DNA of 62,900 nt from a virus, in the IMG/VR virus record IMGVR_UViG_3300042987_001364, positions 1 through 62,900 of that record; one strand, written 5' to 3'. Numbering within the stretch: position 1 is the stretch's first letter; each line of letters opens with the position of its first letter. This document shows, piece after piece, positions 1-62,900 of the stretch. A model generated the notes under the pieces. The model saw only the letters and a program-made list of their open reading frames with translations. It was not told the DNA's origin and did no database searches. Both the position numbers and the translations under genes were made by a program.

Positions 1-127
1 CAGGCATTGATGTCGGGCAAGACTATAGATGGTGAGCGCATCGAACAGGACGCCTCATCGCTACTGGCCGAGCTATCAGCACCACAAGACACGCCAGGCA
101 CAGCCAGCACCGACAGCACAAATGCTA
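1..127. repeat. Terminal direct repeat, left copy
   Basis: These 127 bases are identical to the last 127 bases of the window. The terminase small subunit gene continues in frame across the join, so the window is a circular sequence cut open. A length of 127 equals a common largest k-mer of short-read assemblers, so this is most likely an assembly overlap and not a biological terminal repeat. Confidence 0.95.
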
Positions 128-132
128 AGTGA
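1..132 (+). CDS. terS: Terminase small subunit, C-terminal end (continues from 62180)
   Basis: This is the last part of the terminase small subunit whose start is at 62180. Reading frame 1 is open from base 1 and stops at TGA 130-132. Only the last 5 bases (128-132) are unique to this end, because 1-127 duplicate 62774-62900. The joined gene has 241 codons. The C-terminal tail is rich in Ser, Thr, Asp and Pro and looks disordered. See the entry at 62180 for the functional description. Confidence 0.85.
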   Translation, partial: QALMSGKTIDGERIEQDASSLLAELSAPQDTPGTASTDSTNAK

Positions 133-234
133 TTGATTCTACAGGGACGGGTGTCGAAAAACACGGGGTTGTATCCCCACCGGCACCCCACCCCCCACGG
201 CAGCAAAGGGACTCCGTGTTCGGCTCTACATATT

Positions 235-267
235 ACTCCACACAAACGATTACCAACTCCACACAAA
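235..267. repeat. Two 12-bp iterons, 21 bp apart
   Basis: ACTCCACACAAA occurs at 235-246 and again at 256-267, a start-to-start distance of 21 bp (two helical turns). A looser third copy, CTCCCACAAAA, follows at 269-279. Phased direct repeats beside terminase genes are typical of sites bound by a small terminase subunit or an origin-binding protein. Which one, if either, cannot be told from sequence. Confidence 0.5.
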
Positions 268-495
268 TCTCCCACAAAATCAATCACTTACGTTTTTTGC
301 CTGTGTATTCCCCCAGACGGGACGGGTAAGGAGAGTCGCCTGACGGCGTGCGTTGCTAGTGTCTTTGGGCACTGTTTTTGGAGTGGAGTATGACTTTTGT
401 AATAGCGGAGTATCGGGCAACTAGTGCCGAAGGTCATAGTTTTGGTGGGGTAGGGGTGTGTTTTTTGTTCGGGAGCTACCCCACCCCTGCTGTAT

Positions 496-509
496 GGGGG
501 GTGCCCCCC
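496..509 (+). other. G6/C6 hairpin upstream of the winged-helix gene
   Basis: GGGGGGTGCCCCCC can fold into a six-pair stem with almost no loop and is flanked on both sides by TGTATGG. It sits 17 bases before the ATG at 527, where the ribosome binding site would be, and no good Shine-Dalgarno is visible there. It could restrict translation of the downstream regulator-like gene. Confidence 0.4.
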
Positions 510-526
510 TTGTATGGAACCGTGGA

Positions 527-880
527 ATGGATAAAGGCGTAGGTAAGAAAATTCAGTGGCGGAAGGTGTGTGGTCGTCCGATTGATTACAACCCGGTGAT
601 GACTTGGACGCGTTCGTCTTTGACGGCGGCGGAATGTGAGGCGGTGAGTATGACTCCGGTTCAGCGGGAGATGTACATTTTGATAGATGAGTTTTGGAAG
701 CGGTTTGGGTGTGGTCCGACGTACCGGGAGTTGGAGCAGTTGAGGGGTGTGAAGGGTTTGGGGAATGTGAAGCGGTTGGTGGATGCGTTGGTGAAGTTGG
801 GTGTGGTGAAGCGTGTAGCGGGTATGGAGCGGAGTGTTAGGCCGTCGTACATGAAATTTCACGCTAGGGAGTTTGAGTGA
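527..880 (+). CDS. LexA-like winged-helix DNA-binding protein
   Basis: A 117-residue protein. From about residue 42 it reads like the N-terminal DNA-binding domain of LexA: MTPVQREMYILIDEFW, then GCGPTYRELEQL, then a recognition-helix region and a GVVKRV wing. The LexA protease domain is absent, so it would bind DNA without RecA-triggered cleavage. I start at ATG 527; the frame is open back to 458 but that extension is Pro/Cys-rich and uncharacteristic. Codons are unusually rich in G and T (GTG, GGT, TTG), unlike the A/C-rich gene before it. It may be a phage regulator acting near the terminase promoter region. Fold call from residue pattern only. Confidence 0.55.
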   Translation: MDKGVGKKIQWRKVCGRPIDYNPVMTWTRSSLTAAECEAVSMTPVQREMYILIDEFWKRFGCGPTYRELEQLRGVKGLGNVKRLVDALVKLGVVKRVAGMERSVRPSYMKFHAREFE

Positions 881-902
881 TGAACTCGAAGAGTGAATTG
901 GA

Positions 903-1178
903 ATGGAAGAGATGACTGATCTGGAAGAAGTGTTGGCTGAGCGTGGCTCCAAGTACGGCGAGTTTTCAAAGAACTCTATGGTGAGCCAGTTGCTTAAATC
1001 AACTTTGTACAATGTTCCGCGAAATGCAGCGTTCTCCCACTATCAGCGGGAAGCGTTGGACATGATCGCCAATAAACTATCCAGGATTGTCTGCGGCGAC
1101 CCGAATTACGCCGACTCGTGGAGAGACATTGCTGGCTATGCCACGTTGGTGGCTGACATTCTTGAGTCTCGCAAATGA
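903..1178 (+). CDS. DUF6378-like phage protein
   Basis: A 91-residue protein with the pattern of a small family common in tailed phages: an N-terminal ERGSKYGEF motif, a central REALDMIANKLSRI helix, and a C-terminal GDPNYADSWRDIAGYA motif. Function is unknown. It overlaps the start of the large terminase subunit by 4 bases (ATGA), so the two are probably translationally coupled. An alternative start is ATG 912. Confidence 0.65.
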   Translation: MEEMTDLEEVLAERGSKYGEFSKNSMVSQLLKSTLYNVPRNAAFSHYQREALDMIANKLSRIVCGDPNYADSWRDIAGYATLVADILESRK

Positions 1179-3679
1179 GCGACTTGGCCGCGTTGATTTC
1201 TAAGCTGCCTGAGAATGAGCAACAGAAGTTGTTGGCTCAGGTAGGCGCATATAAAGAGGCGCTGGAGCGGGAGAAGGCGCAAGCGGACTTCATGGCGTTT
1301 GTGAAGATGATGTGGCCGTCGTTTATCCACGGTCGGCACCATGCTTTGATGGCGAAGAAGTTCGAGGAAATCGCGGCGGGGAAGGTGAAGAGACTCATCA
1401 TCAACATGGCCCCTCGGCACGCGATAAGGTTAGATATGAAGATACCAACATTGAACGGATGGAAAACGATGGCCGACTTATTGGTTGGCGATTATGTTTT
1501 CGGGCCTGATGGGATTCCAACAGAGGTAATTGGAAAATCAGAAGTGTTTCACGATAGAGACATTTATCGCGTGACTACGGATGATGGATTCAGCCTGGAT
1601 GTTGATGGCGAGCATCTTTGGACGGTTAGGTTGCACCGAAAGCACGATGTCTATCACGACTTCACGACTGAAGAGTTATGGCGTAGGCAGAACGGTGAAG
1701 TGCTGAGAATGGGTAGAGGTGGGAGCACACACTTCTTGGCGGGGCATGTCAAAAATCCACGATTGCCAAGATTGCCTGACGTGAATCCCGTCATTTACGA
1801 ACGGCAATCCTTGCCGATAGCACCCTATGTTCTTGGTGTATGGCTCGGTGATGGGCACAAGAATCAAGGGGTAATTACCTGTCACGATGACGATCAGGTT
1901 GGCATTCGGCAAATGTTCGAGGCGCTTGGGTACAGAACGACTGCCCAATCTACCCCGATGACGTTCGGAGTTTTGGGTCTAAAAGAAAAACTCCGCGATC
2001 TTGGTGTGTTAGGGAACAAACACATCCCGCAGGCGTATCTGATGGGTAGCGTAGATCAACGTAGATGGTTGCTCAAAGGTCTGATGGACACGGATGGCAA
2101 CGTGTCAAAAGCAGGTCAATGTTTCTTCGCGCAAAGCAACTTGAGTCTCATCAATCAAGTGCGCGAACTTCTAGCCAGCCTTGGGATTAAGAACTCATTG
2201 ATCTCTACCGAGGCAAAAATTGGAGACAAAAGCTACGGCAAGACATGGAGGATTAGCTTTTATGCTTCCAACATTGCTCATTTAGACAGGAAAGAAAATC
2301 GGACGATCAAGTACAAGCCAGCATTCGGAAGGTACATCAAAGTAGAAAAACTAAACGAAACTGGCAGTACGCAATGTATCAAGGTAGCTCGTCAAGACGG
2401 TTTGTTTTTGGCCGGAGAAGGCTACATTTGTACGCACAACACCAAATCCGAGTTTGGCTCGTTTCTTTTGCCGGCTTGGTTTTTAGGAAAGTACCCGGAG
2501 AAGAAAGTTATCCAATGTTCAAACACGGCGGAATTGGCTGTTGGCTTCGGACGGAAGGTTCGAAACCTGGTTGGGTCGGATCACTATAAGAAAGTGTTTC
2601 CGAGTGTTGATCTTCGGGCTGATAGCAAAGCGGCTGGACGCTGGGATACCTCGGGTGGGGGTAGCTATTTTGCTATCGGCGTTGGAGGTACGGTGACAGG
2701 TAAAGGTGCTGACCTTCTTATCATCGATGACCCGCACAGCGAGCAAGAGGCCAAGTTAGCCCAAGGCGACCCGACCGTATTTGACGGCGTGTATGAATGG
2801 TACACCTCCGGACCACGGCAACGTCTCCAGCCAGGGGCGGCCATTGTCGTAATTATGACTCGCTGGAGTGACAAGGACTTAACGGGCAAGATCATTAGGA
2901 ACTCACGACACGAGGACGAATGGGAAGTGATCGAGCTACCGGCCATCCTTCCATCGGGCGCACCTCTATGGCCTGAGTTCTGGAGTCTCGAAGAGCTTCT
3001 TGCTCTTAAAGAAGAGTTACCTTCCTACAAGTGGAACGCACAGTACCAGCAACAGCCGACTGGCGAAGCGGGTGCGATTATTAAGCGTGAGTGGTGGCGT
3101 ATATGGAATAAAGATCGTCCGCCTAATTGTGAATTCATTATCCAGTCTTGGGATACAGCCTTTACCAAAGGCGAGAGGTCGGACTATTCGGCCTGTACGA
3201 CTTGGGGTATTTTTAATCTTAACGAAGACCCCAATGATGTGAATATCATATTGCTGGATGCGTTTAAGGATAAATGGGAGTTCCCGGAATTAAAACAAGC
3301 AGCATTTAATTCGTGGAAAGAATGGGAGCCTGACGCATTTATTATTGAAGCGAAGGCAGCTGGGGCGCCGTTGATATTTGAGTTAAGGCGTATGGGTATT
3401 CCGGTTAGTGAATATACGCCATCGCGCGGTAATGACAAATTTGCGCGTCTCAATTCGGTTACAGATTTGTTTGCCTCGGGTAAAGTATGGGCACCGGACG
3501 CGAGGTGGGCTGATGAAGTAATTGAGGAAATGGCGAGATTTCCTAATGCGGAGCACGATGACTTATTGGATAGCTCGGTGCAGGCCCTCATCCGGTTTAG
3601 GCAGGGTGGATTTTTGCGGTTACAGACCGACGAGCCTGACGAGGAAATCGGATGGCGGCGAAAAAAGGCATATTATTGA
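1175..3679 (+). CDS. terL: Terminase large subunit with embedded intein
   Basis: The packaging motor ATPase and nuclease. The 834-residue precursor carries a 340-residue intein at residues 83-422; the spliced enzyme would be 494 residues, normal for the family. The P-loop is split: APRH before the intein joins TKSE after it. Walker B is LLIIDDP (about 514-520), and IMTRW with the following Asp is the coupling motif. The C-terminal RNase H-like nuclease shows acidic residues at D660 (SWDTAF), in IIEAKAAGAP, and D795/D796 (HDDLLDS). Because the intein interrupts the ATP-binding loop, packaging activity should depend on splicing. It follows the DUF6378-like gene with a 4-base overlap and precedes the portal gene. 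Confidence 0.95.
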   Translation: MSDLAALISKLPENEQQKLLAQVGAYKEALEREKAQADFMAFVKMMWPSFIHGRHHALMAKKFEEIAAGKVKRLIINMAPRHAIRLDMKIPTLNGWKTMADLLVGDYVFGPDGIPTEVIGKSEVFHDRDIYRVTTDDGFSLDVDGEHLWTVRLHRKHDVYHDFTTEELWRRQNGEVLRMGRGGSTHFLAGHVKNPRLPRLPDVNPVIYERQSLPIAPYVLGVWLGDGHKNQGVITCHDDDQVGIRQMFEALGYRTTAQSTPMTFGVLGLKEKLRDLGVLGNKHIPQAYLMGSVDQRRWLLKGLMDTDGNVSKAGQCFFAQSNLSLINQVRELLASLGIKNSLISTEAKIGDKSYGKTWRISFYASNIAHLDRKENRTIKYKPAFGRYIKVEKLNETGSTQCIKVARQDGLFLAGEGYICTHNTKSEFGSFLLPAWFLGKYPEKKVIQCSNTAELAVGFGRKVRNLVGSDHYKKVFPSVDLRADSKAAGRWDTSGGGSYFAIGVGGTVTGKGADLLIIDDPHSEQEAKLAQGDPTVFDGVYEWYTSGPRQRLQPGAAIVVIMTRWSDKDLTGKIIRNSRHEDEWEVIELPAILPSGAPLWPEFWSLEELLALKEELPSYKWNAQYQQQPTGEAGAIIKREWWRIWNKDRPPNCEFIIQSWDTAFTKGERSDYSACTTWGIFNLNEDPNDVNIILLDAFKDKWEFPELKQAAFNSWKEWEPDAFIIEAKAAGAPLIFELRRMGIPVSEYTPSRGNDKFARLNSVTDLFASGKVWAPDARWADEVIEEMARFPNAEHDDLLDSSVQALIRFRQGGFLRLQTDEPDEEIGWRRKKAYY
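1421..2440 (+). mobile_element. Class 3 intein with LAGLIDADG homing endonuclease
   Basis: In-frame protein intron, precursor residues A83 to N422, splicing to T423. It starts with Ala, not Cys or Ser. The block B region has H147 and W149, block F has C401 where most inteins have Asp (QCIKV), and the C-terminus is T420-H421-N422. Trp at B:12, Cys at F:4 and Thr at G:5 form the WCT triad of class 3 inteins, which splice through the block F cysteine. Two LAGLIDADG motifs, LGVWLGDG (D226) and LKGLMDTDG (D307), mark a homing endonuclease between the splicing blocks. The insertion lies exactly in the Walker A loop of terminase. The element looks intact. Confidence 0.93.
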
Positions 3680-3687
3680 GGTGAAGC

Positions 3688-6084
3688 ATGGCAACAAATT
3701 TTGACCGAGCGTTATACAGTGACGTGCCTCCACTAAATCTGGCTGAAGAGGCGCCAGAAATCGAAGTGGAAGTCGAATTTCCTGAAACATCACTTGGGAT
3801 TGACGGCCTTGAGATTAATCTTTCTTCAGAAGAAACAACGGCGGATGATTTTGATGGCAACTTGGCTGAGTTCATGGAGGAAGGTGCTCTTGAAAGCGTT
3901 GCTGGTGATCTTGTTGCTCTGGTGGATGCTGACATAAGCAGTCGCAAAGACTGGTCGGAGACATTCGTCAAAGGCTTAGAAGTTCTGGGGATGAAGTATG
4001 AAGAAAGAACAGAGCCATGGAACGGTGCCTGTGGTGTGTTTTCTACTGTGCTCACCGAAGCGGCAATTCGGTTTCAAAGTGAGTGTATTACCGAAACCTT
4101 CCCAGCAGCCGGCCCTGTTAAAACCCTCATCATCGGGGAAATAACCCAGCAAAAGACCGAAGCGTCAGAGCGTGTCAGAGATGACATGAACTACCAGCTT
4201 ACGGAGGTGATGCAAGAGTACCGCCCAGAACATGAGCGCGCACTGTTTAATCTTGGCCTGTCAGGAGCCGCGTTCAAAAAGGTCTATTTTGACCCGGCGC
4301 TTGATCGACAAGTATCCATGTACATCCCGGCTGAAGACATCATCATGCCGTATGGCTCGTCAGGCGTTCTCACCGCAGAGCGCGTGACCCACCTGATGCG
4401 CAAGACCAAGAACGAAATACGCAAACTGCAAGTAGCAGGCTTCTACCGCGACATCGATCTTGGCGAGCCAATCCAGATTCCGACTGATATCGAGAAGAAG
4501 AAAGCCGAGGAAGAAGGCTATTCAATCACAGATGACGAGCGTTATCAGATTCTCGAAATCCACGTCGATTACGACCTCCCCGGCTACGAGAACGAAGACG
4601 GAATTGCTCTGCCATATGTAATTACAATCGACCGTGGCAGCAACAAAGTTCTGGCAATTCGCAGGAACTACGCCGAAGATGACCCGACCTTCGCCAAACG
4701 TCAGCACTTCGTTCAATACACCTATATCCCTGGCTTCGGTGCGTACGGTTTTGGCCTGATCCATCTGATCGGTGGCTATGCCCGAGCGGGCACGATGCTC
4801 ATTCGGCAATTGATTGATGCCGGTTCCTTGGCAAATTTGCCCGGCGGATTGAAATCTCGCGGCCTGCGCGTCAAGGGTGACGACACGCCCATCGCCCCAG
4901 GTGAGTTCCGTGATGTGGATGTGCCGTCTGGGAGCATCCGGGACAACATCATGCCGTTGCCCTACAAGGAGCCAAGCCAAGTATTGATGGCACTTTTGGG
5001 CAATATCACCGAAGAAGCCCGAAGATTGGGTGCAATTTCGGACATGAAGATTAGCGACATGTCAGCGAATGCCCCAGTGGGTACGACGTTGGCATTGTTG
5101 GAACGGCAACTGAAGACCATGAGTGCGGTTCAGGCTCGTGTTCATTTCGCCATGAAGCAGGAATTCAAGCTGCTCAAGGCGATTATTCGTGATTTCACCC
5201 CAAGCCAGTACGAATACACGCCGGAGAAAGCCGACCGGAAGGCAAAACGCGAGGACTATGACCTCGTTGAAGTAATTCCGGTGAGCGATCCGAACAGCGC
5301 AACGATGGCGCAACGGATTATGCAGTACCAAGCGGCTATCCAATTGGCTCAAGGTGCGCCCCAAATCTACGATCTTCCTCAACTTCACCGCCAAATGCTC
5401 GAAGTTTTGGGTGTCAAGAACGCCGATAAGCTGGTGCCGCTTGAAGATGACATGAAACCGCGTGATCCGATCAGCGAAAACATGGCTTTCCTGTCCGGCA
5501 AACCCACGAAGGCGTTCATTTATCAGGATCACGACGCGCATATCGCGTGTCACATGTCGATGATGCAAGACCCGGTGCTGATGGCGCAGATTGGACAGTC
5601 TCCAATGGCCCAACAAATGCAGGCGGCGATTATGTCGCACGTGGCAGAGCACTTGGCATTCCTGTATCGCAAGCGTGTGGAAGAACAATTGGGTGTTCCG
5701 ATGCCAAAACCCAACGAAGAACTACCGGAAGACGTAGAAGTCCAGTTGTCGAGACTCGTGGCCCAGGCTGCAACACAGGTTTTGGCGCAAAGCAAGGGAC
5801 AAGCGGCACAGCAACAGGCCCAACAACAGGCACAAGACCCGCTTTTCCAGTTGCAACAACAGGAAATGCAGATCAAAGCGCAGGAAATCCAGAGAAAAGC
5901 CCAGAAAGACGCTCAAGACGGGCAAATTGCGCAGGCAAGACTGGCTTTGGAGTCGCAGCGCGCGGCAAATCAGGCCGAAGCAGACAGGTTGCGCATCGCG
6001 CTTCAGGCGCAACAACAGCAAGACGAGCAGGTACGCGATTTTGTCGATCGTATTACCGATATGCAATCACCCGAGACACGGTAA
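3688..6084 (+). CDS. Portal protein
   Basis: A 798-residue protein directly after the terminase, the usual place of the portal. It resembles the large portal proteins of podovirus-like environmental phages: an acidic N-terminus (to about residue 75), then the KYEERTEPWNGACGVFS region, a central body, and a Gln/Ala-rich coiled-coil C-terminus (about 690-798) likely to form the barrel and crown. Twelve copies would form the ring that connects head, motor and tail. Position, size and composition agree; I cannot confirm the fold by sequence alone. Confidence 0.85.
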   Translation: MATNFDRALYSDVPPLNLAEEAPEIEVEVEFPETSLGIDGLEINLSSEETTADDFDGNLAEFMEEGALESVAGDLVALVDADISSRKDWSETFVKGLEVLGMKYEERTEPWNGACGVFSTVLTEAAIRFQSECITETFPAAGPVKTLIIGEITQQKTEASERVRDDMNYQLTEVMQEYRPEHERALFNLGLSGAAFKKVYFDPALDRQVSMYIPAEDIIMPYGSSGVLTAERVTHLMRKTKNEIRKLQVAGFYRDIDLGEPIQIPTDIEKKKAEEEGYSITDDERYQILEIHVDYDLPGYENEDGIALPYVITIDRGSNKVLAIRRNYAEDDPTFAKRQHFVQYTYIPGFGAYGFGLIHLIGGYARAGTMLIRQLIDAGSLANLPGGLKSRGLRVKGDDTPIAPGEFRDVDVPSGSIRDNIMPLPYKEPSQVLMALLGNITEEARRLGAISDMKISDMSANAPVGTTLALLERQLKTMSAVQARVHFAMKQEFKLLKAIIRDFTPSQYEYTPEKADRKAKREDYDLVEVIPVSDPNSATMAQRIMQYQAAIQLAQGAPQIYDLPQLHRQMLEVLGVKNADKLVPLEDDMKPRDPISENMAFLSGKPTKAFIYQDHDAHIACHMSMMQDPVLMAQIGQSPMAQQMQAAIMSHVAEHLAFLYRKRVEEQLGVPMPKPNEELPEDVEVQLSRLVAQAATQVLAQSKGQAAQQQAQQQAQDPLFQLQQQEMQIKAQEIQRKAQKDAQDGQIAQARLALESQRAANQAEADRLRIALQAQQQQDEQVRDFVDRITDMQSPETR

Positions 6085-6087
6085 ATC

Positions 6088-6285
6088 ATGGAAAACAAGC
6101 TGTTGATGCTGCTTACCTCAAGGCTTGAGGAACGAAGAACTCAATTGATTGAATCACTGGCAGACGGAGCGGTTAAAGACCACTCCGAATACCGGTACTT
6201 GTGCGGCACGATCCGAGGTCTTGCGTTCGCACAATCAGAAATAGAAGACCTCGTGCGCAAACTAAGGGATTTTGATGATGAGTGA
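6088..6285 (+). CDS. Small conserved head-region protein
   Basis: A 65-residue, mostly helical protein with a heptad-like pattern and a YLCGTIRGLAFAQSEI segment. Proteins of this size and pattern recur between portal and scaffold genes in related phages, but their role is not known. It ends within the start region of the GroES-like gene (overlap of 8 bases), so expression is probably coupled. Confidence 0.6.
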   Translation: MENKLLMLLTSRLEERRTQLIESLADGAVKDHSEYRYLCGTIRGLAFAQSEIEDLVRKLRDFDDE

Positions 6286-6676
6286 GCTGTTAATCAGTGA
6301 CGGTCAGAACGAAACGGTGCTTCCAAATACGCCTGAAGAGAAAGCTAAGCAGTTGCCGGACCCCGTGACCTATCACTTGCTGTGTGCTTTGCCAGAAGTT
6401 GAGGAAGCTACTGAAGGTGGGATTCTAAAATCCGCCCAGAGTATTCACTTTGAGGAAGTTTTGTCCCCAGTTTTGTTTGTAGTCAAGATGGGTCCGGATG
6501 CCTACGCCGATAAGTCACGATTCCCGCAAGGGCCGTCCTGCAAGGTTGGTGATTTTGTATTGGTCCGTCCCAATACCGGCACTCGCGTCAAGATTCATGG
6601 CCGTGAATTCCGAATCATCGTTGACGATTCCGTTGAAGCAGTGGTGGACGATCCGCGCGGTATCAAGAGGGCTTGA
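6278..6676 (+). CDS. GroES-like co-chaperonin
   Basis: A 132-residue protein in the cpn10 family. It shows the order expected for GroES: an N-terminal strand around VTYHLLCALPEVEE, a mobile-loop region TEGGILKSAQ with the Gly-Gly-Ile/Leu type core that docks onto GroEL, then KVGDFVLVRPNTGTRVKI and a C-terminal FRIIVDDSVEAVV strand. It probably adapts host GroEL for folding the capsid protein, like T4 gp31. Genes for capsid, portal and scaffold surround it. Starts are possible at TTG 6272, ATG 6275 and ATG 6278; I use 6278, about 9 bases after CTAAGGGA. Confidence 0.8.
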   Translation: MSELLISDGQNETVLPNTPEEKAKQLPDPVTYHLLCALPEVEEATEGGILKSAQSIHFEEVLSPVLFVVKMGPDAYADKSRFPQGPSCKVGDFVLVRPNTGTRVKIHGREFRIIVDDSVEAVVDDPRGIKRA

Positions 6677-6678
6677 TT

Positions 6679-7593
6679 ATGAGTGACGATAAAGTTGAAT
6701 TTGAGATTCAGAGCGAGGAATCTCAAACGGAAACAAAAACGCCTGAACCTGAGCTAGAAATTATTGACGACACGCCCGAGAAGGATCGCGGCCGTAAGCC
6801 CATGGAGGAACCGCCCAAGGAATTTTCCGAGGACGAGATTTCTCAATACCATGAGAGCGTCCAGAAACGTATCAAGCATTTTACTAAGGGTTATCACGAA
6901 GAGCGTCGTGCAAAGGAAGCAGCACTGCGCGAGCGTGAGGAAGCATTAAAACTGGCTCAGTCAATTATTGAAGAAAATAAACGACTGAAATCCACAGTAT
7001 CCGAAAATCAGCAAGCATTGCTTGAGCAGGCAAAACGGGTTACTGCGCAAGAGCTGGAGAAGGCCAAAGAGGAATTCCGTAAAGCCTATGATATGGGTGA
7101 TTCCGAAGCCTTGGCTTCCGCACAGGAAAACCTGACATCGGCAAAGATTAAAGCAGAAAGAGTTGCTAACTTTACGCTGCCCTCTTTACAGCAAGAAGAG
7201 CCTGCGTTACAAATACCTCAAGCGCCAAAACAACAGCCAGATCAACGTGCTGAGAAATGGCGTAATGACAATCAGTGGTTCGGGCAAGACCGTCGTATGA
7301 CTGCTTATGCCTTGTCACTCCACGATGAGCTTACATCGGTAGAGCATATTGATCCTACCAGCGATGAATACTATCGGAAAATCGACGCAGAAATGCGTGA
7401 GAGATTCCCGGATAGGTTTGATTCGGATGCGCCTCCTCCGAAGAAATCAACAGTTGTGGCCCCTGCCACGAGAAGCACAGCGTCCAAAAAGATCGTGCTG
7501 ACTCAAACGCAGGTCAATATCGCCCGCCGGCTGGGTCTTTCTCCGGAAGCCTATGCCAAAGAGGTTGCGAAACTTAATAGAGGAAATGTCTAA
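6679..7593 (+). CDS. Putative capsid scaffolding protein
   Basis: A 304-residue, highly charged protein. The N-terminal 60 residues are acidic and Pro/Thr-rich; residues about 60-170 form a long predicted coiled coil (EERRAKEAALREREEALKLA); the C-terminus (from about 240) is basic and compact. This build and its place just before the head genes match scaffolding proteins. The frame opens at TTG 6673, but ATG 6679 is the natural start. Its last base overlaps the next gene's ATG. Confidence 0.7.
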   Translation: MSDDKVEFEIQSEESQTETKTPEPELEIIDDTPEKDRGRKPMEEPPKEFSEDEISQYHESVQKRIKHFTKGYHEERRAKEAALREREEALKLAQSIIEENKRLKSTVSENQQALLEQAKRVTAQELEKAKEEFRKAYDMGDSEALASAQENLTSAKIKAERVANFTLPSLQQEEPALQIPQAPKQQPDQRAEKWRNDNQWFGQDRRMTAYALSLHDELTSVEHIDPTSDEYYRKIDAEMRERFPDRFDSDAPPPKKSTVVAPATRSTASKKIVLTQTQVNIARRLGLSPEAYAKEVAKLNRGNV

Positions 7594-8042
7594 TGGAAAA
7601 GCAAGTAAGAACACCGCGAGAACAGGAACAGCGTGCAGCCTTCGAGCGCCCGACTTCGTGGCGTCCGCAAAGTCTGTTGCCCAATCCGAATCCGGAGCCG
7701 GGCTATACGTTCCGTTGGGTTCGTGTTGCGATGCTTGGCATGGATGATCCAAAGAACATTTCCACTAGTCTTGGCGAAGGTTGGGAGCCGGTCAAGGCAT
7801 CAGAACATCCTGAGATTCGTCTGTTCAACGCGGGCAACAACCGCTTCCCGGACAGTATCGAAATCGGTGGTTTGTTGCTTTGCAAGATTCCGGCGGAGTT
7901 TATGGAGCAGCGGAGTCAGTATTTTGAGCAAAAGACTGAATCCGATATGCGCGCCGTAGACAGCAACTTTATGCGAGAAGGCGATCCGCGTATGCCTCTG
8001 TTCAAGAACAGGGACTCGCGGACAACATTTGGACAAAGATAA
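7593..8042 (+). CDS. Conserved head-region protein
   Basis: A 149-residue protein between scaffold and capsid genes. Recognisable stretches are PGYTFRWVRVAMLG, DSIEIGGLLLCKIP and a C-terminal charged tail. The same arrangement is seen in related environmental phages, where it is annotated only as hypothetical. A minor head or scaffold-associated role is inferred from position. Confidence 0.6.
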   Translation: MEKQVRTPREQEQRAAFERPTSWRPQSLLPNPNPEPGYTFRWVRVAMLGMDDPKNISTSLGEGWEPVKASEHPEIRLFNAGNNRFPDSIEIGGLLLCKIPAEFMEQRSQYFEQKTESDMRAVDSNFMREGDPRMPLFKNRDSRTTFGQR

Positions 8043-8058
8043 ATTCTAGGAGCGAAAC

Positions 8059-8655
8059 ATGGCTTATCCGACCGTTTCTGCCCCGTATGGTCTGGTGCCC
8101 GTCAATCGTATTGACGGCCTGCCCTACGCGGGTCAAACCCGGCAAATCCCCATCGCGGTGGGTTATGCCACAGCAATCTTCAATGGCGACACAGTGAAAC
8201 TGGATAGCACAGGTTTCCTGGTGGCAGACACCGGCACAAACAACGCGACCCCCGTGGGCGTGCTGGTTGGCTGTCAGTATGTCAATTCGTCCGGCCAAAA
8301 GATTCAGGGCCAGTTCTACCCGGCTGCCGCTTCGACGACAGCTAACAACGCCATCGCCTATGTGATCGACGATCCTATGGCCGCCTTCAAGGTGGCAGTG
8401 GTTTCGACCGGCACAACCATGGCGACCGTGGGTCGTACAGTGGTGGGCTCCAACATGGAACTGGTGCAAAACACTGGCTCCACCACAACCGGTGACTCGG
8501 CTGTGGCGGTTCTGTCCACAAGCACATCGACAACAAACACCCTGCCGGTGCGAGTGATCGATGTGGTGCCCGAAACAGCGACTGGCGCGAATGCGTTCGC
8601 GGAAGTCATTGTTAAGATCAACACCCATCAGTACAACAGCACCACTGGTGTCTAA
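8059..8655 (+). CDS. Putative capsid decoration protein
   Basis: A 198-residue, Thr/Ser/Val/Ala-rich protein with little charge, likely all beta. It begins AYPTVSAPYGLVPVNRIDG, a form seen for proteins encoded directly before capsid genes in marine and freshwater podovirus-like phages. A decoration or head-stabilising role is inferred from composition and position. An AGGAG ribosome binding site precedes the ATG. Confidence 0.6.
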   Translation: MAYPTVSAPYGLVPVNRIDGLPYAGQTRQIPIAVGYATAIFNGDTVKLDSTGFLVADTGTNNATPVGVLVGCQYVNSSGQKIQGQFYPAAASTTANNAIAYVIDDPMAAFKVAVVSTGTTMATVGRTVVGSNMELVQNTGSTTTGDSAVAVLSTSTSTTNTLPVRVIDVVPETATGANAFAEVIVKINTHQYNSTTGV

Positions 8656-8666
8656 GGAGCTAAGTC

Positions 8667-9578
8667 ATGGCTATTTCTCGTGCGCAGCTACTCAAAGAAC
8701 TGCTCCCCGGCCTGAACGCTCTGTTCGGTATTGAATATGATCGTTATGGCGAAGAGCATAAGGAAATCTACGAAACCGAAACTTCTGAGCGTAGCTTCGA
8801 AGAAGAAACCAAGCTGTCCGGTTTCTCCGCTGCTCCGGTAAAGAACGAAGGTTCTGCAATCTCCTACGACAACGCCCAAGAAGCTTGGACGGCTCGTTAC
8901 AACCACGAAACTATCGCTATGGGTTTCTCGATCACCGAAGAAGCGATCGAAGACAATCTGTACGACAGCCTCTCGTCTCGTTACACCAAGGCTCTGGCTC
9001 GCGCCATGGCCTACACCAAGCAAGTTAAGGCCGCTTATGTGCTGAACAACGCGTTCAACACAGCCGTGACCTACGGTGACGGTGTGACACTGTGTAACAC
9101 AGCCCATCCGCTGATCTCCGGTGGCACCAACAGCAACCGTCCTACAGTCGGTACCGACCTGAACGAAACCGCGCTGGAAAATGCGGTCATTCAGATCGCC
9201 GGCTGGACCGACGAGCGTGGTCTGCTGATCGCCGCCAAGCCCCGTAAGCTGGTCGTGCCGCCCGCACTCCAGTTCGTTGCTACCCGTCTGCTGGAAACCG
9301 AACTCCGCGTCGGTACGGCTGACAACGATATCAACGCGCTGAAGAACAACGGCTCGATCCCCGAAGGCTATACGATCAACCATTGGCTGACCGATACAAA
9401 CGCGTGGTTCCTTATCACCGACGTGCCCAACGGTCTGAAGCACTTCGTCCGTACTCCGATGCAAACCGGAATGGATGGAGACTTTGACACCGGTAATGTA
9501 AGATATAAAGCGAGGGAGCGGTACAGTTTTGGTGCGTCGGACCCGCTCGGTATCTTCGGTTCGCCCGGTTCGTCCTGA
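8667..9578 (+). CDS. Major capsid protein (Mu gpT-like)
   Basis: A 303-residue protein with the pattern of Mu gpT-type HK97-fold capsid subunits: an acidic N-arm (DRYGEEHKEIYETETSERS), a GFSITEEAIEDNLY segment, LCNTAHPLISGG, the GLLIAAKPRKLVVPPAL core, and a final FDTGNVRYKARERYSFGASD strand. It is preceded by the decoration gene and followed at once by a strong terminator, consistent with high-level expression of a main head protein. Confidence 0.85.
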   Translation: MAISRAQLLKELLPGLNALFGIEYDRYGEEHKEIYETETSERSFEEETKLSGFSAAPVKNEGSAISYDNAQEAWTARYNHETIAMGFSITEEAIEDNLYDSLSSRYTKALARAMAYTKQVKAAYVLNNAFNTAVTYGDGVTLCNTAHPLISGGTNSNRPTVGTDLNETALENAVIQIAGWTDERGLLIAAKPRKLVVPPALQFVATRLLETELRVGTADNDINALKNNGSIPEGYTINHWLTDTNAWFLITDVPNGLKHFVRTPMQTGMDGDFDTGNVRYKARERYSFGASDPLGIFGSPGSS

Positions 9579-9605
9579 TAGTAAAATCAAGCAGTTAGCT
9601 TGGAA

Positions 9606-9633
9606 CCCCGCCCCTAAAAAGGCGGGGTTTTTT
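9606..9633 (+). terminator. Rho-independent terminator after the capsid gene
   Basis: CCCCGCC (9606-9612) pairs with GGCGGGG (9621-9627) around an 8-base loop and is followed by six T. It ends the head transcript before the HNH nuclease gene. Confidence 0.9.
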
Positions 9634-9640
9634 ACGCCTA

Positions 9641-9669
9641 TTGATTTCTTGCAAAGACTTTGTTACAGT
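9641..9669 (+). promoter_or_regulatory. Sigma70-like promoter for the HNH gene
   Basis: TTGATT (9641-9646), 17 bases, then TACAGT (9664-9669), located directly after the capsid terminator and 37 bases before the HNH start. A small dyad GTTAC-CA-GTAAC lies just downstream and could bind a regulator. The same TACAGT -10 sequence occurs in the exonuclease promoter. Confidence 0.5.
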
Positions 9670-9706
9670 GTATTGACGTTACCAGTAACTAAATCTCGGA
9701 GGACTC

Positions 9707-10345
9707 ATGGACGTAAAAACTTTGCCAAAAACACGAGCTGAAGCGAAGGCGATCGGGGCAACGCACTATTTCACGGGACAACCTTGCAAGCACGGGCATG
9801 TGGCGCCGCGCAAGACAAAAGGTAGTTGTGTTGAATGCCTGCGTTTGGAATGGATGACAAACAATGAGAAACGAGCCGACTACTTCGCGGAACGCAACCG
9901 CGATGAGGCGGTCAAACAGAAAAAGCACGAATGGTACTTAGCTCACCGGGAGGAGGTTATCGCACGAGCAAAGACGCAAACGCGAGAGCAAAAACGGCAG
10001 TATCAGACAGCATGGAAAGAGCGCAATCTTGTGTGGGTTAGGGCAGATACCAAAGCCCGTCGCCGTAAACATAGACAATCCACCCCGCCATGGATAACTC
10101 GCAAACAGAAATCAGAGATGCGCGAGTTGTATCAGATTGCTATCACTATGTCTAAAACCACGGGAGAGTTGTACGTCGTAGATCATATCTATCCCCTACG
10201 ATCAGAAACCGTATGTGGGTTACATGTGCCGTGGAATTTACGGGTCATTACGCGAGAGGAGAATTTGCGTAAGTCAAACGCAATTCCAGATGACTCCGTG
10301 GCTTTGGCATTTCTAAACGCTGTTGACCCCACCGAATCTACCTGA
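9707..10345 (+). CDS. Free-standing HNH homing endonuclease
   Basis: A 212-residue protein. The N-terminus has a zinc-binding pattern (GQPCKHGH and CVECLR), the middle is a long Lys/Arg-rich helix, and the C-terminus is an HNH core: VVDHIYPLRS, then VPWNLRVITREENLRKSN. Such genes invade intergenic spots; this one has its own promoter and follows the capsid terminator. It has a good GGAGG ribosome binding site. Most likely it spreads itself by cutting related phages near this site. Confidence 0.8.
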   Translation: MDVKTLPKTRAEAKAIGATHYFTGQPCKHGHVAPRKTKGSCVECLRLEWMTNNEKRADYFAERNRDEAVKQKKHEWYLAHREEVIARAKTQTREQKRQYQTAWKERNLVWVRADTKARRRKHRQSTPPWITRKQKSEMRELYQIAITMSKTTGELYVVDHIYPLRSETVCGLHVPWNLRVITREENLRKSNAIPDDSVALAFLNAVDPTEST

Positions 10346-10380
10346 TAATAACAACTCTCCATCAACAACGAGGACGAAGC

Positions 10381-11127
10381 ATGACAGAGAAGAAAATTAC
10401 CTTGGCTGGCCGTAAGCTGATGATTGCAATTCCGGCCTATGACGGCAAGATCAACATCGCGGCTGCGTTTGCGCTACCGAAGTTGGCTTTAGCTGCGGTC
10501 AAACATGGCTTCGAGATTCATCTTGCTCACTTGTCTGGGTGTTCAATCATCACCAGGGCCAGGAATTCTTTGGTCAATCAGTTTCTGGAGTCCGACTGCA
10601 CCGAGATGTTGTTTGTAGATGCAGACATCAACTTTACTGAACGTGATGTATTGCGGATTATGGCTCTGGGTGGGGACAAAGATGTGCTGGCCGGGGCATA
10701 TCCGAGACGTGCGAAGGATCAAATGTTTTTTGCAGACATTTACTACAACGAACACGGCGGAATAGAAATCACAGAGGAAGGTCTAATGCGACTCAATCGT
10801 ATTGGTACAGGCTTTATGTATATCCGTCGTCACGTATTAGAGACGTTGCGCGATAAGCATCCAGAATGGAAATACTGGGTAGATGTAGAGCACAAGCATC
10901 ACTACGCCATCTTTGATTTTGCAGTTACGGAGCAGGGGTATATGGGAGAGGACTATTTGTTCTGCGACCGAGCCAGAGAGATGGGGTTTAAGATTTACAT
11001 TGATCCAGACATTAACTTGGGACACTATGGCTCTACTGAATTCACAGGGCATTTTGGAAAACAAGTATTGCAACCGATGATTAAGAGCACAATCTCACAG
11101 ATGGAAAAAGGTACTGAATTTCCTTGA
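10381..11127 (+). CDS. Glycosyltransferase-like protein
   Basis: A 248-residue protein with a GT-A-like layout: an N-terminal MIAIPAYDGK strand, an ITRARNSLVNQFL helix, the metal-binding LFVDADINF motif (about residues 77-85), and AGAYPRRAKDQ. The late MGEDYLFCDRAREMGF segment matches the acceptor-side motif of phage GT2-type enzymes. It may decorate virion proteins, host surface or DNA; the substrate is unknown. Its stop codon overlaps the -35 box of the promoter at 11124. Confidence 0.75.
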   Translation: MTEKKITLAGRKLMIAIPAYDGKINIAAAFALPKLALAAVKHGFEIHLAHLSGCSIITRARNSLVNQFLESDCTEMLFVDADINFTERDVLRIMALGGDKDVLAGAYPRRAKDQMFFADIYYNEHGGIEITEEGLMRLNRIGTGFMYIRRHVLETLRDKHPEWKYWVDVEHKHHYAIFDFAVTEQGYMGEDYLFCDRAREMGFKIYIDPDINLGHYGSTEFTGHFGKQVLQPMIKSTISQMEKGTEFP

Positions 11128-11152
11128 CATGAATTGTAGTGCGGGATAAAAA
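11124..11152 (+). promoter_or_regulatory. Strong sigma70-like promoter
   Basis: A perfect TTGACA (11124-11129), a 17-base spacer, then TAAAAA (11147-11152). Transcription would begin about 11159, at the foot of the hairpin pair described next. Confidence 0.65.
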
Positions 11153-11160
11153 TGGGCCAT

Positions 11161-11217
11161 CCGGGAGTTCCCGGTATATGCGACAGACCCGGCTGACTTC
11201 ATGCAGACGCATATACC
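11161..11217 (+). ncRNA. Structured 5' leader of a virion-protein mRNA
   Basis: Two perfect hairpins follow the promoter. CCGGGAGTTCCCGG (11161-11174) is a six-pair hairpin at the predicted 5' end. GGTATATGCG (11173-11182) pairs over ten bases with CGCATATACC (11208-11217) around a 25-base loop. They share the two G at 11173-11174, so they compete at their junction. The structure ends 19 bases before ATG 11237. A 5' stabiliser or translational switch for an abundant structural protein is plausible. Confidence 0.6.
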
Positions 11218-11236
11218 TAACCGCATGAGGGACAAT

Positions 11237-11770
11237 ATGGCTCTTACCACTTTCCAAGGCCCGGTACGCTCCTTGAACGGCTTCTATGCCCAAGGCCCCG
11301 GCTCTGTTGTTAACGTCGCTAACAACACCAATACTCTTTCTCTGACCGTTGCGGCTCACGCCGGCAAGGTGATTCGCACCAACGACGCAACGCTGATTCT
11401 GACGCTGCCCGCGATCATTGCCACGGCTGATTCGGCTAGTGCCGGCCCCGGCTCGGACCCCAACACGCTGAACAACATCGGCACCACGTACACCATCGTG
11501 ATTGATACAGCGGCGACTGCTGTTGCTATCAAGACGAACGGCACCGACAAGTTCATCGGCTCCCTGCTGGTGGTTGATACCGATTCTTCTGGTGCAATGA
11601 CTGGCTTCGCGCCTGCTGCGTCTAACGACGTCATCAACCTCGACGGCAGCACCACGGGCGGCGCTGTTGGCTCGATCATCACCATCACCGCGCTGTCTTC
11701 GCTCGAATACCTCGTGCAAGGCGTGTTGCTTGGCTCTGGCACGATCGCTACGCCGTTCGCTGACGCCTAA
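11237..11770 (+). CDS. Virion structural protein (decoration-like)
   Basis: A 177-residue, low-charge, Thr/Ala/Val-rich, probably all-beta protein that begins ALTTFQGPVRSLNGFYAQGP. Proteins with this start occur among head genes of related phages. The frame is open back to 11201, but that part lies in the structured leader; ATG 11237 follows GAGGGAC and is the likely start. Own promoter and leader suggest strong expression. Confidence 0.65.
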   Translation: MALTTFQGPVRSLNGFYAQGPGSVVNVANNTNTLSLTVAAHAGKVIRTNDATLILTLPAIIATADSASAGPGSDPNTLNNIGTTYTIVIDTAATAVAIKTNGTDKFIGSLLVVDTDSSGAMTGFAPAASNDVINLDGSTTGGAVGSIITITALSSLEYLVQGVLLGSGTIATPFADA

Positions 11771-11783
11771 TTAGGAGCGCATC

Positions 11784-12062
11784 ATGGCGATGCAAACTGA
11801 TGTAAAGGCGAAGTCGCTGGATGCGTCCGGGGCGATCACCGATACTCGCACTCGCGTGCGCGGCATGGTAATCGAGCCCGGCGCGACGGCCGGCAGTGTG
11901 GTGCTCAAAGATGGAGGCTCTGGCGGCACAACCGTGCTGACGATTAACACGAGAGCGGAGGGAGCGCCATTTAACGTGGTCATCCCTGCCGAGGGCGTGT
12001 TGTTCGAGGCGAGTGCTTATGCCACGCTGTCAAACGCTAAAGTCACGGTGTTTTATGGCTAA
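11784..12062 (+). CDS. Small virion protein
   Basis: A 92-residue beta-rich protein with AITDTRTRVRGMVIEPG and ending SNAKVTVFYG. It has a TAGGAG ribosome binding site and overlaps the next gene by 8 bases. Homologous short proteins lie among head genes of environmental phages; the precise role is not known. Confidence 0.55.
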   Translation: MAMQTDVKAKSLDASGAITDTRTRVRGMVIEPGATAGSVVLKDGGSGGTTVLTINTRAEGAPFNVVIPAEGVLFEASAYATLSNAKVTVFYG

Positions 12063-12327
12063 GAAGAACGTCTCTTTGGCGGTAGGTCGAGGTGAGAAAC
12101 TTCCGGTTTCTCAGGGAGCTGGCTTAACTGCCAAGGGACGTGCTCGTTATAACGCAGCCACGGGGTCAAACCTCAAGGCCCCGGCGCCCAATCCCAAAAC
12201 CAAAGCAGACGCTGGTCGCAAGAAATCTTTTTGCGCGCGAATGAGCGGCATGCCCGGACCGATGAAGGATGAGAAAGGGCGCCCGACACGCAAGGCTGCT
12301 AGTCTTAAACGGTGGGGCTGTAAATGA
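12055..12327 (+). CDS. DUF6321-like basic protein
   Basis: A 90-residue Lys/Arg-rich protein with GLTAKGRARYNAATGSNLKAP and, later, SFCARMSGMPGPMKD, the marks of the DUF6321 family common in marine and freshwater phages. Function unknown; the high positive charge suggests contact with DNA. Start at ATG 12055, overlapping the previous gene. Confidence 0.65.
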   Translation: MAKKNVSLAVGRGEKLPVSQGAGLTAKGRARYNAATGSNLKAPAPNPKTKADAGRKKSFCARMSGMPGPMKDEKGRPTRKAASLKRWGCK

Positions 12328-12518
12328 GTGATACAAGCGAAACGATAAAGCATGTAGTTGATGCTTTATCAATTGTGACTGTGGTCGGAACCCTGGTCGA
12401 TATGCTGCCTTCAATTGCCGCAGTATTTACGATAGTCTGGACTGCCATCCGTATCTGGGAAACGGATACGGTGCAGAACATGCTAGGTCGAAAGGACAGT
12501 GAAGACGATGCCGTCTAA
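12324..12518 (+). CDS. Small membrane protein, possible holin
   Basis: A 64-residue protein with two hydrophobic stretches (about 16-28 and 31-44), an IRIWETDTVQ segment and a charged C-terminus. Similar short proteins in related phages are annotated as holins. It starts inside the stop of the previous gene (ATGA overlap). A second holin candidate lies next to the endolysin at 23012, so this one may instead have a virion or membrane role. Confidence 0.5.
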   Translation: MSDTSETIKHVVDALSIVTVVGTLVDMLPSIAAVFTIVWTAIRIWETDTVQNMLGRKDSEDDAV

Positions 12519-12876
12519 ATCGATTAAACAGCATAATCTGATGGCAATGGTAGCAAACGATCCGGCGGCAGCTAAACGTGTTGGCATTCCGCAGTCGGTG
12601 GGAAAAGAGTTCGTAAAGGCCGATAAAGGCCGCAAATTCAAAGAGGGCGGTGACATGAAAGAATCCAAAGCGATGATGAAGAAGGAAGTGGCCTTTATGA
12701 AAGCTAAGGGCGCTCCCAAAGCCATGGTCAAGCACGAAGAGAAGGAAGCCAAAGGCATGAAGTCGGGCGGCAAGTGTTACGCGGCTGGCGGCTTTACCAA
12801 GTCGGCTGACGGCGTTGCCAAAAAGGGCAAGACCAAGGCCAAACAGATTGTCATGAAAAAAGGCGGGAAGTGCTGA
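12508..12876 (+). CDS. Lys/Gly-rich phage protein
   Basis: A 122-residue basic protein. The N-terminus (AMVANDPAAAKRVGIPQSV, then ADKGRKF) is a pattern seen in many tailed phages; the middle is Lys/Glu-rich; the C-terminus carries TKSADGVAKKGKTKAKQI. The last motif is shared with the next gene, so these are members of one family of small basic proteins. Start ATG 12508, about 10 bases after AAAGGA. Confidence 0.55.
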   Translation: MPSKSIKQHNLMAMVANDPAAAKRVGIPQSVGKEFVKADKGRKFKEGGDMKESKAMMKKEVAFMKAKGAPKAMVKHEEKEAKGMKSGGKCYAAGGFTKSADGVAKKGKTKAKQIVMKKGGKC

Positions 12877-12877
12877 T

Positions 12878-13168
12878 ATGCCACGCGACATCTACACTGC
12901 TGATATGGGCAACCCCCCGTCTCCGGACGAAGGCGCACCGGTGAAGAAAAAGCCGGCCAAGAAACCGATGGTACGTCGTCCTATGCCGGATGTTTATACA
13001 GCCGATATGGGTACGCCACCGTCTCCTGATGAAGGTCCAACAGCACCAGTCCGATCATCTACCCCGCGTCAGAGCAGGCCATTTGCCAAAGGCGGTAAAG
13101 TAGGTTCTGCCTCCAAACGTGCGGATGGTATTGCTCAGCGGGGCAAGACCAAAGGCAAGATCATTTGA
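12878..13168 (+). CDS. Basic protein with internal duplication
   Basis: A 96-residue protein. DIYTADMGNPPSPDEGAP near the N-terminus is repeated as DVYTADMGTPPSPDEGPT about 35 residues later, separated by a Lys/Pro linker. The C-terminus ends FAKGGKVGSASKRADGIA then QRGKTKGKII, the motif shared with its upstream neighbour. Role unknown. Confidence 0.55.
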   Translation: MPRDIYTADMGNPPSPDEGAPVKKKPAKKPMVRRPMPDVYTADMGTPPSPDEGPTAPVRSSTPRQSRPFAKGGKVGSASKRADGIAQRGKTKGKII

Positions 13169-13177
13169 TGGGGTGTG

Positions 13178-13432
13178 ATGATGATGGCAAGCCGTGGGAT
13201 GGGGGCGATCAACCCCAGCAAAATGCCGAAGGCGAAGAAGATTGTGCGCAAGGATCACCCGCAGGATGTAACGATGTATCAGAAGGGTGGCAAGGTTGGC
13301 CTGTACGAGAACATTCACAAGAAACGTGAGCGTATCGCGGCGGGCTCAGGCGAGAAGATGCGTAAGCCAGGTACAAAAGGCGCTCCCACGGCGGCAGCAT
13401 TCAAGCGGTCAGCACTTACAGCAAAGAGATAG
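13178..13432 (+). CDS. Small basic phage protein
   Basis: An 84-residue Lys-rich protein with MPKAKKIVRKDHPQDVTMY, a KGGKVG motif, and HKKRERIAAGSGEKMRKPG then KGAPTAAAFKRSA. It belongs to the same run of small basic head-region genes. Several in-frame ATG codons (13178, 13181, 13184) follow the GGGG at 13170-13173, so the exact start is uncertain. Confidence 0.55.
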   Translation: MMMASRGMGAINPSKMPKAKKIVRKDHPQDVTMYQKGGKVGLYENIHKKRERIAAGSGEKMRKPGTKGAPTAAAFKRSALTAKR

Positions 13433-13434
13433 TT

Positions 13435-13611
13435 ATGGCTGAGAAATGGATTCAAAAGGCGATTGGTAAGGAAGGCTCGCTGCGGAAGACCTTGGGTGTC
13501 AAAAAGGGTGAGACTATTCCTGCCGGAAAACTGGCGGCAGCGGCGAAGAAGCCTGGTGTCACAGGGAAACGCGCACGTTTGGCCCAAACTCTCAAGAAAA
13601 TGGGTAAGTAA
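13435..13611 (+). CDS. Small basic phage protein, 58 aa
   Basis: A 58-residue protein beginning MAEKWIQKAIGKEGSLRKTL and containing IPAGKLAAAAKKPG then GKRARLAQTLKKMGK. This helical, very basic form is conserved in many phages of Proteobacteria, commonly close to head genes. Its stop TAA shares one base with the ATG of the next gene. Confidence 0.6.
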   Translation: MAEKWIQKAIGKEGSLRKTLGVKKGETIPAGKLAAAAKKPGVTGKRARLAQTLKKMGK

Positions 13612-14325
13612 ATGACCACATCCGGTACAACTGCGTTCAATCCAGAATTTACAGAGATTGCGGAAATGGCGTGGGCGCAGGCTGGCCGGGAGATGCGTTC
13701 GGGGTTTGACCTTAGACTTGCCCGTTTCTGCATGAACATGATGACGATTGAGTTGGCTAATCGTGGCATCAACATGTGGACAATCGAGCAGGGCACCAAA
13801 GCCTTGGAACAAGGAGTGGCAACATATACGTTGCCAGCCGATACGATTGATCTTCTCGATCAGGTAATTCGTACCAGCCCAGGTGTTACCAATTCACAGG
13901 CAGACATCACAATCTCGCGGATTAGTGTATCGACTTATTCCAGCATCCCGAACAAACTGGTACAAGCCCGACCGATCCAGATTTGGATACAGCGTTTAAG
14001 AGACGCCCCACAATTTACTGTGTGGCCTGTTCCAGACCAAGGCACACTGGCAAGTCCGTACTACACGCTTGTTTATTGGCGTATGAGACGAATCCAGGAT
14101 GCAGGTAGCGGTATCGAGACGCAGGACGTCAATTTCCGTTTTCTGCCAGTGTTGATCGCGGGGTTGGCGTACTACATCGCCTTGAAAACACCAGAGTTGA
14201 TGCAACGTGTTCCCATGCTTCAAGCAGAATATGAGAAGCAGTTCGAACTGGCAGCGGGCGAGGACAGAGAGAAGGCGCCGGTCCGATTCGTTCCGAGACA
14301 GTCGTTCATTGGTGGCGTGTTCTAA
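13612..14325 (+). CDS. Putative head-tail adaptor protein
   Basis: A 237-residue protein. FTEIAEMAWAQAGREMRSGF and the following MTIELANRGINMWTIEQGT resemble a widespread adaptor or connector family of podovirus-like phages. ATYTLPADTIDLLDQVIRTS and RPIQIWIQR are further landmarks. It would bind below the portal. The neighbour at 15171 has a related general layout. Assigned from pattern and position. Confidence 0.65.
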   Translation: MTTSGTTAFNPEFTEIAEMAWAQAGREMRSGFDLRLARFCMNMMTIELANRGINMWTIEQGTKALEQGVATYTLPADTIDLLDQVIRTSPGVTNSQADITISRISVSTYSSIPNKLVQARPIQIWIQRLRDAPQFTVWPVPDQGTLASPYYTLVYWRMRRIQDAGSGIETQDVNFRFLPVLIAGLAYYIALKTPELMQRVPMLQAEYEKQFELAAGEDREKAPVRFVPRQSFIGGVF

Positions 14326-14712
14326 ATGGCAAACAGATTTGCATCCGGCAAGTTTGCTATCGCGGAATGCGACATCTGCGGACAGCGGTACAAGCTGAAA
14401 CAATTGAAGACGCAAGTTGTAAAGACGAAGCAGATTAACGTGTTGGCATGTCCCGAGTGCTGGTCGCCAGACCATCCTCAGCTTCAGTTAGGGATGTATC
14501 CGGTTGAAGACCCACAAGCGTTGCGTAACCCACGGCGAGATTTGTCTTATATCCAGTCCGGGATCACAACAGATGGATCAATTGGCGAAGGAAGTCGTGT
14601 TATCCAGTGGGGATGGGCACCGGTTGGTGGTGCAAGCTTGAATGCATTTGGCCTCACGCCGAATGATCTGGTGGCTAGGGGCCGAGTGGGGCAGGTAACA
14701 GTAACGGTTTAG
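14326..14712 (+). CDS. Zinc-ribbon virion-region protein
   Basis: A 128-residue protein with a likely zinc site: CDICGQRYKLK and CPECW separated by about 24 residues. The rest is RNPRRDLSYIQSG and RVIQWGWAPVGGAS, a form found beside adaptor genes in environmental podovirus-like phages. Function unknown. Confidence 0.55.
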   Translation: MANRFASGKFAIAECDICGQRYKLKQLKTQVVKTKQINVLACPECWSPDHPQLQLGMYPVEDPQALRNPRRDLSYIQSGITTDGSIGEGSRVIQWGWAPVGGASLNAFGLTPNDLVARGRVGQVTVTV

Positions 14713-14721
14713 GAGAAAATC

Positions 14722-14916
14722 ATGGGCATGAAAGAAGTTGCAAAGACGGAAGCGAAGAAAGCTGTGAAGGCGCACGAGAAGTCCATGCACGCCAAGGGCT
14801 ATGCCAAAGGCGGCGTGACGAGCCTTCAGCGCAAGCAGCTTGGCCGTGGCTTGGCAAAAGTTGCCAACCAGAAAAAGTCATCTTTCACCTACAAGGGTCA
14901 GAAGACAAATGCCTAA
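14722..14916 (+). CDS. Small Lys-rich protein
   Basis: A 64-residue protein with an alternating Lys/Ala helix (EAKKAVKAHEKSMHAKGYAK), a GG turn and LQRKQLGRGLAKVANQKKSS. It resembles the other small basic proteins of this region. Good AGGAG ribosome binding site; ends within the next gene's start. Confidence 0.5.
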   Translation: MGMKEVAKTEAKKAVKAHEKSMHAKGYAKGGVTSLQRKQLGRGLAKVANQKKSSFTYKGQKTNA

Positions 14917-15166
14917 GTACAGCCATAAGCTAATGGGCAAAGAAGTTGGTCAAGCCAACGTATATGCGGAGCCACATACCATGCAAGGTAAGAAATTGTC
15001 GAATGTTGAGGCAGGTCGCAAGATGCCTTTCAACCAAAAGAAAAACTGGACACCGATGGACGGCGTGTCATTGACCCTGAATGATGAAGTCAAAACGACT
15101 GGTATCAAGATTCGTGGCACAGGTGCAGCTACCAAAGGTGTAATGGCTCGCGGCCCGATGGGGTGA
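14909..15166 (+). CDS. Small basic protein
   Basis: An 85-residue protein beginning MPKYSHKLMGKEVGQANVYA, with GVSLTLNDEVKTTGIKIRG and a C-terminal TKGVMARGPMG, a form seen in related phages. Role unknown. It overlaps the preceding gene by 8 bases. Confidence 0.5.
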   Translation: MPKYSHKLMGKEVGQANVYAEPHTMQGKKLSNVEAGRKMPFNQKKNWTPMDGVSLTLNDEVKTTGIKIRGTGAATKGVMARGPMG

Positions 15167-15170
15167 TTCC

Positions 15171-15821
15171 ATGAATTATTCTGAGTTGGTGACTGCGGTT
15201 AGTGATTATTGCGAGAATACGTTTAATACGACGGACATGAATACAATGATCCGTCAGGCCGAGCAACGTATTTACAATACAGTTCAGCTTGCAAATTTAA
15301 GGAAGAACGTACAAGGTAACTTCACAGCAAATAACAAATACTTAGCCGCGCCCAATGATTTTTTGTCGGTGTACTCGATTGCAGTCATTGATGGCTCGGG
15401 TAATTTCAGTTATTTGTTGAACAAGGATGTAAACTTCATCCGAGAAGCATACCCGTCGCCAACGAGTACGGGATTGCCTAGACACTATGCCTTGTTTGGG
15501 CCAGACTCCAGTAGTGTCAATGAACTGACATTTATCGTCGGGCCGACACCGAACGCATCGTATACGACAGAGTTGCATTATTATTATTACCCAGAGTCGA
15601 TTGTTACAGCTAATACAACATGGCTCGGGGACAATTTTGATTCAGTGTTGCTGAACGGTGTAATGGTAGAAGCCATCAGATATATGAAAGGCGAGCCTGA
15701 TATGGTCAAGCTATATCAGGATATGTATCTGCAATCGATCGCGTTGCTCAAGAACCTGGGTGATGGCAAGCAGCGTCAAGACGCCTACAGAGATGGACAA
15801 GTCCGAGTACAAGTTAATTAA
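15171..15821 (+). CDS. Head-tail adaptor or tail-neck protein
   Basis: A 216-residue protein. NYSELVTAVSDYCENTFNTT and the MIRQAEQRIYNTVQLANLRK helix resemble a phage neck or adaptor family; YLAAPNDFLSVYSIAVIDGS and LPRHYALFGPDSS complete the pattern. With the protein at 13612 it probably builds the connector beneath the portal. Confidence 0.65.
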   Translation: MNYSELVTAVSDYCENTFNTTDMNTMIRQAEQRIYNTVQLANLRKNVQGNFTANNKYLAAPNDFLSVYSIAVIDGSGNFSYLLNKDVNFIREAYPSPTSTGLPRHYALFGPDSSSVNELTFIVGPTPNASYTTELHYYYYPESIVTANTTWLGDNFDSVLLNGVMVEAIRYMKGEPDMVKLYQDMYLQSIALLKNLGDGKQRQDAYRDGQVRVQVN

Positions 15822-15829
15822 GGTGGAAT

Positions 15830-16255
15830 ATGGCTATCACACAGGCGATGTGTTCTTCGTTCAAGCAGCAAATCTTGCTTGGCGAACATGATCTGGATAC
15901 TGATGTAATCAAAATCGCGTTGTACACCAGCAGCGCGACACTGAGCGCAGCAACCACTGCGTACACCACGTCTAATGAGGTGTCTTCCTCCGGTACTAAC
16001 TACACGGCAGGTGGAAACACGCTGACAGGTGCGGCTGTAACGCTCGATGGCACGACGGCTGTGGTGGATTTCAACGACACAACATGGTCTAGTTCGACGA
16101 TTACCGCGAGGGGCGCGTTGATTTATAACAGCAGCAAATCCAATAAGGCTATCGCTGTGCTGGACTTCGGGTCGGATAAGACTTCGACATCGGGCGATTT
16201 CACAATTAACTTCCCGGCAGCTACGGCTGGGTCGGCAATTATTCAGGTGGGTTAA
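15830..16255 (+). CDS. Virion or tail structural protein
   Basis: A 141-residue Thr/Ser-rich, probably beta-sandwich protein with IKIALYTSSATLSAATTAY and TARGALIYNSSKSNKAIAVL. Proteins of this family lie next to tail-fibre genes in many environmental phages. One base of its stop overlaps the fibre's ATG, which points to coordinated production. Confidence 0.6.
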   Translation: MAITQAMCSSFKQQILLGEHDLDTDVIKIALYTSSATLSAATTAYTTSNEVSSSGTNYTAGGNTLTGAAVTLDGTTAVVDFNDTTWSSSTITARGALIYNSSKSNKAIAVLDFGSDKTSTSGDFTINFPAATAGSAIIQVG

Positions 16256-19200
16256 TGTCGACAATCGTTACGCGAGCGGGTAAGGGATCGGCGCTTACCT
16301 ACGCCGAGGTCGATTCAAACTTTACCAATCTAAATACTGACAAGTATCAGTCGGGGTCAGCGGCGTCATTGGCGTCGCTGACATTGGCTTCCGCGCTGCC
16401 CGTGCTGAGTGGCGGAACAGGAGTAACTTCTAGCACTGGAAGTGGCGCAGTGGTGCTATCAGTAAGCCCCGCATTAGTCACGCCTGCACTCGGAACGCCT
16501 ACGTCTGGCAATTTCAGCACTGGCACATTTACATGGCCGACTTTTAATCAAAACACAACAGGCCAATCAGGAAATGTTGCCAACGCGCTCACAATCGGCA
16601 CAGGTTTATCTGGGGCATCGTATAACGGTTCATCTCCAGTAACAATCTCGATTGACGGAACAGTCGCCACTTTGTCCGGTACACAAACGCTTACTAATAA
16701 AACAATCAGTGGAGCAAATAATACTCTAAGCAATATTGGAAATTCTTCATTGCTTAATAGTTCAGTGACAATTGGAACGACGTCAGTAGCACTCGGCGCG
16801 ACTAGCACAACGATTTCTGGCTTAAATTCAGTAACGCTTACGGCGGACCCAACATCAGCGTTGCAAGTCGCAACAAAGCAATATGTTGATGCAGCAGTAA
16901 GCAACACTAATTATCACGCCGCGTCTAGCTACGCAACGACGGCTGACTTGGGGTCGGTGACGTACAACAATGGCTCGTCTGGCATTGGGGCAACTTTGAC
17001 AAATGCTGGTACGCAAGCGGCGTTGGTTGTTGATGGATACACCATGACTGCGGCAGATGTCACCAACGCAGTTCGTATTTTGGTGAAAAACCAATCCATT
17101 GCATCACAAAACGGCATTTATGTTTTAACTAATCAAGGGTCAGTCTCAACAAATTGGGTATTAACTCGGGCAACGGATTTTGACCAAGTGGGAACAGGTC
17201 AAAATGAAGTTGCGCCTGGCGATATAACCTACATTTTGAAAGGGACAATCAATGCAAACACGCAGTGGGTTCAAACGACTGATTTCCCAATCACAATCGG
17301 AACAACTTCTCTTGTATTTGTTCAAGTTGCCTCGCCAAGTTCATATACGGCAGGAACAGGTCTTACGCTCACGGGAACGCAGTTTAGCTTAACGTCTCCA
17401 GTAACTGCGGCGCTTGGTGGAACTGGACAAACTAGTTACACAGTTGGCGATTTGTTGTATGCAAATACAGCAACATCGTTGGCAAAACTTGCGGATGTCG
17501 CCACGGGCAATTCCCTCATTTCGGGCGGTGTCGGTGTTGCGCCGAGCTGGGGCAAGATCGGCCTGACAACTCATGTGTCCGGCACTTTGCCAGTTGCCAA
17601 CGGCGGAACCGGACTTACTGCCGGGACGTCAGGCGGAGTTCTTTATTACTCAGATACCGGAACGTTGGCAAGCTCCGCAGTGCTTACTGCTAACGCGCTT
17701 ATGGTTGGTGGGGGCGCAGGAGCAGCGCCATCTACTATCACGACCGGCACTGGTGTAATAACTGCTCTGGGCGTTAATACTGGCACCGCTGGCGCGTTTG
17801 TTGTTAATGGCGGCGCGCTTGGTACGCCGTCGTCTGGTACGCTGACAAGCTGCACCGGGTTGCCGATTTCAACAGGTGTGTCCGGCCTTGGCACCGGCAT
17901 CGATACGTTTCTTGCCACGCCATCTAGTGCTAACCTGGCTGCCGCAGTTACAGATGAAACTGGTTCGGGTTCTTTAGTGTTTGCAAACACCCCGTCTTTG
18001 ACCACGCCCAATATTGGCGCAGCAACTGGCACTTCGCTCGCTGCAACCGGCGGCACAGTATTGGTTCGCGCAGCGGCAACGCAGGACGGGGTGCAGCTTC
18101 AAGGGCGTTCCGGCGGAACATCATCATATTCGGTAACGCTTACACCTACGACGCTCACGGCGTCTCGAACCATAACGCTCGCAGACGGTAATACCACGCT
18201 TCAAGCCGGTACGATGGCGACCACGGGAGGTACGCTTGCTCAATTTTCACCCACAACTTCTTCACAGCTTGCTGGCGTAATTTCTGACGAAACTGGCAGC
18301 GGCGCATTAGTATTTGGCACCAGCCCCACCATCGCCACGCCGACCATTACCACATCCGCAACCGTCCCGCTTATTATCGGCGGCACCGGCACCACTAGCG
18401 CGCTGAGATTGCGATCCACTTCCGGCGTAGGCGCCGCAGGCGCAGACATTATTTTCCAAACCGGAAATAATGGCGCAACGGAAGCAATGAGGATACTTAA
18501 TAATGGAAATATCGGTATCGGGACAACAAATCCAGTCGCTGTTTTAGAGTCTGCAAATTCATCTGGGGGCTTTAATTTTGGGTCCACCGTTTCAATATCA
18601 ACAGCAGATGGCCCTGCTTATTTTGGTCGAAAATCCAGGGGTTCTTTGACTGTTCCAACCGCAGTTTTAGCTAATGATACGCTTACATACTTTACTGCCG
18701 GAGGGTATACAGGAACGGCATGGACAGCTTCGCGCGGATATATGTCAATTTTAGCGTCACAAAATTGGACAGGCACCGCAAACGGGACGGATATAGCGTT
18801 TTTTACGACACCAACCAACACAACGTCAGTATCCGAAAAGTTACGGATTAAAGCTGATGGAAACGTTGGGATAGGCACTAGTTCGCCATCTTCTAAGTTG
18901 GACGTCGTAGGTTCAATTTGTTCGAACACAACCACGTATCCGAATTTTAATTACAACGCAGATTACAGAATTACTTTTGGCGAGAATTTTGCTCCACCAA
19001 ATGAAACCGGCTCAGTTGTTCAGTTTGGGTCTGGTGTTAATACTAAAAATATGATTTTTGCGTTTTCAAAAACGAACGTTAATACTTCGTTTTTTGGAAA
19101 TGATGGGTCAAAAATGGTTATTGGCTCCGAAGGTTCGTTGCCAATTACATTTAGGACTGGTTTAGATTATTACAATACCGATATTTTAAACAGCGGAACT

Positions 19201-19578
19201 CAACGAGTAGTTTTAGATTCTAATGGAAATTTTCTAATTACCAGCTCTGGGGGATTAGGGTACGGCACTGGCTCGGGCGGCGCTGTTACGCAAATAACTT
19301 CGCGAACAACCGGCGTGACACTAAATAAAACAAACGGTGCTATCACGTTAGTTTCTGCTGCTGGAACTACCGCTTGGACGTCTTTTACGGTAACTAACAA
19401 CACAGTGGCGACAACAGATACTGTAATTATTGGTCAAAAATCTGGGGCCAACCTTTACGAAATCCACATTACGGCGGTATCCGCAGGTAGTTTCAGAGTT
19501 TCTTTTAGGACTACGGGCGGCACGACAACCGAGCAGCCTGTGTTTAATTTTTCTGTAATCAAAGCAGTGACGAGCTAG
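16255..19578 (+). CDS. Tail fibre protein
   Basis: A 1107-residue fibre. The N-terminus STIVTRAGKGSALTYAEVDS then NFTNLNTDK is the typical virion-attachment form of phage fibres. The body is low-charge, Thr/Ser/Gly-rich repeats. A segment [20 protein letters not shown] followed by NIGIGTTNP, and the last 110 residues (from [19 protein letters not shown]), recur in the second fibre at 20536. The C-terminal module probably folds or trimerises the tip that contacts the host. Confidence 0.8.
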   Translation: MSTIVTRAGKGSALTYAEVDSNFTNLNTDKYQSGSAASLASLTLASALPVLSGGTGVTSSTGSGAVVLSVSPALVTPALGTPTSGNFSTGTFTWPTFNQNTTGQSGNVANALTIGTGLSGASYNGSSPVTISIDGTVATLSGTQTLTNKTISGANNTLSNIGNSSLLNSSVTIGTTSVALGATSTTISGLNSVTLTADPTSALQVATKQYVDAAVSNTNYHAASSYATTADLGSVTYNNGSSGIGATLTNAGTQAALVVDGYTMTAADVTNAVRILVKNQSIASQNGIYVLTNQGSVSTNWVLTRATDFDQVGTGQNEVAPGDITYILKGTINANTQWVQTTDFPITIGTTSLVFVQVASPSSYTAGTGLTLTGTQFSLTSPVTAALGGTGQTSYTVGDLLYANTATSLAKLADVATGNSLISGGVGVAPSWGKIGLTTHVSGTLPVANGGTGLTAGTSGGVLYYSDTGTLASSAVLTANALMVGGGAGAAPSTITTGTGVITALGVNTGTAGAFVVNGGALGTPSSGTLTSCTGLPISTGVSGLGTGIDTFLATPSSANLAAAVTDETGSGSLVFANTPSLTTPNIGAATGTSLAATGGTVLVRAAATQDGVQLQGRSGGTSSYSVTLTPTTLTASRTITLADGNTTLQAGTMATTGGTLAQFSPTTSSQLAGVISDETGSGALVFGTSPTIATPTITTSATVPLIIGGTGTTSALRLRSTSGVGAAGADIIFQTGNNGATEAMRILNNGNIGIGTTNPVAVLESANSSGGFNFGSTVSISTADGPAYFGRKSRGSLTVPTAVLANDTLTYFTAGGYTGTAWTASRGYMSILASQNWTGTANGTDIAFFTTPTNTTSVSEKLRIKADGNVGIGTSSPSSKLDVVGSICSNTTTYPNFNYNADYRITFGENFAPPNETGSVVQFGSGVNTKNMIFAFSKTNVNTSFFGNDGSKMVIGSEGSLPITFRTGLDYYNTDILNSGTQRVVLDSNGNFLITSSGGLGYGTGSGGAVTQITSRTTGVTLNKTNGAITLVSAAGTTAWTSFTVTNNTVATTDTVIIGQKSGANLYEIHITAVSAGSFRVSFRTTGGTTTEQPVFNFSVIKAVTS

Positions 19579-20526
19579 ATGACTGACGTTATCGTTTTTC
19601 TTGCGCCTGTCCCCGCCGCATACACGACGTTTGCCGAGTATGTAGCGGTTGGGTATTGGGATGACGGTTATGTAGTTAGCTACGCGTGCCCCTACACAGT
19701 GTCGGGGGACACCAATGTCACGGCTACAGGCGTTTCGGCCACCGCAGCAGTAGGAACAGTATCAGTCAGCGCGGCGGCACTGGTCGCAGTGACGGGCGTA
19801 TCGGCAACGGGCGCTGTTGGAAATGTCGCGGTATCAGGGACGGCAAATGTAGCGGTAACGGGCGTCTCGGCTACTGCGGCAGTAGGAACAGTATCGGTTG
19901 AGGCCGATGCGGTTGTTGTAGCGACAGGAGTGTCCGCGACCGGGAATGTAGGATCGGTATCCGTAACCGGCACAGCGACTGTTTCTGTTTCGGGAGTGGC
20001 AGCAACCGCAACGGTAAATTCCGTAACGGTTTCGATCGGCATTTTAGTGCCCGTCACCGGAGTAAGCGCGACGGGGGCGGTCGGAATCGTCACGGTAACC
20101 GTCGACCAGATTGTTTATGTCACAGGCGTCAGTGCCACGGCGACAGTACATTCGGTCAATGTGTGGGGAGTGATCGATGATTCCCAAACACCGAACTGGG
20201 CGCCGATCACAACGCCATCGGGTATCTGGACACCGATTACAGACTCGCAGACCGCCGGATGGATTAGCATTTCAACTCCGGTTACAACATGGTTGTTGGT
20301 GGATGATTCTCAGAACCCCGGTTGGGCGCATATCACGACGCCTGCAACGGGGTGGGTGTCAATCGACGACAGTCAGACGGCAGGGTGGAGTCAAATTGCC
20401 ACGGGGTCGGGTACTTGGGCGACAATCGATGACACGCAAAGTCCTGCATGGAATACCGTGACGGATGCACAGGTGGCTGGATGGACTCCAGTCAGTGATG
20501 TACAAACACCGAATTGGCAGCAATAA
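19579..20526 (+). CDS. Repeat-built tail or virion protein
   Basis: A 315-residue protein made of two repeat arrays between two fibre genes. Residues 47-200 hold seven 22-residue repeats of the type VTGVSATGAVGTVSV; residues about 200-315 hold five or six repeats of the type DDSQTAGWSQI with Trp spaced by about 11. Both arrays would form extended beta structures. The role is probably a fibre or spike spacer. Slippage between repeats could change its length. Confidence 0.65.
   Translation: MTDVIVFLAPVPAAYTTFAEYVAVGYWDDGYVVSYACPYTVSGDTNVTATGVSATAAVGTVSVSAAALVAVTGVSATGAVGNVAVSGTANVAVTGVSATAAVGTVSVEADAVVVATGVSATGNVGSVSVTGTATVSVSGVAATATVNSVTVSIGILVPVTGVSATGAVGIVTVTVDQIVYVTGVSATATVHSVNVWGVIDDSQTPNWAPITTPSGIWTPITDSQTAGWISISTPVTTWLLVDDSQNPGWAHITTPATGWVSIDDSQTAGWSQIATGSGTWATIDDTQSPAWNTVTDAQVAGWTPVSDVQTPNWQQ
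19717..20178 (+). repeat. Seven 66-bp coding repeats
   Basis: Tandem units encode 22-residue repeats with the core GVSATxxVGxVxV. DNA copies have diverged, so the repetition is clearest in protein. Confidence 0.75.
20179..20523 (+). repeat. Trp-rich coding repeats
   Basis: Five to six tandem units of about 60-66 bp encode a DDSQT-x-x-W core followed by T-x-W. They follow the 22-residue array directly. Confidence 0.65.
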
Positions 20527-20535
20527 GGACGAAAT

Positions 20536-23001
20536 ATGGCTACTTCCTACACATCCCTCCTTGGTCTGGCCTTGCCCGTCACTGGCGAATTGGCCGGCAC
20601 GTGGGGCGACACGGTAAATAACTCCATCACCTCGCTGCTGGACACCGCGATTGCGGGCACCACGACGCTGTCTACTGATGCGGACGTCACTCTTAGCACC
20701 ACTACAGGCGCGTCTAATCAGGCGCGTCAGGCGATTTTGCTGTGCTCCGGCGCCCGGACAGCGCAACGGACTATCACGGCGCCGGCACAGTCCAAGATTT
20801 ATGCCGTGGTGAATAACACCACCGGCGGCTTCGCCGTGAAAATTGTGGGTGCAGGCCCTACGACTGGCGTGACAGTGGCTAACGGCAAGACGGCTATCGT
20901 AATTTGGAATGGTTCAGACTTCGTTGAAGTCGCTCCGGCTACAGCGACTACTGCCACCAACCTAGCAGGGGGTGCGGCTGGCTCCGTGCCCTATCAAACA
21001 GGCGCAGGGGTTACGACCTTCTTGAGCCTCGGCACCGCCGCTCAAGTTCTGCAAGTGAATGCCGGCGCGACGGCCCCAGAGTGGGTATCCAGCACAGGCA
21101 CAGGAAACGTGGTTCGCGCCACCAGCCCCACGATCGCAACGCCGACATTCACCACCTCGGCGACATTCCCGCTGCATATCGGCGGCACAGGCACGACTAG
21201 CACGCTGACGCTGCGCTCGACATCGGGCGTCGGTACCACGGGCGCGGACATTATTTTCCAGACCGGGAATAACGGCGCCACAGAAGCGATGCGAATCCTA
21301 AATAGCGGTAACGTGGGGATTGGAACCGCAGCGCCAAGCGCCATGCTTACAGTGGCTTCGTCGGCCCTGATTGATGGACTTACTGTTGGCACAGGTGGTC
21401 AGACTAACAGTACTGTAGTCGGTAACTCCGCGACCGTAACGAGTACGAATGCAGTGGCAATCGGGAATGCGGCGGCGGCAACAGCGGCAGGGGGCGTGGC
21501 TGTTGGGCAAAATTCAGCGGCTGGGAACGTCGGAGTTGCACTGGGCCGAGATACTTCAGCGTCGTCATCGTCAGTGGCCCTCGGCTACGGTGCTATAGCC
21601 TATACCAATTCTGTTGCGATTGGTCGAAATGCCACGTCTACTAACACTCAACAAGTGGTGTTCGGCAGCGATACGATTCCGCTGACCGCTTATTGGTTGG
21701 GGCAAGGCGTAAGTTCAGCAACGCCGTCCGCTGTAACAATCTTGCCGACCGCAGCTTCAGGCACAGACATCGCGGGCGTTAATCTCAATTTGTACGGCGG
21801 ATACAGCACCGGATCGGGTGCTGGCGGCGCAGTAGTATTTGGCACATCGGCCGCAGGTGCGGCAGGCACGACGTTGCGCACTGCAACTGAGCGCATGCGA
21901 ATCACGTCGGCAGGACGCGTAGGGATTGGCACCACCACACCCGCAACTGCGCTTGAGTTGAGCGGCACCACAAACACGACATTTATTGGCACCGCTTCGA
22001 TTACTGGCACGACCTTGGATGTGACATCGGTATCAAGCGGCACATTAGCAGTGGGCGATCGAATTTTCGGAGCCGGAATCGACTTCAATACCGTAGTCAC
22101 CGCGCTTGGTACAGGCACAGGCGGCACGGGCACTTATACGATAAACAATTCACAGACTGTCGCGAGCGGCACGGTGTCAGCATTCGCAGCAAGTGCCAAT
22201 GTCTTTCGAATTACAGATACCGATACATCATCGGCAGCGGTGCAGCCAATCGGTGCAATTGAATTCTATGGTTCGGATTCAGGCACGCCCGGTGCAGGGG
22301 TAAAAGGGTATCTGTCGCTCATCGCGGAAACGACAGCGCCCGACACAGCGATGATCTTCGGCACCTCCGATAACACGGCCAGCACGTTGGCGGTTGAGCG
22401 CATGCGGATCAACTCAACGGGCACGGTGTTCATCGGCAACGGCGAAACCATGTCTACGCCTACCAATGGTTTGCTGTCCGCAACTGGCGGCTTGGGAACC
22501 GATATTGCCGGCGCAACGCTGACGATTCGGGGTGGTCAACCAACGGGCTCAGGCGCCGGTGGCCCGATTGTGTTTTCGACGGCTGCGGCAGGTGCATCTG
22601 GTACCACGCTGCGCACCGCGACCGAGCGGATGCGGATTGATACTTCCGGGAACGTATTAGTGACCGGCGTAGGCGGCCTTGGCTACGGCACAGGCTCAGG
22701 CGGCGCAGTCACACAGGCGACATCGCGCACAACAGGCGTGACGTTGAATAAAACCAATGGCGCAATTACATTGGTAAGTGCGGCGGGGACTACTTCATAC
22801 CAGACTTTCACGGTTACGAACTCGACCGTGGCAGCGACTGATGTGGTGTTTGTATGCCAGAAATCGGGGACAGACAAATATATTTTGTCCGTGACCAATG
22901 TTGCCGCAGGAAGTTTTCAAATCACGTTTGCTACTACGGGCGGCACCACGACAGAGCAGCCAGTATTCAGTTTTGCGGTGGTTAAAGCGGTGACTGCTTA
23001 A
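20536..23001 (+). CDS. Second tail fibre with YadA-like head repeats
   Basis: An 821-residue fibre. It starts [20 protein letters not shown], a common podovirus fibre start. Residues about 290-375 contain AVAIG-type repeats ([20 protein letters not shown]), as in the left-handed beta-roll of YadA-like adhesin heads. Two modules are shared with the fibre at 16255: [20 protein letters not shown] and the last 110 residues ([19 protein letters not shown] onward). It probably forms a trimer and contacts the host surface. Confidence 0.8.
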
Positions 23002-23011
23002 GGAGATTGAT

Positions 23012-23194
23012 ATGAACCCGGTACTGATTCAGGCATTGGTCAGGCACATCCTCACCGCAATCGCGGGCGGGTTTGCTGTGAAATATGGTATCGATGGCGC
23101 TACCATGGACGCCCTCGTTGGTGGCGCGGCTGCCGCTGCTGGCGTCGGTTGGTCGATTTATGATAAGAAACGTGCAAGTCAAACTGTGGAGTAA
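23012..23194 (+). CDS. Putative holin (Pam3 gp28-like)
   Basis: A 60-residue protein with an N-terminal amphipathic segment, a hydrophobic helix (about 12-24) and a second Ala/Gly/Val-rich hydrophobic helix (about 35-50), ending in a charged tail. Size, two helices and a place shortly before the endolysin fit a small holin that would open the inner membrane. AGGAG ribosome binding site. Confidence 0.6.
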   Translation: MNPVLIQALVRHILTAIAGGFAVKYGIDGATMDALVGGAAAAAGVGWSIYDKKRASQTVE

Positions 23195-23197
23195 TTC

Positions 23198-23353
23198 ATG
23201 ATTAAGCTGGAACTGTCGTTGGAAGAAACCCAAATTGTTTTGGTCGGTGTATCGAAGTTGCCGTATGAAGCGGTAGCTGGGCTGATTGACAAGATCAAGG
23301 CGCAAGCGCAACCTCAAGTGCAACCTGCGGCGGAACAGCCACAGGCGGAGTAA
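23198..23353 (+). CDS. Small conserved phage protein, 51 aa
   Basis: A 51-residue protein beginning MIKLELSLEETQIVLVGVSK, followed by a short helix (YEAVAGLIDKIKAQAQ) and a Gln/Pro-rich end. The same short protein type sits beside lysis genes in many phages of aquatic bacteria. Function unknown. Ends directly before a hairpin at 23366. Confidence 0.6.
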   Translation: MIKLELSLEETQIVLVGVSKLPYEAVAGLIDKIKAQAQPQVQPAAEQPQAE

Positions 23354-23365
23354 GCGGTAGAATAG

Positions 23366-23391
23366 CGATGGGCAGTCCGGCCTGCCCATCG
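23366..23391 (+). other. Ten-pair hairpin before the endolysin
   Basis: CGATGGGCAG (23366-23375) pairs perfectly with CTGCCCATCG (23382-23391) around TCCGGC. There is no T-tract, so it is not a standard terminator; it may be a processing or attenuation element ahead of the endolysin gene. Confidence 0.5.
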
Positions 23392-23446
23392 TCTTGCAGT
23401 CAGCCGTGCCAGTGGGACTAAACCTTCTACGATCACGGACTGACCA

Positions 23447-23959
23447 GTGAAAGAAAACTTCGACAAGGCGTTTGCCAAGCTCATCCGGCATGAAGGGACT
23501 TACTCAAACCATCCGCAAGATAAAGGGGGCGTCACAATGTACGGCGTCACCAAACGCGTGTGGGAAGAGTGGGTCGGCCATGCGGTAGACGAGCGGACCA
23601 TGCGGGGGCTCACCCCGGAGATGGTGAAACCGCTCTACAAACGCAAATACTGGGACAAAATCTGCGGTGATGATCTGCCTGCCGGGGTGGATTATTGCGT
23701 CTTCGATGCGGCGGTAAATAGTGGACCGGGCCGCGCGATCAAATGGCTTCAACAATCTCTCGGTGTCACGCAGGATGGGGCGTTGGGCCCTAAAACGCTG
23801 GCTGCCGCAAAAGCGGCCGACCCACAGCTTCTGGTTGTGGGCTATAACGCCGTCCGCCTAGCGTTCTTGCAAGACCTGCCTACGTGGGACACCTTCGGGC
23901 GAGGGTGGGGCCGTCGGGTGGCCGAGGTTAAACATGACGCCACCGACATGACTGCATAA
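23447..23959 (+). CDS. Endolysin, GH108 N-acetylmuramidase
   Basis: A 170-residue lysozyme-like enzyme with the GH108 N-terminal motif HEGTYSNHPQDKGGVTMYG, in which E16 is the expected catalytic glutamate, and a C-terminal peptidoglycan-binding half (LGVTQDGALGPKTLAAA). It cuts the glycan strand at lysis. There is no signal peptide, so release needs a holin; the candidate at 23012 lies upstream. Translation starts at GTG 23447; no ATG is available upstream. Confidence 0.88.
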   Translation: MKENFDKAFAKLIRHEGTYSNHPQDKGGVTMYGVTKRVWEEWVGHAVDERTMRGLTPEMVKPLYKRKYWDKICGDDLPAGVDYCVFDAAVNSGPGRAIKWLQQSLGVTQDGALGPKTLAAAKAADPQLLVVGYNAVRLAFLQDLPTWDTFGRGWGRRVAEVKHDATDMTA

Positions 23960-23968
23960 GGGGGCAAC

Positions 23969-24733
23969 GTGCCGGCAAAAAACATGCAAAACTTCCAAAC
24001 CAAAGAGCAAAATTGTTTTGTTTATTGCTGGACGGATAAAGAAAGTGACAAGCTATACGTCGGCTTCCACAAGGGGAGCGTAGATGATGGTTACATTTGC
24101 TCATCAAAGCATGTTAAAGCGCAGTATAAAATTCGACCTCAAGATTTTTCACGACAAATTATTGCTATCGGATCATATGACGATTGTCGGAAATTTGAGT
24201 CATTATTAATCCGTAAAATGTTAGATGAGGGAATAGCGTGTTACAACCTCAACGTGAATGGCGCTGTTGTCTACACCCAAGAAGTGCGCCAAAAAATCAG
24301 CGCAGCAAACAAAGGCAAAAAACTTTCTGCCGAACATTTGGCGGCATTAAGACGCTGGAGTGCAGAAAGCCGCCAGCCAACGTCCCAAGAAACCAAAGAA
24401 AAAATTAGGCAATCAAAACTTGGCGTTAAAAGGGCGCCGTTTTCTGAAGAGTGGAAACGGAAAATCGCCGAAGCATCCTCGAAATGGAAGCGACCTCCAG
24501 AGTTCGGCCAAGCGGTTACGGCGCGACAGACCGGGTCAAAACGCGGGCCGTACCCCGAAGAGGCAAAACAAAAACTGCGGGAAATTATGACCGGACGCAA
24601 GCACAGCGCAGAAACCATTGCCAAGCTGAAAGAGATTAAAGGCAATGTAAGTCAAGAAACGCGCGACCGGTTGAGCGCGGCTAAAAAAGCATATTGGGAC
24701 AAAAAAAGGGCGGAGAAAACAAATGGCTCTTAA
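23969..24733 (+). CDS. GIY-YIG-like homing endonuclease with NUMOD3 repeats
   Basis: A 254-residue protein. The N-terminus CFVYCWTDKESDKLYVGFHK carries the two half-motifs of a GIY-YIG nuclease in diverged form (VYCW and YVG). The C-terminal half contains several NUMOD3-type DNA-binding repeats: RQKISAANKGKKLSAEHLAA, KEKIRQSKLGVK and KQKLREIMTGRKHSAETIAK. GTG 23969 lies close behind GGGGG; ATG 23984 is an alternative. It overlaps the next tail gene by 11 bases, so the invader has inserted without harming its neighbour. Confidence 0.75.
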   Translation: MPAKNMQNFQTKEQNCFVYCWTDKESDKLYVGFHKGSVDDGYICSSKHVKAQYKIRPQDFSRQIIAIGSYDDCRKFESLLIRKMLDEGIACYNLNVNGAVVYTQEVRQKISAANKGKKLSAEHLAALRRWSAESRQPTSQETKEKIRQSKLGVKRAPFSEEWKRKIAEASSKWKRPPEFGQAVTARQTGSKRGPYPEEAKQKLREIMTGRKHSAETIAKLKEIKGNVSQETRDRLSAAKKAYWDKKRAEKTNGS

Positions 24734-26597
24734 GAAGTTACAGTTGCGACCGGGCATGTGGAGAGAAGGAACGCGATATACGGCGGAGGGCGGCTGGTAT
24801 GACGGAGATAAAATCCGGTTTCGCCAAGGTACGCCCGAAAAGATCGGTGGGTGGGAGCGTATTTCCGCCAACACCTATTTAGGGGTGTGCCGGAGCCTGT
24901 GGAATTGGGTCACGCTCGCTAATTTGAACCTGATGGGCGTCGGCACTAATCTCAAGTTTTATATCGAGTCGGGCGGGGCGTATTACGACATCACGCCGAT
25001 CCGGGCCACAGTTACGCTGAATAATCCTTTCACGGCCACACTGAATTCATCGGTAATTACCGTCGCGCACACGGCGCATGGCTGTTCCACAGGAGACTTT
25101 GTGACCTTCAGTAGCGCAGTCGGGCTAGGGGGGAACATCAGTGCATCAGTGCTGAATCAGGAATATCAAGTTACCGTAATCAACAGTAACAGCTACACGA
25201 TTACCGTAGCGGCTACGGCTAATGCCACAGACGTGGCGGGGTCGCCCGGCGGCGGGGCGTCCGTGTCGGCAGCGTATCAGATTCCAACAGGCCCAGCTTT
25301 TACAGTACCACTAACCGGCTGGGGCGCGGGAACATGGGGCAGTGGTTCGTGGGGCATCACGGCGTCCGCGTTGCCAGACAGCTTGCGTGTGTGGAGCCAA
25401 AACAATTTTGGCGAGGACCTGATCTTCAATCCGCGCGGTGGTGGCATCTACTATTGGGACGCATCGGCAGGTCTTACAACCCGAGGCGTCGCGCTGTCTT
25501 CCTTATCCGGGGCGTCTAACGTACCCACGCAAGCCAACTTTGTGTTTGTGTCAGACACGAGCCGGTTTGTATTCGCTTTCGGAACGACAGATTATTTGTC
25601 ATCGACTTATGATCCGATGCTGATTCGTTGGTCAGATCAGGAAAGCGCGGTGAATTGGACGCCTGCTGCCACGAACCAAGCAGGTAGTGTGCGGTTGTCG
25701 CATGGGTCAGAGATTGTGACGTGCCTGCAAACTCGTCAGGAAATTCTCGTCTGGACTGATTCGGCGCTCTACGCGTTGCAGTACCTAGGCGCACCCGAAG
25801 TCTGGGGGACACAGCTTCTGGGCGACAACCTATCCTTGGCCGGACAAAACGCCCGAGCAATCGGCAGCGGCGTAGTGTATTGGATGGGCATCGACAAGTT
25901 TTACAAATACGACGGCCGGGTCGACACTTTACGTTGCGATTTGAAGCAGTTCGTATTCAGCGATTTCAACGCGGCGCAGCGCGGCCAAGTCTTTGCCAGT
26001 ACAAACGAAGGCTTCAACGAAGTCTGGTGGTTTTATTGCAGCGCCAACTCTACGACAATCGACCGGTACGTGGTGTACAACTACCTCGAAGATGTCTGGT
26101 ACTACGGCACCATGGCGCGCACAGCTTGGATCGACAGCGGGTTGCGCACTTACCCAGTTGCAGCGACATACCTGAACAACTTGGTGAATCACGAAACTGG
26201 AGTGGATGACAATTCCACTGGCGTGCCCGCGCCCATCAACGCCTACATTACCTCGTCGGAATTCGACATCGACGACGGGCATAACTTTGCGTTCATCTAC
26301 CGCATGCTGCCGGACGTGACATTCCGAGGATCGACGGCCGTGAGTCCAAGCGCAACCATGTATCTGTTGCCTCTCGCCAACTCGGGCTCGGGCTATAACA
26401 ACCCCGCGTCAGTCGGGGGTAGTAACTCTGCGGCAGTAACGCGTACGGCAACAGTGCCTATTGAACAATTCACCGGCCAAGTATTTACGCGGGTACGTGG
26501 CAGGCAGATGTCGATCAAGATGGAGAGCACTGGGCTGGGTGTGCAATGGCAGTTGGGTGCCCCGCGAATCGACCTCAGACCTGACGGCAGGCGGTAA
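24723..26597 (+). CDS. Tail hub or nozzle-like protein
   Basis: A 624-residue, beta-rich protein. LRPGMWREGTRYTAEGGWYD and IRFRQGTPEKIGGWERIS are marks of a tail protein family of podovirus-like environmental phages, comparable in place to P22 gp10. Trp-rich blade-like repeats in the middle (RVWSQNNFGEDLIFNPRGGG) suggest a propeller. It likely forms part of the short tail tube. Confidence 0.65.
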   Translation: MALKKLQLRPGMWREGTRYTAEGGWYDGDKIRFRQGTPEKIGGWERISANTYLGVCRSLWNWVTLANLNLMGVGTNLKFYIESGGAYYDITPIRATVTLNNPFTATLNSSVITVAHTAHGCSTGDFVTFSSAVGLGGNISASVLNQEYQVTVINSNSYTITVAATANATDVAGSPGGGASVSAAYQIPTGPAFTVPLTGWGAGTWGSGSWGITASALPDSLRVWSQNNFGEDLIFNPRGGGIYYWDASAGLTTRGVALSSLSGASNVPTQANFVFVSDTSRFVFAFGTTDYLSSTYDPMLIRWSDQESAVNWTPAATNQAGSVRLSHGSEIVTCLQTRQEILVWTDSALYALQYLGAPEVWGTQLLGDNLSLAGQNARAIGSGVVYWMGIDKFYKYDGRVDTLRCDLKQFVFSDFNAAQRGQVFASTNEGFNEVWWFYCSANSTTIDRYVVYNYLEDVWYYGTMARTAWIDSGLRTYPVAATYLNNLVNHETGVDDNSTGVPAPINAYITSSEFDIDDGHNFAFIYRMLPDVTFRGSTAVSPSATMYLLPLANSGSGYNNPASVGGSNSAAVTRTATVPIEQFTGQVFTRVRGRQMSIKMESTGLGVQWQLGAPRIDLRPDGRR

Positions 26598-26599
26598 AC

Positions 26600-27949
26600 A
26601 TGGCTCTCGTAGATGCACGCATGCCCGCTGTGCCGAGCCTGCCACTAGGTCCGGTGCAATACGACAAAAAGTTCATGGATCAGTTCGCAAACGTCTTGCG
26701 GCTGTATTTCAATCAACTCAACTACGTGGTGGATCAGCTCGTGGCAAACCAAGGCCCTTATGAAGTTGGCTTCTACGGCGGAGCCATTGATGCGTTCGGA
26801 CGCGCTCGTTTTAGCGAGCCGTATACATTATTCGATAGCCAGAATCGGTTTGCGGCCGATGACCAGTTCGACACCTCTACGGCTACAGGCGGCAGCACAA
26901 CGTATCAAGCCAATGAGAGCACGGTCGATCTCAATGTGACGACAAGCTCCGGTAGTGAAGTGGTGCGACAGACCTATCGTTCCATGCCATATCAGCCGGG
27001 TAAGAGCCTGCAAGTCATGGCGACATTTGTGATGAACGCCGGAAAAGAAAACCTTCGGCAACGCGTAGGCTATTTCAACACCGAAAACGGCGTGTTCTTC
27101 CAGCAGAACGGAACAACGAAATCCTTCGTGCTGCGCACTTACACCAGCGGCACCGCCAGCGACACACGAACCGTAAATCAGGCAGACTGGAACGGTGACA
27201 AGTTGGATGGAACCGGCGATAGCGGCTATACGCTCGACATTACGAAAGCGCAAATTTTCTTTGCCGACTTCGAGTGGCTGGGCGTAGGCAGTGTGCGGTG
27301 TGGCTTTGTCATCAACGGGCGATTCGTTATCTGCCACACATTCAACAACGCGAACGACATCAATAAGGTGTACATGACCACGGCTATTCTGCCGGTCAGG
27401 TATGAGATTACAAATACAGGCGTGACTGCATCTTCATCGACCATGAAGCAGATTTGCTCGACGGTCGTGTCAGAAGGCGGCTACCAGCAGCAAGTCAAAC
27501 AGCAGATTGCCCGGCGCACGACGGCCTTGGCAACAATTGGCACTACGCTCCTACCGCTGGTATCTATTCGGCTCAAAAGCACAAGGCTCGGGGCGATTGT
27601 GCTACCTCAACTGATGTCAGTGTTCCCAACAAGTGCAGGCAACTACGAAATTCAGTTGGTCAAAAACACGACCCTCACTGGCGCATCGTGGGTGACAAGT
27701 GGCTTCAATAATGTGGAATACGACATCACAGCAACAGCCATGAGTGGTGGCACTACGGTGCAGGTCGAATACTCCTCAGCGACAAACCAATCAGGTGGTT
27801 CCTCCACAGGAGATACAGGGTACAACTTTGATTTGCAACTAGGTGCCAGCCTTGCCGGGGTAAGCGACATCTACACAATCGGCGTGCGCGTATTGTCGGG
27901 CACGGGAGACGCCATTGGCGGACTTGCATTTATTGATTTGACGGATTGA
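26600..27949 (+). CDS. Tail structural protein
   Basis: A 449-residue protein. The N-terminus (VPSLPLGPVQYDKKFMDQFA then NQLNYVVDQLV) is typical of a protein that follows the nozzle gene in related phages. The rest is beta-rich with few charges. No enzyme motif is visible. It begins 3 bases after its neighbour's stop and precedes the large internal proteins. Confidence 0.6.
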   Translation: MALVDARMPAVPSLPLGPVQYDKKFMDQFANVLRLYFNQLNYVVDQLVANQGPYEVGFYGGAIDAFGRARFSEPYTLFDSQNRFAADDQFDTSTATGGSTTYQANESTVDLNVTTSSGSEVVRQTYRSMPYQPGKSLQVMATFVMNAGKENLRQRVGYFNTENGVFFQQNGTTKSFVLRTYTSGTASDTRTVNQADWNGDKLDGTGDSGYTLDITKAQIFFADFEWLGVGSVRCGFVINGRFVICHTFNNANDINKVYMTTAILPVRYEITNTGVTASSSTMKQICSTVVSEGGYQQQVKQQIARRTTALATIGTTLLPLVSIRLKSTRLGAIVLPQLMSVFPTSAGNYEIQLVKNTTLTGASWVTSGFNNVEYDITATAMSGGTTVQVEYSSATNQSGGSSTGDTGYNFDLQLGASLAGVSDIYTIGVRVLSGTGDAIGGLAFIDLTD

Positions 27950-27951
27950 TT

Positions 27952-30900
27952 ATGTCTGAGTGGTGGGAGCAACTTACCGGTGAATCGGGCGGCCCAAGCC
28001 AAGCGCAACTGAACCTGGCGGGTTGGGAATGGACGGGCGGAGAAGGAGGTAGTTGGAGACCTCCTCCGGGTTGGGTGAGCGACGACAACGCCCTTATGGG
28101 GTATCGTCCGCCCACACCTGAACCCCCGCCTCCACCCCCTCCGCCGCCTCCGCCGCCGCGTCAACAGATCATTATTGACTCAAGCGCGGCTAAGAACGCG
28201 TCTGAATACTGGTCACGCTGGTCCAAGGATGACCTTTATAACAGAAGCGCGGTACAGCTACAATATAACGGCGTTCCCGCTATTTTTGTACCTGAATCAT
28301 ATGTCCAAAAAGGTGCTTTGGTAGGCGATATTCAGTTCTACAACAAAGCCTTTTTGAACAAAGATAATTGGCAGTATTTGAAGCCAGTTCAATTGGAATC
28401 TGATGTGGTTCCAGAAAGCGATCCGGGTCGAAAGTTTCGGTATGATTACCTAGACAACCCCAACACGGGGTATTTAATCGAAAAGGATGTTTGGAAAAAC
28501 ATATTTAGCCCGAATCAAGTATACGCTCGCAAAAGCACCTTCAGCGTAAAAGGCAACTCCAAGGATTCGGTTCCCATACAAGGCATGGCCGAAATCGATG
28601 GCAAGCTTCAGTATTACGGTTTGCGCGGCGGAGAGAGCGCCGGAGAACTTACTACTTACGCAGATACATATCAGTCAAAAGGATGGAAGTCAGGTAGCAG
28701 CGGCTTTTTCCCAAGATTATTCAGTAACCCAGTCACACAGATTATTGGCGCTATTGTTGGCGGGGTTCCGTTCGTTGTTGGCTCGGCTATCGGCCGTTCG
28801 GCAGTGACCGGAAACTGGGGGCAGGCCGCACTATCGATTGCGCTGGCAAATATCCCCGGTGCGGACGGAGCGTCAGCGGTTGAAGGCACCATTTTCGAAA
28901 TTCCAGCAGTTGCCTCGTCCGTGAAAACGGTATCCGAGGTATTGGGCGTTTCCGCTGCAACGGCCGGTGCAATCGTAGGCGGAACTTTCACGTCGTTAGC
29001 ATCGGGCGGTGATATTAAAGATGTGCTGAAGACCGTCGCAGCGAATGTGGCGGGGCTCAATGTTGGTGAATACGTAGGGCAGTTAGTCGAAACAGCGGGA
29101 TTTAAGGGATTGCAACAGATTGCAACGGCGGTATCCAAAGAGGGTACTCGTGCCATGCTGTTGAATCAGGATATTCCAGCAGCTACTAAAAACGCGTTTA
29201 TCAACACGGCGGTTCCGCTTGCTCTGCAATCAGCACCGGGCTGGAAAAATCTAAGCGCAACGCAGCAGAAGGCCATTACGAGTGCCGCACTGGGAGCGGC
29301 ACAAGGCGGTAAGTTGGACGTTGGACAAACGATTAAGAACTTTGCGACTGAAGTATTCGCTGAATCGGCGCTGGAAACGCTCGGCAAGTCGATGAAGCTG
29401 TCAGCGTCGCAACGTCAGTTTGCGAAGGACTTGATCGTAGGCGGCATCCAAGGCAAACCATTGGATTCAGTGCTGCAAAAATCACTGCTCAACCAAGCCA
29501 AGGCAGGTATTCAGCTTCAGGTCAATGATGCCAACGCGCAAAAAGCAGGGTGGGCAGACTACGCGCAACAACAGGCGGCGCAGAGTCAGTACGGGCCCAA
29601 GATTACGGCAGCGGATTACCAAGCCCGGCAACAGGGTTGGGAGGACTTAGCCGATAAACGAGCCGCGATCAAAGCTTACGGCGACACCATCACGCCTGTT
29701 GGCGCCAAAGAACGCGAACAGGTCAAAAGCATTGATCCAAAGTTTGATGCCGAAGCCTATGCCAAGCTGAATGACGTGGCGGGCGACCCGTTTGCTCACT
29801 TTTTGGAGCAAGGCGTCAAGGCAAAGTTGCCTACAAACTACGCGGCTGGTGCGGATGAGGCACTAAAATCCGTTGGGTATTCGGCGTCGGGTAAAGAAGT
29901 AAATGAAGTTGCCAAAGGATTAAAAGATTCGGCAAACCCAGACGTGTTTCTGGCGCAGTGGTACGACCAGAAAACCGTAACTCAAAGCGAACTCGCACGG
30001 CTAGAGCAAGAAACCGGGATAACGCTGACGGATGCCCAAAGACAGAAACTCATCGGTCAAAATGACCAAGCTAAAGTCACAGCAGACTTGCAAAAACTTG
30101 GTGAGGTATCAAAGAAAGATCAACAAACGAAGCTCGTCCGAGAGCAAACGCTTACGGATAGTCTGATTAAAAAATTCACGGATCGCGGCGAGACACCAGA
30201 AGTAGCGCAGAGACGGGCGCAGGAGTATTTGTCGCAACTTCGGTCAGTTGAGAAACAACTGGCAGATGAAAAGACGCTGTATGCCAATCAAGTTGGTGCT
30301 AAATACGGTAGAAACTCGCCAGAGTTTATAGCCGCCATGCGCGACGTGTTGGAATACAAAGCCAAGGTCGGTGGATTTGGCGTTACAAAGGATGAGTCCG
30401 GTGCGTTTGTCACAACGACTGGCGCCAAGATTGATCCAGAAACGCTGAAATCAATTTCAGAGGTGTCAACATCTGGATTGTTGGCAGATGCCAAGAATGC
30501 GCTGTCCGGGCTGTTCCCACGAACAATCGGCACTATCCCGTCGGCAGCAGACATTACCAAAGAAGCGAAGGCGCTAGGCATTACTCTGACCAAAGATCAG
30601 ATCAATAGCATCGCGGGCAGGTACTCAGAACAGTCATTAACGGACCGTATCAAGGGCATCGCGGAAAGCGCGTTGGGAGCGATCATTCCGTCGGCAGAAG
30701 CTGCTGGGATAGCGCCGGTGGCTAGGGAAACTATCCGTCAAGAATATAACTCGCAAAAAGTAAGAGAATTTTTGACCGATTCTCAGGTGATGGCAAACAG
30801 AACGAATCCGAATGGGTTCTCCGGCTATGTAAATGCGTCGGGCCGAAAGTTGACCAATGCGGAGGCATATAACCTCGTCGGAAAAGAGCCGTTATATGGC

Positions 30901-32055
30901 AATCTCAATATACTGGTTCCAGATGGTAAGGGAGGCATAACGTATATTGGACGGGAAGTTTCAGAAACCCAAGATAAAGACGGTGAGGAAACGGTATCCC
31001 TGTCAGAAGCTCTGAACGAACAACAGAAAGAACAGCAAGCTATATCTCAGGCGCTGCGGGACATATTGGAAGGCAAAGAACCGCAACTGCCTCCTTTGCC
31101 TGAGCAGCCAACGCAACCTCCGACTCCTCCGACAGAGGAAAAGCCCACGGGTGGAGAAGGCACGACACAACCAACTCCGGAAACGCCTACGCCAACTCCG
31201 GTTACGCCTACGCCGGGAGGAGGGTCGATTGGTGAAGCGACAACTCCGACACCTACCCCTACACCAACTCCGGGTGCAGGCGATACAAACATCACGCCGG
31301 TAACGCCACAGGTGCCCACGCCAACACCGGAGACTGGTAGCGGATCAGGCGGTGCAGGCACAACACCTACACCTCCACCTACACCGGGAGGTGGTACGAC
31401 AGGCGGCACGACAGGCGATACAACGGGCGGCACGCCCGGAGGTATAACAGGTGGTACAACAGGCGGAGAGCCGGGGGGTACAACAGGTGGAGAGCCCGGA
31501 GGTACTACAGGTGGCACGCCGGGGGGTACTCCCGGAGGTACTACAGGCGGAGAGCCTGGTGGCACGCCGGGTGGTGGTCTTGGAGGCACCGGAATTGACA
31601 CAGGTACAGGTGGCGGCGGTATTGGTGGAGGTGGAACTGGGACCGGCGGCACAGGTGGCACAGGCGGTGGAACTGGAGGCGGAACAGGTACTGGGACTGG
31701 CACAGGCACAGGGCCCGGAACGGGTATCGGTGGCGGAACAAGTGCAGACATTCTCAAAGAATTGCGCGATATCCTCGGTCCGGGGTTTGCTGGCATCGCG
31801 ATCAATCAAGCGTTGTCGCAGTCGGCAACCAACAGACAGATACAGCAAGCGCAGCAACAGGCTAATTTCGGTAACTTGTTGTCAATTCTAGGGCTCGCTG
31901 GTCAGCAGAAGGAACAGCCAGAGATTCCGTTGCCGTTAGTAGGCAATATCACGCCCTATCAGTTCAGCACAAATTTGCTTGAGAACGTATATAAACCGAA
32001 AATGGCCGAAGGCGGCTCAATTGATGAATTGTTGAAAATTATTAGGGGATCGTGA
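27952..32055 (+). CDS. Very large virion or ejection protein with disordered linkers
   Basis: A 1367-residue protein. Near residues 45-65 it has a run of 12 prolines; about 255-305 is Gly/Ala-rich and hydrophobic (IIGAIVGGVPFVVGSAIGRS), so it may insert in membrane; the middle is helical with Gln/Lys; residues about 1045-1265 are an extreme Pro/Thr/Gly linker; the end carries AEGGSIDELLKIIRGS. Such proteins in podoviruses are packed in the head and injected with DNA. Start ATG 27952; TTG 27946 is possible. It overlaps the next gene by one base. Confidence 0.6.
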   Translation: MSEWWEQLTGESGGPSQAQLNLAGWEWTGGEGGSWRPPPGWVSDDNALMGYRPPTPEPPPPPPPPPPPPRQQIIIDSSAAKNASEYWSRWSKDDLYNRSAVQLQYNGVPAIFVPESYVQKGALVGDIQFYNKAFLNKDNWQYLKPVQLESDVVPESDPGRKFRYDYLDNPNTGYLIEKDVWKNIFSPNQVYARKSTFSVKGNSKDSVPIQGMAEIDGKLQYYGLRGGESAGELTTYADTYQSKGWKSGSSGFFPRLFSNPVTQIIGAIVGGVPFVVGSAIGRSAVTGNWGQAALSIALANIPGADGASAVEGTIFEIPAVASSVKTVSEVLGVSAATAGAIVGGTFTSLASGGDIKDVLKTVAANVAGLNVGEYVGQLVETAGFKGLQQIATAVSKEGTRAMLLNQDIPAATKNAFINTAVPLALQSAPGWKNLSATQQKAITSAALGAAQGGKLDVGQTIKNFATEVFAESALETLGKSMKLSASQRQFAKDLIVGGIQGKPLDSVLQKSLLNQAKAGIQLQVNDANAQKAGWADYAQQQAAQSQYGPKITAADYQARQQGWEDLADKRAAIKAYGDTITPVGAKEREQVKSIDPKFDAEAYAKLNDVAGDPFAHFLEQGVKAKLPTNYAAGADEALKSVGYSASGKEVNEVAKGLKDSANPDVFLAQWYDQKTVTQSELARLEQETGITLTDAQRQKLIGQNDQAKVTADLQKLGEVSKKDQQTKLVREQTLTDSLIKKFTDRGETPEVAQRRAQEYLSQLRSVEKQLADEKTLYANQVGAKYGRNSPEFIAAMRDVLEYKAKVGGFGVTKDESGAFVTTTGAKIDPETLKSISEVSTSGLLADAKNALSGLFPRTIGTIPSAADITKEAKALGITLTKDQINSIAGRYSEQSLTDRIKGIAESALGAIIPSAEAAGIAPVARETIRQEYNSQKVREFLTDSQVMANRTNPNGFSGYVNASGRKLTNAEAYNLVGKEPLYGNLNILVPDGKGGITYIGREVSETQDKDGEETVSLSEALNEQQKEQQAISQALRDILEGKEPQLPPLPEQPTQPPTPPTEEKPTGGEGTTQPTPETPTPTPVTPTPGGGSIGEATTPTPTPTPTPGAGDTNITPVTPQVPTPTPETGSGSGGAGTTPTPPPTPGGGTTGGTTGDTTGGTPGGITGGTTGGEPGGTTGGEPGGTTGGTPGGTPGGTTGGEPGGTPGGGLGGTGIDTGTGGGGIGGGGTGTGGTGGTGGGTGGGTGTGTGTGTGPGTGIGGGTSADILKELRDILGPGFAGIAINQALSQSATNRQIQQAQQQANFGNLLSILGLAGQQKEQPEIPLPLVGNITPYQFSTNLLENVYKPKMAEGGSIDELLKIIRGS
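31080..31740 (+). repeat. Low-complexity Pro/Thr/Gly coding stretch
   Basis: About 660 bases of short degenerate repeats such as GGTACAACAGGTGGAGAGCC encode alternating Pro-Thr and then Gly-Gly-Thr/Glu-Pro units. The opposite strand therefore has a long open frame, which I treat as a by-product. Confidence 0.8.
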
Positions 32056-33845
32056 TGGATGAGTCTAACAACAGCGGTGGAAACGATACGGAAATCGTGG
32101 TCGATAACCCAGATGTACCGGTGATCGATTGGGCAAACATCAAACTGCCCGAAGGTACAACATATGGCGATATTCTTAATTTCGCGTATGACCCTACTCA
32201 AACGGGTGGTTCGTCTTCGACGATCAAGGATTGGCTCTCCGGTCTTTTCAAGGGCGGCACATCGTCCGGTTCTGGCTCCTCCGGTACGGGAGGTTTGAGT
32301 GGGCTGTTGGGCGGCAGCACGCTGCCCGGAGTTTTGCAGAACAACGCAGGCATGCTCACGGCTCTTGCTGGTTTGTATTCTCTGATGGGTGGGAACAAGA
32401 AACAAACAGCCGGATATGCCGGGAATATCCCTCGTTACACCGCGACTCAGCAAGCCGTACAGCAACCAGCAGGCAGACCAGGTGGGCCGCGTGGTCGATA
32501 TCTGACAGATGTCCAGTACCGTGCCGGAGGTGGGTATCTCCGTGGCGCGACAGGTGGAATGGCGGACGAGTTAGACACAACCATTGACGACCAACAGCCA
32601 GCGAAGTTGAGCCACGGCGAGTTCGTTGTGCCCGCCGATGTGGTGTCACATCTGGGAGATGGGAATAGCGAAGCGGGCGCCAAGAAACTCTACGACATGA
32701 TGGATCGAGTTCGAAAAGCGCGTACCGGAAAGACGGAACAAGCACCAGAAATCAAAGCGGAGAAATACATGCCCAAGTACAACAAGGGTGGCATCGTGGC
32801 ATTTTCAAACGGAGCCTTGGTCCCCACAGCCACGACTACCGGTGCGACGGGGAACATTCCGGGTCTAAGCAGTCCTACACAAGTGGGGCAGACAGGCACA
32901 AGCACGGTCGGCACGCTGGCACCTTGGGCTGGTGAATACGTCACGGACATGCTTGGCAGGGCGCGCGCTTTGGCAGAAATGCCGTATACGCCGTACACCG
33001 GTGCGCTTACGCCTGAAGCATCCGGGCTCCAGCAGAAGGCATTTGCCGGGTTATCAGGTTTGACTACGCCGACTGGGATCGGAGCAGCCGAGCAAGAAGC
33101 AGCACGTCTGGGTGGACAGATGGCCGCTCAGACATACCGTCCTACTACGTTCGGATACGAGCAATTTACTCCTGCCGCTGCTCAGCAGTATATGAACCCG
33201 TACCTTCAAGCGGCCTTGAATCCACAACTGGAAGAAGCCCGTCGTCAGGCTGAGATTCAGCGGGCTCAACAAGCGGGGCGTTTGACCAAAGCAGGCGCAT
33301 TTGGCGGGTCACGTCAAGCAATCATGGAATCGGAACTGGCGCGTAACCTGCAACAGAATCTGGCAAACATCACCGGCCAAGGATACAACCAGGCTTATCA
33401 ACAAGCAGCGAATCAGTTCCAAGCAGATCAAGCACGCAAAGCAGCCGCACAACAAGCTACGGAAGCGTCTCGTCAGTTTGGTTCGACGTTCGGTATGCAA
33501 GGGCTCCAAGGCGCGTTGCAAGCGCAAACACAGCGGGCGAATCTTGCACAAGCCGGACAAGCGGCAGGACTGAGAAACATTGAAGCCCAGTTGGGCGCAG
33601 GCGCACAGCAGCGTGATATCGAGTCGCAAGGGCTGGCGGCGGATTACAACCGGTTCAAAGAAGAACGCGATTGGCCGTACAAGATGCTCCAGTACCAGCA
33701 GTCGTTCCTCCAAGGACTGCCGATTACCGCGACTTCATACACGGCGGACACGAGCCCGTTGCAGAACATCATCGGCTCCGGCACAGGTTTGTTGGCTCTC
33801 TATCAGGCACTAGCTGGCCTCGGTCAAGCCCCTGCATCCAAGTGA
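32055..33845 (+). CDS. Internal virion protein
   Basis: A 596-residue protein. A Gly/Ser-rich start leads to a conserved block PAKLSHGEFVVPADVVSHLG and AGAKKLYDMMDRVRKARTG, known from related phages, then YNKGGIVAFSNGALV. From about residue 330 it is a long Gln/Ala helix region (RRQAEIQRAQQAGRLTKAGA), ideal for a coiled virion core. One of four consecutive genes that probably form the ejected core. ATG 32055 follows AGGGG; the upstream GTG is possible. Confidence 0.6.
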   Translation: MDESNNSGGNDTEIVVDNPDVPVIDWANIKLPEGTTYGDILNFAYDPTQTGGSSSTIKDWLSGLFKGGTSSGSGSSGTGGLSGLLGGSTLPGVLQNNAGMLTALAGLYSLMGGNKKQTAGYAGNIPRYTATQQAVQQPAGRPGGPRGRYLTDVQYRAGGGYLRGATGGMADELDTTIDDQQPAKLSHGEFVVPADVVSHLGDGNSEAGAKKLYDMMDRVRKARTGKTEQAPEIKAEKYMPKYNKGGIVAFSNGALVPTATTTGATGNIPGLSSPTQVGQTGTSTVGTLAPWAGEYVTDMLGRARALAEMPYTPYTGALTPEASGLQQKAFAGLSGLTTPTGIGAAEQEAARLGGQMAAQTYRPTTFGYEQFTPAAAQQYMNPYLQAALNPQLEEARRQAEIQRAQQAGRLTKAGAFGGSRQAIMESELARNLQQNLANITGQGYNQAYQQAANQFQADQARKAAAQQATEASRQFGSTFGMQGLQGALQAQTQRANLAQAGQAAGLRNIEAQLGAGAQQRDIESQGLAADYNRFKEERDWPYKMLQYQQSFLQGLPITATSYTADTSPLQNIIGSGTGLLALYQALAGLGQAPASK

Positions 33846-33853
33846 GGTAAAAC

Positions 33854-35470
33854 ATGAATCTGGTTCAAATTCAAGAACGTCTCAAAGACACACCCACCCC
33901 GGCCCTGATGCAATATGCCAACGGGATGAACCCGATGGTTCCGCCCTATCTGGCCTTGGCAGAATTGCAGCGCCGTGAGTCCATTACTAAAGCGGCCGCC
34001 AATCAACAAGGTATGGCGCAAGGCCAGCAACCTAGTGTCAAAGAGCAAGTGGAACAGGCCGCAGGATTGGCAGCACTCCAAAAGCAAGCGCAAGCCAAAG
34101 GACTTCAGGCACTGACAGGTGCCGCACAACCAGCTCCGCCAGTGCCCACTCCGCAGCGTCAGCCCGAAGCTGAGGGAATTTCGGAACTCCCGACAGAAGG
34201 TATGTACAACTTTGCTGAAGGCGGAATTATCGGTTATGCCGCTGGGGGTCTACCGGATTATGAGTCACGAGTGCTTACTACTGAAGAATTACAGGAACAG
34301 TACAAACGTGCTCTCCGGGCGGGGAAGCCAGTAGTGGCGAATGCAATTTTAGAAGTGATAAAGAAACGTCAACCGTCGGAGCCTAAAACGGTTTCAGTGC
34401 CTGTTGCAGAGATGGAAGCCCCTCAACAAGCACCTGAGTTTGGGTTCCAGGGAAACGTAGCAGATATCACTAGGCAGATTGCGTCAATTCAAGACCCGAC
34501 AGATCGGCAACGTGCTCAGGAGCAGTTTCAACAGGAAATTTCGGCGGGAAATCCAAAACTGCAAACGGCTCAACCACAGCGTCCGCCGGTCATGCAGCCC
34601 GAACAGCCAGCACGACCGATGCCCGCTGTAGGTATTGCCGCGTTGCCCGGCGCAGAAGAATCAGCTCAATTCATGCGACAGAGAATGGCCGAGCCTTCTC
34701 CACAACAAGCGATCGGCACAGAACGGGAAATCGCTAAGGTTTACGGCATCGATCAGCCCTATGGCGATGAGCGCATGAAACGTGTCCAAGAGATGCAGGC
34801 GGAACGCCAGAAGATGCTGGAGCCGCGCGGTATGGAACGTCTGATGCGCGTGTTGGGGGGTATTGCAGGTCGTGGTTTAGAAGGCGCAGGTCCTGCGTAT
34901 TTGCAAGCCATCGAAGCGGAACGGGCATCCGATCTTGAGTTCCGCAAACAAATGGATGCGCTGATGGCTGGCACGGAAGAAAAACGTCGTGCAGCGATGG
35001 AAGCAAGAGCGGAACGTGCTCGTGGAGAATTTGGTAAAGCGCGGGAACTGCAAGCGGGCGCGGCTTCGGAAATGTTCAGAGCAGCCCAGCAACGGGAGTT
35101 GCGTCAGGCAGAGTTGGAGTTGCGCAAACTTGAACTCAAGGCGCAGCAAAAACGCGAACTCACGCCAGACGAACAGTGGCTGGTAAGTTATGCACAAGGT
35201 GATCCCAACAGATACTTGGAAGGCACAGAGAAACTTTATGGCGCCAAGACTGGAGCTAAGGCAGACCTGACTCGTGAAGGTCGACTGCAAGCTGCACAGA
35301 CGGAATATCGCAAGGCCATGCTTGATCCGATGCAGAAAGCAGCAATGGAGCAGGCGAACATTAAGACATTCGAGGACTTTGCAAAAAGATTCTATCCGCA
35401 GTTAGCGCAGGGGGCGTCGGAAGTTGATCCGATAGTCGCCAAAGGTCTGCAGATTATTGGGAGCAAATGA
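33854..35470 (+). CDS. Internal virion protein, helical
   Basis: A 538-residue protein. NLVQIQERLKDTPTPALMQY then GMNPMVPPYLALAELQRR is a conserved opening in this phage group; a GGIIGYAAGG turn follows; from about residue 290 the chain is an almost continuous charged helix (EMQAERQKMLEPRGMERLMR). Likely an internal core or scaffold-like ejection protein. The stop overlaps the start of the 1902-residue protein by 4 bases (ATGA). Confidence 0.6.
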   Translation: MNLVQIQERLKDTPTPALMQYANGMNPMVPPYLALAELQRRESITKAAANQQGMAQGQQPSVKEQVEQAAGLAALQKQAQAKGLQALTGAAQPAPPVPTPQRQPEAEGISELPTEGMYNFAEGGIIGYAAGGLPDYESRVLTTEELQEQYKRALRAGKPVVANAILEVIKKRQPSEPKTVSVPVAEMEAPQQAPEFGFQGNVADITRQIASIQDPTDRQRAQEQFQQEISAGNPKLQTAQPQRPPVMQPEQPARPMPAVGIAALPGAEESAQFMRQRMAEPSPQQAIGTEREIAKVYGIDQPYGDERMKRVQEMQAERQKMLEPRGMERLMRVLGGIAGRGLEGAGPAYLQAIEAERASDLEFRKQMDALMAGTEEKRRAAMEARAERARGEFGKARELQAGAASEMFRAAQQRELRQAELELRKLELKAQQKRELTPDEQWLVSYAQGDPNRYLEGTEKLYGAKTGAKADLTREGRLQAAQTEYRKAMLDPMQKAAMEQANIKTFEDFAKRFYPQLAQGASEVDPIVAKGLQIIGSK

Positions 35471-38400
35471 TGGCCGCCGCTCGTGAACTTGCACAATGGA
35501 TTGTGAATAATGAAGATAAAAAGGGCACGCCGGATTTTGATGCGGTAGCTCAGGCATTGGAACGAGCGGTGCAATTGGAGTCTCAAGCCGCCCCTCAACC
35601 GCAACCACCAGCCCCACCAGAAGGCATCTTTTCCTCATTCGGTCGTGGCCTAGCTTCATATGGGCCACAACTGAGAGAAACCTTCGGCGGTTTGCAGGCT
35701 CTCACAGGTAAAGCGTTAGCAGAAACAATCGCGCCTGAAACGGGGGCATCGCTTATCAAGAGCGGGGTGGAGCGCATTCAAGCGGCGGGCGCTGAACAGC
35801 AAGCCGCAACACGCCCAGGCGAGGCGAGTTTTACGGACGCACTGGACAAGGGAGTTGGCACCGTACTGACGGAATGGTTGCCCTATCAGATCGGCTCCGG
35901 GGCGGCAAATTTGCTTGAAACATTGGGTGTTATGGGAGCAGGGGCGCTCGTTGGATCGGCAGCTCCAGGTGCGGGGACAGCAGTCGGTGCTATTACAGGT
36001 GCTGTTCAGAAAGAACTGGTCAAAAAAGGTGTACGAGAAGCAGCACTGAAGATAGCCAAAGAACAGGGCGAAGATGCCGCTAAGCAGTTCGTGGAGAATC
36101 AGACGCTATCGGTAACAAAAGACTTGGCACGCAAGGTCGGTATGAACGCGGCACTTGCTGGACAAGCGGCTGGATATGGTTTTGGTCAGACGGCATCTCG
36201 TGCAGTCGAATCTGCTATCGAGCGCGGTGAAAACCCAGAAGACATTGATCTTGCCCGTGTCATTCCCGCCGGGATGGTCAGCACAGCAGCAGAGTTTGTC
36301 AGTGATAAGCTTGCTTTTGGTGCTCTGAAAGGGCTTAAGAAAGAAGTTAAAGATGCGGTGGAGGACACCACTCGCACAGTGCTGCAAAAGGCGGTGAGAA
36401 CGGCCGGTGACATGGCAAAGGGCATCGCAATTACCGGCACCAAAGAAGCGCCTACCGAGATCATCCAGTCTCTTGCCGAAAGATTCGGGGCGAAGTTGTC
36501 CCTGTCCGATCAGCAGGCCATCGACGAATACATTAACGCAGTTGCGGCGTCATATGCAATGTCTGTGGTGCCTGGTGCTATTGGCGGTGTCAAGACGAAA
36601 CCGGTAGAAGCGAAGCAGGGAGAAGAGCAAGAAGAGCCCATTATGGTGGACTCTGGTGCTCCGGTGAAGGCAGAGGCGCCTATCAGCACGCCTGAAGCAG
36701 GGCCAGAGCAGACAGCGCCCTTGTCCCCGGCAGAGCAGCGCGAACTGGCTATGCAGCAAGAGATGTATGCGTCACGCCAGCCGAAAGCGGAAGATATCCT
36801 TGGGGAAGTGCGAGGTGCTATCAAAACCGCACCGATGACTACGCAAGAAGACATCGCACGTATTAAGGACGATCACGAGACAGCAGTTATCAATTCACTT
36901 CTTGAGCAAGACAAGAAGATGCAAGCAGTCTCCGATTTAGCCCGCGCCAATCAAGAGCGCATGAGCCAGTTGGAGTCGATTGAGGCCGCTACTCAAGATG
37001 CTGATCGTCGTGTCCGAGAAGGCCGATTGTTAGGCCGTGTGCAATCGCTGATCGATCAGAACATTCCTTTCGCAAGTACCGCTATTGCTGACATCAATCG
37101 CAAGTTTGAGATGATCGGTGAAGCACCGCTGGACGATAGCGAGCGTGCTCGTGTGCAGAACATCATGACGATGGCACAGGGCTTTACGGATTTCGTTAAA
37201 TTGCCGTCGCCACCTGTGAGAGAGCAAGATATCTTCGCCGAAAATCAGGCGATGGAAGCACTTATCAAAGAAAGGAAACCTCGTGGACAAGTTCCATCCC
37301 AACCCGTACGAGCAGAAGTTACTGCGCCAAGCCAAGTCGTCCAAGAAACTCCCGTCAGCCCAAGAGTTGAAGAAGGTCGTCCCGTACGACCGGAGGGTGG
37401 CATTGAGCCTAGCGTTGCGGAAGATCGTCAACGCGTAGAACCGTCGGTTGGGCCGGTCGTACCAGAAACGACGGTTATTGAGCGGAAAGCTCCAGAAGTC
37501 CAACAAGCTCTTGAACCTCGGGTACTTGATTACGAGGGACGGCCTGTGGATAAACAGCCTATTCGTGGCGGGGATGTGTTTTCTACTTCTTCAGGCAGAT
37601 TTACGACGCCATACCCAAAACAGAAAAGCGAAAAATACGCAACACAGTGGCTCATTGACAATGCCATTGCCGAAGCAGAATCAAGAGGCGACCGGTTCAA
37701 CTCACAGGCATTCAAAAGTGAAACACCGGGAAAAGGAGGAACCATCCCTCCGGCAAGTATTGCATCGATGCAGGAATATCTATTTGGACAACAGCCCGCA
37801 GTTCCAGCTCCATTTCTCAAGCCAATTCAACCGAAAGAAAAGAAATCCCTCGGTGGAGAGCGTGCACAACAAGTCGCAGACTTCGAACAAACCCTCCGCA
37901 CCACGCTCAACAAGTTCGGCCTGAAAGATGTTGGTCTGAACCTTGTGGATGGCTTGAAGGAAGCAGGCTCCTACGCACAGCAACTTATCAAGATCGCGTC
38001 GGACTCTGCCAACCCCATCCGTGATCTGCGCCATGAAGCTATCCATGCTCTCCGGGAGCTAGGCTTCTTCACCGATGCCCAGTGGAAAACGCTGTCCAAG
38101 ATGGCTAAGGACAAGTGGATTGACCAGTATCTGAAGCAACGTGACGTAGATGGAAAGCCACTGAGAGCCGGAGAAGAGTCTCGCTACGACGCCTACATGC
38201 GTGAGTACAACGGCGACATGGAGAAGATCACCGAAGAAGCGGTGGCCGATGCTTTCGCTGACTTCGATGCCAAGAAAGCTCCGTCAGGATTGATCCAGTC
38301 GTTGCTGACGCGCTTGCGTAATCTGTTCCAAGCAATCAAGTCGGCGCTCACCAAGGTGGAATCGCCGGAACAAATTTTCGGCAAGGTTGAGCGCGGTGAG

Positions 38401-41175
38401 TTGAAAACGGGTGAGCGGCGCGCAACAAGCGAGGCAAAGAGCCTCCGTGCTCCGGGCAAAGTAGAAGAAATCGCCCGGAAGGTCGAAGCCAAAGTTCTGC
38501 CGCCGAAAGAAAAGATCGAAACAGAATCGTTCAGCGACATTAAGAGCGATGCTCTCAAAGCGGAAATCCAGCGTCGATTTAATCCTAAGCCAGAGACCGT
38601 AGTCGATCGCATCAATTCCATGCGTGAAAAATTCTGGGAGCGCATGGCACAAGGATTCTTAGATAAGTATCGCGCGATCAAAAAGTACAGCGACGAAGGA
38701 TACATGCTGGCGCGGATGTCCAACACCGTGGATGGTGCAGTGGAAGGGCTTCTGTTTCATGGACAGGTGTTCAATGACGGCGGTGCGCTGAATATCAAAC
38801 CCAACACGGAAGGACTTTACGAAGCGTTCAGACCTTTAGGGAAAGAGGTTGATCGGTTCTTGGTCTGGATGGCGATGAGCCGTGATGCAAATCTGCCAGA
38901 AGAAAAGCGTTCATTCTCCAGCCAGGCGTTGCAGGCTAAGGATGAAATGATTGAAGGCGATGTAGGCGGTCGGCCGCGTGCAGAGGTCTACAACGAAGTG
39001 CGGCGCAAGATGAACGCGCTAAACAAGTCCGTGCTTGATGTTGCCAAGGAAGCAGGAATCATCGACAAAGAAGGATACAAAAGATTCAGCAGCGACTTGT
39101 ACTACGTTCCTATGTACAAGATCACAGAGGAAGGCGAACTCGTTCCCACGTCGGGGGAGAAGCTGACCGATCAATTCTTCAGCAAAGAATTGAAGGGCAA
39201 TAAAGAGTTGGCCTTTGGCGATCTGATGCAGAACATCGTACAGAACTGGTCTCACATCCTTTCAGCTTCGATGAAGAACATCGCAGCTACCAAAGTATTG
39301 CAGGCCGCTGAGCAGTCAAAGCTGGATGTAGTGCGTCCAAGTATGAAAGCGCAGTATGAGTACGAAAACGGGCTTGTCTACAAGGTAACGAAAGATGGCA
39401 GAGAAGTACTCGGTAAGTTGTTGCCGGGGCACACAACCAAGAAGCCAGGCACAGTCAGCGTAATCAAAGACGGGATGCCGGTGTACTACGAAGTTAATGA
39501 TCCGCTCCTCTTGGATTCCATCGCTGGCATCACCTGGTTAGGGCCACAAGGAAAGTGGCTGGATGTCGCCAAGAACTTCAAGAACATGCTTCAGTTCGGC
39601 GTGACCATTTCTCCAGCATTCCGGGTTCGTAACTTGATCCGCGATTCGGTGTCGGCTATCTCGATCGCAGACATCAAAAAGAACCCGGTGATGAATGCTA
39701 TCGAAGGCATGAACTTCTACGACCCGAAAGACCCGAATTACATCGGCGCCTTGGCGGGTGGTGGCATGATGAAGTTCGGGGCCGCGATGGAAGGCGGGAT
39801 GTCCGAGAATATCAAGCGTCTCGTCAAAGCCGGTGTCCCAGACAATACCATTCTGGACTCCCCAGAGAAGATCAAGAACGGGCTCAAGTACCTGTACAAC
39901 AAGTACGAAGAGTGGGGCAACAAGATGGAAAACGCCAACCGTCTGGCGATCTATCAACAGGCCCGAGCCAAAGGGATGTCGCACTTGGAAGCGTCGTTCC
40001 ATGCCAAAGACCTGATGGATTTCACCCTGCATGGTTCGTTCCCGGCATTCCGTCGTTTGACGATGGTGATTCCGTTCTTGAATGCGCGAGTCCAAGGGCT
40101 GTACAAATTGGGTCGTGACGGGATTACTCCGACCTATAGGCTCATTTACAGCAGTCTGACGGGCAAAGAAATCAGTGAGTCCGACAAGAAAAAGGGCGAA
40201 AGATTTGCGATTGTTCTGGCCGGAGTAGGTTTGGCCTCTGCCGCGTTGTACTATGCCTTTAAGGATGACGAAGAGTTCAAGAAGCGCGAACAGTGGGACC
40301 GTGACAACTTCTGGTGGATAAAATTCCCTGGGATGGAACATGCCTTCCGTATCCCCAAACCGTTCGAACTGGGTGCGTTCGGGACGTTGGTCGAAAGATC
40401 GCTGGAGCAGATTGTCGATCAAGGGGCAGAAGGCAAAGTGTTCGGTGAGGCGATGACACGGATGCTATCCGATACCTTTGCGATTAATCCTATCCCGCAG
40501 ATGTTCAAGCCTGTTCTAGATATCTACGCCAACAAAGACAGCTTTACCGGTGCGCCGATTGAAACGGCGGGCATGGAGAAATTGTCCAAACAAGAACGTG
40601 TTGCAGATTCGACTTCTTGGATCGGCAAAGGGCTTGGCGGGGTAAGTAAGGCCATCGCAACCGTGACCACGGAGAAAGCGGAACTGTCTCCCGTCCAGAT
40701 TGAATATCTCATCAAGGGATACTTTGGATGGCTGGGAGCCATGGCTACCTCCACAGCCCATTACGCAGCGATGCCGTTCTCCAAGGGCGCGTATCCAGAC
40801 ATGAAGTACGCGGATACGTTCTCAATGGGTTTCGTCAAAGAACTTCCGGCGACTCAATCGAAGTTTGTTACTTCGTTCTACGACAATAACCAGAAGATTC
40901 AACAAGCCATGGCGGACATGCGCCACTATGCAACACTGGGAGAAATTGAGAAAGCGCAGAAGATCGCCATCGACCAGGCCGATAAGATCAAGCTGGCTAA
41001 GTTCTACGATAAAGCATCGGATGACATGTCGAGGATGCGGAAGTACATCAGCATCATCACGGCCAATCCGAATATGACGGGAGCAGAAAAGAGGCAAGAG
41101 ATTGATCGTGCGAAACTCATCATCGCAGAGATCGCACGTCAGGCTGAAGAACTGCGGGTGGCTCTAAAGGAGTGA
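35467..41175 (+). CDS. Giant polyvalent ejection protein with zincin motif (LPD38-like)
   Basis: A 1902-residue protein, the largest in the genome. Residues 856-860 are HEAIH within RDLRHEAIHALRELGFF, the HExxH zinc-binding motif of a metallopeptidase. The C-terminal third (from about 1040, with YMLARMSNTVDGAVEGLLFH and VTISPAFRVRNLIRDSVSAI) resembles the LPD38 domain of phage polyvalent proteins. A Gly/Ala-rich segment near 150-180 could cross a membrane. It is probably carried in the capsid and injected, acting in the cell early. It converges with the minus-strand HNH gene, overlapping it by 12 bases. Confidence 0.7.
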   Translation: MMAAARELAQWIVNNEDKKGTPDFDAVAQALERAVQLESQAAPQPQPPAPPEGIFSSFGRGLASYGPQLRETFGGLQALTGKALAETIAPETGASLIKSGVERIQAAGAEQQAATRPGEASFTDALDKGVGTVLTEWLPYQIGSGAANLLETLGVMGAGALVGSAAPGAGTAVGAITGAVQKELVKKGVREAALKIAKEQGEDAAKQFVENQTLSVTKDLARKVGMNAALAGQAAGYGFGQTASRAVESAIERGENPEDIDLARVIPAGMVSTAAEFVSDKLAFGALKGLKKEVKDAVEDTTRTVLQKAVRTAGDMAKGIAITGTKEAPTEIIQSLAERFGAKLSLSDQQAIDEYINAVAASYAMSVVPGAIGGVKTKPVEAKQGEEQEEPIMVDSGAPVKAEAPISTPEAGPEQTAPLSPAEQRELAMQQEMYASRQPKAEDILGEVRGAIKTAPMTTQEDIARIKDDHETAVINSLLEQDKKMQAVSDLARANQERMSQLESIEAATQDADRRVREGRLLGRVQSLIDQNIPFASTAIADINRKFEMIGEAPLDDSERARVQNIMTMAQGFTDFVKLPSPPVREQDIFAENQAMEALIKERKPRGQVPSQPVRAEVTAPSQVVQETPVSPRVEEGRPVRPEGGIEPSVAEDRQRVEPSVGPVVPETTVIERKAPEVQQALEPRVLDYEGRPVDKQPIRGGDVFSTSSGRFTTPYPKQKSEKYATQWLIDNAIAEAESRGDRFNSQAFKSETPGKGGTIPPASIASMQEYLFGQQPAVPAPFLKPIQPKEKKSLGGERAQQVADFEQTLRTTLNKFGLKDVGLNLVDGLKEAGSYAQQLIKIASDSANPIRDLRHEAIHALRELGFFTDAQWKTLSKMAKDKWIDQYLKQRDVDGKPLRAGEESRYDAYMREYNGDMEKITEEAVADAFADFDAKKAPSGLIQSLLTRLRNLFQAIKSALTKVESPEQIFGKVERGELKTGERRATSEAKSLRAPGKVEEIARKVEAKVLPPKEKIETESFSDIKSDALKAEIQRRFNPKPETVVDRINSMREKFWERMAQGFLDKYRAIKKYSDEGYMLARMSNTVDGAVEGLLFHGQVFNDGGALNIKPNTEGLYEAFRPLGKEVDRFLVWMAMSRDANLPEEKRSFSSQALQAKDEMIEGDVGGRPRAEVYNEVRRKMNALNKSVLDVAKEAGIIDKEGYKRFSSDLYYVPMYKITEEGELVPTSGEKLTDQFFSKELKGNKELAFGDLMQNIVQNWSHILSASMKNIAATKVLQAAEQSKLDVVRPSMKAQYEYENGLVYKVTKDGREVLGKLLPGHTTKKPGTVSVIKDGMPVYYEVNDPLLLDSIAGITWLGPQGKWLDVAKNFKNMLQFGVTISPAFRVRNLIRDSVSAISIADIKKNPVMNAIEGMNFYDPKDPNYIGALAGGGMMKFGAAMEGGMSENIKRLVKAGVPDNTILDSPEKIKNGLKYLYNKYEEWGNKMENANRLAIYQQARAKGMSHLEASFHAKDLMDFTLHGSFPAFRRLTMVIPFLNARVQGLYKLGRDGITPTYRLIYSSLTGKEISESDKKKGERFAIVLAGVGLASAALYYAFKDDEEFKKREQWDRDNFWWIKFPGMEHAFRIPKPFELGAFGTLVERSLEQIVDQGAEGKVFGEAMTRMLSDTFAINPIPQMFKPVLDIYANKDSFTGAPIETAGMEKLSKQERVADSTSWIGKGLGGVSKAIATVTTEKAELSPVQIEYLIKGYFGWLGAMATSTAHYAAMPFSKGAYPDMKYADTFSMGFVKELPATQSKFVTSFYDNNQKIQQAMADMRHYATLGEIEKAQKIAIDQADKIKLAKFYDKASDDMSRMRKYISIITANPNMTGAEKRQEIDRAKLIIAEIARQAEELRVALKE

Positions 41176-41430
41176 GTCCAGAAGGCGCTCGATGGTGACG
41201 TTGAGCGCCGACAATTCATCCATCTTTTTAACTTTCCACATCCGGCGCTGCCCATGGAGTCCGTTTAGGCTACCTCGGTGGCAGTCGGCACATAAGGCGA
41301 CACAGGTGTATTGATCGCCTTGATTGATGTGGTGGGCCTCCGAAGGTGGATAGGCATCACATACAGAACAAGGGAGCGACTTGACTCTTGCCAAGTGCTC
41401 CCGTTGTTTATTGGTTAGCTGATTATTCAA
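41164..41430 (-). CDS. HNH nuclease-like protein (Ref/DUF968-like)
   Basis: An 88-residue protein with two Cys pairs and a His core: SLPCSVCDAYPPSEAHHINQ and VALCADCHRGSLNG, a zinc-supported HNH form like those of phage Ref-type recombination nucleases. It is the last gene of the minus-strand operon and overlaps the H-NS-like gene by 4 bases. It fits with the exonuclease and ERF annealing protein upstream in the same operon. Confidence 0.65.
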   Translation of the reverse strand: MNNQLTNKQREHLARVKSLPCSVCDAYPPSEAHHINQGDQYTCVALCADCHRGSLNGLHGQRRMWKVKKMDELSALNVTIERLLDSLL

Positions 41431-41726
41431 GCGACCAGCAGTTCAGCTTTATCCACACCTTCGTTCAGGCGGGCAGAGAACCACTGAGGGGCTTTGCCAC
41501 GGCCGGACCATGTTTTACCGCTTACGGGGTCCTTGTACTTGGCAGCAGCCTTCGCACGCTTATCCACAAGACCCAGCTTGAGACCGAGTTCGTTGGCACT
41601 GAAGTTCCACTCAGCGACAGCATCTTTGGTTTCGGCCAGAACGCGAGCACGTTCTTCGGCACGGAGTTGTTCCGCTTGACGCAGAAGTTCTTCAGCTTGA
41701 TTTTTCAGTTCTTGATAGTTAGACAT
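41427..41726 (-). CDS. H-NS-like nucleoid protein
   Basis: A 99-residue protein. Residues 1-45 form a helical oligomerisation region; residues 63-83 (KYKDPVSGKTWSGRGKAPQW) are the C-terminal DNA-binding domain of the H-NS/MvaT-like family, with the GRG minor-groove hook. It may bind A+T-rich DNA, either silencing phage genes or interfering with host H-NS. A likely promoter lies at 41759-41788. I use ATG 41726, directly behind GGAGAG; ATG 41738 is four codons upstream. Confidence 0.8.
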   Translation of the reverse strand: MSNYQELKNQAEELLRQAEQLRAEERARVLAETKDAVAEWNFSANELGLKLGLVDKRAKAAAKYKDPVSGKTWSGRGKAPQWFSARLNEGVDKAELLVA

Positions 41727-41758
41727 AGCACTCTCCATAGAGGGTTAAAGGGGAACGG

Positions 41759-41788
41759 ATTGTAAAATAAACTTGATTCAAAAGTAAA
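41759..41788 (-). promoter_or_regulatory. Probable promoter of the H-NS-like gene
   Basis: On the minus strand TTTACT (41788-41783), an 18-base spacer, and TACAAT (41764-41759). The surrounding 50 bases are A+T-rich, unlike their neighbours, and could be an H-NS-type target allowing autoregulation. Confidence 0.4.
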
Positions 41789-41971
41789 TCAGTTTTCTGT
41801 TTTAGACTTTGTTATTACAAAGCTATCTTGGATTGATTTCTCGCCATGCGCTATCGCATTCTTGTGGCATCCGGCACAGCGCCATCGAACATGTTTCCCA
41901 CGGCGATAGATGTGTGCGCCACCATTCAGAGGCTTATCCTGCCCGCACGAACTACAGAACTTCTTTTCCAT
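41789..41971 (-). CDS. Small zinc-ribbon protein
   Basis: A 60-residue protein with KKFCSSCGQDKP and, 17 residues later, RWRCAGCHKNA: two CxxC pairs that would bind one zinc. Function unknown; similar short zinc ribbons are common in phage early operons. ATG 41971 overlaps the end of the upstream coiled-coil gene; an upstream ATG at 41992 also exists. Confidence 0.5.
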   Translation of the reverse strand: MEKKFCSSCGQDKPLNGGAHIYRRGKHVRWRCAGCHKNAIAHGEKSIQDSFVITKSKTEN

Positions 41972-42131
41972 CGAGCCAACGATTGATTTCATCAGTACAG
42001 TGTCTCAACTCTTGAGTAAGTTCCCGAATCTCATCACGCTGTTTCGCAGTGAGACTCATTGCAGCGAATAAGTCTCTGAGTTTCCTAGAAATCTGTCCGA
42101 TACGTACAACATGCAGGGCGGGATCATTCAT
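41952..42131 (-). CDS. Small helical protein, 59 aa
   Basis: A 59-residue protein with heptads in QISRKLRDLFAAMSLTAKQR and RELTQELRHCTDEINRWLDG. Its ATG overlaps the stop of the upstream gene (ATGAATGA), and its end overlaps the zinc-ribbon gene by 20 bases. This regular chain of overlaps supports it as a real gene. No function known. Confidence 0.55.
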   Translation of the reverse strand: MNDPALHVVRIGQISRKLRDLFAAMSLTAKQRDEIRELTQELRHCTDEINRWLDGKEVL

Positions 42132-42276
42132 AATCGAGTTTTTCCAGAACAGTGACTAAGTTTTCAGCGATTGCGGCACACCACATAGCGTATGGCGTAG
42201 CTTCGATAAACGGCTGGTCGGCTAGATGTTCCAGCTTGATGATGCAGTCCTGCAAGATTTCGTATGCCTCATCCAT
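42124..42276 (-). CDS. Small helical protein, 50 aa
   Basis: A 50-residue protein beginning MDEAYEILQDCIIKLEHLAD. It has a good AGGAAAG ribosome binding site and overlaps the genes on both sides by 8 bases. Function unknown. Confidence 0.55.
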   Translation of the reverse strand: MDEAYEILQDCIIKLEHLADQPFIEATPYAMWCAAIAENLVTVLEKLDYE

Positions 42277-42583
42277 TATCTTTCCTCGAAAGTTTGAGGC
42301 GCCGCATCGTGGCGTTCCAAATTTTCTGATTCGGTTGTGTCGCTATCCACTGCACGACAGTACCTATGACGGAACGCATCTCATCATAGTTGGTACTTTT
42401 GCTGGTGAGTAGTTCGGTGCCGCGCAGAGACAACTCATGTATCTCGTCTCCAGGCTGGGACATATCATATCCCAAACAACAGGCCGTCATCAGATCGTAG
42501 TAATGCCGCTCTGTCATCCAATCTTGACCGAGTGCCATAAGCCCAACATGGCCTGGCATCTCGATCAGTTCAAGCCTTTTCAT
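42269..42583 (-). CDS. Hypothetical protein of the recombination operon
   Basis: A 104-residue protein beginning MKRLELIEMPGHVGLMALGQ, with a central helix and a basic end (ATMRRLKLSRKDNG). No family recognised. I use ATG 42583, which overlaps the upstream stop by 14 bases; longer starts exist but run deep into the upstream gene. Confidence 0.5.
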   Translation of the reverse strand: MKRLELIEMPGHVGLMALGQDWMTERHYYDLMTACCLGYDMSQPGDEIHELSLRGTELLTSKSTNYDEMRSVIGTVVQWIATQPNQKIWNATMRRLKLSRKDNG

Positions 42584-42737
42584 CCCCAGCGGAAGGATCA
42601 CTGGGCGCATCGTTCGGCGGGATCGTTTTCTCACAGTTGCCTAAAACAGAGAATTCTTGTAAGAGTCGTTGAGTCATGGCATCGAAGATGTCGTTGCCAG
42701 CTTTCCGATAGATATTATTCCACCATTCTTCAGTCAT
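42570..42737 (-). CDS. Hypothetical protein, 55 aa
   Basis: A 55-residue protein beginning MTEEWWNNIYRKAGNDIFDA, with an acidic, Pro-rich end (NDAPSDPSAGDEKA). ATG 42737 overlaps the stop of the membrane-protein gene upstream (ATGACTGA). Function unknown. Confidence 0.5.
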   Translation of the reverse strand: MTEEWWNNIYRKAGNDIFDAMTQRLLQEFSVLGNCEKTIPPNDAPSDPSAGDEKA

Positions 42738-42858
42738 TCGTATCTCTTTTCCGTCTGAGGAAATGTAAAACAACCAAAGGTAATGCTACTACGCACGCAT
42801 AGAACAACAAACATCCACACACCAAAGAACCACTATAAAACGACTGACTGAAAGACAT
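42730..42858 (-). CDS. Small membrane protein, 42 aa
   Basis: A 42-residue protein: about 8 polar residues, one hydrophobic helix (SLVCGCLLFYACVVALPLVV) and a basic C-terminus (HFLRRKRDTND) that would face the cytoplasm. GGAAGG ribosome binding site six bases before ATG. It overlaps the next gene by 8 bases. Function unknown. Confidence 0.55.
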   Translation of the reverse strand: MSFSQSFYSGSLVCGCLLFYACVVALPLVVLHFLRRKRDTND

Positions 42859-42859
42859 A

Positions 42860-43123
42860 TCAATCCTTCCACCCCGGCCCGAGTCGCAATTCGTCAGGGG
42901 CTTTGCATTTCAACCACGGCCCGCTAGGGTCTCCAACGCCATTCCATTTGTTGAGTGCTTCTTCCGCTAATGACGCAGTATCGTAACTATACCGACGTTG
43001 GTACGAAGTGCCTTTGATTCCGACAACAATATCTACGGTGTTCACATAATCACGAAGCGCAGTCGTCCCGACAGGGAATTCCCGGATATTGTAATAGCCG
43101 GCGCGTAACAATTGATGTTTCAT
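42860..43123 (-). CDS. Hypothetical protein, 87 aa
   Basis: An 87-residue protein beginning MKHQLLRAGYYNIREFPVGT, with a YDTASLAEEALNKWNG helix. No family recognised. Its ATG overlaps the upstream stop (TCATGA), part of the same coupled chain of small genes. Confidence 0.5.
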   Translation of the reverse strand: MKHQLLRAGYYNIREFPVGTTALRDYVNTVDIVVGIKGTSYQRRYSYDTASLAEEALNKWNGVGDPSGPWLKCKAPDELRLGPGWKD

Positions 43124-43269
43124 GACGGTTTCTTTTTGGAAGGTAGTTTCTTAGACCGAGCTCGTTCCCGTTCTCTTTCCCGTTGCCGGGATAATTCGAC
43201 GGGCGATAAAGTTGGAACGCGCATCAACATTGCGGCCAAAGATAAAGGATCAGTAACTTTGCCTTTCAC
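43120..43269 (-). CDS. Small basic protein, 49 aa
   Basis: A 49-residue protein starting at GTG 43269, nine bases after AGGA. PLSLAAMLMRVPTLSPVELS is followed by a run of Arg/Glu repeats (RQRERERERARSKKLPSKKK). Its strong positive charge suggests nucleic-acid contact. Shorter forms from ATG 43230 or 43224 are possible. Confidence 0.45.
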   Translation of the reverse strand: MKGKVTDPLSLAAMLMRVPTLSPVELSRQRERERERARSKKLPSKKKPS

Positions 43270-43447
43270 GTTCAATCATCCTTGTAATTAAATCACCGAA
43301 TTGCCGCCTCTCGTTACGATAAACGGCTCGATAGAAATTGATTAAGTTAATCAAAGGGTCATCATCAAAGCTAACCTGTTGATTCTCATCAATTTCAATT
43401 CCACTAGCTTCCGCCAAGGCAACGAAGGTAGGATCAAGAACCCGCAT
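43250..43447 (-). CDS. Hypothetical protein, 65 aa
   Basis: A 65-residue acidic protein beginning MRVLDPTFVALAEASGIEID, with FDDDPLINLINFYRAVYRNE. ATG 43447 overlaps the upstream stop by 14 bases. Function unknown. Confidence 0.5.
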   Translation of the reverse strand: MRVLDPTFVALAEASGIEIDENQQVSFDDDPLINLINFYRAVYRNERRQFGDLITRMIERERQSY

Positions 43448-43685
43448 ATTGATCCTTGATAAGTTCAGCACACATATAGGCGCCGTCCATTTTGCCGTCC
43501 ATGAAGTCATTCCGGAAAGCACTGAACTCATTGCCCTTCGCGTTACAGATGGCAGAGTCTTTTTCTAGTTGCCATTGAGCGATCAAAACAGCGAACTGTA
43601 CTAAAGATGTGGAATGCCGAGAACGCAGAATGCTACCGAATCCAGCCTTCTCTGCGGCGTCATTGATAACAACTTTGGGAATCAC
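43434..43685 (-). CDS. Hypothetical protein, 83 aa
   Basis: An 83-residue protein with SIPxV-like start and AAEKAGFGSILRSRHSTSLV. I choose GTG 43685 because GTGA overlaps the upstream TGA and GGGGAG lies six bases before it; a longer frame from 43793 would cover most of the upstream gene. Function unknown. Confidence 0.5.
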   Translation of the reverse strand: MIPKVVINDAAEKAGFGSILRSRHSTSLVQFAVLIAQWQLEKDSAICNAKGNEFSAFRNDFMDGKMDGAYMCAELIKDQYAGS

Positions 43686-43894
43686 CGACGGCTCCCCGGA
43701 TATGGAATGATGTTTGAGTTGAGCATTTTTTCGAATGCAATTCTTTCTAAGTCGCTCAATGTTCGGAGCGGGAGTTCTTTGTATGACGACCACTTTTCTT
43801 GATAAACCGGATTTTCGCTAGGTGGCAGCCAGCCCAAGCGTCTCCAGCGTTCAGTAATATCAGTGCCACTCGGGGTCCAGATGTGATCGTTCAT
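43682..43894 (-). CDS. Short conserved phage protein, 70 aa
   Basis: A 70-residue protein with TDITERWRRLGWLPPSENPV then YQEKW, a short form repeated in many phages of Proteobacteria, and a helical end (TLSDLERIAFEKMLNS). AGGAG ribosome binding site. Function unknown. Confidence 0.55.
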   Translation of the reverse strand: MNDHIWTPSGTDITERWRRLGWLPPSENPVYQEKWSSYKELPLRTLSDLERIAFEKMLNSNIIPYPGSRR

Positions 43895-43902
43895 AACGGC
43901 TC

Positions 43903-44178
43903 CTATTTGTTAAGAGATTTGATTTCCTTCACCAACACATCAGAAACTACTTGTCCTTCATAAGCGAGTGCTTTAGCAAGTTTGTTGCTAGAGACTTTAT
44001 TGGCTGCATCAGCTAGGCCGGTAGCATATCCTTGATTATAGAGGTCGCCATTCTCAATGAATGCAGTGATGGCTTGTCTTACCAGTCCAGATGCTTTGCG
44101 GCCTTCAGCAGCCTGTTTGATCTGGTTGTAGATATGTTCGGGAAGATGCACAGAATAAGGGATCAATCGCTTTTCCAT
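43903..44178 (-). CDS. Ribbon-helix-helix-like DNA-binding protein
   Basis: A 91-residue protein. RLIPYSVHLPEHIYNQIKQA has the strand-then-helix pattern of Arc/MetJ-type regulators, followed by the second helix ASGLVRQAITAFIE. It may dimerise and regulate its own recombination operon. It overlaps the upstream gene by 16 bases. Confidence 0.6.
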   Translation of the reverse strand: MEKRLIPYSVHLPEHIYNQIKQAAEGRKASGLVRQAITAFIENGDLYNQGYATGLADAANKVSSNKLAKALAYEGQVVSDVLVKEIKSLNK

Positions 44179-44582
44179 AAATTAAACTCCTGTTGAATTG
44201 AAATAAGCCGACTCACGGCGTGTTGATGCTGTGGTATCTCCGTGCGTGACTTCACTCCCAATTCATCTTTCAGCCACTGCGCAGCACTCTCTTCGGAGGC
44301 TTCGAATACTTGGTTTGCTTCTACTAAAAACTGATGAAACTTTTTGTCTCGACAGAGGATTCCCGCCAGACGGACGTAATCATGAGACAGTTCTTTCTCA
44401 CGTTCCATCGGGCGTTCATCCTCATTGAGACGAACCATCACAACCTGATACCGAGCCCCAACGAAGTCACGGATAATTTCGTCCGGGAGTTCATCAGGGT
44501 GAATGCCGAAAGAAAGTACGAAACCATTCTTGGCATCTTGTTTCAAGGCAATCTTCACGGCTTCAAATTGTGAGGTTTTCAT
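44163..44582 (-). CDS. Conserved recombination-operon protein
   Basis: A 139-residue protein. The opening MKTSQFEAVKIALKQDAKNG and FGIHPDELPDEIIRDFVGAR are conserved in phages that also carry annealing proteins. No enzyme motif is evident. Start at ATG 44582 directly after the SSB-like gene. Probably a partner in recombination or replication. Confidence 0.55.
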   Translation of the reverse strand: MKTSQFEAVKIALKQDAKNGFVLSFGIHPDELPDEIIRDFVGARYQVVMVRLNEDERPMEREKELSHDYVRLAGILCRDKKFHQFLVEANQVFEASEESAAQWLKDELGVKSRTEIPQHQHAVSRLISIQQEFNLWKSD

Positions 44583-44583
44583 A

Positions 44584-44871
44584 TCAGAACGGCACGTCTT
44601 CGTCTTGTTGAGGGGGCGAATAAGTTTGAGGTGCAGGACGGTTAGGCGACACAAAAGGTGCACCGACCTTAAGACTCACAAACCAGCCGCGCGAAGATTC
44701 TTTCCGCCAGCCACCGAGACGAATCTTGACAAGACCGTTATCGGCATTCTTGATGAGGTCCTGAAGCAGAGACACTTCGATTGAAACATCGCCTTGGAAG
44801 TCAGGGGATTTCTCATGAACCTTGCGGTCATTCTGAAACAGGGCACCAGAGTTAGGGTAAAGCGTGGTCAC
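44584..44871 (-). CDS. SSB-like protein with acidic tip
   Basis: A 95-residue protein: a compact beta-rich body (SGALFQNDRKVHEKSPDFQG, then VKIRLGGWRKESSRGWFVSL) and a Pro-rich linker ending DEDVPF. That ending copies the C-terminal tip (DDDIPF) by which SSB recruits partners. Located between the ERF annealing gene and its partner; it overlaps ERF by 4 bases. A single-strand-binding role is inferred. Confidence 0.6.
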   Translation of the reverse strand: MTTLYPNSGALFQNDRKVHEKSPDFQGDVSIEVSLLQDLIKNADNGLVKIRLGGWRKESSRGWFVSLKVGAPFVSPNRPAPQTYSPPQQDEDVPF

Positions 44872-45509
44872 TTGAAACTCTCTTTCATGGTTTTGAACAG
44901 GGCCATCACGTTCTCATACGTGTCGGCATCTTCAGCTTTGAGTTTGTCGTAGGTCTGACGATTGACCTTGAACACGCTCATCACATCATCGGGAGTCTTG
45001 CACAGATCAAGAGCCACTCCGGTTGCATCCACCACAGCCTGTGCCCAGTTAGACACCTTGGGCGGAATGTGGAGTGAACCGAAGGCGGGCTTGTCGGACT
45101 TAGGTTCCGGCTTAGGCTCGGGCCGAACTTCGGGTTTGCTATCACCTGCATCGATGGCATCGTGCTCAACGATTTCCAAGGCGGTCATCCACAGGTAACG
45201 GCGCTGGTAAGTCTGGACAGCACCAAGCTGTTGGATTGGGTGAGCGCCCTTCAGTTCAGCAGCGGCCATCGGAGAGGTGATGTTCAGCAAGCTGCCATCT
45301 TCCGTATCGACGATGCTAAGTTCGGCATAGTCGCGTCCGAAAGTGACAACACCACACAAGCCAAGGTCATAAAAGATCGACTGGATGTGGGGAAGGAAGT
45401 CACCCAGTTCAAAGTAGTGATAACCGCTGAACTTGTTATGGCCGCTTTTCTTCAGGTCACGCGACTGTAGCTTCACTCGCGCTTTCATCAGCTTCTTGTG
45501 CACTGACAT
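44868..45509 (-). CDS. ERF-family single-strand annealing protein
   Basis: A 213-residue recombinase. The core HPIQQLGAVQTYQRRYLWMT and LEIVEHDAIDA is the signature of the ERF family; the N-terminus (KKSGHNKFSGYHYFELGDFL) also fits. A Pro/Lys/Glu linker (about 124-140) separates it from a helical C-terminal domain. Together with the upstream exonuclease it would repair or join concatemeric phage DNA. Starts at 45509 inside the exonuclease gene; 45488 is possible. Confidence 0.88.
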   Translation of the reverse strand: MSVHKKLMKARVKLQSRDLKKSGHNKFSGYHYFELGDFLPHIQSIFYDLGLCGVVTFGRDYAELSIVDTEDGSLLNITSPMAAAELKGAHPIQQLGAVQTYQRRYLWMTALEIVEHDAIDAGDSKPEVRPEPKPEPKSDKPAFGSLHIPPKVSNWAQAVVDATGVALDLCKTPDDVMSVFKVNRQTYDKLKAEDADTYENVMALFKTMKESFK

Positions 45510-46380
45510 TCATTGATTCCTTGTAGAGTTGATACTGGTTACACCACGGAGAGACTGTGCAGAACTTCTCGCAACGGGTTCTCTCACCTGGACGCCTTTC
45601 AATAACATACGCCTCACCCATCTCCTGAACTTTGGCGTTGGCTTTATCTTCTTCAACAAACACAAAATTCGCACGCTTGTTGCCTTTCTTCTTGATGGCG
45701 AAAGTGGTCGGCTTCTCCCACATCTCTTCGCTCGAACACTCTGGGAGATCGCCCCCCACCTCCGACTGGAACATAGCTTCGGCGTGGAGATGGATACGCT
45801 TGCGGATGTACTCTTCACGAGCCTCAATCGGCCAGAGAGGGATAGGAACGACAACAATCGGGGCCGAAGGATAATCCTGTTTCTGTTCGGCGTCGCGCCG
45901 ATTCCAGTCACGGAGGATCGCCACGATCTGTAAAGACTTGATCGGACGATGTTTGATTGTCTCGATCAACCAAGCATAGACATTCAACTGGCGATGCCAG
46001 TCCAGCTTGTCGTTCATGACCGACCAAACAGAGGTTACCTTGTAATCACTGATGACGATGCCATCGTCAAAGAACTCTTGAAGATCAACGGCCCCACTCA
46101 ACGACCAGCCATCCACTTCAGCAAACAATCTTTCTTCAACAACGTGGTTGCGATCCTTGCCGTGTTCAAGGACGTTATGCAGCGCAGACCCAAACAAACT
46201 CCACACCATCTCACTGGCATCTTCTTCAATATCATTCCAGTGCTGGCGACGAAGCTGCACGATTCGCGGAGAAGATAATAATTCAGTGGCACTTACGTGA
46301 GCACCACCCTTGCTATACTGTGGGCGCCTCAAGACATTGATAATTGTCTCTGGCAAATTATGTCGGTTGGTGAGTTTCAT
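45457..46380 (-). CDS. RecB/Cas4-like exonuclease with Cys cluster
   Basis: A 307-residue PD-(D/E)XK enzyme: H68 in FGSALHNVLE, D99 in LSGAVDLQEF, then D112 and K114 in VISDYKVTSV; Q123-type helix afterwards. The C-terminus has RCEKFCTVSPWCNQY, cysteines that could hold an iron-sulfur cluster with one further ligand. It would resect DNA ends for ERF to anneal. Perfect AGGAGG ribosome binding site before ATG 46380; promoter at 46399-46427. First gene of the minus operon. Confidence 0.85.
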   Translation of the reverse strand: MKLTNRHNLPETIINVLRRPQYSKGGAHVSATELLSSPRIVQLRRQHWNDIEEDASEMVWSLFGSALHNVLEHGKDRNHVVEERLFAEVDGWSLSGAVDLQEFFDDGIVISDYKVTSVWSVMNDKLDWHRQLNVYAWLIETIKHRPIKSLQIVAILRDWNRRDAEQKQDYPSAPIVVVPIPLWPIEAREEYIRKRIHLHAEAMFQSEVGGDLPECSSEEMWEKPTTFAIKKKGNKRANFVFVEEDKANAKVQEMGEAYVIERRPGERTRCEKFCTVSPWCNQYQLYKESMNVSAQEADESASEATVA

Positions 46381-46398
46381 GTGTCCTCCTGAAACGTC

Positions 46399-46427
46399 AC
46401 TGTAAGGCAACAGTCAGCATCATGCAA
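46399..46427 (-). promoter_or_regulatory. Promoter of the minus-strand recombination operon
   Basis: On the minus strand TTGCAT (46427-46422), a 17-base spacer, and TACAGT (46404-46399). Transcription would start about 12 bases before the exonuclease ATG and run through about 18 overlapping genes to 41164. Confidence 0.55.
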
Positions 46428-46459
46428 GAACTATCTGGTAACATGGTGTCCTAAGACAT

Positions 46460-46738
46460 ATGCGAAGAGCAGCGAGGCGGGACGATAACGAATCATCTAT
46501 TGTGAAAGCGTTGCGTGACGCGGGCGCCACGGTGTATTTCATCGATCAACCCTGTGATCTGATCGTAGGTTACGAGGGAAAAACGCTGTTGTTTGAAGTG
46601 AAAGATGGCAACAAGCCACCGTCGGCGCGGAAGCTAACAGAGAACGAGCAGAAGTTCTTCGACACGTGGACAGGTGGTCCGGCATATGTAGTAGATAGCA
46701 TCCAGGCGGCCCTTGCAGTTATGAAGGGCGTGGTGTAA
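46460..46738 (+). CDS. VRR-NUC-like small nuclease
   Basis: A 92-residue protein of the short PD-(D/E)XK/VRR-NUC type: DDNESSIVKALRDAGATVYF, then D48-like QPCDLIVGYEGKTLLFEVKD, where D, E and K (EVKDG) form the metal site, and PPSARKLTENEQKF. It may resolve branched DNA during recombination. It is divergent from the exonuclease operon and followed by a strong terminator. Confidence 0.75.
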   Translation: MRRAARRDDNESSIVKALRDAGATVYFIDQPCDLIVGYEGKTLLFEVKDGNKPPSARKLTENEQKFFDTWTGGPAYVVDSIQAALAVMKGVV

Positions 46739-46774
46739 AGTAGTGGGGTTGTATCTCCGGTTCGAGTGAGTTTT

Positions 46775-46802
46775 GGCCCTCTTAGTTGAGGGCCTTTTTT
46801 TT
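46775..46802 (+). terminator. Rho-independent terminator
   Basis: GGCCCTC (46775-46781) pairs with GAGGGCC (46788-46794), loop TTAGTT, followed by eight T. It separates the VRR-NUC gene from the RNA locus. Confidence 0.9.
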
Positions 46803-46806
46803 GCTC

Positions 46807-46835
46807 TTGACCGATACAGGGACTCAAGCTATCTT
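46807..46835 (+). promoter_or_regulatory. Promoter of the tRNA/structured-RNA locus
   Basis: TTGACC (46807-46812), a 17-base spacer, and TATCTT (46830-46835), only five bases after a terminator. It would start a transcript near 46842 leading to the tRNA and the structured RNAs. Confidence 0.6.
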
Positions 46836-46897
46836 TTAGAGGCAACTTTCCTTTCGGTTGTGCTCGTTGTTATCTCGTCCTCCATGAGAGCGGTGTC

Positions 46898-46921
46898 CCC
46901 CCAGGCGTCGGTGCCTGGGGG
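46898..46921 (+). other. GC-rich nine-pair hairpin before the tRNA
   Basis: CCCCCAGGC (46898-46906) pairs with GCCTGGGGG (46913-46921), loop GTCGGT. No T-tract follows. It ends 20 bases before the tRNA and could direct processing or attenuate the transcript. Confidence 0.6.
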
Positions 46922-46941
46922 AATGCTGTCCAGCTTGATCC

Positions 46942-47016
46942 GCTCCCTTCGTATAACGGTTATTACGGCTGATTTGTAATCAGCTTATCTGGGTTCGATT
47001 CCTAGAGGGAGCACCA
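46942..47016 (+). tRNA. tRNA-Thr (anticodon UGU)
   Basis: A 75-base tRNA. Acceptor GCTCCCT pairs with AGGGAGC; the anticodon arm is GCTGA-TTTGTAA-TCAGC with anticodon TGT; the T arm is CTGGG-TTCGATT-CCTAG; and the 3' ACCA is encoded. The D arm has one mismatch. It reads ACA threonine codons. Confidence 0.93.
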
Positions 47017-47019
47017 GTC

Positions 47020-47115
47020 AGAGTGGGCATTGTGCGCCAATCCTTTCTCGGGATGCGCAGTCAGTATGCACAGTGCCTACTCTCACTGGTATCTGCCAGT
47101 GAAACCGAGAAAGGA
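47020..47115 (+). ncRNA. Pseudoknot-like leader that can mask a ribosome binding site
   Basis: Three helices fit together. P1: 47020-47035 pairs with 47068-47083 (16 pairs, two G-U). Inside it, TGCGC-ca-ATCC (47033-47043) pairs with GGAT-GCGCA (47051-47059), leaving loop TTTCTCG. P2: CACTGG (47084-47089) with CCAGTG (47096-47101), stacked on P1. The loop TTTCTCG (47044-47050) pairs with CGAGAAA (47106-47112), extendable to 11 pairs (47041-47051 with 47105-47115), covering AAAGGA, the ribosome binding site of the next gene. P1's inner end and the inner hairpin share three bases. This is the layout of a translational riboswitch; the ligand, if any, is unknown. Confidence 0.65.
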
Positions 47116-47120
47116 AAATC

Positions 47121-47276
47121 ATGAAACGCAAAATCTTAGTTGGCCTCGCCTTAGTCGGCATCCCGCTGGCGGCATGGGCTAACTGCACTCACTTCACGAT
47201 GATGGTCGGAGATCGTGTGGTGCCATGTACCATATGCTGCACACCAGAGGGTCAGTGCGTCACGCGCTGTTTCTAA
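47121..47276 (+). CDS. Secreted six-cysteine peptide
   Basis: A 51-residue protein. MKRKILVGLALVGIPLAAWA is a classic signal peptide with AWA as the cleavage site, leaving a 31-residue mature peptide with six Cys (C22, C36, C39, C40, C46, C50), enough for three disulfides in the periplasm. No known family recognised. Its ribosome binding site lies inside the pseudoknot-like leader. A periplasmic inhibitor, exclusion factor or toxin-like peptide are all possible. Confidence 0.65.
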   Translation: MKRKILVGLALVGIPLAAWANCTHFTMMVGDRVVPCTICCTPEGQCVTRCF

Positions 47277-47283
47277 GCAACGC

Positions 47284-47305
47284 CCGCCCATCTCCGGGTG
47301 GGCGG
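47284..47305 (+). other. Hairpin after the cysteine peptide
   Basis: CCGCCCA (47284-47290) pairs with TGGGCGG (47299-47305), loop of eight. It follows the stop codon by seven bases; lacking a T-tract, it may stabilise or weakly terminate the message. Confidence 0.5.
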
Positions 47306-47328
47306 TCTGAAGTTCTAGCAGAAACCTC

Positions 47329-47364
47329 ATAGAACCTTATAGAACTCCCATAGAGACTCATAGA
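47329..47364. repeat. Four ATAGA iterons in helical phase
   Basis: ATAGA begins at 47329, 47339, 47350 and 47360, spacing 10, 11 and 10 bp, within the looser unit CTCATAGAAC. All four face the same side of the helix, as expected for cooperative protein binding. A+T-rich DNA and a perfect dyad follow. Confidence 0.55.
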
Positions 47365-47375
47365 AGTAAAAAAAG

Positions 47376-47397
47376 TTACGTCACCCTCTTGACGTAA
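47376..47397. promoter_or_regulatory. Perfect 8-bp dyad, candidate operator
   Basis: TTACGTCA (47376-47383) and TGACGTAA (47390-47397) are exact inverted repeats separated by six bases. The second arm overlaps TTGACG, a fair -35 box, although no good -10 follows at the right spacing. Confidence 0.5.
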
Positions 47398-47424
47398 TAC
47401 GTGAGGTTAGGCAAGATTTCTCCT

Positions 47425-47574
47425 GTTGGGCGGCATCCCAACAATGTCTATAGGAACAATAACTTACCCCAGAATGTTCAAGTGGGGCATGTGTAATCAG
47501 TGGTGCGTTGTTCCTATCGCATTGTTGGTTGCCCATGCCAGGGCCATGCCCCACTTAAGCACTCTGGGGTTTTT
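47425..47574 (+). ncRNA. Structured RNA with two interleaved long helices
   Basis: Helix A: CCAACAATG (47438-47446) pairs with CATTGTTGG (47520-47528), and ATAGGAACAA (47450-47459) with TTGTTCCTAT (47508-47517). Helix B: CCCCAGA (47467-47473) with TCTGGGG (47563-47569), and AAGTGGGGCATG (47480-47491) with CATGCCCCACTT (47545-47556), then five T. The order A-B-A-B is that of a pseudoknot, or of alternative folds in which B is a terminator. A further hairpin, GTTGGG-CGGCAT-CCCAAC (47425-47442), competes with helix A. Chance pairing of this extent is very unlikely. Confidence 0.65.
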
Positions 47575-48003
47575 GCTTTTCTGGCTCGCTTCAACTCGGC
47601 TTCTGTTTAAGAGTCACTTAAGTCCCGATACCTCGGGTAGGAACTGAGTAACCGTAAAGCGTCATGGCGGCGGCGAAAGGGTAGTACCTTAGGACGGACG
47701 TATGGAAACGGTGGGCAGTAGCTTAAAGCTGGAACAATCGCACCAGACCAGCAAGAGCGGGATGCACTCAAAGTATCGAGTGGCGCAGTGCTCGGTGTGA
47801 GCCTCCTGATAGGCAAAAGACTGCGACTCAACACGGGTTAGGCCGGGGTTGAGCGATGGGGTGACTCAGCGGATACCTAATCTAGCATGAGCCATTGGAT
47901 ACATCCCGAGGGTTGCCTTCGTAGGCTGCCCTTGGGAAGGTTTTGCCCAGAGTTCCTATGCGTTTCCTATCCCGCATGCCACGTGATCCTGACGAGACTG
48001 AAT
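47575..48003 (+). other. Non-coding, structured stretch
   Basis: No gene seen. Several hairpins can form: CCCGA-TACC-TCGGG near 47634; CTCAAC with GTTGAG closing about 47827-47853; GCCT-CCTGAT-AGGC near 47800; and a 14-pair stem at 47905-47936 (CCCGAGGG with CCCTTGGG, loop TCGT). The content resembles a large folded RNA continuing from the interleaved-helix element, up to the ATG at 48004. Confidence 0.45.
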
Positions 48004-48426
48004 ATGCGAGTCGACTTAAACGTACCGTATGCTGAAAAAGAGAGTGCCAAAAGATTAGGCGCTAGATGGGATGCAATCAAAAAGACTTGGTATGTGATCG
48101 ACGCTGTGGAGTTGTGGCCGTTCATGAAGTGGATGCCTGCTCATCTTAAGCGGCCTGTTAAGAACACTCAGCCTACAGCACAGACCAAGACGGCTAAACG
48201 AAGTAAGCAAGTGAAGTCTAAGAAGGCTTATGAGAACGCCATGAACAGACTGGCACAGAAGAACGCGAGTCTGATTGTTGGCCCGATGACTTCACGAACG
48301 GACTTCTCTTTACCTGACACGGGTTGTTCGTGTCCGCCGTGGGAGGAATGCGAACACGTTCTACGGGCTAGAGTTGAAGTCAGTCCTGAGCAGTTAAGTC
48401 ATATCAGGTCGATCATCAACGGGTAG
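48004..48426 (+). CDS. DUF5710-domain protein
   Basis: A 140-residue protein. Residues 1-30, MRVDLNVPYAEKESAKRLGA then RWDAIKKTWYV, are the DUF5710 motif found in primases, conjugation proteins and phage proteins. A Lys/Thr-rich linker and a C-terminal cysteine cluster (DTGCSCPPWEECEHVLRA) follow. It lies alone between two non-coding structured segments, so an RNA- or DNA-binding partner role is tempting but unproven. The frame is open upstream to 47887, which lacks the family pattern. Confidence 0.7.
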   Translation: MRVDLNVPYAEKESAKRLGARWDAIKKTWYVIDAVELWPFMKWMPAHLKRPVKNTQPTAQTKTAKRSKQVKSKKAYENAMNRLAQKNASLIVGPMTSRTDFSLPDTGCSCPPWEECEHVLRARVEVSPEQLSHIRSIING

Positions 48427-48663
48427 TAGACTTGTGGGTTAACGTACTACAATATGTCATGTTGTCGGACTCGAACCATGGCGAGGCGTGTGATCCACAG
48501 ATGACAACGGACACCCCGGAGAGACGGGGGCTAACAGGAAAGCAAGTCAGGAGTATCCTCAACTACAGGGGATAGAATTCGTGGCTTCTGGCTTGCTTCC
48601 TTGTTGGCGTTACGGGGCGGGGCGCTGTCATGGCGCGTTAAGAAAGTCCTATTTCGCCAACAT
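48427..48663 (+). other. Non-coding segment with strong stems
   Basis: No gene seen. AGGAAAGCAAGTCAG (48536-48550) pairs over 14 pairs with CTGGCTTGCTTCCT (48588-48601), one bulge and one G-U. TGTTGGCG (48602-48609) pairs with CGCCAACA (48655-48662), ending one base before the first tandem RNA copy. GTTGTC...GACAAC and CCCCG-GAGAGA-CGGGG lie upstream. Confidence 0.5.
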
Positions 48664-48786
48664 CCAACACGCATGAGTATTGGAGTCCGAGGGGGCGCGA
48701 ACCCTTGGTAAGCCAGTTAATAATTCCGACAGTCCTAGGAAACTTCGAATGAAACTGACCAGATAGCCAGTACTCAGCCGTGTTGG
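48664..48786 (+). ncRNA. Tandem structured RNA, copy 1
   Basis: Closed by CCAACACG (48664-48671) and CGTGTTGG (48779-48786). Inside: P2 GAGTA (48675-48679) with TACTC (48771-48775); P3 GAGGG (48689-48693) with CCCTT (48702-48706) around GGCGCGAA; a long arm CAGTT (48714-48718) with AACTG (48753-48757) stacked on ATTC-GA (48723-48729, one bulge) with TCGAAT (48745-48750). Copy 2 at 48895 keeps these helices with different bases. No known RNA family recognised. Confidence 0.8.
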
Positions 48787-48897
48787 TGTAGCTCAACTGA
48801 AAGCTGGCATATATTGAAACCAGCTAGTCGGCAGACGAAAGATAGAGCGGCCTCGGCAGGGGACGGTTGCGGGTTTGAATCCCGTCATCAACAACCA
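48781..48897 (+). ncRNA. tRNA-like structure with 50-base D loop
   Basis: Acceptor TGTTGGTG (48781-48788) pairs with CATCAACA (48886-48893), 8 pairs, followed by A and encoded CCA (48895-48897). D stem GCTC (48791-48794) with GAGC (48845-48848). T arm GCGGG-TTTGAAT-CCCGT (48869-48885); the usual C of TTC is T. The D loop is 50 bases and holds the hairpin AGCTGG/CCAGCT (48802-48825). Only 20 bases remain for anticodon arm and variable region, with no 7-base anticodon loop, so it is not a normal tRNA. Its ends overlap both tandem RNA copies. Confidence 0.55.
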
Positions 48898-49024
48898 ACA
48901 CGCATGGCGATTGGACTCTAAGATAGCGCGAAATCTTGGTAAGCCCATCAATAGTCCGAAGTCCTGGCGCTAGAGGTATTCTTCGGATGCGGTGAGCCAG
49001 ATAGCCAGTCGCCAGCCGTGTTGG
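48895..49024 (+). ncRNA. Tandem structured RNA, copy 2
   Basis: Closed by CCAACACG (48895-48902) and CGTGTTGG (49017-49024). P2 GGCGA (48906-48910) with TCGCC (49009-49013); P3 AAGAT (48920-48924) with ATCTT (48933-48937) around AGCGCGAA; arm CATC (48946-48949) with GGTG (48991-48994) stacked on GTCCGAAG (48954-48961) with CTTCGGAT (48981-48988). Compared with copy 1, P2 changes by three and P3 by two double compensatory substitutions, while GCGCGAA, TTGGTAAGCC and CCAGATAGCCAG are kept. Confidence 0.8.
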
Positions 49025-49096
49025 GGGAAGTACTGAGTGCCACAGTGCACTATTGTTACTGTGTTCCTACCTGTTAGCATGCTACTCATTACAACA

Positions 49097-49112
49097 CATG
49101 CCACGGGGCATG
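49097..49112 (+). other. Hairpin before the 98-aa gene
   Basis: CATGCC-ACGG-GGCATG, six pairs, eight bases before the GGAGAG ribosome binding site. The rest of 49025-49128 contains only weak pairing (AGTGC with GCACT). Confidence 0.4.
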
Positions 49113-49128
49113 AACTTGGAGAGTCTGT

Positions 49129-49425
49129 ATGAACCGCATCCCGTCAGTACCTAACATCCCTGTTCTGTCGAAGCCAGAGCGTAACTTTACATACGGAGAG
49201 TTGCGGCAGAAATGTGACAAGCTACAGGATGAAGTTCGTCGGCTGCAGGATATCGTGGATCATCAGCACGCGATCATCTTGAGCCAGCAGCCCATGATGG
49301 CTCATCTTCAATGGGAGGCATCGAAGTGGCAGCACTTCAAGAGGATCATGGAGAAGGAACAGGGTACGGCCGCAGTTGCGGAGGCAGAGCACGCGGTACA
49401 ACAACGCATGGCGGGGTTGATTTGA
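49129..49425 (+). CDS. Coiled-coil hypothetical protein, 98 aa
   Basis: A 98-residue protein with a clear heptad region (RQKCDKLQDEVRRLQDIVDH) and a helical C-terminus. GGAGAG ribosome binding site. First gene of the rightward accessory operon. Function unknown. Confidence 0.6.
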   Translation: MNRIPSVPNIPVLSKPERNFTYGELRQKCDKLQDEVRRLQDIVDHQHAIILSQQPMMAHLQWEASKWQHFKRIMEKEQGTAAVAEAEHAVQQRMAGLI

Positions 49426-49433
49426 GGTGATAG

Positions 49434-49634
49434 GTGAAGAATAGGTATCGGATCAAAAGCACAGAGATAGGCAGTTTCAGTATCGATGTTAAGTATTGGT
49501 GGTGGCCGTTCTGGATTCCTGCCACGAATACAAGTTATGGAACAGTTGATGAAGCAAGATCGGCAACGATGAAGTTGATAAATGCCGGACGAATTGTTGA
49601 GGAAGTGCGTGAGGGGAATAACAACAAACAATAG
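49434..49634 (+). CDS. Hypothetical protein, 66 aa
   Basis: A 66-residue protein with KYWWWPFWIPATNTSYGTVD, an unusually Trp-rich surface-like strand pair, then a helix (ARSATMKLINAGRIVEEV). GTG start after AGGTGA. Function unknown. Confidence 0.5.
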   Translation: MKNRYRIKSTEIGSFSIDVKYWWWPFWIPATNTSYGTVDEARSATMKLINAGRIVEEVREGNNNKQ

Positions 49635-49644
49635 GTAAAACACA

Positions 49645-49773
49645 ATGGGTTGGTACGAGCTGTTCGAACAAGGTTTCGAAGAGGGAATGAAAACGGGTGT
49701 AGCGATAGGCGTGTTGTTTGGTATCGCTCTGACATGCGGTATTGGTTTGTTCTACGTAATGGTGATTCGATGA
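49645..49773 (+). CDS. Small membrane protein, 42 aa
   Basis: A 42-residue protein: MGWYELFEQGFEEGMKTG, then a single transmembrane helix (VAIGVLFGIALTCGIGLFYV). It overlaps the next gene by 4 bases (ATGA). Function unknown. Confidence 0.55.
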   Translation: MGWYELFEQGFEEGMKTGVAIGVLFGIALTCGIGLFYVMVIR

Positions 49774-49907
49774 CTGAAGAGCAAAAGAAGATTTGGAATG
49801 ACGCAATTGATTCGGTACTTGAGTTATTGCGCATCCATCCTCCGAGCCGCATCGGAGAGGCAGCATTCATGCGGCGCTTAATAAACCTTAAGGAGAAACT
49901 AAAGTGA
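49770..49907 (+). CDS. Small helical protein, 45 aa
   Basis: A 45-residue protein beginning MTEEQKKIWNDAIDSVLELL and ending in a basic helix. It overlaps the genes on both sides by 4 bases. Function unknown. Confidence 0.5.
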   Translation: MTEEQKKIWNDAIDSVLELLRIHPPSRIGEAAFMRRLINLKEKLK

Positions 49908-50329
49908 AATCAGTCTCATCGTTGTCGGTTGCACCTGCGGCTAGTGAATGGTCAGTCAACATCCCAGAGGCCCCGGCTAAACCGGAACGATCTGTTTCAA
50001 CAGTCTGGACAAACTCAGACAGTCTGGCACCTACGAACGATGCGATCCGCATGGTGCTAAGGATGTCCAGGGTAAACGCACAAAGAGGTACGGCTCCCAT
50101 AGAGCGGCCGTCACAACAGCCTGTAGAGCCCGAGACCACACAGCCTACAGAGTCTAAGTTGAGAAAGATCGCACGGGCTACATTGATGGGCTTAGGAATG
50201 CTCATCGCGGTGCCTGGGGCGCTTGCAGCGGCGTTATCGGTGATTGCTATCGGACCGATCGGATTGGCAATCGCGGTGGGCGCGTTCGTCGTCGGCGGTG
50301 CTATCTTGGGCGTAGCTTGTAAGGTCTAA
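49904..50329 (+). CDS. Membrane protein with disordered N-terminus
   Basis: A 141-residue protein. The first 85 residues are Ser/Pro/Thr-rich and look disordered; then two long Ala/Gly/Ile helices (LMGLGMLIAVPGALAAALSV, IGLAIAVGAFVVGGAILG) that would span the membrane with small-residue zippers. GTG start after AAGGAG. It may act at the inner membrane with the following gene. Confidence 0.55.
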   Translation: MKSVSSLSVAPAASEWSVNIPEAPAKPERSVSTVWTNSDSLAPTNDAIRMVLRMSRVNAQRGTAPIERPSQQPVEPETTQPTESKLRKIARATLMGLGMLIAVPGALAAALSVIAIGPIGLAIAVGAFVVGGAILGVACKV

Positions 50330-50339
50330 GGAAAAAGTT

Positions 50340-50891
50340 ATGGGCAACGGCGTCAGCAAGACATATCCGGTTGGCATCATCAGAAATAGTCCGACCAGGG
50401 TTAATTTCGGAAGACCAGAAGTCCGGGTATATAACGAGCACGAATGGGATACAAAGCCGTTGCTCAACACTCATGAAGTACGCCGCATCGAGGCAAAGAT
50501 CAGAGCAGCCGAGGTGCGGCCCATAGAACGAGTATCGCCACAAATAAAACTCACTGCTCCGAAGTACAAGTGGTGGCAAAAAGCACTAATGATTGATGGC
50601 GATAAAATGGTATCCGCTTTTTGCGCGGGATTCCTAGTGTCGGCGGCTTTGTTTGTACCAATGGGGCCCGCGTCATTTATATTCACCGGGCTTGCGGTGA
50701 CGTATGTTGTCGCATGTCTTTTGTATCAGAAATACCACAAGCCACCCCAAGTTAATCATCAGCATGAGATGGCGAAGCATAAAGCAGCACAACACATGCT
50801 TAAGCTTGCCAAGAAATACGAGCGTGCTGGGCTCGAAGTTGACGCAAAACTTTATCTAAAGATGGCTAACAAATATCTAAAAGCAAAATGA
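50340..50891 (+). CDS. Two-helix membrane protein
   Basis: A 183-residue protein: a polar N-terminal 90 residues, two hydrophobic helices (about 92-130: SAFCAGFLVSAALFVPMGPA and IFTGLAVTYVVACLLY), and a Lys/His-rich helical tail (MAKHKAAQHMLKLAKKYERA). Overlaps the next gene by 4 bases. Function unknown. Confidence 0.55.
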   Translation: MGNGVSKTYPVGIIRNSPTRVNFGRPEVRVYNEHEWDTKPLLNTHEVRRIEAKIRAAEVRPIERVSPQIKLTAPKYKWWQKALMIDGDKMVSAFCAGFLVSAALFVPMGPASFIFTGLAVTYVVACLLYQKYHKPPQVNHQHEMAKHKAAQHMLKLAKKYERAGLEVDAKLYLKMANKYLKAK

Positions 50892-51058
50892 AACTATACG
50901 ACGTCCCGAGAGATACACGCATCGCCGTCAAGCTAGACGATGGCACCGTAGAAAAACTGAACTTTAGCCACATCGATGGCATGTACAGCTATTGCACCGA
51001 CGATGCCGGCAACGTAGTTCACCTAGCAGCATGGACAGAAGTGGAGATTGAGAAATGA
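50888..51058 (+). CDS. Hypothetical protein, 56 aa
   Basis: A 56-residue protein beginning MKLYDVPRDTRIAVKLDDGT, probably a small beta barrel. Overlap of 4 bases with both neighbours supports it. Function unknown. Confidence 0.55.
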   Translation: MKLYDVPRDTRIAVKLDDGTVEKLNFSHIDGMYSYCTDDAGNVVHLAAWTEVEIEK

Positions 51059-51414
51059 TTAAAGGTTTTGGCGAAACTATCGAATCAGTGCGGTTGGGCG
51101 AGGACGACGCGCTTTATATTGATTTTAAATGGCGAGGTGCATTAAAGATTAGCGACGACGGACAGAGCTGCTGTGAGCACAGGTACATGACCACTGACGA
51201 TAACTTGCAGGATTTTGCCGGGGCTGACTTTCTAGGGCTTGAGATCAAGCAAGCGCCCTATACCGAAGATGTAGACGGCAATACGCACGAAGTGCAATTC
51301 CTCGAAATAAAGACCAGCAAAGGCTGTTTCACAATTGCTACCCATAATGAGCACAACGGATACTACGGCGGCTTTTCTATTGTGCTGGAAGGAGTGAATG
51401 ATGAAAACGCCTAA
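51055..51414 (+). CDS. DUF7448-like protein
   Basis: A 119-residue protein with CCEHRYMTTDDNLQDFAGA, VQFLEIKTSKGCFTIATHNE and HNGYYGGFSIVLE, the pattern of DUF7448, a small phage family. Function unknown. Overlaps the following gene by 14 bases. Confidence 0.6.
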   Translation: MIKGFGETIESVRLGEDDALYIDFKWRGALKISDDGQSCCEHRYMTTDDNLQDFAGADFLGLEIKQAPYTEDVDGNTHEVQFLEIKTSKGCFTIATHNEHNGYYGGFSIVLEGVNDENA

Positions 51415-51661
51415 GGACTCATTTCACGAAAAGAAGCTTCGCAAGAAAGTGCTTAAGAAACAGGAAAAGTGGCTGGGCTACCAAATGGATACGTTGGTAA
51501 TGGCTCGACGGTATGCGTACTTGATGGCTAATTTCGAAGCAAATTTATTGTATCTACTGCAAGGCAAGGAAGGAGAAGATGTGGACACCTTGATTGATGA
51601 GCGGATTAGGTTTGGAGATTTTTATAAAGAAGTGAAGGGGTCGAACGATGAAACCGAATGA
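51401..51661 (+). CDS. Hypothetical helical protein, 86 aa
   Basis: An 86-residue protein with a Lys-rich start (EKKLRKKVLKKQEKWLGYQM) and two helices. GGAG lies before the two adjacent ATG codons (51398, 51401). Function unknown; overlaps the next gene. Confidence 0.5.
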   Translation: MKTPKDSFHEKKLRKKVLKKQEKWLGYQMDTLVMARRYAYLMANFEANLLYLLQGKEGEDVDTLIDERIRFGDFYKEVKGSNDETE

Positions 51662-51839
51662 AAATGAAATAGTGCGAATGGCAAAAGAAGCTGGTTTCCT
51701 GCGACACCCACTTGGAGTAGTAGTGTGCAACCCGCACGAGATGTTTAAGTTTGCCGACATGGTATTCGCCGCTGGAGCTGAGGCCGAGCGCAATCGGATA
51801 CTGGACGTTTGCAAAAACGGTTTGGAGATTGATAAATGA
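51648..51839 (+). CDS. REAG-family small protein, paralog 1
   Basis: A 63-residue protein with the family signature ENEIVRMAKEAGF, then FKFADMVFAAGAEAERNRIL. Four further copies of this pattern lie at 54288, 54899, 55167 and 55635. Such proteins are common in phages of Betaproteobacteria; function unknown. Confidence 0.55.
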   Translation: MKPNENEIVRMAKEAGFLRHPLGVVVCNPHEMFKFADMVFAAGAEAERNRILDVCKNGLEIDK

Positions 51840-51845
51840 ATTGGG

Positions 51846-51974
51846 ATGAATACAACAATCAATCTTGCCTTGGACGATCAGCGCGAGATCATCGCCTCAT
51901 GGGTAGCCGACATGTGCCAAGGGCTTGATGCCAACACTATCGCAGAGGCAATAAGGAGAGATGGGAATGAATGA
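51846..51974 (+). CDS. Small protein, 42 aa
   Basis: A 42-residue protein beginning MNTTINLALDDQREIIASWV, all helical. It overlaps the next gene by 8 bases, but its ribosome binding site is weak. A competing frame from 51837 is shorter and less protein-like. Confidence 0.4.
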   Translation: MNTTINLALDDQREIIASWVADMCQGLDANTIAEAIRRDGNE

Positions 51975-52131
51975 AGACAACATGTTTGGGTTTGGGCTGA
52001 TGCCGGTGAAATTCGAAGGGGGAATTCGTAACCCCGATGAATTGCTCTGGGAGTGCGACTGTGAGAAGTGCCAAGAAAGATACAAAAAGTGGAAAGCGGT
52101 TTTTGAGGAAGAACAAGCGAGGCTCAGATGA
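51967..52131 (+). CDS. Small protein with Cys pair, 54 aa
   Basis: A 54-residue protein with LLWECDCEKCQERYKKWK, three Cys that could bind zinc as part of a dimer. Preceded by AAGGAGAG and overlapping the secreted-protein gene by 4 bases. Function unknown. Confidence 0.5.
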   Translation: MNEDNMFGFGLMPVKFEGGIRNPDELLWECDCEKCQERYKKWKAVFEEEQARLR

Positions 52132-52481
52132 GTCTTACGATTAGACACTGCCTGCTGGCACTGCTGTTCATCCCCACGTCTGGCTGGGCACAGGCGGATC
52201 AATTCCACACCTTCACCGTTGAGGATGCGACCTTCACCCTGATGCCCAGTTCCATGCGGATGGAAAACAAACTGCTGGTCGCGCAGTGGAGTGTATCGAC
52301 GCCGAGCCAGTCATGGCGCTGGAAAGTGCATATAAGCGATTGCAGCAAGCCCTACGGCACCATTCATACGAAAATGGATCGCACCGAGCGCACGGATGAG
52401 TGGTCAGTCGAAGGGCTTAGGGCGTATGACTTCCTCGCCGCATATACCTGCATCTCATACGCCTTGAAGGACAAGAAATGA
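52128..52481 (+). CDS. Periplasmic protein, 117 aa
   Basis: A 117-residue protein. The first 24 residues are a signal peptide (HCLLALLFIPTSGWAQA) with AQA before the cleavage site. The mature part is beta-rich with two Cys that may form a disulfide. Probably acts in the periplasm, for example in exclusion; no family recognised. Confidence 0.55.
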   Translation: MSLTIRHCLLALLFIPTSGWAQADQFHTFTVEDATFTLMPSSMRMENKLLVAQWSVSTPSQSWRWKVHISDCSKPYGTIHTKMDRTERTDEWSVEGLRAYDFLAAYTCISYALKDKK

Positions 52482-52864
52482 GCATCGAAGCCATGAAGAT
52501 GGCGCTTGAGGCGTTGGAGTACTTTGACGGTGAATACGACGTAAAGGATGAAATCACCGCCCTTCGCGCCGCCATAGCCGAGGCCGAGCAGCTTACGAAT
52601 GTGCAGCAGGAGATGGAGCAGGAGCCGGTGGCGTTGCAGCACAAGCACGAATGGTTCAGAACGGGCGGCATGGAACCGGGGCAGTCTCGATGCATTCACT
52701 GCGGAGCATGGGCGAAAGAAATTGACCCACCCCACCGCGAATGGGTTGAGCTGACGGATAACGATATTTTGTGGATTAAGCGCGAGTTTAGAGGAACACT
52801 TAATGTGCAGTTTGAAGACTTTGCCCGCGCCATTGAAGCCAATCTGAAGGAAAAGAACTCGTGA
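52478..52864 (+). CDS. Modular accessory protein A
   Basis: A 128-residue protein. SIEAMKMALEALEYFDGEYD is a pattern common in Burkholderiales phages; LTNVQQEMEQEPVALQ and HREWVELTDNDI and the end AIEANLKEKNS recur in the next gene. A CIHCGAW pair and HEW may bind zinc. Function unknown. Confidence 0.55.
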   Translation: MSIEAMKMALEALEYFDGEYDVKDEITALRAAIAEAEQLTNVQQEMEQEPVALQHKHEWFRTGGMEPGQSRCIHCGAWAKEIDPPHREWVELTDNDILWIKREFRGTLNVQFEDFARAIEANLKEKNS

Positions 52865-53349
52865 CGGAAAACACTGAAATTTGTCGCATCAACGCAGATG
52901 GCACTACAACCTATTACTGGGACAACATTGAAGCGCAAGCACAGAGATGGCAGCCGGGATGCGACGACTTTTCGGTTAATCTATCAAAGCTGCTCCTGCC
53001 GCTGCGTCCGAGCCGCGAGTGGGTTGGGCTTACGGATGCGCAGCAAGACTGGTCTGAAGTAGAAGCCCTGCGCGAAAGTTTGCGAGAGCACATGGCCGAG
53101 ATTCATCGGCTCAGGTCTGAACTTGCCATGCAGCGGCTTACAGATGTGCAGCAGGAGATGGAGCAGGAGCCAGCCATTTATCCGGAAGAAGCACGCGATA
53201 TGGGGCTGGAAGAGATTCCGTATTACACCCGCCCATCTCGCCGCGAGTGGGTTGGGCTGACGCTAGAAGAAGTTCAGGACTCGTACAACGCCGACTATCA
53301 AGCACAAACTCGCGCTATCGAATCCAAGCTAAAGGAAAAGAACACATGA
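52861..53349 (+). CDS. Modular accessory protein B
   Basis: A 162-residue protein built from the same modules as its neighbour: SREWVGLTDAQQDW, LTDVQQEMEQEPAIYPEE, RREWVGLTLEEVQDS and the end AIESKLKEKNT. GTG start overlapping the upstream stop (GTGA). The two genes are likely a tandem duplication that has diverged. Confidence 0.55.
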   Translation: MTENTEICRINADGTTTYYWDNIEAQAQRWQPGCDDFSVNLSKLLLPLRPSREWVGLTDAQQDWSEVEALRESLREHMAEIHRLRSELAMQRLTDVQQEMEQEPAIYPEEARDMGLEEIPYYTRPSRREWVGLTLEEVQDSYNADYQAQTRAIESKLKEKNT

Positions 53350-53519
53350 CCGAAACCGTAAAAGCTAAATACAAAGCCAGCATCCCCGGCAAAAGCAGCA
53401 TTGAGATTGATTACGGAACTTTGCCGCTTGAGCTTAACAAGCTGATCGTGTGGATCATGACCAAACCAGAGGAAGCAATCGCACTGGTGCCGGAATATGA
53501 GCGGCTAAAGGGGGAATAA
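53346..53519 (+). CDS. Hypothetical protein, 57 aa
   Basis: A 57-residue protein beginning MTETVKAKYKASIPGKSSIE, with TLPLELNKLIVWIMTKPEEA. Overlap ATGA with the upstream gene. Function unknown. Confidence 0.5.
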   Translation: MTETVKAKYKASIPGKSSIEIDYGTLPLELNKLIVWIMTKPEEAIALVPEYERLKGE

Positions 53520-53522
53520 CAC

Positions 53523-53681
53523 GTGAGCGCAGGGCGTAACCGGCACAGTCGAAGCGGGCTACGCCGTAAGCAAGTAGCCAGACGCCAGACGGAAAAGCTT
53601 ATGACGAAGCTGGCACAGAGAGCGCGTCGGAAACAACAGAGATTGAAGCAGATCGGGCTGAAGGGAAAAAACGATGTGTGA
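53523..53681 (+). CDS. Very basic small protein, 52 aa
   Basis: A 52-residue protein with over 40% Lys/Arg/His/Gln (RNRHSRSGLRRKQVARRQTE, QRARRKQQRLKQIGLKGK). GTG start 53523 after GGGGG. It resembles a nucleic-acid-binding tail or ribosomal-type peptide. It overlaps the next small gene by 8 bases. Confidence 0.45.
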   Translation: MSAGRNRHSRSGLRRKQVARRQTEKLMTKLAQRARRKQQRLKQIGLKGKNDV

Positions 53682-53766
53682 GTATTACAACTTTCTCATA
53701 GCAATAACCGGCGGATTGATTGGTTGGATCATTGGATCGGTCGTCGGGTGGATAATATTCAAGTAA
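53674..53766 (+). CDS. Tiny membrane protein, 30 aa
   Basis: A 30-residue protein that is nearly all one transmembrane helix with a GxxxG-type pattern (AITGGLIGWIIGSVVGWIIF). It overlaps the upstream gene by 8 bases. Function unknown. Confidence 0.45.
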   Translation: MCEYYNFLIAITGGLIGWIIGSVVGWIIFK

Positions 53767-53839
53767 ATGATAAAACATTGATTAAGTTATATATCTCACA
53801 CGACAATTCAATCTATTAAAACTCAGAAAGAAAATAACA

Positions 53840-54067
53840 ATGTCTGAGCCATTTATTGCTATCGGTAACGACGAGCTAGGCGGCGCACTTGGCGACACCA
53901 TCACCTGCCCAACGTGCGGGGGTGAGCATGTGATTGAGCAGAGCGGGCCATCTAAGTATCTCCAGTCCGACGGCACATGGGGTGTTGGGCCAGCGGGATT
54001 GATGCAGTTTTACAAGTGCGGCGAGGATACTTACGTGGCCGGGATCGGCGGGAAGAGGTTGAGATGA
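53840..54067 (+). CDS. Zinc-ribbon-like protein, 75 aa
   Basis: A 75-residue protein with ITCPTCGGEHVIEQSG and a single later Cys (FYKCGEDTY), a likely half zinc ribbon. It follows a 73-base A+T-rich gap that may hold a promoter. Overlaps the lipoprotein gene by 4 bases. Confidence 0.5.
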   Translation: MSEPFIAIGNDELGGALGDTITCPTCGGEHVIEQSGPSKYLQSDGTWGVGPAGLMQFYKCGEDTYVAGIGGKRLR

Positions 54068-54291
54068 CTAACAAGATATTTTTGATGCTATGTGTCGCAG
54101 CGTTGGCAGGTTGCGGCGAATCTCGCCCTCCACGAATCCCTCCCGATGATTGGATAAAGCTGGAAAGTGACGTTAGTTTGACTACCTATGTCGCGCCAAT
54201 AAAAATGCCTGACGGAACTCGTTGTCTTGTGGTGCTTGTTAGTGGCTACGCCAACAGAGCCATAAGCTGTGATTGGGAGGATAAGAAATGA
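54064..54291 (+). CDS. Phage lipoprotein
   Basis: A 75-residue protein with a lipoprotein signal: MTNKIFLMLCVAALAGCGES, where LAGC is the lipobox and C17 would be lipidated. The mature part has two Cys and MPDGTRCLVVLVSGYANRAI, a pattern known from small lipoproteins of betaproteobacterial phages. A role in superinfection exclusion is possible. Confidence 0.7.
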   Translation: MTNKIFLMLCVAALAGCGESRPPRIPPDDWIKLESDVSLTTYVAPIKMPDGTRCLVVLVSGYANRAISCDWEDKK

Positions 54292-54578
54292 CCCGCGAAG
54301 ACATCATCCGCTGGGCGCGCGAGGCGGGGTGGAATGGCATTTATTCCAAACCTCTAATGAAAATTGCCATGCAAGAGAAGGACTTCTTGCGCTTTGCCTC
54401 ATTAGCTTACGCCGCTGGTGCCGCCACCGAACGCCAGGCGTGTGAACTTATCTGTCATGAAATAAAAATGCAAAACAAATTCCAAAACGCGGACGATCAG
54501 TACGACGATTGGAACCATGGTATAGCCCACGGCGCGGAATTGTGCAGAAATGCGATTAGAGCAAGGGGTAAACAATGA
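54288..54578 (+). CDS. REAG-family small protein, paralog 2
   Basis: A 96-residue protein: TREDIIRWAREAGWNG, LRFASLAYAAGAATERQA, and an end CRNAIRARGKQ. Same family as 51648, 54899, 55167 and 55635. Overlaps both neighbours by 4 bases. Confidence 0.6.
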   Translation: MTREDIIRWAREAGWNGIYSKPLMKIAMQEKDFLRFASLAYAAGAATERQACELICHEIKMQNKFQNADDQYDDWNHGIAHGAELCRNAIRARGKQ

Positions 54579-54898
54579 CTGACGAAGATGAGCAGCAATT
54601 AGAGTTGTTAAACGAAGCGGTAGAAAGTGCAATTGAAGCGAGAACTGCGTGGCTCGACGAGCGCATGCCAAAGTACGCAAAATTCGCCATCGGTGAAGAT
54701 TTATACAATTTAGAAACCGGGGAGCTTCTTGGCACGGTCAAAGGATATTACCGCTATTGGGCTGAGCATGATGTTATGCACGACACCTCAATGGACATTG
54801 ATTACGAAATTCACGTCGGGGGCTGCGTCTATGACAACACCAGCCGCTACGCAGGGAGTATTTCGATAGGTCGAAAAACGGATCAGGAGAACAATTAA
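54575..54898 (+). CDS. Hypothetical protein, 107 aa
   Basis: A 107-residue protein: an acidic helix (DEDEQQLELLNEAVESAIEA) and a Tyr-rich beta part (LGTVKGYYRYWAEHDVMHDT). No family recognised. Its stop directly precedes the next ATG. Confidence 0.5.
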   Translation: MTDEDEQQLELLNEAVESAIEARTAWLDERMPKYAKFAIGEDLYNLETGELLGTVKGYYRYWAEHDVMHDTSMDIDYEIHVGGCVYDNTSRYAGSISIGRKTDQENN

Positions 54899-55180
54899 AT
54901 GAACCGCGACGACATTATCCGCATGGCGCGGGAAGCTGGGGTTTTGTCAGGGTATGACTCTGATTTGTTCCAACGCTTTGCCGCTCTTGTCGCTGCTGCC
55001 GTACTTTCGCGCAAGCCGCTAATACAAGAAGACGTGGATTTTCTTGTTACGAGATATAGCTCGTTTAAAAAACATTGGGTTGAGGGCGAAGTATTTGCAA
55101 ATTGGGAATGCGATGGAGCAGCATTAGTTCGGGCCGTGGAGCGCGCGCATGGAATTGGGGGACAAAATGAACCGCGATGA
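54899..55180 (+). CDS. REAG-family small protein, paralog 3
   Basis: A 93-residue protein: MNRDDIIRMAREAGVLSGYD, then LFQRFAALVAAAVLS. The C-terminal half differs from the other copies and overlaps paralog 4 by 14 bases. Confidence 0.6.
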   Translation: MNRDDIIRMAREAGVLSGYDSDLFQRFAALVAAAVLSRKPLIQEDVDFLVTRYSSFKKHWVEGEVFANWECDGAALVRAVERAHGIGGQNEPR

Positions 55181-55430
55181 CATCATCCGTATGGCGCGTG
55201 AGGCTGGATGTAAAGACCTGCGTGAATTTGATTCTGAAATGCGCGACGACATTTTTATCAGCAATACGCAAGACCTTGAACGCTTCGCCGCCCTTGTTTC
55301 TGCTGCCGAGCGTGAGCGCATCGCAAGCCAGTGGGACGCGTTGCACGATCAATACATAAAAGACCCGCTGCGCCGGCAGATGATGCTGAGTTATGAGATG
55401 GTGGCAAGGATGATTAGGGGTCGAGCATGA
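55167..55430 (+). CDS. REAG-family small protein, paralog 4
   Basis: An 87-residue protein: MNRDDIIRMAREAGCKDLRE, LERFAALVSAAERERIAS. The first 14 residues are the same as in paralog 3, and the DNA is also nearly the same there, so a recent duplication or gene conversion is likely. Confidence 0.6.
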   Translation: MNRDDIIRMAREAGCKDLREFDSEMRDDIFISNTQDLERFAALVSAAERERIASQWDALHDQYIKDPLRRQMMLSYEMVARMIRGRA

Positions 55431-55642
55431 CCAATGTCGTGCGATTCACAGGCATCACCAAGCTGGATATGCCTGCCGATCATGTCATCGAGTCCGCTCT
55501 TGGCAAGCTGGAGGGGGTAGTCATCCTTGGTTACGACAAAGACGGGCAGGAATAATTCGCGTCTTCTTATGCCGACGGAGGCGATATGTTGTGGCTGCTA
55601 GAGCGAGCAAAGAAAGCACTCTTAGAGGTGGCAGATGAATGA
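55427..55642 (+). pseudogene. Small phage gene split by an in-frame TAA
   Basis: One reading frame of 71 codons with a single TAA at 55553-55555. Before it: MTNVVRFTGITKLDMPADHV to GYDKDGQE; after it: FASSYADGGDMLWLLERAKK ALLEVADE and a TGA that overlaps the next ATG by 8 bases. As I recall the family, it reads GxxYFASSYADGG with Tyr at this place, so TAT or TAC has become TAA. Either the gene is broken (42-residue product), or the stop is read through, or ATG 55586 restarts it. Confidence 0.65.
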
Positions 55643-55910
55643 TATGCCGCGCGAAGAAGTAGCGCGATTGATCCGCGAGTCCGGCATGAGTTTCCATCTT
55701 GGCATGCCGCATGAAGCCGTGATTGAGCAAATGACACGGTTTGCCAGTATGTTGCGTGACGAAATGCTCGAAGCCGCAGAGCACGCCATCCAGTGCGCGA
55801 TGGAATTTGAGCGAGAGGCGTGTGCGAAGGTGGTCGAACACTACACAGGTGCATGGAGCGACGAAGGCTATGCACTCGCGCAAACCATCCGAGCCAGGGG
55901 GCAAGAATGA
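55635..55910 (+). CDS. REAG-family small protein, paralog 5
   Basis: A 91-residue protein: PREEVARLIRESGMSFHLGM, MTRFASMLRDEMLEAAEH, REACAKVVEHYTG and IRARGQE. The most divergent copy, with the same end as paralog 2 (RARG-x-Q/E). Confidence 0.55.
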   Translation: MNDMPREEVARLIRESGMSFHLGMPHEAVIEQMTRFASMLRDEMLEAAEHAIQCAMEFEREACAKVVEHYTGAWSDEGYALAQTIRARGQE

Positions 55911-56086
55911 AAGTGAATGAATACCAAGTCCTGCGGGACTGCATCGAGGCTGGCATAAACAGAGGGTGGGGGAAAGCACATAAGCACTCAGCCACACCAA
56001 CGGCGGAACAGATTAAAAGATTTATCGAAGAAGGAATTATGTTCGAGATATGCGAGTACTTCAATTTCGGAGTAGATGACGAATGA
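55907..56086 (+). CDS. Hypothetical protein, 59 aa
   Basis: A 59-residue protein beginning MKVNEYQVLRDCIEAGINRG, with TAEQIKRFIEEGIMFEICEY. Known-looking phage short protein; function unknown. Overlaps both neighbours by 4 bases. Confidence 0.55.
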   Translation: MKVNEYQVLRDCIEAGINRGWGKAHKHSATPTAEQIKRFIEEGIMFEICEYFNFGVDDE

Positions 56087-56616
56087 CATATAACTCAGAA
56101 GTTATATCAAAAGAATTGCTCATCGGATGTGGCAGGGATCACAGAAAGAAACTGTTTTTGCCGGGCAAAGATACATGGAATAACCTAGTAACACTGGATA
56201 TCAACCATCATCACAAGCCGGATGTAGTATGGGATTTGAACTTGGTCAGGTTACCATTCGCAGATAATGAGTTCCAAGAGATACACGCATATGAGGTGCT
56301 GGAACACGTAGGAACGCAAGGAGATTACAAGTTTTTATTCCGCCAGTTTGAGGAGTTTCATCGTATCCTAGCGCCGTCGGGTAAATTCTTCGCCTCAGTT
56401 CCGTCACCGGATTCTGAATGGGCATGGGGTGATCCGAGTCATACGAGAATCTTCCACCCGAACTGGCTTACGTTCCTGAGACAAAAGACATACGAAGAGC
56501 AGGTAGGTAAAACATCTATCAGCGATTTCAGATACTGCTATCGAGCAGATTTCGAGATTTTGTTTGCAGATATAAAAGAAAATACTTTCTATTTCATATT
56601 GGAGGCCATCAAGTAA
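56083..56616 (+). CDS. SAM-dependent methyltransferase-like protein
   Basis: A 177-residue class I methyltransferase-like protein. Motif I is KELLIGCGRDHRKKL, acidic strand VTLDIN, then DVVWDLNLVRLPFADNEFQE and the catalytic-region EVLEHVG with a later RILAPSGKFFASVPSP strand. No DNA-methylase NPPY motif is present, so the target is probably not adenine; sugar or small-molecule methylation is possible. Confidence 0.7.
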   Translation: MTYNSEVISKELLIGCGRDHRKKLFLPGKDTWNNLVTLDINHHHKPDVVWDLNLVRLPFADNEFQEIHAYEVLEHVGTQGDYKFLFRQFEEFHRILAPSGKFFASVPSPDSEWAWGDPSHTRIFHPNWLTFLRQKTYEEQVGKTSISDFRYCYRADFEILFADIKENTFYFILEAIK

Positions 56617-56677
56617 CAAACCATCGTCGCTTCATCAGTAGTTCAGTACCGATAAATAAATTAAAACTGAGCCGAAA

Positions 56678-56926
56678 ATGGATAAAGATAGTTTGATTGA
56701 AGCACTGACCGAAGAGAACAACCAACTGCGCAAGCGCCTCGCGTTGCATTTCATGGATGCAACCGAAGAGGACAAGAGATACGCGGAGCAGTTATTCAAT
56801 GAACAGAGAGATGTAATCGCAGTACTTGAAGTAGAAGTAAGCGCACTCACCAAGTCCCGCGACGCATTCCAGGCGGACAACAGGCGTCTGAAGCGTAGGA
56901 TCGCAGCTTTGGAGGGGCGCAAATGA
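56678..56926 (+). CDS. Coiled-coil protein
   Basis: An 82-residue protein, almost wholly heptads (LIEALTEENNQLRKRLALHF, VEVSALTKSRDAFQADNRRL). It overlaps the helicase by 4 bases and may be its accessory. The 61-base gap before it contains TCAGT and ACTGA in inverted order around an A+T-rich centre. Confidence 0.55.
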   Translation: MDKDSLIEALTEENNQLRKRLALHFMDATEEDKRYAEQLFNEQRDVIAVLEVEVSALTKSRDAFQADNRRLKRRIAALEGRK

Positions 56927-58395
56927 TCCTCAAGCTACGTGACTATCAGGAAGAATCCATTCGCAAACTGAGGGAGGGATTCGCCGCCGGCAAGAAGGCT
57001 CAGATGCTGTACTTGGCGACGGGTGGAGGCAAAAGCGAAGTCGCGGCTTACATGCTCGACAAAGCCCGAGAGAAGGGCAACAGGTCAGCCATGATTCTGG
57101 ACCGTGTGGTGCTGGTCAATCAGATGTCTGAGAGGCTGGATAAGTACAGCATCGAGCACGGTGTCCTACAGGCTGGACACTGGCGTTACCGGCCCTATGA
57201 GTTCATCCAGGTGTGCTCAGCACAGACCCTTGAGCGTCGAGGCCAGATGGAAAATCTCACCCTCGTGGTGGTCGATGAGGCCCACTGCACCAGGGCGCAG
57301 ACGCTGGAGTGGATCAAGAATAATCCACAAGTGAAGGTAATCGGTCTATCGGCCACGCCTTTCACCAAGGGGCTGGCAAAAACTTATGACGGAATCGTCA
57401 GTACCTGCACCACGAAACAATTGGTCGATCAGGGCGTGCTCGTACCACTGAAGGTGTTCATATCAAAAGAAGTTGATATGACCGGAGCCAAGAAGGTCGC
57501 TGGGGAGTGGTCGGGTGCCGAGGCAGGCGAGCGCGGCATCAAGATCGTCGGAGACGTAGTAGCTGAGTGGATCAAGAAGACTCACGAAATCTTCGGCCGG
57601 CCTGTCAAGACTATCGTGTTCAGTAGTGGTGTCGCACATGGTACGGAGTTGTCTCGGAAGTTTCAGGAGCAAGGGTATAACTTTATCTGTGTTTCATACC
57701 GGGATGATTCGGAGTTCAAAAGAGACCTGATCGCAGATTTTCAGAAGCCGGATACAGAAATACACGGCCTGATCGCAACGGACATTCTAACCAAAGGATT
57801 TGACTGTCCCGACGTTCTCATGGGCGTGTCAGCAAGGCCATTCGCTCGGTCGCTATCTTCACACATTCAGCAGATGGGGCGTGTCATGCGCGGCGCTCCC
57901 AATAAATCCTTCGGCGTTTGGCTGGACTTCAGCGGCAACTATCTCCGGTTCCGTGAAGACTGGGAAAACATCTACGAAAATGGCGTAGATTCGTTGAACG
58001 ACAACAAAGAGCGTGTAAAGAAAGAGCCCACGCCGAAGGAAAAGGAAGACAGTAAATGCCCCAGTTGTCAGACCTTATGGGTTAAGGGCTGGAGAAATTG
58101 TGGGCACTGCGGATTCATGCGTGAGCGCCCGAGCATGGTTGAATCCGTCCCCGGCCAGATGGAAGAGCTAACCGTCGGAAGTAAAGACGAGAAACAGAAG
58201 TTCTGGTCCATGTGCCGATACAAGGTAATGATTGAGGGTTGGTCGCCTGGGCGAGCAGCGCACACGTACAGAGCAAGATTTTCGGTATGGCCCCGGCTCT
58301 TGGACAACGAGACAATCCTAGTCCCGGACATTGAGTTTGACCGGTTCGTAAATAAGCTTCTGAGGGCTTACCTTCGGAAGGTGAGGGCAGCATGA
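56923..58395 (+). CDS. SF2 DEAH helicase with zinc finger
   Basis: A 490-residue helicase. Walker A ATGGGKS (32-38), DEAH (118-121) in VVVDEAHC, motif III SATPF (143-147), and the second domain with ATDILTKGFDCPDV and QQMGRVMRG (motif VI). After about residue 385 a zinc finger (CPSC and CGHC) and a C-terminal tail follow. It may unwind the origin or forks, working with the primase that overlaps it by 4 bases. Confidence 0.88.
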   Translation: MILKLRDYQEESIRKLREGFAAGKKAQMLYLATGGGKSEVAAYMLDKAREKGNRSAMILDRVVLVNQMSERLDKYSIEHGVLQAGHWRYRPYEFIQVCSAQTLERRGQMENLTLVVVDEAHCTRAQTLEWIKNNPQVKVIGLSATPFTKGLAKTYDGIVSTCTTKQLVDQGVLVPLKVFISKEVDMTGAKKVAGEWSGAEAGERGIKIVGDVVAEWIKKTHEIFGRPVKTIVFSSGVAHGTELSRKFQEQGYNFICVSYRDDSEFKRDLIADFQKPDTEIHGLIATDILTKGFDCPDVLMGVSARPFARSLSSHIQQMGRVMRGAPNKSFGVWLDFSGNYLRFREDWENIYENGVDSLNDNKERVKKEPTPKEKEDSKCPSCQTLWVKGWRNCGHCGFMRERPSMVESVPGQMEELTVGSKDEKQKFWSMCRYKVMIEGWSPGRAAHTYRARFSVWPRLLDNETILVPDIEFDRFVNKLLRAYLRKVRAA

Positions 58396-59297
58396 CCTTC
58401 ATCGAATTTTGCTGTGCTCACGGCATCATCATCACGCACCCGCCTCGCCTGGGAGTGTGGGAGCGGTTCCCCACCGAGTCACACCCCAAGAAAAAGAACG
58501 GTGCCGTGAAGTGGATGGGCGACCACGGATTCCTACAGGATCACGCTGTCCACACGGAGGTAATCTTCTGGCGTGAAGACAAGCCGATCAAGATTGATCC
58601 GCGCGTCACCATGCAAGCCCTGACCCAAGCCCAAGAAGAGCGCAAACGGCTACAGGAAAACGCCGCGATGCGGGCCTCGATGATCTTAAATCGATGCGTC
58701 TATGGAAGACACGACTACCTTCGGAAGAAAGGATTTCCAGACGAGAAGGGGTTGATCTGGTGCCACGATCAGACGGAGCATTTTGTAGTTCCAATGTACG
58801 ATGAGCTTAACCGTCTGATAGGAATGCAAACAATCGACGCCGAAGGGAATAAAAAGTTCCTGTACGGACAGCGCACAAAAGGCGCAGAGTTCATCATCGG
58901 ACGGCAAGGGCCAGACATACTCTGTGAAGGATACGCGACAGGCTTATCTATCCGCGCCGCGATGCAGTCACTAAAACACCTATGGAAAATTCACGTATGT
59001 TTCAGTGCGAACAACCTGCTAACAATCGCTAGTCGTTTGAAACCGGGTCTTGTGGTCGCGGATAATGACAAAAGCGGTACGGGCGAGACAATCGCCAAAA
59101 AAACAGGGTGGCCGTACTGGATCAGTCCCACAGTCGGCCAGGATTTTAATGACTACCATCAAGAGCACGGACTGTTTCGCGCAGCCAGTAACCTCTGGCG
59201 ATCACTGTACAAGCGTGCACCGGAGAATCGGAGAGACCCTGACACGTTCGCCAGCAGCATCAAGTGCCGCCAGTTGTCCGATCAGGTCAAGCCCTAG
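58392..59297 (+). CDS. TOPRIM primase-like protein
   Basis: A 301-residue protein. The TOPRIM core is ILCEGYATGLS (E179) and LVVADNDKSGTGE (D224, D226), as in phage and plasmid primases of the Toprim_3 group. The N-terminal part (HDYLRKKGFPDEKGL, FVVPMYDELNRLIGMQ) matches the domain preceding it in such primases. No zinc-finger domain is seen, so DNA choice may depend on the helicase. Confidence 0.82.
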   Translation: MTFIEFCCAHGIIITHPPRLGVWERFPTESHPKKKNGAVKWMGDHGFLQDHAVHTEVIFWREDKPIKIDPRVTMQALTQAQEERKRLQENAAMRASMILNRCVYGRHDYLRKKGFPDEKGLIWCHDQTEHFVVPMYDELNRLIGMQTIDAEGNKKFLYGQRTKGAEFIIGRQGPDILCEGYATGLSIRAAMQSLKHLWKIHVCFSANNLLTIASRLKPGLVVADNDKSGTGETIAKKTGWPYWISPTVGQDFNDYHQEHGLFRAASNLWRSLYKRAPENRRDPDTFASSIKCRQLSDQVKP

Positions 59298-59393
59298 TTC
59301 TAGCACCGCTTCACCTTCGCCAGTGTAGTCAGCGTGAGCGGTGATGTATCCGTCAGATTCGATGAGGTGGATGGTAAAGATTTTAGGATTCAT
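59202..59393 (-). CDS. Hypothetical protein, 63 aa
   Basis: A 63-residue protein with FTIHLIESDGYITAHADYTG and EAVLELGLDLIGQLAALDAA. It overlaps the 3' end of the primase gene on the other strand by 96 bases and lies beyond a terminator for leftward transcripts, so expression would need read-through. Protein-like sequence keeps it as a candidate. Confidence 0.45.
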   Translation of the reverse strand: MNPKIFTIHLIESDGYITAHADYTGEGEAVLELGLDLIGQLAALDAAGERVRVSPILRCTLVQ

Positions 59394-59401
59394 AGGGCAC
59401 C

Positions 59402-59429
59402 AAAAGAAAAACCCCGCGCATGGCGGGGT
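59402..59429 (-). terminator. Terminator of the leftward accessory operon
   Basis: On the minus strand ACCCCGC (59429-59423) pairs with GCGGGGT (59417-59411) and is followed by TTTTCTTTT (59410-59402). On the plus strand it lacks a T-tract. Confidence 0.75.
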
Positions 59430-59493
59430 AAAGCATTATCGGAAAACATATAATAGGAAAAGTGCGAAGATGACAAGGTAAAAAATGCTCTCT

Positions 59494-59700
59494 TTATCTG
59501 TCATTTTTCGCATTAACCTTTTTTTGCCAGCGCACAAGAAACGAGATAGCTCCGTCAAAAGCATGCTCCCGAGACACAGCAGCATCTACTAAAAAGGCGT
59601 GTTCGTCGATGAAAAACGAGTGCCCGATCATGTCGCCCGTAAGAGCGCGAGAGATTTTCGGGGAGGCATAGATGCCGGCATCGGTCACAATCCAGAACAT
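59494..59700 (-). CDS. Hypothetical protein, 68 aa
   Basis: A 68-residue protein beginning MFWIVTDAGIYASPKISRAL. No family recognised. It overlaps the membrane-protein gene upstream by 16 bases. Confidence 0.5.
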   Translation of the reverse strand: MFWIVTDAGIYASPKISRALTGDMIGHSFFIDEHAFLVDAAVSREHAFDGAISFLVRWQKKVNAKNDR

Positions 59701-59870
59701 TTTTTTTCCCTTTCGTCGATGATAACGGCAGCTAGACTGGCAATCATCAGTTGCGCGATCACCAGCACCACGGCAGATAGATCACTCAGGACGTACTCCC
59801 CCCACAGAAAAACGGTAACACAGGACCCCGCGAGGGACGATGCAAAGATCAAACCATAAAGATAGAGCAT
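59685..59870 (-). CDS. Two-helix membrane protein, 61 aa
   Basis: A 61-residue protein with two hydrophobic helices (LYLYGLIFASSLAGSCVTVF, LSAVVLVIAQLMIASLAAVI) and a charged end. ATG 59870 lies eight bases after GGGGG; a longer start at 59885 exists. Function unknown. Confidence 0.55.
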   Translation of the reverse strand: MLYLYGLIFASSLAGSCVTVFLWGEYVLSDLSAVVLVIAQLMIASLAAVIIDEREKKCSGL

Positions 59871-59871
59871 G

Positions 59872-60069
59872 TCAAACCCCCGCAATCAAACGAGCGTAGG
59901 TGTGCGCCGCGTCAAGTTTCTCGGGCGAATAGATACGGGAAGAGGGCACCGCTTCGAAGGCGCCCAGGTCAAACAACACTACGGACAAACGGCCGTCATT
60001 CAAACGATACACACGGCCTTCGAGTCCGTCGCGGTGATTCGTGAAACGTGCTATCAGTTGCGCTTGCAT
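59872..60069 (-). CDS. Hypothetical protein, 65 aa
   Basis: A 65-residue protein beginning MQAQLIARFTNHRDGLEGRV, with RLNDGRLSVVLFDLGAFEA, beta-rich. Good GGGAG ribosome binding site. Function unknown. Confidence 0.55.
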   Translation of the reverse strand: MQAQLIARFTNHRDGLEGRVYRLNDGRLSVVLFDLGAFEAVPSSRIYSPEKLDAAHTYARLIAGV

Positions 60070-60096
60070 TGTTTTTATCTCCCTTTATTGTTGTGG

Positions 60097-60612
60097 TCAG
60101 CGATTCGAGAAAATCCACAGATCGCCATGCCGACCAGCCGTGCAATAATCATGACGAAGGTTACTGTCCCACGAATCTTGCCAGTCAATGACGATCCAGC
60201 ACGGTAAGTCTTTCGGAACCGCGCCAGACTCTTCTGCAATCTGCTGGGCAGCATCCGCGCCAGAATCGAACCGGCCCCAGAATGCTTCACGGGCATTCTC
60301 TATCGTTAGTTCGGTGATGTCGTACCCGGTTGCCTCAGCGTACTTTTCCAGCAACTCGCGGTCATAGTCATCAAGCTCCAGCCATTCAAACAATTCTTCG
60401 GGCAGGCCGCTTTCAGAGTAAAACTCACGCGGGAAACATTGGAAATCTTGAAACATAAATTCAGGGTCAGCTTCGTCCGAATGCAGCTCGGCGCATGCGG
60501 CATAGAAGCCCTCGCGGTCTCCTGCGTAGTCTTCGAGATTGATCCACGCGCCCTTGATACTGCCCGAGTTATATTTGGCATAGGTGCCGACGTATACAGA
60601 TGGTGTTTCCAT
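60097..60612 (-). CDS. ardA: ArdA-like antirestriction protein
   Basis: A 171-residue, strongly acidic DNA mimic. The N-terminus TPSVYVGTYAKYNSGSIKGA then WINLEDYAGDREGFYAACAE is the ArdA signature; LPEELFEWLELDDYDRELLE and the AREAFWGRFDSGADAAQQIA region complete the fold. ArdA dimers occupy type I restriction enzymes and so protect incoming phage DNA. It is in the leftward operon with a strong promoter, right for early expression. Confidence 0.9.
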   Translation of the reverse strand: METPSVYVGTYAKYNSGSIKGAWINLEDYAGDREGFYAACAELHSDEADPEFMFQDFQCFPREFYSESGLPEELFEWLELDDYDRELLEKYAEATGYDITELTIENAREAFWGRFDSGADAAQQIAEESGAVPKDLPCWIVIDWQDSWDSNLRHDYCTAGRHGDLWIFSNR

Positions 60613-60675
60613 TTTGTTTTATCTCCAGTTGTGGGCATGTCGCCCCGAAAGCCCAGCACGCCGGGCTTTAAGGGA

Positions 60676-61158
60676 TCACGCAACAGAGGCTGGAACGCGA
60701 TCACCAGATGCCAAGAAAAAATACTCGTTGGCAATTAGGAAATCGTCTACGTAGTCGTCCGATTGTTGGCTTTCAAGATCATCACGAAACGCGACAAGCG
60801 CAGCATGTAGCGCATCATGAAAGGCGATTTTTGCGCTTCCGGTACGTTTGAAACTGTCGTAAAAAGTCTCCCACAGCACACAATCAAGGAAATATCCTGT
60901 GGGCATCGCATCACGCGTAAATGCGTTTAGACGCAATCCACGAAAAATGTCATTCGGTGCGTCCACGTCATAGTGCAGTCGGTCGAAATCATACGAACGC
61001 AAGCGCGCGCCAAAGTGGGTGAGGAAAGAGTCTATGGAATCGCTGGACTCATCAACCCAGCAAGGATTAAGCGCGAGCATTTCACGTCCCCACTGGCGCG
61101 CATGCTCTTTAGCATCATCACTTAATTCGTCAAAAGTGAAAACGGAAATTTGTTTCAT
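60676..61158 (-). CDS. Conserved phage protein, antitoxin-like annotation group
   Basis: A 160-residue protein with VFTFDELSDDAKEHARQWGR at the start, a form widespread in phages and sometimes annotated as antitoxin of a stability system; evidence for that role is weak. The rest is acidic and helical (AFRDDLESQQSDDYVDDFLI). ATG 61158 is preferred to an upstream start at 61170. Confidence 0.6.
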   Translation of the reverse strand: MKQISVFTFDELSDDAKEHARQWGREMLALNPCWVDESSDSIDSFLTHFGARLRSYDFDRLHYDVDAPNDIFRGLRLNAFTRDAMPTGYFLDCVLWETFYDSFKRTGSAKIAFHDALHAALVAFRDDLESQQSDDYVDDFLIANEYFFLASGDRVPASVA

Positions 61159-61159
61159 G

Positions 61160-61435
61160 TTAAACCCCACATTCAGGATCGATCACGCGCAACAGCGCCC
61201 GGATATCACGGGACAAGGTGCGACAGTTGGGTTTGTTGAACTCTTCGCCCTCTTCGACATAGGGTAGGGCAGCAAGTAGCAAATCGGCCATGTCGGGAGC
61301 GGCAGCGATCAAACGAGCATTGTGGATAGCCGTTGGTCCGATCAATGGAACGGGTTTCCCTTGAGTAGTGACAATGGCAAAGTATCCAGGGCTCCCACAT
61401 TGTTGAAACAGCCAAGGTCCGGGGGTGTGTTTCAT
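61160..61435 (-). CDS. KHTPGPW-family phage protein
   Basis: A 91-residue protein with the well-known MKHTPGPWLFQ start and AIHNARLIAAAPDMADLLLA middle, found in many phages and prophages of Proteobacteria. Function unknown. It overlaps the upstream gene by 4 bases. Confidence 0.75.
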   Translation of the reverse strand: MKHTPGPWLFQQCGSPGYFAIVTTQGKPVPLIGPTAIHNARLIAAAPDMADLLLAALPYVEEGEEFNKPNCRTLSRDIRALLRVIDPECGV

Positions 61436-61689
61436 GACTGCACCCCCGCAAAGCGTGGCAGATTGCGAATAAATGTGTTTTCTTGGAACACCTCTTCAAT
61501 TGGCAGGGGCTCATTCCGCGCTTTTTTTGCTTGCGCGAAAATTGCAGCGTCACAGTCTTCCTCTAGATAAACTAGATCGCCGGTTTGGTAGCTATAGCTA
61601 CTGATTTTATTGGCGATGCCCAGAGCGTGTAATTCGGTCAAGGGAACTTCCAACCAGCTATGGCCGGGATCGGAAATAAATTTATACAT
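61432..61689 (-). CDS. Conserved early phage protein, 85 aa
   Basis: An 85-residue protein beginning MYKFISDPGHSWLEVPLTEL, with GIANKISSYSYQTGDLVYLE then EDCDAAIFAQA. This form is recurrent in accessory regions of proteobacterial phages. Function unknown. Start at ATG 61689, overlapping the upstream stop by 8 bases. Confidence 0.65.
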   Translation of the reverse strand: MYKFISDPGHSWLEVPLTELHALGIANKISSYSYQTGDLVYLEEDCDAAIFAQAKKARNEPLPIEEVFQENTFIRNLPRFAGVQS

Positions 61690-61894
61690 TATTACCCCCA
61701 TTGATAGATTCACTCAGGGCGACGGCCGCAGGATCAACGAAGACCACTTCGAACCCAAGGGCGCGGACATTCGCCAGCGCATCGCGCGAAAGTGTCTTAG
61801 TTCCGGCAATCTTTGCAAATCGGTGGGCGTGTTCGTCGAGCGGGTAGACGGACTGGTTGCCATACACGTTTTTGAGAGTGACTGTGATTTTCAT
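61682..61894 (-). CDS. Small protein, first gene of the leftward operon
   Basis: A 70-residue protein beginning MKITVTLKNVYGNQSVYPLD, with FAKIAGTKTLSRDALANVRA. GGAGATACAAG precedes ATG 61894. It is the first gene after the leftward promoter, behind a leader of about 127 bases holding GCCCC-CGAA-GGGGC. Longer frames upstream have no family pattern. Confidence 0.6.
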   Translation of the reverse strand: MKITVTLKNVYGNQSVYPLDEHAHRFAKIAGTKTLSRDALANVRALGFEVVFVDPAAVALSESINGGNNV

Positions 61895-62027
61895 TTTCTT
61901 GTATCTCCAGTGAAAGCCCCCGAAGGGGCGAAAGGTTAAAGAGCGCCCATGCGCCACCAGATATAGGCATGCGCTCCGACATACACAGCACCGAATGCCA
62001 GCGCCACCAGGTGCAGCGCATGAATGG

Positions 62028-62056
62028 ATGATAGATACACACCTGATGATAGTCAA
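62028..62056 (-). promoter_or_regulatory. Leftward early promoter
   Basis: On the minus strand TTGACT (62056-62051), a 17-base spacer, and TATCAT (62033-62028), both close to sigma70 consensus. Start predicted near 62021. It would drive all leftward genes, ArdA included, to the terminator at 59402. Confidence 0.7.
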
Positions 62057-62070
62057 TGTAACCTATCAGG
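62042..62070. promoter_or_regulatory. Operator-like dyad over the leftward -35 box
   Basis: CCTGATgATAG (62042-62052) and CTATCAGG (62063-62070) are inverted repeats with one extra base in the left arm, and CAGGT follows again at 62072. The left arm covers part of the -35 box, as expected for a repressor site. ACGTACGT, a perfect palindrome, lies further right near 62107. Confidence 0.45.
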
Positions 62071-62179
62071 TCAGGTGATATGTGCCTGTGTGCATTAGGG
62101 CTGTTACGTACGTTCCTATTCCGTTCTCATGCTAAGATCAAGTGCGATGCAGTACAGGACAGGCAAGAGGGGGGAAAAG

Positions 62180-62900
62180 ATGAGCGAAGACAAGTGGGAC
62201 AAGATCGAGCCAGCAGGTAGGGGCAAGCGCGGGCTGTCAGGTGGGAGTGAGGGCGCGGAAAAGAAAAAGAGTAGCGAAGCGAAACGGCTCACACGCAGAC
62301 AGATACAAGAAACAAGACAGACACTTAAAGAGATGTCCCCAGATCAAATGCTCCACGTCGTAGGAGTAAGCAAATCAACACTCACACCAAAGCAAAGAGC
62401 ATACGCATACAACGTCGCAATGGGACACACAGGCGCAGATGCCTACAGGAAAGCGTACAACTGCACAGGAAAACCAAAAACAATCGGGGATCATGCCAGC
62501 CGATTGAAACGCGATGCCCGAATACAGGCGGAAATAGAAGCGTATCAGCTAGCTAATGAAGCGGCGAAACATCGCACCCCTGAGCAGCTAAGAAACCTTG
62601 TAATTCAAACACTTGTACAGCAAGTGATCGATCCCGAAACACCTCCGGCGATACGTACTCAGGCTGTAAAAACGCTCGGTCAGGTCACAGAAGTCGCTGC
62701 ATTTACTGAGCGGAAAGAATCAATTGTACATCATAGCTCAGATGCGTTGCGCACAAAGATAATGGGCGAATTACAGGCATTGATGTCGGGCAAGACTATA
62801 GATGGTGAGCGCATCGAACAGGACGCCTCATCGCTACTGGCCGAGCTATCAGCACCACAAGACACGCCAGGCACAGCCAGCACCGACAGCACAAATGCTA
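62180..62900 (+). CDS. terS: Terminase small subunit (ends at 132 across the join)
   Basis: A 241-residue protein over the circular join (62180-62900 then 128-132). The N-terminal 60 residues are highly charged; then LTPKQRAYA, MGHTGADAYRKAYN, and DHASRLKRDARIQAEIEAYQ give the helix-turn-helix pattern of phage small terminase subunits. It recognises the phage packaging site and hands DNA to the large subunit. Ribosome binding site GAGGGGGG. From about 62290 the coding strand is A/C-rich, unlike the G/T-rich gene after the join. Confidence 0.85.
   Translation, partial: MSEDKWDKIEPAGRGKRGLSGGSEGAEKKKSSEAKRLTRRQIQETRQTLKEMSPDQMLHVVGVSKSTLTPKQRAYAYNVAMGHTGADAYRKAYNCTGKPKTIGDHASRLKRDARIQAEIEAYQLANEAAKHRTPEQLRNLVIQTLVQQVIDPETPPAIRTQAVKTLGQVTEVAAFTERKESIVHHSSDALRTKIMGELQALMSGKTIDGERIEQDASSLLAELSAPQDTPGTASTDSTNA
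62774..62900. repeat. Terminal direct repeat, right copy
   Basis: Identical to bases 1-127 and lies inside the terminase small subunit gene. It marks circular closure of the sequence. Confidence 0.95.

Follow-up and report, generated by a model that had tools for sequence, protein, structure and literature searches.

The 150-base element described here lies in a 62.9-kb viral record (the window) from an uncultured water phage and appears to encode a real, evolutionarily conserved knotted RNA. Judged by comparison among viral contigs, a large predicted noncoding RNA of about 100 phage genomes begins with the same module design, for which unrelated sequences are used. The best explanation, which we hold with slightly better than even confidence, is a gate in which one helix (A) would form first and an interleaved one (B) later, with either termination or read-through as the outcome. 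The portal protein of the record resembles those of the podoviruses 023Pt_psg01, Pag-Yong1, and HTVC027P.

Helices A and B (Table 1) have no bases in common, and the 5' strand of B sits within the loop closed by A. Their interleaved order A5'-B5'-A3'-B3' had been proposed in a sequence-only reading of the window and is correct by coordinates; relatives show compensatory change. The T tract that this reading placed at the end of B is indeed there, and both of its "19-pair" helices are real, although B is longer than quoted, with 24 pairs. The duplex energy of A is -27.2 kcal/mol. At -66 kcal/mol (z -5.2), the best nested fold of 47425-47574 combines P1 with B, C, and D; none of 200 dinucleotide shuffles folds as well as the element, and D closes a three-way junction together with B and C. 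The sequence UUGUUCCUAU in the apical loop of C can pair with AUAGGAACAA just 5' of B, which makes the inner 11 pairs of A a pseudoknot that fits the P1/B/C/D fold except for one closing pair. Of C, these inner pairs engage only the apical loop and one closing base, and the rest of C can form alongside them. The outer 10 pairs extend them at the cost of the C 3' strand and of part of the corresponding strand of P1. Hairpin C, formerly read as a competitor of helix A, is thus real and competes with the outer 10 pairs but is mostly compatible with the inner 11. A second possible partner of the P1 5' strand, P1', lies 3' of the T tract. The P1 and D hairpins had gone unnoticed in the earlier reading, as had the promoter, P1', the large downstream RNA, and the recurrence of the design with unrelated sequences elsewhere.

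Table 1. Coordinates of the element and adjoining features in the window
Feature	Position	Strand	Remarks
Helix A, outer part	47438-47447 / 47519-47528	+	10 pairs
Helix A, inner part	47450-47460 / 47507-47517	+	11 pairs
Helix B	47466-47491 / 47545-47570	+	24 pairs in 26, -41.5 kcal/mol; followed by TTTTT
T tract	47570-47574	+	TTTTT; from sequence; predicted 3' end of short RNA; T-rich up to 47579
Helix C stem-loop	47495-47507 / 47518-47530	+	apical loop 47508-47517 is the 3' strand of inner A
P1 hairpin GTTGGG-CGGCAT-CCCAAC	47425-47430 / 47437-47442	+	from folding; double changes on 5/6 pairs
D hairpin GCCC-ATGCCA-GGGC	47531-47534 / 47541-47544	+	from folding; sequence invariant in alignment
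Downstream noncoding region	47575-48004	+	from alignment; folding z -2.5 against shuffles (moderate)
Candidate P1' TTCAAC	47590-47595	+	6 weak pairs with GTTGGG, two of them G-U; clearer in relatives
Sigma-70-like promoter TTGACG-17-CAAGAT	47389-47417	+	predicted +1 at 47425
Inverted repeat TTACGTCA-6-TGACGTAA	47376-47397		from sequence; covers the -35 box

A search with a pattern for the 3' part of the element matched 32 viral contig stretches (the alpha relatives). In these the sequence of helix A varies almost freely, but B, C, and D are retained, as is the T tract. Nevertheless, helix A is found at the same place in all 17 dereplicated alpha sequences (element included) as 7-14 uninterrupted base pairs, built from about a dozen unrelated sequences. 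Since these helices differ in length and their columns are not directly alignable, strands were swapped between alpha sequences, which abolished pairing save between near-identical relatives. The decisive test for A was permutation across loci: over 78 loci the mean for own partners was 20.1 against a permuted maximum of 15.7 (0/2000 permutations). Shuffling within each locus gave p<=0.01 in only 23 of 90 loci, because A often has only 7 bp. For P1, B, C, and D, 94% of the cells in a ten-sequence alignment are paired and 16 pairs show double changes (0/500 shuffles), and sliding these helices by one base lowers pairing to about 50% or less. Covariation was seen in P1, in B, and also in the competing hairpin C (0/500 shuffles), here on 4/6 pairs. 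The sequence of B is strongly conserved in close relatives, and one locus (L148) rebuilds it with compensatory changes; the T tract 3' of B is retained in alpha and beta relatives and in the loci of the nc2-II type introduced below. A conservation analysis had been proposed earlier as a check, and relatives in viral contigs do retain both helices despite sequence change, with compensatory changes. Two interleaved helices, each with comparative support, thus define the pseudoknot.

The long inverted repeats could also be taken for a site that acts as DNA, such as a cruciform or a packaging or replication site. However, G-U pairs far outnumber A-C mismatches (35:0 in C and 28:3 in B), and promoter and T tract both define a single strand. 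The ratio in C identifies the plus strand as the RNA, and the DNA-only reading, which we regard as extremely improbable, was rejected on this asymmetry. A coding reading (ORF 47426-47647) was likewise ruled out, as length differences among relatives are not multiples of three.

The predicted transcription start of the sigma-70-like promoter coincides with the first base of P1. Taken alone the element's own promoter is weak (p 0.16 against shuffles). Across the alpha and beta modules scanned, the best -10 box sits 6-8 nt 5' of P1 in 35 of 35 (element included), many of them with near-consensus hexamers, so transcripts should begin at P1. The inverted repeat over the -35 box is a possible operator or minus-strand terminator. 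Further upstream, the plus strand carries an endonuclease-like small gene (46460-46738), a terminator-like site (46775-46794), and a tRNA-Thr (46942-47016). Between the tRNA and the element lies a 51-aa ORF (47121-47276) with a signal-peptide-like start, a Cys-rich end, and no Pfam match, and short imperfect repeats of the type CATAGAA/TATAGAA are found 5' of the promoter (47315-47366). Elsewhere in the window, the terminase large subunit gene (1175-3679) contains an in-frame insert bearing a LAGLIDADG domain, probably an intein. A noncoding stretch at 48603-48675 is 85% identical to positions 5502-5574 of L004, where it lies 3' of the same endonuclease-like gene. On either side of a tRNA-like sequence with an insertion of about 40 nt (48782-48893; Rfam tRNA 31 bits, no ARAGORN call) lies a cassette of about 125 nt (48664-48785 and 48895-49023) with CCAACACGCATG...CAGCCGTGTTG as its bounds, and similar cassettes recur in L004, L009, L011, L022, L034, L072, and L074.

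A second pattern search yielded 17 contig stretches, mostly with a module of different sequence but identical order: A5' lies in the loop of P1, and B5', a hairpin, A3', B3', and the T tract follow. Downstream of the T tracts of such modules follow a P1' strand complementary to the transcript start and then a large noncoding RNA, which comes in several types. Scans for the commonest of these, nc2-II, matched one contig of a Burkholderiales MAG and at least 120 stretches of viral contigs, and it occurs in about 100 distinct viral loci. This RNA (L072-L097, L107-L115, L121-L234) has conserved sequence and a few covarying helices, and no T-tract terminator was seen at its 3' end. A strong T-tract stem together with an A helix was present within 420 nt upstream in 84 of the 97 nc2-II loci scanned and in 0/544 random windows from the same contigs, a somewhat flattering contrast, as the random set omitted windows near some T-tract motifs. 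The modules upstream of nc2-II are mostly unrelated in sequence, and several loci that have no module nearby possess one 300-430 nt upstream with an insert in between.

The two parts seem to be coupled by pairing between P1 and P1', which over 78 loci scored 13.7 where crossed strands averaged 11.4 (0/2000 permutations), for a P1' placement adjoining the start of the large RNA that was refined after seeing the data, earlier placements having given weak results. The stretch from T tract to large RNA showed no promoter, and in most alpha loci the T tract and P1' are separated by only about 10 nt, too few to accommodate one. This bears on the view that the module is a free-standing, stable small RNA ending at the T tract and followed by a separate gene: promoter, compact pseudoknot, and terminator would indeed make a complete small-RNA gene, but the missing room for a promoter, the P1/P1' pairing, and the nearly constant presence of a module ahead of nc2-II make it improbable. 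Another view is a single folded RNA of about 450-600 nt in which the T tract would serve as a structural linker or pause and normally not as a stop: P1/P1' pairing spans the T tract, the large RNA beyond it has no visible promoter of its own, and ORFs and hairpin cassettes lie between T tract and P1'. Unrelated modules, however, keep a GC-rich stem with 4-6 T immediately after it, which a linker would not need, and we consider this alternative unlikely, though the most serious of those weighed here.

In L125, L151, L177, L188, and L233, small ORFs of 73-90 aa are inserted 3' of the T tract and ahead of the large RNA, with visible relatedness in the pairs L151/L177 and L188/L233. Noncoding cassettes are inserted between T tract and P1' in L073, L095, L105, L108, L110, and others, leaving P1' intact, and many of these cassettes have terminal inverted repeats of their own. 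The 73-codon ORF of L151 and L177 has its ATG immediately next to the T tract, which suggests that read-through occurs; if ORFs 3' of the T tract are expressed from the promoter at P1, it must.

At the element itself, the region 47575-48004 is apparently reached by read-through only. Its first 110 nt or so align with a rarer large-RNA type, nc2 type I (L005, L024, L081, L091, L099, and L105), and the rest is divergent; by the nc2-II profile it does not belong to nc2-II. A scan with the type I pattern matched only two contigs, both among the known relatives. Given the weak P1' and the divergent downstream region, the link between the element and a large RNA rests mainly on the relatives.

When growing transcripts were folded, a 3' end at 47518 gave only inner A, extended A was best from 47530 to 47562, and from 47566 on P1 formed together with B, C, and D. 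The earlier helix A therefore alternates with the terminator helix in these minimum-energy folds, with the switch between 3' ends 47562 and 47566, and the conserved GC-rich stem with a U tract immediately after it has the sequence of an intrinsic terminator. In the gate that we favour, transcription would start at P1, with the element as the 5'-terminal domain of a noncoding phage RNA. Helix A would form first, between the P1-proximal strand and the C loop region, and B would have to wait for its 3' strand, which is made just ahead of the T tract. Should B form in time, intrinsic termination near 47574 would yield an RNA of about 150 nt with P1, B, C, D, and inner A in a compact pseudoknot. 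If A held, RNA polymerase would read on and make the large RNA, in some phages along with a small ORF, and P1 could then trade its local partner for P1'. With no base common to both helices, A would have only kinetic or topological means of blocking B. We infer that it delays or prevents termination because the 5' strand of B lies in a loop closed at both ends, within which a strand tethered to the polymerase could not wind a 24-pair helix; the two-turn winding of B round its 5' strand would need A to open. A signal may set the balance between the outcomes; no ligand, protein site, or leader peptide in this role was found, which counts against the gate. Only 53 of 89 relatives have A in the nested best fold before the 3' strand of B is made, which speaks against the gate, though the low count is partly due to kissing A helices that nested folds cannot represent. 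The weakness of the element's own promoter and P1' also weighs against it.

The earlier reading had offered either a stable pseudoknotted RNA or a switch between antitermination and termination. Each is partly supported, the discrete transcript of about 150 nt by structure, promoter placement, and T tract, and the switch from A to B by progressive folding, and the evidence suggests that they are two outcomes of one element. The put RNA of phage HK022 likewise opens a phage transcript as a structured RNA and is potentially tied to read-through. By analogy, the 5' RNA could be a processive antiterminator acting on RNA polymerase, since it is structured, starts at transcript +1, and seems to need read-through of its own T tract. 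An RNA that binds the polymerase should, however, keep its contacts, and no sequence is kept between modules; moreover, the RNA here ends in a T tract, and put RNAs are not known to carry one. We consider this very unlikely.

The gate proposed above resembles intrinsic terminators and transcription attenuators such as trp-type leaders and terminator riboswitches in having a GC-rich stem and T tract near the 5' end, with the terminator helix overtaking one formed before it and read-through yielding a downstream RNA. It differs in that the early helix interleaves with the terminator and shares no strand with it, in that no leader peptide or ligand domain was seen, and in that the product is mainly noncoding RNA. 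GOLLD (RF02032) and ROOL (RF03087) are likewise large, pseudoknotted, phage-encoded, and often near tRNAs. GOLLD, with its conserved 3' region, less conserved 5' region, and tRNAs in the linker (PMC12286853), is the closest large phage RNA in organisation, sharing the variable 5' part, linker inserts, and phage and tRNA context, whereas the internal terminator-like stem and the P1/P1' pairing are features found here and not in GOLLD or ROOL. The GOLLD model gave no match above cut-off in 12 records (best E 4.46; no true GOLLD genome served as control), and the ROOL model matched neither here nor in its control genomes.

Rfam 15 at the gathering score returned only tRNA matches for the whole record, and relaxed thresholds gave nothing relevant for the element region and related loci. 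BLAST of the L006 and L110 regions against phage isolates gave no match, the isolate matches listed for the element region fall on its tRNA-Thr, and the nc2-II profile found nothing in four isolate phages. A genome collection held no match to the alpha pattern and a single MAG contig for nc2-II. Literature searches returned no description of such an RNA class, an absence that is no proof of novelty elsewhere. The large RNA with this 5' module is apparently undescribed. A further reading, which we consider less likely than not, is that it represents a new class of phage RNA in which the 5' domain would be a terminator with a topological gate, built from many unrelated sequences and placed ahead of a large RNA that is conserved and, in some cases, a small ORF. 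Uncultured phages would appear to possess a widespread large RNA, for which no Rfam family was found, with a 5' domain defined by conserved topology and not by sequence. If the gate is true, it would be an attenuator whose interleaved helix opposes termination without sharing any bases of the terminator.

Follow-up and report, generated by a model that had tools for sequence, protein, structure and literature searches.

A modular array of structured RNAs in an environmental phage, with the same layout in P1 and lambdoid phages

Two tandem RNAs in a noncoding island

The stretch of DNA analysed here, referred to as the window, is an entire IMG/VR virus record, 62,900 bases long. The portal protein that it encodes shares 33-45% identity with portal proteins of aquatic Pelagibacter, cyanobacterial, Roseobacter and Caulobacter phages. 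A noncoding island in the window contains a tRNA-Thr (UGU) at 46942-47016 on the plus strand, called by ARAGORN and matched in Rfam with 60.2 bits, and a row of at least five modules at 48531-49024, also on the plus strand and not adjacent to the terminase gene. The row consists of modules at 48531-48607 and 48603-48661, a first RNA copy (48664-48786), a tRNA-like segment (48782-48893) and a second RNA copy (48895-49024). The first two were assigned by eye. Searching the island against Rfam at E<=10 gave nothing credible except the tRNA, and promoter and terminator scans of the island were uninformative.

The two copies, which we denote A modules, share one architecture. Each is closed by a stem P1 (CCAACACG/CGTGTTGG) at 48664-48671/48779-48786 in copy 1 and 48895-48902/49017-49024 in copy 2. 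Inside P1 lies an internal loop of CAU opposite AGC (48672-48674 and 48776-48778 in copy 1; 48903-48905 and 49014-49016 in copy 2), followed by a 9-bp stem P2, which is GAGUAUUGG/CCAGUACUC at 48675-48683/48767-48775 in copy 1 and GGCGAUUGG/CCAGUCGCC at 48906-48914/49005-49013 in copy 2. P2 of copy 1 encloses an insert made up of P3, P4 and P5, and the insert of copy 2 belongs to the same family; in both copies P3 has 7 bp and P4 has 7 columns. The unpaired motifs found in both are the loop GCGCGAA, TTGGTAAGCC and CCAGATAGCCAG. The copies fold alike and are more stable than expected (minimum free energy z of -4.13 for copy 1 and -4.64 for copy 2), with none of 200 shuffles equally stable. Neither strand has an ORF of 60 aa or longer that overlaps the pair, and the Rfam 15 covariance models had no match at either copy at the gathering threshold or at E<=10.

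Over P2, P3 and P4 the two copies differ by 8 double compensatory changes; a further 3 pairs change on one side only, and at 2 columns one of the copies is unpaired. An earlier note on this DNA had described the pair as paralogous RNAs of no known family that are selected for base pairing. All of its coordinates and motifs were confirmed by inspection of the sequence, the Rfam searches agree with it on the family, and selection for pairing is borne out by compensatory changes in 8 independent homologues. The check that it proposed, for homologous pairs that vary without covarying, found pairing kept by compensatory change in these eight. Compensation itself held, and its extent had been understated: P2 had been given as 5 bp and the double compensatory changes as five.

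The same note saw the two copies and overlooked the rest of a row of at least five modules, including the spacer between the copies. This spacer (48782-48893) holds a tRNA-like module of a second type, which we denote B. It has an acceptor stem GUUGGUG/CAUCAAC, the 5' strand of which overlaps the 3' strand of P1 of copy 1, together with a T arm and a long insertion, and it is without a proper anticodon arm. It matches the Rfam tRNA model weakly (31.2 bits) through the acceptor and T arm, with a 46-nt insertion. ARAGORN called no tRNA in it, and as it has no cloverleaf with a 7-nt anticodon loop it was rejected as a true tRNA and is only tRNA-like. Folded alone, it is weak (z -1.1). A relative of the same type, with 81% identity, occurs in environmental locus L123. 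No recognisable B module was found after copy 2.

Upstream of copy 1, the module at 48531-48607 is an A-type hairpin on a different frame (CUAACAGGAAAGCAAG...CUUGCUUCCUUGUUGG; z -5.35 over 48526-48607), and its status as a module was judged by eye from its likeness to hairpins of phages ST4 and P1. Between it and copy 1 lies a B-type segment (48603-48661), read from the sequence, with the closing stem GUUGGCG/CGCCAAC; its stretch GGGGCGCTGT(C/G)ATGGCGCG is also present in a B insert of L231. A small hairpin, (A)CACCCCGGAGAGACGGGG, stands just before the row at 48511-48529 on the plus strand, and the same motif is found upstream of modules in L068, L196, L450 and others.

Further structures were noted in the same island. 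The region 47400-47580 forms a very long, near-perfect nested hairpin of about -72 kcal/mol with a T run at its end, and the 380-nt noncoding region 47590-47970 has strong predicted structure and no Rfam match. At 48461-48508, GTTGTCGGACTCGAACC...GATGACAAC reads on the minus strand as a tRNA lacking the D arm but having a T arm, and was called by neither ARAGORN nor Rfam.

A constant frame and interchangeable inserts

We retrieved 80 loci that encode a relative of the window's exonuclease (45457-46410, minus strand) and searched them with the two copies using nhmmer. Weak matches were found in some of these exonuclease loci, in the same place and on the expected strand, and in L066 and L065 they were tandem. 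The interiors of these matches were unrelated to those of the window, while the outer part was nearly letter-identical, giving the shared frame ACGCAU-NNNN-AUUG ... CAGU-NNNN-AG(C/U)-CGUGUUGG. The A frame comprises P1, the internal loop CAU/AGY, and a P2 ending in AUUG/CAGU with a U-G wobble, and both window copies conform to it.

Hundreds of IMG/VR contigs contain this frame. Three pattern scans, for inserts of 4-34, 35-65 and 66-96 nt, each returned at least about 120 stretches, where we estimate about one or fewer by chance. These patterns prescribed no letters for the P2 N4 columns or for most of the 5' strand of P1. AUUG/CAGU was itself part of the search pattern, so the fact that it does not vary among these matches is no independent evidence. 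In 350 of the 360 unique unfiltered matches listed, all four free P2 pairs were formed. Of the N4 cells, 99.2% were paired, as compared with 86.2% after column shuffling, and G-C, A-U, C-G, U-A and G-U were all used. G-U (about 83 cells) was far more frequent than A-C (about 8), and therefore selection acts on the plus-strand RNA. P1 pairs 5 to 8 were 88-98% paired, though the 3' strand is nearly invariant, and P1 pair 4 was G opposite G in 105 cases. Selection on the frame thus operates at the RNA level, and we regard it as close to certain that the constant frame is RNA.

Other searches delimited the distribution. A tandem motif pattern derived from the two copies had no matches in viral contigs, since what is conserved lies outside the insert. 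A 17-base loop pattern gave 41 scattered matches in bacterial genomes, about as many as expected by chance, and a rescan of these found no convincing second motif. In a gammaproteobacterial class sample of 369 genomes, one frame pattern (inserts of 5-35 nt) had no match. Rfam returned only tRNAs on 13 further array loci.

The inserts are diverse. Among the matches listed there were 343 distinct inserts of 4-110 nt, which fell into 161 clusters by shared 6-mers, or into 165 (E<=0.001) or 135 (E<=0.1) by nhmmer, with 35-37 clusters having at least three members. RNAalifold consensus structures showed double-sided changes in 12 of the 13 largest insert families, a count that rests on predicted structures and is biased towards pairing. 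In other phages the same frame holds many different inserts, of which the interior that the earlier note had taken as conserved is only one. Its family has 8 further phage members, of which the one in L403 retains the GCGCGAA loop (nhmmer E 2.3e-18). Ten sequences of this family, aligned by hand, are paired in 222 of 230 cells, and 12 of the 23 pairs have changed on both sides. All three helices individually beat the best of 2000 column shuffles, a comparison among related sequences and so not a formal significance test. Some A inserts of L352 and of L118, where Rfam called no C4, carry ..CCGTCTGATCAACGAGAG-AGGGTTCAACTCCCTC.. and resemble phage C4 antisense RNA.

B modules, exchange of units and known phages

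Downstream of A modules, the strand CGUGUUGGUG runs into a second structure, a GUUGGUG/CACCAAC stem followed by AAC. The B module thus has the form GUUGGUG...CACCAAC-AAC, with its 5' strand overlapping the 3' strand of P1 of the preceding A, as is seen after copy 1. Detecting B by stem pairing alone had a high background (300 of 411, against 148 of 411 random windows, at >=7 pairs) and was rejected; B stem counts, family counts and clusters built on pairing alone were set aside in favour of the anchor CAACA[AG]C. Of 364 A modules, 192 have this anchor at a distance of 45-200 nt downstream, compared with 40 of 860 control windows, so that an anchored B accompanies only about half of the A modules. 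Pair 7 of the B stem forms in 88%, against 64% expected from the columns. P1 of A and the closing stem of B use the same GUUGG, so the two may compete or fold in turn.

Families of A and of B are freely combined. In the 192 anchored A-B pairs, the 16 members of one A family are joined to 13 different B families, and the 10 members of one B family to 9 different A families; L176 and L253 have the same B with unrelated A inserts. The arrays are modular in organisation, a conclusion that we hold with high confidence.

We compared two representative module sets with 50,697 phage records by blastn and found matches in phage P1, Klebsiella phage Madison, Pseudomonas phage PS-1 and Aeromonas phage ST4. 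At that sensitivity the CGCAU frame was not seen in cultured phages, which matched only through a widespread B family and short insert stretches. In all four phages the B module is built on AAUGCGCAGGCUGAUGCGC...GCCGGAGAUCAGCACCGGC, and each is preceded by an A-type hairpin of another frame. This B family, absent from Rfam, occurs in L483, L484, L485, L486, L488, L583 and a large number of environmental loci. The two hairpin loops of the module are able to pair with each other (GCUGAU/AUCAGC). The first loop-loop pair in 20 cases was G-C in 12, G-U in 4 and A-U in 4, and never A-C, an apparent covarying kissing-loop pair. The A-type frame of P1, IME207 and Madison is CACAACA-GGUAAGRGY-AUU...AGU-RCYCUU(A/U)CC-GUUGUG. 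The CAAC/GUUG closing and the AUU/AGU at the inner end of P2 recur between this frame and that of the window, and from the layout and the AUU/AGU core we infer that the two may be of common descent.

Whole units are gained or lost. The P1 array comes after tRNA-Asn and tRNA-Thr, and the P1 isolate OP279344 (L483:554-830) has exactly 196 nt that are missing from the reference NC_005856 (L491). These 196 nt are one B plus one A, bounded by a 17-nt repeat, CTTACCGTTGTGATGAA, which is the strand shared by A and B. In the reference P1 the array overlaps the annotated opposite-strand ORFs plp/upl.

The same layout occurs in the late leader of the lambdoid phage HK633, where PR'/qut and the holin gene flank an A-B unit; in IME10 a B-module match lies between Q and holin. 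For the widespread B family, megablast with the P1 query gave matches in 1057 of 5426 complete E. coli genomes, with no annotation among the matches listed. CPS-53 of K-12 is without the widespread B module that other strains have upstream of yfdP.

In the environmental phages, 93 of 285 loci have a gene for the small or large terminase subunit downstream, on the same strand and no more than about 3 kb away, and 75 have genes for recombination or replication upstream. The next ORF, by mechanical calls, is on the same strand for 229 of the 336 elements with both neighbours, at a median distance of 144 nt. For 35 of 411 elements there is a tRNA no more than 300 nt away, a frequency several times the expectation from the tRNA density of the loci.

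Possible action of the arrays and alternative explanations

The best explanation, which we favour tentatively, is a phage-borne modular RNA array, in which noncoding RNA modules in late leaders carry inserts that act in trans. The arrays would be transcribed as leaders of late or tRNA-island transcripts. Late-leader transcription is likely, because the arrays head late operons and adjoin tRNAs, and for HK633 the annotated PR' promoter indicates that the array is transcribed as a late leader. The shared GUUGG strand would make folding of A and B sequential or mutually exclusive and, together with the tRNA-like B modules, may let tRNA-processing enzymes free single modules; the tRNA-like B modules suggest release of the RNase P type. 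The inserts could then serve as trans-acting domains that bind host factors, with their diversity perhaps reflecting an arms race as with anti-defence proteins. We favour trans action, with some hesitation, because the inserts, and not the frame, are diverse and structured. Taken more broadly, and more speculatively, freshwater phages, P1 and lambdoids might share a combinatorial RNA system, with few frames, a large library of exchangeable inserts and alternating arrays heading late transcripts, as an RNA counterpart of anti-defence or host-takeover islands.

The main alternative, which we consider rather less probable, is a cis-acting leader. The A frame and the B stem would together form a two-hairpin element of the nascent RNA, acting in put-like antitermination or in protecting the 5' end of late mRNA, with the inserts tolerated or tuning. 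The put RNA of HK022 is about 70 nt, consists of two neighbouring stem-loops with conserved bulges in a nascent phage leader RNA and brings about read-through without a protein (PMC9378689). The leader position in HK633 and IME10 and the same-strand ORF downstream of 229 of 336 elements are consistent with such a role, and the short median gap of 144 nt to the next gene suits a cis-acting leader equally well. However, the inserts have structure of their own, are conserved inside each family and recur in different phages, unlike filler, and HK633 already has Q and qut annotated. Compared at the level of published architecture, put differs from the arrays in belonging to early operons, in occurring in few phages and in having no exchangeable inserts.

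It is improbable that the modules are tRNA-like decoys that bait host or defence RNases attacking tRNAs. The B module of the window scores as a tRNA, tRNA genes are enriched near the elements, and some B modules are tRNA genes or near-tRNAs (L294, L136); however, most A and B inserts are not tRNA-like, and a T-loop-like motif was found in just 19 of 300 B candidates.

Still less probable is a site acting at the DNA level, either a folded single-stranded recombination site like the attC of integrons or a packaging site with a variable terminal structure. The likeness to attC lies in short paired arms, an internal loop, variable terminal structure and mobile tandem units, and arrays do occur near terminase genes. 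However, attC sites are DNA, whereas the excess of G-U over A-C means that pairing in the arrays is kept on one strand only, and the insert families have conserved loops and compensatory changes. The core, GTTGGTG in most when read from the sequence, does not fit the R' core GTTRRRY with a matching R'', and the virus record, which may be incomplete, has no match to the tyrosine recombinase domain PF00589 of an integron integrase. Unit loss in P1 is explained by the 17-nt repeat. A packaging RNA of the phi29 type had no match in the Rfam scans, and terminase proximity alone is not evidence for one. Lastly, chance resemblance or a recent duplication without constraint, conceivable for two copies in one genome that may share ancestry, is ruled out by the 8 double compensatory changes between them, the 8 homologues elsewhere, and frame matches in the hundreds.

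Among known RNAs, GOLLD and ROOL are large structured noncoding RNAs of phages and prophages, often near tRNA islands; GOLLD is induced during lysis, and their function is unknown (PMC12286853). Unlike the arrays, they are single large RNAs with one conserved fold each, forming nanocages, and have no frame with exchangeable inserts; neither model matched at the window copies or the island. STnc100 and Proteo-phage-1 occupy the same kind of phage noncoding region and lie near the B module, in Madison and PS-1 respectively. They are distinct models, and neither matches the window or the A and B modules. The ToxI RNAs of type III toxin-antitoxin systems, found in phages and plasmids, are likewise tandem structured RNA units, in the form of near-identical short pseudoknot repeats before a toxin gene, whereas each array unit carries its own insert. 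The open-access literature yielded no published description of the A/B arrays, and by that search the frame-and-insert organisation is, provisionally, undescribed.

If the arrays act as proposed, phages would use RNA in the way that they use small anti-defence proteins, with a common scaffold, swappable parts and fast turnover. The insert clusters, numbering over a hundred in this sample alone, are a natural stock of RNA domains for which no partner is known. The layout is present in the late leaders of lambdoids and in P1, and one B family in roughly one in five complete E. coli genomes, apparently unannotated. This makes an old blind spot, the noncoding gaps of late leaders and those next to phage tRNAs, testable in standard laboratory strains.

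Elsewhere in the window, the gene for the terminase large subunit (1175-3679) is split by a LAGLIDADG-containing insert, probably an intein, with Pfam and PHROG matches on either side. A phage protein with an H-NS C-terminal DNA-binding domain is encoded at 41427-41738 on the minus strand.
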